NCBI GenBank assembly: GCA_000697055.1 | Contig: JNDT01001169.1 | Span: 1 to 12,027, forward strand | Origin: Saksenaea vasiformis B4078 | Taxonomy: Eukaryota; Mucoromycota; Mucoromycetes; Mucorales; Saksenaeaceae | DNA length: 12,027 nucleotides | Direction of reading: 5' to 3' | Shown: positions 1 to 12,027 of the stretch, one piece after another | How the letters are laid out: every line of letters begins with the position of its first letter | How positions within the stretch are numbered: position 1 is the stretch's first letter | Program-made: the position numbers and the translations under genes | Notes under the pieces: model-generated | What the model saw: only the letters and a program-made list of their open reading frames with translations | What the model was told of the DNA's origin: nothing | Databases searched by the model: none

Positions 1-1136
1 ATAGACGTACCAAGCACCAACTGGATACAAGCATAGAAGAATGTTTGTGAAAAAAGAATAGGCATTGGTTCGCGGTTAGAAGCCAAAACTTGCAGCACAT
101 AATATGAAGCAAAACACTGAGGTTTGACAGCAACTTCTCGCTGAAAATCGACCAAGTCGTCGACATGTCGTATAAATTCAGCACTCTGGTTTGGTGTTAG
201 CTGTAACACGGTGCTTAGGCCAATCTTTCGGACAAATCTCTGGTATTTGTCACCCAATGTATGTTTGAGCCTCTCTTCGAGTGACTCAATATGATATGGG
301 CACTGTCGATGTCTCCGGGAGGCGTGAGGGACTTGATCATCGTAGCACCCTTTTGCAACACAGGTAGGACACCGTTTCGACACGTCTACGTTTTGAACGG
401 CTTCTCTACGCTGACGTTTTCCCCGACGTCTCTCAGCTTTCCCTACTGTTTTCTCAGCCTCAGAAAGCTTTCGCTTACGATGGCTCCTGAATGCTGTATT
501 GTCTACGAATATGTATTAGAAAATAGATAAAATATCATCTATTGTGCTTGCCTTCCTGAGCAGTAGGGTCAAAGTTTTTGGTTAAGGGATATTGCCGGCT
601 TCGGGCATCGCGGTGGCCTAATCTGTGGCATCGCTTGCATACAACTATCAGATAATAAGGGTATGTGAGCTAGCTTTGTAAGGGAAGTATCATGGCATTA
701 CCTTGTTCCTGCTCCTTTGCCTCTTGTTCAAGCTTTTCCGCCTTTTCACGCTTTTCCTGTAGGATTATATCTAAAGGCGACATACCAGAGTAGCGATGTC
801 CGACGGGCTCGGGACGACGGGCAGATTTAGCTGGCAGCAGCTGGCGAGGCGGTACCGGTACGGTGGAGGGACCTGCCTCCGATGTTCCACTATGACTGGC
901 TACGCGGCGGCTCTCTGTGATAGCCGCCTGAAGTTCTATGTCCTCTGTCTCACTTGAAGATGGATTCATAAGCAATGCTGAGTGCTCTTTCATTCCAACT
1001 TACGATGTATCCGGACTGGGCGACTTTTCTGTTATTATCGCTTTCTCTTTCCTAAAAACCTGTTATCAGAGCACGCATTTTCAAACTTAAGTGCATCGCT
1101 ACAAACGTACCCTTTTTGCTTTTTTTTCGGTGGCAT
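1..1136 (-). CDS. Zinc-knuckle mobile-element-type protein, 5' part (probable N-terminal region of a Fanzor-like family member)
   Basis: Partial gene that runs off the left edge. I model five exons: 1136-1111, 1051-1004, 952-702, 644-552 and 502-<1. All junction phases agree and give 306 codons starting MPPKKKQKG. Introns 1 to 3 are GT-AG and intron 4 (551-503) is GC-AG. Residues 25-110 are Ser/Pro- and Glu/Lys-rich and look disordered. A zinc-knuckle-like motif, CKRCHRLGHRD, lies at about 111-121. A strongly basic, NLS-like stretch spans 145-172. A second Cys/His cluster, CPTC at 184-187 followed by His and CP at 207-208, comes next, and a helical region runs to the edge. From memory, this order of knuckles, basic linker and helical domain matches multicopy Mucorales proteins whose C-termini carry a Fanzor/TnpB RuvC domain. 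The catalytic part is outside the window, so the Fanzor link is inference. An internal ATG at 971 lies inside the modelled second intron. It is a less likely start because the upstream exons join in phase. Confidence 0.6.
503..551 (-). other. GC-AG intron in the left-edge gene
   Basis: The exon ends GAAG, followed by a GCAAGC donor, a TTCTAATAC branch-like sequence and a CGTAG acceptor, 49 nt in all. Reading through hits an in-frame TGA, and there is no usable GT donor between the end of the zinc-knuckle exon and that stop. Splicing here joins GAA G to AC and continues the open frame to the window edge. Confidence 0.6.
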
Positions 1137-1169
1137 CCTTTGAAGTGGAAAATAGAATTCTCGAAATAA

Positions 1170-1176
1170 CAGTGTA
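1170..1176. repeat. Possible terminal end of a Tc1/mariner-type element (CAGTG + TA)
   Basis: The plus strand reads ...CGAAATAACAGTG followed by TA. CAGTG next to a TA dinucleotide is a common form for the outer end of a Tc1/mariner terminal inverted repeat with its TA target-site duplication. If real, the element lies to the left and contains the zinc-knuckle gene, whose start codon is about 35 bp inside. The partner end is not visible, so this is only a suggestion. Confidence 0.2.
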
Positions 1177-1185
1177 TTATATATC

Positions 1186-1251
1186 ACAACGTTTCTTTGT
1201 CTGATAAATTTTCCAAATCAAGCTTGTACTCAGCTGACAACATTTCTTTGT
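1186..1251. repeat. Short direct repeat pair
   Basis: A 15-bp sequence, ACAACGTTTCTTTGT, at 1186-1200 recurs with one mismatch at 1237-1251. The pair lies between the possible element end at 1174 and the transposase relic. It could be a remnant of an insertion or chance in AT-rich DNA. Confidence 0.3.
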
Positions 1252-1283
1252 ACTTTATCAATCCCGCCACGCTTTACAGTTTT

Positions 1284-1770
1284 CTACATCAAACTAGCAT
1301 CCGACTGGATTAAATGCAGTAAGCTGATCACTTCATTCTGCAAAGATTGATATTCAGCTATAGGTGCATCTTTGTCTGCTTCATACGCAAGACACTGGAG
1401 ACGAGCACTTGGAGAGTTCTTCATTTTTCTAGACGGCATTTAATCCGTCCAAACTACCTTTTTCCACTTGTTAATGGTCTATTTTTTTTTTAGGGAAGTC
1501 GTCGTTGTAGACTTTGCTTAGATGACTTGTTGACTTTCGACTGGCAGTGCATCTGCAATTTCATTTCATGTTGCGCGGCGACTTCGAATTTTACGCTGCC
1601 ACAGTATTTTTGGCCTTCCAGATCCTTTCGATCGTTCAACCGAACTTCGCGTTTCACAGTTATGCAAGACGTTATAGACAGTTCTTAAATGCGCCGAAGT
1701 TTTGCTTGCAATCTCTTTTGGTTATTACAGCAGCTTGATGAAATCCTGTTTTTCTCTTCATTCGTCAAAT
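1284..1770 (-). pseudogene. Decayed Tc1/mariner-type transposase fragment
   Basis: The minus strand carries the ordered signature of a Tc1/mariner transposase, broken by stops. An LTNEEKNRI-like start lies near 1765. After a one-base frame change comes a first helix-turn-helix with KEIASKTSAHLRTVYNVL. The linker SVERSKGSGRPKI with the typical GRP motif follows, then a second HTH-like stretch, RRAT-stop-NEIADALP. KWKKVVWTD follows (Asp codon at 1443-1445), which matches the motif around the first catalytic Asp of the DDE/D domain. Further down in the same frame is DKDAPI near 1370, resembling the second-Asp motif DNAPIH but without the aligned Asp. At least four in-frame stops are present, and spacings between motifs are far shorter than in a complete enzyme of about 340 aa, so internal deletions have occurred. 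The last part, 1439-1284, is a 51-codon ATG-to-stop stretch that I read as part of this relic and not as a separate gene. Confidence 0.72.
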
Positions 1771-1907
1771 GCACAATACACAGGTTGAATAAGATAACGC
1801 GCTTAACGCGCTGAAATTTTGCCATTTTTTTTGTCAGGTGACTGTACTAACCAAGAGAAATTAATCTTTCTATTCAGAGCATCTACGTACGAATATCAAC
1901 CCACAGC

Positions 1908-1923
1908 GTGTGTGTGTGTGTGT
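1908..1923. repeat. (GT)8 microsatellite
   Basis: Eight uninterrupted GT units in intergenic DNA. No associated gene is visible. Confidence 0.9.
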
Positions 1924-3431
1924 CCTCCAAAGATAGAGCGTAAATACGTCGCAAACAGATGAGATCATAAACCAACCAAAACGTCATGTTTTTTTTTCCT
2001 TTCTAAAGTTTTGAAGGAGACAGGTTGCATTGATATCAGAGTTGGTTCGGCTTATCTAATTCGATTTCTGTATAGCTGTTACGGTTGCACATTCTGTGTC
2101 ACATCCTTCTACGCTTCCTTGAGGACGAAGCGAGGTAATTTAAACTTTGCCCGAAAACCATAACAGCACGGTTCAGCTTGCCAAGAAGAGGCGCGACCTA
2201 CCAGCATCTAGATCTCAGAAAATCACTGCATTTGGAAATCTTTCCATTTTTTTTGGGGTGGTCACAACGGAGAAGTTGCCCTTTATGCTATGAGGCGCGT
2301 ATCGTGTGAATTCTAAAAAAACGTTTCGCAAGCCTTTAAGTAGCTTGGGTATATTGAGGGTGGTATCTATTTTTCTTTCATAGATAGAGAATAGTAAGGT
2401 TTGCTCCATGAGGCACAAAGTGGCACTTGCCCGCAAAAAAATCTTATGCAAAATGATTAAAGTAGCGCATGATGTTTATCGAAACCTTTTACTACCTAAA
2501 GCATACGTGATTGCTTTATCGTCGTCATTCGGTGATCCTCGGAACTGGCATTTTACGTAAGTTTAGATTGCCTGTGAAAACTATATCCTTCCGCGTCCAA
2601 TTGCAAACGCTGAGGTTTACTGTCATACTCCAAGGAATTGATTTGCAGGCAAAAAAAAAAAAAAGATCACATCGCCTGAATTGGATATCCTGAATGCAAG
2701 TGAATACCAATAGTTCAAATTTGAGATGGGTTATAGTATTCTATTACATGGGCATAGTGCAGAAAGTTGTCGGAAGCTTGTTATTCCAAGCAACTTTATC
2801 TGAATCACGATACCCAGCCTAAAGAGTCTCTGAATTTGCAAACTAACAGGTTTGCGCTTAAAAGACATAGTCATTCATCACTCGAAGATCAGATGTTCCC
2901 TTTGCCCTTTATTATTTGTTTTAGTGTGTAAACAAATGACATGCCTTCCGTGGCATTGTTTTCCGTTAGAGCAAAAGATAAGGTCGTGCAGGAATTGGGC
3001 ACGCAGCCCAAGATGACTGGAAATTTTCAACCACAGGTTGAACTAAAACTTGTGCTCGAGCAACAAATGGCGTACTCTGTGCTCCGAATACCCGGCTGAA
3101 CACAAAGGTCAGGTCATGCGAGATTTGCGCTCATTAACAAAGAGAAGAATTTTTGCTACAGGTTCATCCTTCGCTTCATCTAGTATCCTGACGGTGCCCA
3201 TGATCGAGAAACCTTTTCTGCAAAAACCGTACTAACAGTTTTGGATCAAGGTTACAGCACATTGTCTATGTCCTATCCTCTGTTAACCAAAATAAGTTAG
3301 ATAAGGTGTAATGTCTATGTTTCCGGTAGTAGAAATTATCTTGCGGATAAGGCAATACTGGATCGTCAATAGATAGACGATACAGTTCGACTCCGCTCGC
3401 GACCGAAGACTAGTAGAAGAGAGGAATGCTG

Positions 3432-3453
3432 TCTATCTATCTATCTATCTATC
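3432..3453. repeat. (TCTA)n microsatellite
   Basis: Five and a half perfect TCTA units in intergenic DNA. A short related stretch, ATAGATAGACGATA, lies about 60 bp upstream. Confidence 0.9.
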
Positions 3454-4041
3454 ACGTCAGCATATCGTCATTGGCTATACCATTCTTACTTTACAATTTC
3501 ATTCTCCATTGTATTCTATATCTTCTTTTTTCCAGCGTATTCTCTTTTGGATAGGAGACAGGACTTCACTACCACGTGTTGTTACCTTTCGGTTAGACAA
3601 ACCATAGTCTTCTCTCGTTTCACAGTAACAAAGGAAGGATATAAGGTTTTCGATTTTAGAACAACTCTATTTCTTTTGCGTAGGTCAAGAAAAAACGACG
3701 GATCCTTGGCCTCCTAGAAAATGGAGAAGGTCCAACTGTGTTGCCTTCAGTACAACTGGGGATTGGTTTCCAGTATGACAGACTGAGTCAATTTGTGCTA
3801 TCAACGCTACCGAGTTTCGCACGGTTGCCACCGAACCAGAGAGTCTAGAAGGGAAAAAGATGACAGGAAAGGAAAGACCCTCGTAGATCGATATCAAGTG
3901 ACCCAAGCAGTCGAATGGAGACAATCTAAAATAAACTCAGCGCTCCGCTTCGAATTAGGTTGAACACAACGAAAAAAACCAAATTCCTATTTATTTAGTT
4001 CTTCTTTATTTCTTTTTGCTTCTTTTTCTACTCGGTTTATC

Positions 4042-5814
4042 ATGGATAGTATTGGAAGGAAGAGCTGCGAAACATCAACCTGGCGCAGTACTGTCTTTTC
4101 GAGCAGTACAGCTACAACAACTTCCTCCGGCACAGGCGACGAATTAGATGCCACCTTTGTTCTTCCTGATGACAACCCTCCCACCAACCTGACAATGATT
4201 AATACACGCTCCTATAACCAATTACTCGACGACCTCTCCATTATTGACAACATTTACTACACATTAGACCACGACCTAGAATATTTCGGTCAGCTAACCC
4301 GCTTAAAAAGAGGAATCGCTCATCCTTTTTTTTTTTTTAATAGACAAGCAAGTTGTCGATGTCGCTCGAAACGTTGCTCAAAAATTTCGTGCGGCTCAAA
4401 CTATCTATCAACGAGAAAAACAGTATCTAAGCGACCTTCAAACACTGCAAGACGGTTTCCTAATTAAATTACAACAATGGTGTGATCAAGCAACGAATAG
4501 AGAGACTGCTTCTCGCAACAACATCGACCTTGACGTCTTTCATCGTTTTTTTCGCGACATACATCAAATTGCGCAACTCCATCGGACTTTTCTCCAACAA
4601 CTAGCTGATCGGTAAGCGCAAAAACAAAAAAAAAAGGTTGCAGAAATAGTTAACCATAACCATTTAGTCTCCAAATGTGGGGTCCAACCCAACTCATTTC
4701 GGACGTATTTGCCAATCTTGTAAGCGAATCCTTATCGAAAGAGATCCTATATCCATGTGATAAATCTTAACCTGGCCATATTTGATCTAGTATGGAGGCT
4801 TAGCGCTGTATGAACCATTTTTAAAGCAGTACTCGGACTTTCTCGTGACATTGGACAGTTTATGCAGATCGACACGGTTCCTTAAATTTATCGAGGTAAA
4901 CAACAGTTTCCACTTACATAACGCAAAAAGTTTGCTCACGCCTTTTGAATTACAGAGCTATGCAGCTGAAATCAATCGATCGCTTCATACTCTATTTCAC
5001 CATCTTCATGTTCCCATTCCTCATCTCCTGGGATACGCTACCGGGCTGGCACGGATGACACAATGTACGGAGCCTACACACCCTGATTATTATGCCTTAT
5101 CACGCCTAGCGCAAACATTCCAGTCCCGCGAGACGGACGAATGGCAGCCCACGTACGTACTATTACTACTAGTCCCCCGTGTTTTCTTTTTAATAGGAAA
5201 AAAAAAAACTCACCGTAACCCATTCCAGTATAACGGATTGCCAGAACCATCTTCGCGCCTTTGAAGCTTTCCGGTCAATCCAAGGCTGCCCTGCCACGGT
5301 CACACCTCAACGACGCCTGCTTCTCGTCTCGGAAATGATCAAGATCGACACGGCCGATCCAGCATCGACAACCGATGTTCGGACTTATCTCTTATACAAT
5401 GACATGCTTATATTTTGCCGCAAACAAAAGGACAAGAAGGAGGGTGATCGTTATGTATACAAAGGCAGCATTGAGCTCGGTGGTGCTGATATCCGGTTGC
5501 TGCCACCAACGATCGCTGCCAGAATTGCAGAAGCGCGCAGACCCTCCGCCGTAGGCTCGCTCTTCACACGCAAAAATTCAGACGGCGCACCGCCAGCGCC
5601 AGCTGCCTACGGCTTTGATATCTGGATGGCTTCACTGGATCATGACCTTATCATGAGTCCAAATGTGTACGTCTCCGGTACTATCAAGAATCCTATCCGG
5701 AGTAGACATGCGATTCGAACACAGAGCCTAGCTGAACAGAACCTATGGATTACCACCCTGCGAAAGGTGATCCCCACAATCACCACAAAACCTGCTCTGC
5801 TTTTCCAGGTCTAA
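4042..5814 (+). CDS. Rho guanine nucleotide exchange factor (DH-PH protein)
   Basis: Predicted to load GTP onto a Rho/Cdc42/Rac-type GTPase and so act in polarity, actin or cell-wall signalling. Six exons in consistent phase, 4042-4288, 4344-4611, 4668-4719, 4791-4895, 4956-5152 and 5229-5814, give 484 aa. Residues 1-80 are Ser/Thr-rich and low in complexity. The DH domain spans about 101-305: it opens IYQREKQYLSDLQTLQDGF, continues with FFRDIHQIAQLHRTFLQQL and WGPTQLISDVFANL, and ends through the helix containing HPDYYALSRLAQTFQ. A PH domain spans about 315-470 (LLYNDMLIFCRK, and the C-terminal helix Trp in NLWITTLRKV). No other domain is visible, so this is a compact GEF without SH3, PDZ or BAR modules. 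The GTPase partner cannot be told. The first intron (donor GTCAGC, long T run before the acceptor) is the least certain junction. The gene converges with NFS1. Confidence 0.88.
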
Positions 5815-5958
5815 CATGCGATCTGCAATGATTATTATTATTTCTTTTTTCCTTCTCTTGTACAAAATGTTTTTTTTTTCATCCTTTACACATCCCTTTT
5901 GCCTGTACATTGTCCATCCATTTCTTTCCCCCAGTGAACATAAACTTGTCTCTCTTAC

Positions 5959-5964
5959 TTTATT
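5959..5964 (-). terminator. Candidate polyadenylation signal for the cysteine desulfurase gene
   Basis: A canonical AATAAA on the minus strand lies 75 bp past the stop codon at 6039. It sits inside the 224-bp gap to the convergent RhoGEF stop at 5814, so the two 3' UTRs probably approach or overlap. Confidence 0.45.
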
Positions 5965-6038
5965 TCTTTAAATGCTACTTTTTCTTATTTTTGGAGGGCT
6001 TTTTTTTCTTTTTTACGGGTTGCCATGAAAAAGGAATT

Positions 6039-7871
6039 TTAATGTTGTGACCATTGGATGGTCTTGAGATCGATTCCATCTTGGACCTAACCGCATTTTG
6101 TTAAGATTGGGGTCAGATGCTCACAATCGAAACTTACCATTTCCCAAAGAGGAGACATATCTCTAAGTTTCTGAACATGTTGCACCACCTTTGAAATAAC
6201 GAAATCGACTTCCTCCTCCGTGGTAAAGCGACCAATACCAAATCGAATAGAGCTATGTGCCATTTCATCATCTGCACCTAAAGCACGCAATACGTAGGAA
6301 GGTTCAAGCGACGCAGAGGTACAAGCAGACCCCGATGATAACGCGATATCTTTAAGAGCCATGAGTAACGATTCACCCTCCACGTAGGCAAATGATAAGT
6401 TCACACAACCTAAACCAAAGAACGTTAGTTTCTCGTTCCCTCTCTTTCTCTCTCTTTTTCTTTTTCGCAACTTTACCGGGAAAGCAATGGTCAGGATCAC
6501 CATTTCGAGTCACTTGTTCCACCTTGGCTGTGATACCATCAACTAAACGCTTCGACAGTTTCGCAATGCGTTCATGGTCATACTAGAAAGAGATTGCACA
6601 ATTTCGTCAATCACCGTCACACGCTCGACCCCTCTCTCAGATTTTACTACTTACTTGCATTTCTTCAGCAGCCACCTTGCATGCGGCACCAAGACCGACT
6701 GCTAGCGGAGTAGGAACAGTGCCGCTTCGAATACCACGTTCCTGGCCACCACCGCTTTGAATGGCCTCCAAGCGGACTCTCGGTCTACGTCGGACATAAA
6801 TGGCACCCACACCTTTAGGACCATAGACTTTGTGTCCAGAGATGCTCAGCAAATCAATATTCATCTTATTCACGTCAATTGGCATCTTGCCAACGGCTTG
6901 GGCAGCATCTGTATGGAAAAACACCTTCTTGGCTCGGCAAATCTTGCCAATTTCTTCAACTGGTTGAATCACACCGATTTCGTTATTCACTGTCATGATG
7001 GAAACAAGGGCTGTATCCGGTCGAATGGCCTCCTCGAGCAATTTCAAATCCACGATACCACTTTGTTGTACAGGAAGATATGTCACCTCAAATCCTTCTT
7101 CTTGCAGAACACGGCATGAATCCAGGACACATTTATGTTCCTAAAGCATTACAGATTGAAATATGAACGATGACATCGCTTCCAGAAGCCCAAAAAAAAA
7201 AAAAAAGAAACGTACAGTCTGGGTTGTAATGATATGCTTCTTCTTGTTTTTGTAGAAGCGGGCGACACCCTTGATACTCAAATTGTTTGACTCGGTAGCA
7301 CCAGAGGTAAAGATGATTTCTTTGGGGTCAGCACCAATAAGCTTTGCCACTTGCTGTTTTAAAAGAAAGGTGTGTTAAGCCATTGACCGAAGACCCGCGC
7401 ACAATCCAATCATTATTTTTATTTTTTTTTCCCCACGCCATCACAGCCCAATTTACCTCACGAGCAGTTTCTACGGCATTTTCGCTCTCCCAGCCGTAAG
7501 GATGGGTTCGAGAATGTGGGTTACCATAGAGTTCAGTTAGATAGGGTAACATGGCGTCGAGCACTCTAGGATCCATGGGAGAAGTGGCCTGCATGTCGAG
7601 ATAAATGGGACGGTTGGGGTCCTTGACCGACTGGCTTTGGAAGCCAAGGGAATCTGTTCCACGTGATGGTTGGTTATATTTTTTTTCTATTCCTCGGTTG
7701 CCGATCGACATGAAGCAGCTTACCTGCAGAGGGTGTGATCGTCTCCACAGCCGCAGCCTGCTTTGTTGCTGCACCCATGGAGAAGGCACGTGTGGCTACA
7801 GGTACCATGGACCTTCTTGTGGCGGCGATAACAGTGCGTTGTTGGAGTGTACGTTGTAAGGTTCTCAACAT
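6039..7871 (-). CDS. NFS1: Mitochondrial cysteine desulfurase
   Basis: PLP enzyme that removes sulfur from L-cysteine as an enzyme-bound persulfide for Fe-S cluster assembly and tRNA thiolation; in fungi it acts mainly in the mitochondrial matrix with Isd11 and the Isu scaffold. Seven exons in phase (7871-7724, 7653-7457, 7353-7216, 7140-6655, 6582-6477, 6409-6138, 6086-6039) give 464 aa, a normal family length. The N-terminus, about 1-35, is Arg-rich without acidic residues, as in a mitochondrial presequence. Family motifs include [50 protein letters not shown], and [10 protein letters not shown] with the PLP lysine at about 265. The catalytic-loop motif is [21 protein letters not shown] with Cys at about 388. 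The C-terminus, ending [10 protein letters not shown], is the conserved scaffold-interacting tail. An in-frame ATG 81 bp upstream would put non-presequence residues in front, so I prefer 7871. All key residues are intact. Confidence 0.96.
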
Positions 7872-7985
7872 GACGAATGTGTTGAAGGGAAAAAAGGAAC
7901 AAGAGGACCACATTTGAAGCGAAATGCCTTTGGGATATTCTGAGGAAGTCACGGACTCCCCGTCATCATTATTCCATTATGATTA

Positions 7986-7991
7986 CACGTG
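7986..7991. promoter_or_regulatory. E-box CACGTG upstream of the cysteine desulfurase gene
   Basis: The palindrome CACGTG lies about 115 bp upstream of the NFS1 start and reads GTCACGTG on the NFS1 strand. In fungi such sites are bound by bHLH factors (Cbf1, Pho4 or SREBP types). Cbf1 has roles in yeast sulfur metabolism, which would suit a cysteine-using enzyme, but one hexamer is weak evidence. Confidence 0.3.
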
Positions 7992-8145
7992 ACTTCCGCT
8001 AGTTAGTGAGGTGAATTTTGCTTGTGCGTTAATCCAGTCAAGGTGAATGCCAGAACTGTTTTATTCGTCCCTGACCTCCCTTCTCTTTATTTGGGAAACC
8101 AACTCTCTAGCCCCGCATGCTATCGTGTTTCGCTTTCTTTTTTGT

Positions 8146-8172
8146 TATATATATTTATATATATATATATAT
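8146..8172. repeat. AT dinucleotide tract
   Basis: Nearly perfect TA repeat with one TTT interruption, in the middle of the divergent intergenic region. It may act as a nucleosome-poor spacer. Confidence 0.85.
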
Positions 8173-8471
8173 CTTCTATGTAACCCAGCGGCAGATCTTT
8201 TGATGGATTGGAAAGAGGTTATCAGATGGAGCTGTTTTATCGTTAGTGAAAGAAGGACTACATTCCGTTGCATCATTACTGCAACAAAACGTTCTTTTTA
8301 TGTACAGCAAGGTTTTTGTGTATTCCGTTACGGCAAAACATGCACTTGTTTATCAGCACCTCCTTATTCTTTCTTTCTATTCTTAGGGAAAACCTGGGCG
8401 ATCTTGTTTCCGCTTTAAAATCTAAAGCGCTCTTTCTTTATTTTTTAAAGCCGCTCTACCCTTTTCTCGTA

Positions 8472-8532
8472 CCCTTTTTTTTTTTTCTTCTCTCTCTCTC
8501 TCTTTTTCTTCTTCTTCTTCTTCTCTCTCTTT
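8472..8532. repeat. Pyrimidine-rich tract ahead of the SLC41-type gene
   Basis: A T run followed by (CT)n and (CTT)n, ending about 70 bp before the start codon at 8604. CT-rich blocks just upstream of the transcription start are common in fungal promoters, so it probably belongs to the core promoter or 5' UTR. Confidence 0.6.
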
Positions 8533-8603
8533 ACCTTCTTCTTTCGTTTGTGATTGATCACGCTAGAAGAAAAAAAAATACATAGGTGTTACCTCTTTAA
8601 CAC

Positions 8604-9903
8604 ATGCCTCCACACAATCATGCCTCCACCGATTATATAGAACTATCTACGACGAACTATGACGAAGAAGTTGCTCTTACAGAAACAAGCTTTCAGCAGG
8701 ACGCGAAAGAGCTCATTGTAGACGACGGTCATCGTGATTCATTCGACGATCACCACAGTAGTCGTCGTCATTCTCTCTCTGCGCCACTACTAGAACCCAT
8801 TGTTCCACACGAAGAAAAGAGAGATTTAACCATAAAAGCACTGGCTTTTGAGGTCAGTATGCGGATCATTGATTAGACGCGCATAAAATCTTATGGATCA
8901 TCTTCTATTTATATGGCGCAGGCCCTTCCGTCCCTTATTGTATCATTAGTAGGACTTGTCTTGGCAGGTCTCTTGATGGATGAATTTCAGGAACGTAAAC
9001 CTAAAAAAAAATTGGCAACATGACACTATCTGCTTACACGTCATTTACAGCAATGGGATATCTTTATCAAAATGCCTGAACTTTTTATCCTATTGCCGAT
9101 TCTATTAAATCTCAAGGGGAATCTGGAAATGAATCTAGCCGCACGATTTTCAACTTCGGTAAGCAATTTTTTGGGAATGGCATTTAGTGAAACTTTAATC
9201 AAATGTCCGCATCAGGCGAATCTCGGCGAGCTAGATTACAGCCCGACGAGAAGATCCCTCGTGATTGGCAACCTTGCGCTATTACAGGTACAGGCACTTG
9301 TGTCCGGTGCCATTGCCGGATTCGCCTCCTTTACCTTGGGTCTTCTTACTCGTCCTGGCATCAATACTACCTATTACGACGGTATCTATATGACAACATG
9401 CTCTGTCATCTCCGCCTCCCTTTCTAGTGCTATCCTCGGCATTTTCATGTGCGGACTTGTTCTACTGAGTAGGAAACTCAATATCAATCCCGGTAGGACA
9501 AAGCGATATATAAAAAACCAGAAACTTAACCCAAGATCGACTAGACAATATTGCTTGTCCACTAGCCTCTGCGACAGGTGACATTGTCACACTTGTACTA
9601 CTTGCTGGGTCTGCATACGTCCTACAGACAACTCCAGGTAAGAAGAAGAAGAAGAATCTGCAGAAACAAAAGTAACACAGATGGATGGCTGACTGACTTA
9701 ACCGATGGATTGATCTTCCGACAGACAGCTTGCTCAATACCTTTGTACTCCTAAGCATGCTTGCCTTTGTACCAGTATTTGGGTTCATTGTTTGGCGAAA
9801 CAAACACGTGAAGGATTTGCTATATGTCGGATGGACGCCGCTTGTTGTGGCTATGGTCATTTCGAGGTAAGACAAATTTAGACAGGGTGATACGAGAAAA
9901 AAA

Positions 9904-9935
<32 letters not shown>

Positions 9936-10589
9936 CCTGACGTATTACTATTATTACTATTATTACACCATCCAGTCTGGCCGGTATTCTTTTGGAGACA
10001 TACGTTGAAGAATACAACGGTGTAGCTCTACTGACACCCGTACTGATCGGACTAGCCGGCAATCTGGGATCTATCTATGCATCACGCATCAGTACCTCCC
10101 TTCACGCGGAAACAAAAGAAAGTTATCACACGGTAGAATGGGCTCTCCTTGCCATGAATATCCCGCTTCAAATTGTGTTCCTTACCGTCATCTGGGCTTT
10201 CGGCATGGGCCATCTGGTTTTCAATAGTTGGTTTTTCTTTGCTTACTTTGTTGTATCGATGGCCACTGTAAGTTCTCGCCCTCCCCAACCGTCGAAACGC
10301 AAAACATCTCTCTCTCTCTTTCTAAACTTTGTTTCCTTTTTAGACATGGGTATGCCTAAAGATCGGCAAGTACATGACGTTGGGATTTTGGAAAATGGGC
10401 TACGATCCCGACAACTATGTCATTCCCTATTTGTAAGCGAACAGAGTTATTATTTCCGACGCATTGACTAATATCTATGACAGAACGGCATCTATCGATG
10501 TGATAGGCACTGTTCTGCTTGTCTCGTCCATTTCATGGCTGACTTCTTCCGGTGCCAATAATATGACCCGGAGGGTTGGTCGGCCCTAA
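8604..10589 (+). CDS. SLC41/MgtE-type divalent cation (Mg2+) transporter
   Basis: Integral membrane carrier predicted to move Mg2+, probably at the plasma membrane or an organelle. Nine exons, 8604-8852, 8922-8990, 9051-9158, 9216-9492, 9536-9637, 9725-9866, 9976-10267, 10344-10432 and 10484-10589, give 477 aa. Residues 1-75 are hydrophilic, acidic and His/Ser-rich, and are likely cytosolic. Two homologous membrane halves follow. The first, starting at about 84, has ELFILLPILLNLKGNLEMNL (116-135) and ARFST (137-141), running on to ANLGELD across an intron. The second has LTPVLIGLAGNLGSIYASRI (335-354) followed by STSLH. This pair of L-x-GNL-x-x-x-x-x-R-(F/I)ST signatures is the hallmark of SLC41/MgtE membrane domains. 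INPDRLDNIACPLASATGD near 233 and DPDNYVIPYL near 437 also fit the family. The bacterial MgtE regulatory N and CBS domains are absent, as expected for eukaryotic SLC41. Seven introns are GT-AG; the second (8991-9050) is not. Confidence 0.92.
8991..9050 (+). other. Non-canonical (GA-AG) or mutated intron in the SLC41-type gene
   Basis: Family alignment by eye requires DEFQ (exon ending CAG at 8990) to join QWDIF (exon starting CAA at 9051). The intron would then begin GAACGTAAAC and end TTTACAG. The only GT nearby, at 8995-8996, gives a wrong phase and an early stop. Adding one T after the first G would restore a GTAACG donor, so a one-base deletion, natural or in the assembly, is the simplest explanation. 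Confidence 0.6.
9893..9965 (+). repeat. GA-rich and TTA-type repeats inside an intron
   Basis: Within the 109-nt sixth intron of the SLC41-type gene, a purine block of GAGA/GAAA units (about 9893-9935) is followed by TTACTA-type repeats (9944-9965). This explains why the intron is longer than its neighbours. Confidence 0.8.
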
Positions 10590-11232
10590 ACAATATACAC
10601 AAAAGAGGACCTGCCGAATCATCCGCATGATAGCAAACCCTCTCATTTATACTCTCCTTCGAAGCAGGTCTTCCCTTCCCATTTATTATTATGTGTTACG
10701 TGTCATATATTCTCAAGCTGTCATATTAAAAGAAAAAAACGGAACCATTCTTTGCGTCAAAACTAAATATTTATGTTTGCGTTGCGCTGAGAAGTAAGTA
10801 CATTCCTTCTTTCTCAAGAGATTTTGGGGGGGAGAAGAGCAGCGAGAAAATAGTACGTCGTGTGCAGATTTTCAATCCTCAATAAAATCAAGTTCAAGGT
10901 TATATACTATAAAGAGGGTTGACACCTGTACGTTGCTCGATTTCTTGCGAAATAGGACATCCTTTCCGTATAGATTAGCGTAAAAATTGGTTCAATAAGC
11001 TGTATCACGGCGGACAATGTACTCTATGTTATTGTCTAAAGGGCAAGCAATGCAGATTTTTTTTTCTGTACTCAAGCATCCAGCCAACCAAAAAACAGTC
11101 AAGTAAGTTCCCGGTCCAGTGCACTTAAGTCACGGAGAAGTATGACGTAAATTTCTTTTCAACGTGACAGCAATTCTTACCTGCCCGAAGACAGCACACC
11201 AGGTGCCTAACGAGAGGCTTGTTGGCAGTTCC
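10590..11232. other. Intergenic region between the SLC41-type gene and the Fanzor-like gene
   Basis: About 640 bp with no coding signal; the longest open stretch, 73 codons, is unremarkable and overlaps the end of the SLC41-type gene. The left part should be the SLC41-type 3' UTR. The right part, about 11030-11232, lies just past the stop of the minus-strand Fanzor-like gene, where the guide (omega) RNA and element end would be expected if it follows the known layout. A short palindrome, CACCAGGTG, sits at 11198-11206. Confidence 0.45.
10881..10886 (+). terminator. Candidate polyadenylation signal for the SLC41-type gene
   Basis: A plus-strand AATAAA lies 292 bp past the stop codon. The distance is long for a compact fungal gene, so a nearer non-canonical signal is also possible. 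Confidence 0.25.
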
Positions 11233-12027
11233 TTACTGCCTAGCCCCGATATGGGGCGGTTGTTGCTGCTGCTGCGGTCGTTGTAATGAGAGGGGTCTTG
11301 ACTCTAGCTGATGTCCATTTTCCATGTAGGCAACTAGAATTCTTATGTTTCTTCCCGCGTTCACATCACGGTTCCAGAACTATACATTTAATGAGAACAG
11401 AACAACAGATATAAGAACACTTACTAATGGTCTGAGAGCTTGATCATCGGCAGCTTGTCCCAACTGATGGTGGTGGCACACCTTGATCGGATACACGCTG
11501 CTGCGATTATCTGTAATGGCTATATTAAAAGATCCAGTTAGAGTAACAAGTATGCAGCCTGATATTTACTTGCCTAATGGTTGAAGCTCTGGGCATTGTG
11601 ATGTCGGATGCATCGTTCGTTCGTTCTCATTAAGACAATATCGTTTGGCTCTCCCAGCCCCGACAGACCGAACTACTTTGGTTCTATTGATGAAGTCAAT
11701 TTTCGAATATTTCCAGCGGTCTGATACATACTCGTGTGGACATCGTGCTGTTGGTGCTCCGTGTCATGTTCGCAGTTTGAATACACCTTGCTAGTGTTGT
11801 ATTCATCGACCAGAACAACGAGAGCGTGCCTTGCGAGAACTTGCCGGAATGTCTAGTATTTGGAATGCGTGAGACTTGTCTATAAGAACTTGTAAATGCT
11901 CACCTTCACTGGAACTGGACCCTGGCCCCGCATTGTAGGTCGCAAATCCGCGTCACCATACGCAATGATTGCTGGCTGTTCCGGGCGAGGATGTTGTCGG
12001 CGGGCCTTACGACGGCGATGCTTCCGC
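11233..12027 (-). CDS. Fanzor-like (eukaryotic TnpB-related) RuvC nuclease, C-terminal part, possibly degenerate
   Basis: Partial gene entering from the right edge. Visible exons are >12027-11904, 11852 to about 11574, 11519-11425 and 11379-11233 (stop TAA). The first gives a basic stretch, then IIAYGDADLRPTMRGQGPVP, matching the G-D-G/A...RG...P.P segment ahead of RuvC-II. The second gives LVVLVDEYNTSK, the RuvC-II motif with its catalytic Glu codon at 11802-11804. The last begins FWNRDVNAGRNIRILVAYM, the RuvC-III motif with its Asp codon at 11365-11367, and ends in a Gln/Pro-rich tail. Relatives are RNA-guided DNA endonucleases carried by transposons. Oddities: the first zinc-ribbon Cys is Tyr (KVYSNCEH), and the second exon changes frame between about 11762 and 11785. 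Downstream of this, the frame with YSKIDFINRTKVV...KRYCLNENERT is open and joins in phase, by a GC-AG intron, to the exon with VYPIKVCHHHQ. Either a frameshift has occurred or an intron is unrecognised. RuvC-I and the N-terminus lie outside the window. Confidence 0.7.
11520..11573 (-). other. GC-AG intron in the Fanzor-like gene
   Basis: A CCATTAG|GCAAGT donor, a CTCTAAC branch-like site and an AATATAG acceptor bound a 54-nt intron. The GC donor gives phase 1 and joins two open exons (G + CC = Ala). The adjacent GT (AA|GTAAAT) gives a stop within a few codons. Confidence 0.55.

Follow-up and report, generated by a model that had tools for sequence, protein, structure and literature searches.

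Fanzors are eukaryotic RNA-guided nucleases and candidate genome editors. The paper on the Fanzor1 transposons of the Mucorales is said to be by Bao and Jurka. Fanzors in transposons of these fungi have been known since 2013, and the sections of that report on which we draw describe two of the elements, MCi-2 and MCi-5, as being without recognizable TIRs (PMC3627910). According to the part of the SpuFz1 and GtFz1 study used here, the omega-RNA of SpuFz1 lies between the stop codon and the right inverted repeat, with the guide extending into the flank, and the last 17 codons of GtFz1 are overlapped by its omega-RNA (PMC10432273). At the protein level, Fanzors are distinguished by a DPG at RuvC-I and by a Glu that has moved to six residues before the zinc finger (PMC10711439).

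The window, the whole stretch of 12,027 nucleotides analysed here, is identical with contig C104 and ends inside such a gene: positions 11119-12027 of the minus strand hold the 3' end of a Fanzor gene that is truncated by the contig end. We consider it highly probable that a decayed member of a multi-copy transposon family, encoding a Fanzor of the Fanzor1 type, has its 3' end at this locus. The initial annotation presented the locus as the best candidate in this stretch for a little-described system, a description that does not suit this well described kind of system (PMC3627910, PMC10432273, PMC10711439, PMC11423790). What is new is this particular Fanzor family, its size in the genome and a scaffold candidate with the stop codon in a loop.

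The window copy and its relatives in the genome

As the contig consists of nothing but the window, there is no further sequence on the right, and the missing parts of the gene were taken from other copies. The coding features in the window and the end of the element are as follows:

11904 to 12027, minus strand: 3' part of Fanzor exon 13, truncated by the contig end, RKHRRRKARRQHPRPEQPAIIAYGDADLRPTMRGQGPVPVK; placed by translation and by a splice border common to copies
11574 to 11852, minus strand: Fanzor exon 14, LVVLVDEYNTSKV..., with the rearranged RuvC-II Glu codon at 11804-11802; placed by translation and copy alignment
11425 to 11519, minus strand: Fanzor exon 15, ITDNRSSVYPIKVCHHHQLGQAADDQALRPL, with a candidate second zinc knuckle (CHHH); placed by copy alignment
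11233 to 11379, minus strand: Fanzor exon 16, FWNRDVNAGRNIRILVAYMENGHQ...IGARQ*, with the RuvC-III Asp codon at 11367-11365 and the stop codon at 11235-11233; placed by translation and copy alignment
11116 to 11133, minus strand: right end of the element, GTGACTTAAGTGCAC(TGG), beyond which the sequence varies between copies

The stop codon of exon 16 is TAA in the window. Three strings that had been picked out in the initial annotation stand on the minus strand in the order given there: IIAYGDADLRPTMRGQGPVPVK, in a frame from 12026 within the exon ending at 11904, then LVVLVDEYNTSKV in the exon at 11852-11574 and FWNRDVNAGRNI in the exon at 11379-11233. They sit on separate exons, the borders of which are common to other copies. 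This order is not a product of chance, since 23 other places in the genome match and a Fennellomyces protein has counterparts of the first two strings, likewise one after the other. Between exons 14 and 15 lies an intron (window 11573-11520) with an apparent GC-AG border and a GCAAGT donor, as seen with 16 copies aligned there.

Other genes lie elsewhere in the window. The mitochondrial cysteine desulfurase NFS1 is encoded at 6637-7795 (-), with PF00266 matched at E 7.1e-47 by one exon; its best identity among the 120 proteins listed is 86%, with Rhizopus microsporus first. A probable Rho exchange factor is represented by its PH domain at 5197-5814 (+; PF22697, E 3.4e-7), and an MgtE/SLC41-type transporter is found at 9024-9581 (+; PF01769, E 9.8e-9). 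Short repeats beside the element (10862-10922 and 10969-11006) have nine matches elsewhere at 81-95% and are perhaps a small transposon.

We searched the genome, 38.7 Mb in 666 contigs, with searches that score best candidates only, and the copy counts are lower bounds. Positions 11180-12027 match 24 places including the window at 85-100% DNA identity (85-99% for the 23 others); further matches comprise 16 places at 68-72% and five short pieces, and another query returned one additional place of the 68-72% kind. Comparison of longer stretches from the copies delimits a mobile element of about 5.0 kb (about 564-5530 in oriented L030) with a sharp right end, and several contigs terminate within it, as the window does. 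Common ends, differing flanks and the 24 places speak for carriage by a transposable element. The left end contains CGATTT in 12 of 21 stretches, mostly followed by ACTTATGTCACAAACTTTTATTCGG or a shortened form of it, and is shorter or different in the others; L072 is without the right end. Two copies, L034 and L044, are alike with L030 only from oriented position 1484 onward and in a segment of about 80 bases that is inverted, so the 5' part of the element is variable.

No common target-adjacent motif was seen by eye in the left flanks of the element, and no transposase of proven relation to it was found. Insertion may proceed by a MULE, a Crypton-like or another route. The 5' part of L030 contains a SWIM zinc-finger ORF (L030:8185-8613, +) that lies on the opposite strand to the Fanzor and diverges from it; it scores 18.5 bits, below the cut-off of 19.6. 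We rejected the idea that this ORF belongs to a complete MULE transposase, as the two neighbouring ORFs tested on the same strand match nothing at E up to 0.1. The SWIM-bearing 5' part is also found near Fanzors of family B, at a distance of about 5 kb (C272, C606 and C233). At a separate locus, L048 (C602:305500-314575), a MULE transposase (PF10551, E 2.7e-22, with SWIM in the next ORF) stands on the 5' side of a Fanzor tail resembling family B; two intervening ORFs look by eye like a cysteine protease and have no Pfam match.

A 16-exon Fanzor protein under purifying selection

We built a 16-exon gene model on copy L030 and mapped each of its exons onto the copies, 19 in number with that of the window. 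A frame-breaking length change or a stop was detected in 15 of the 19, a count to be read with the proviso that the -12 in exon 3 (L036, L037) and the +2 in exon 14 (L036, L037, L042, L043) may be splice differences of A2 and not lesions. Copy L032 has exons 2-16 uninterrupted, in frame and without a stop, with exon 1 truncated by its contig end, and its protein is at least 836 residues long. Judged from their coding sequence, there are relatives of the window copy at other places in the genome that seem able to function.

In the window copy, exon 14 lacks 10 bases relative to the model, which leaves the second half frameshifted, and the first Cys of the zinc finger is replaced by Tyr (TSKVYSNC, codon 11783-11781); no damage is seen in exons 15 and 16 or in the 3' stretch from there to the right end. 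With the frameshift and the lost zinc ligand, this copy is dead, unable to encode a working protein and hence to make the enzyme. The initial reading of the locus is supported, with the correction that the copy in the window is dead. The lesions could in principle be errors of assembly, given that the copy lies at a contig end and that other contigs also stop within the same repeat. However, its exons 15 and 16 agree base for base with other copies (0/95 differences from L032 in exon 15, 0/147 from L047 in exon 16), and its right-end junction has the form seen in other copies, so we regard an assembly error as unlikely.

The catalytic motifs of the family are well preserved. The RuvC-I motif GVDP is in frame in 11 of the 12 copies that reach exon 9, with the G of DPG completed across the splice (GVDPG in L032); of 11 copies aligned at the donor of exon 9, 8 have GT, the exceptions being L030, L039 and L040. 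The rearranged RuvC-II Glu is located exactly six residues before the CxxC (E-YNTSKV-C) in 16 of 17 family A copies, L035 having Gly, and the RuvC-III Asp, of the NRD type, is present in all 18 family A copies that extend this far; in family B, locus C445 has a His at this position. Of 17 family A copies, 16 have a Cys as the first residue of the first CxxC knuckle, and the exception, with Tyr, is the window copy. The candidate second knuckle reads CHHH, not CxxC, and the ligands of a C4 finger are not assignable by sequence. L032 fits the Fanzor/TnpB pattern D-X(125,275)-[TS][TS]xx-zinc finger-X(5,50)-RD with D476, T678 S679 K680 V681, C682 and ...FWNRD, with 201 residues between D476 and T678. 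The family has both the DPG and the Glu six residues before the zinc finger by which Fanzors are distinguished (PMC10711439).

The initial annotation took the locus for a present or recent RuvC nuclease of the Fanzor type on a mobile element, a reading to be given up if no RuvC-I Asp or bridge-helix region lay upstream. The copies uphold it: they display the RuvC-I Asp, the Glu and the RuvC-III Asp, and copies other than that of the window have GVDP preceded by about 475 residues of protein. The profile search that had been proposed as a check gave as the best Pfam match PF07282, the TnpB/Cas12f zinc domain (E 1.6e-5, 25.4 bits against a curated cut-off of 26.3). The piece of exon 14 at window 11679-11840 scores 19.0 bits with the same profile (E 0.0016), and other places in the same genome exceed the cut-off. 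With the NCBIfam model guided_TnpB, exon 14 of L030 scores 13.4 bits against 100. A MULE or other transposase identity for the motif-bearing protein was tried and rejected, since the matches up to E 1 include no transposase family.

Several families with at least 137 PF07282 places in total are present in this genome. Other Fanzor/TnpB-like families (L001-L008) carry NEAYTSKSCTCC...DRDLNGARN, NEHNTSQVCSRC...WQRDINASRN and VDEYCTSQVCSKC...WQRDHNASQN.

The only PDB match of the family protein is a weak one, to Fanzor1 of Parasitella parasitica (E 0.017 for the whole protein and 0.0055 for its C-terminal half), and the protein is weakly indicated by this likeness, and by its length of at least 836 residues, to be of the Fanzor1 type. 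A PDB search with a profile of three sequences gave no match, probably because two of the sequences are without the C-terminus; a PDB search with P0001, a protein of Fennellomyces sp. T-0311, also gave none. Residues 3-687 of L032, or 82% of the query, align with P0001 at 36% identity, and the splicing as far as exon 14 is supported by this alignment. Fanzor homologues were found in Fennellomyces and Rhizopus, and no IMG/VR contigs encoding close relatives of P0001 were found. Together with the NFS1 identities, the homologues place the host most probably in the Mucoromycota.

For six pairs of subfamily A and A2 copies, dN/dS is 0.06-0.10 at a dS of 0.66-1.06; across all 12 pairs computed the range is 0.06-0.30. 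These values leave out exons that differ in length and any codon with a stop. Purifying selection has kept the protein during the life of the family, while single copies decay.

A common hairpin element at the right end

The subfamilies have in common a hairpin element that extends across and behind the stop codon and adjoins the right end. In the window it is made up of the following parts:

11119 to 11257, minus strand: candidate omega-RNA scaffold, which takes in the last codons and the stop and reaches the right end; from conservation, hairpins and folding
11243 to 11257, minus strand: hairpin H1, GCCCC/GGGGC (GCACC/GGTGC in family B); from paired changes
11224 to 11240, minus strand: hairpin H2, GGCAG-TAAGGAA-CTGCC, with the stop codon in the loop; from paired changes
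11205 to 11218, minus strand: hairpin H3, GCCT-CTCGTT-AGGC, core of a pattern with 50 sites in the genome; from pattern search
11099 to 11115, minus strand: first host DNA past the right end, predicted position of the guide, by analogy with the part of PMC10432273 outlined above

Similarity between families A and B persists at the 3' end of the gene and directly after it, although their DNA is otherwise about 70% alike. A 21-base core pattern, allowing up to two mismatches, returned 50 sites in the genome and 1 for a reversed control; chance accounts for one or more of the 50, among them L098, which is without related flank and was excluded from the RNA alignment. The arms of H2 are GGCCG/CGGCC in family B and GACAG/CTGTC in one of the two distinct family C sequences. 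Across 23 distinct sequences, H2 pairs in 114 of 115 cells, where the patterns used for sorting A and B had fixed the 5' arm and left only the 3' arm free, and H3, which is nearly invariant, pairs in 91 of 92. H1 pairs in 99 of 105 cells (21 sequences), with its registers (a loop of 5 in A and 7 in B) and the family C register set by hand. The decayed L094, with arms that do not fit, was omitted from these per-hairpin counts and kept in the covariation count.

In the covariation count, in which the two C rows are out of register, 91.7% of cells are paired, against 6-42% in slid versions. The covariation score is 0.151, compared to 0.081 in shuffles, a difference to be read in the knowledge that relatedness inflates such scores. 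The fourth pair of H2 is A-U in 12 sequences and C-G in 11. Pairs with changes on both sides are not in excess (1, against a shuffle mean of 1.3), and a fair count of independent paired-change events in the hairpins is two or three. Relative to shuffles, three family A RNAs fold with z of -1.95 to -2.59 and one family B RNA with z of 0.19. Rfam gave no match up to E 1 for window 10000-12027, and the predicted guide position at 11099-11115 has no second match at E ≤ 0.001. The hairpins, which keep their pairing from one subfamily to another, are on this comparative evidence a candidate guide-RNA scaffold.

Proposed mechanism and relation to described systems

Purifying selection on the protein would also be expected of a Fanzor-derived gene with a host function and without RNA guidance, whose 3' hairpins would be regulatory elements of the 3' UTR. 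We find this very unlikely: the high copy number, the differing flanks, the decayed copies and the hairpin at the edge fit a mobile element, and the hairpins are located where the omega-RNAs of known Fanzors lie. Hardly credible is an ordinary RNase H-fold transposase, such as that of a MULE, which is merely Fanzor-like: the SWIM ORF in the 5' part (SWIM being a domain of MULE transposases) and the MULE transposase upstream of the Fanzor tail in L048 would suit it, but the SWIM ORF is separate and on the other strand, and the D-E-D protein has PF07282 as its best Pfam match, a Fanzor1 as its only PDB match and, as Fanzors do, a Glu placed exactly six residues ahead of CxxC.

In the preferred reading, that of a Fanzor transposon, the Fanzor protein would bind the hairpin RNA as its omega-RNA, and the 3' extension of this RNA into the host DNA beside each insertion would be the guide. 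The enzyme would then cut DNA matching the flank, which would be the empty site on the sister or homologous chromosome, and repair would recopy the element and keep it in place, as proposed for TnpB and Fanzor. As its RNA part and right end are intact, the window copy could still make a guide RNA, and could supply it to enzyme from other copies. We tentatively suggest, as a possibility, that dead copies keep the omega-RNA unit and form a distributed set of guides served in trans by a few intact enzymes, so that at single loci the RNA would stay under selection for longer than the protein. If true, a scaffold that folds through the enzyme's stop codon would couple translation and guide-RNA processing. 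The subfamilies are near enough for the scaffold to be read by paired changes and distant enough to reveal selection on the enzyme; the service of a Fanzor to its transposon, and the possible guiding of working copies by broken ones, are testable in one fungus.

Among the described proteins, PpFz1 (Parasitella parasitica Fanzor1, PDB 9cf0; PMC11423790) has IDEFRTSSFCPKC aligned with VDEYNTSKVCSNC of this family and LWNRDQAAVLNFRKIL (LWNRD) aligned with FWNRDVNAGRNMRRIL; the second stretch alone is far from significant, and the E value of the match with the C-terminal half is only 0.0055. P0001 (BJV82DRAFT_676465 of Fennellomyces sp. T-0311) resembles the family here in DPG, in the segment IAYGDADLR and in DEYRTSKVC. 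Its record, a hypothetical protein without a Fanzor name, stops just past the first zinc knuckle and before the third string.

Among the described elements, MCi-2, MCi-4, MCi-5, ROr-4 and PBl-3 of Mucor, Rhizopus and Phycomyces, compared here by description, also encode a Fanzor1-type protein in multi-copy elements, as far as the cited sections go (PMC3627910). The same sections give MCi-2 variable 5' parts and a constant Fanzor-coding 3' part, which is also the arrangement of L034 and L044 relative to L030. One MCi-2 subfamily has a partial Crypton transposase, whereas the 5' part of L030 has the SWIM ORF; and MCi-2 subfamilies have target duplications of 11-12 bp, whereas none were seen by eye in five copies here (L030, L031, C272, C606 and C233) (PMC3627910, sections cited). 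The SpuFz1 elements, in the part of their report used here, have inverted repeats of 30 nt; those here are short and imperfect, the left end resembling the inverted A2 right end at 13 of 17 positions by eye (PMC10432273). The candidate scaffold occupies the same position as the omega-RNAs of SpuFz1 and GtFz1 described there, and its hairpins, like the omega-RNA of GtFz1, also overlap the last codons of the gene (PMC10432273).
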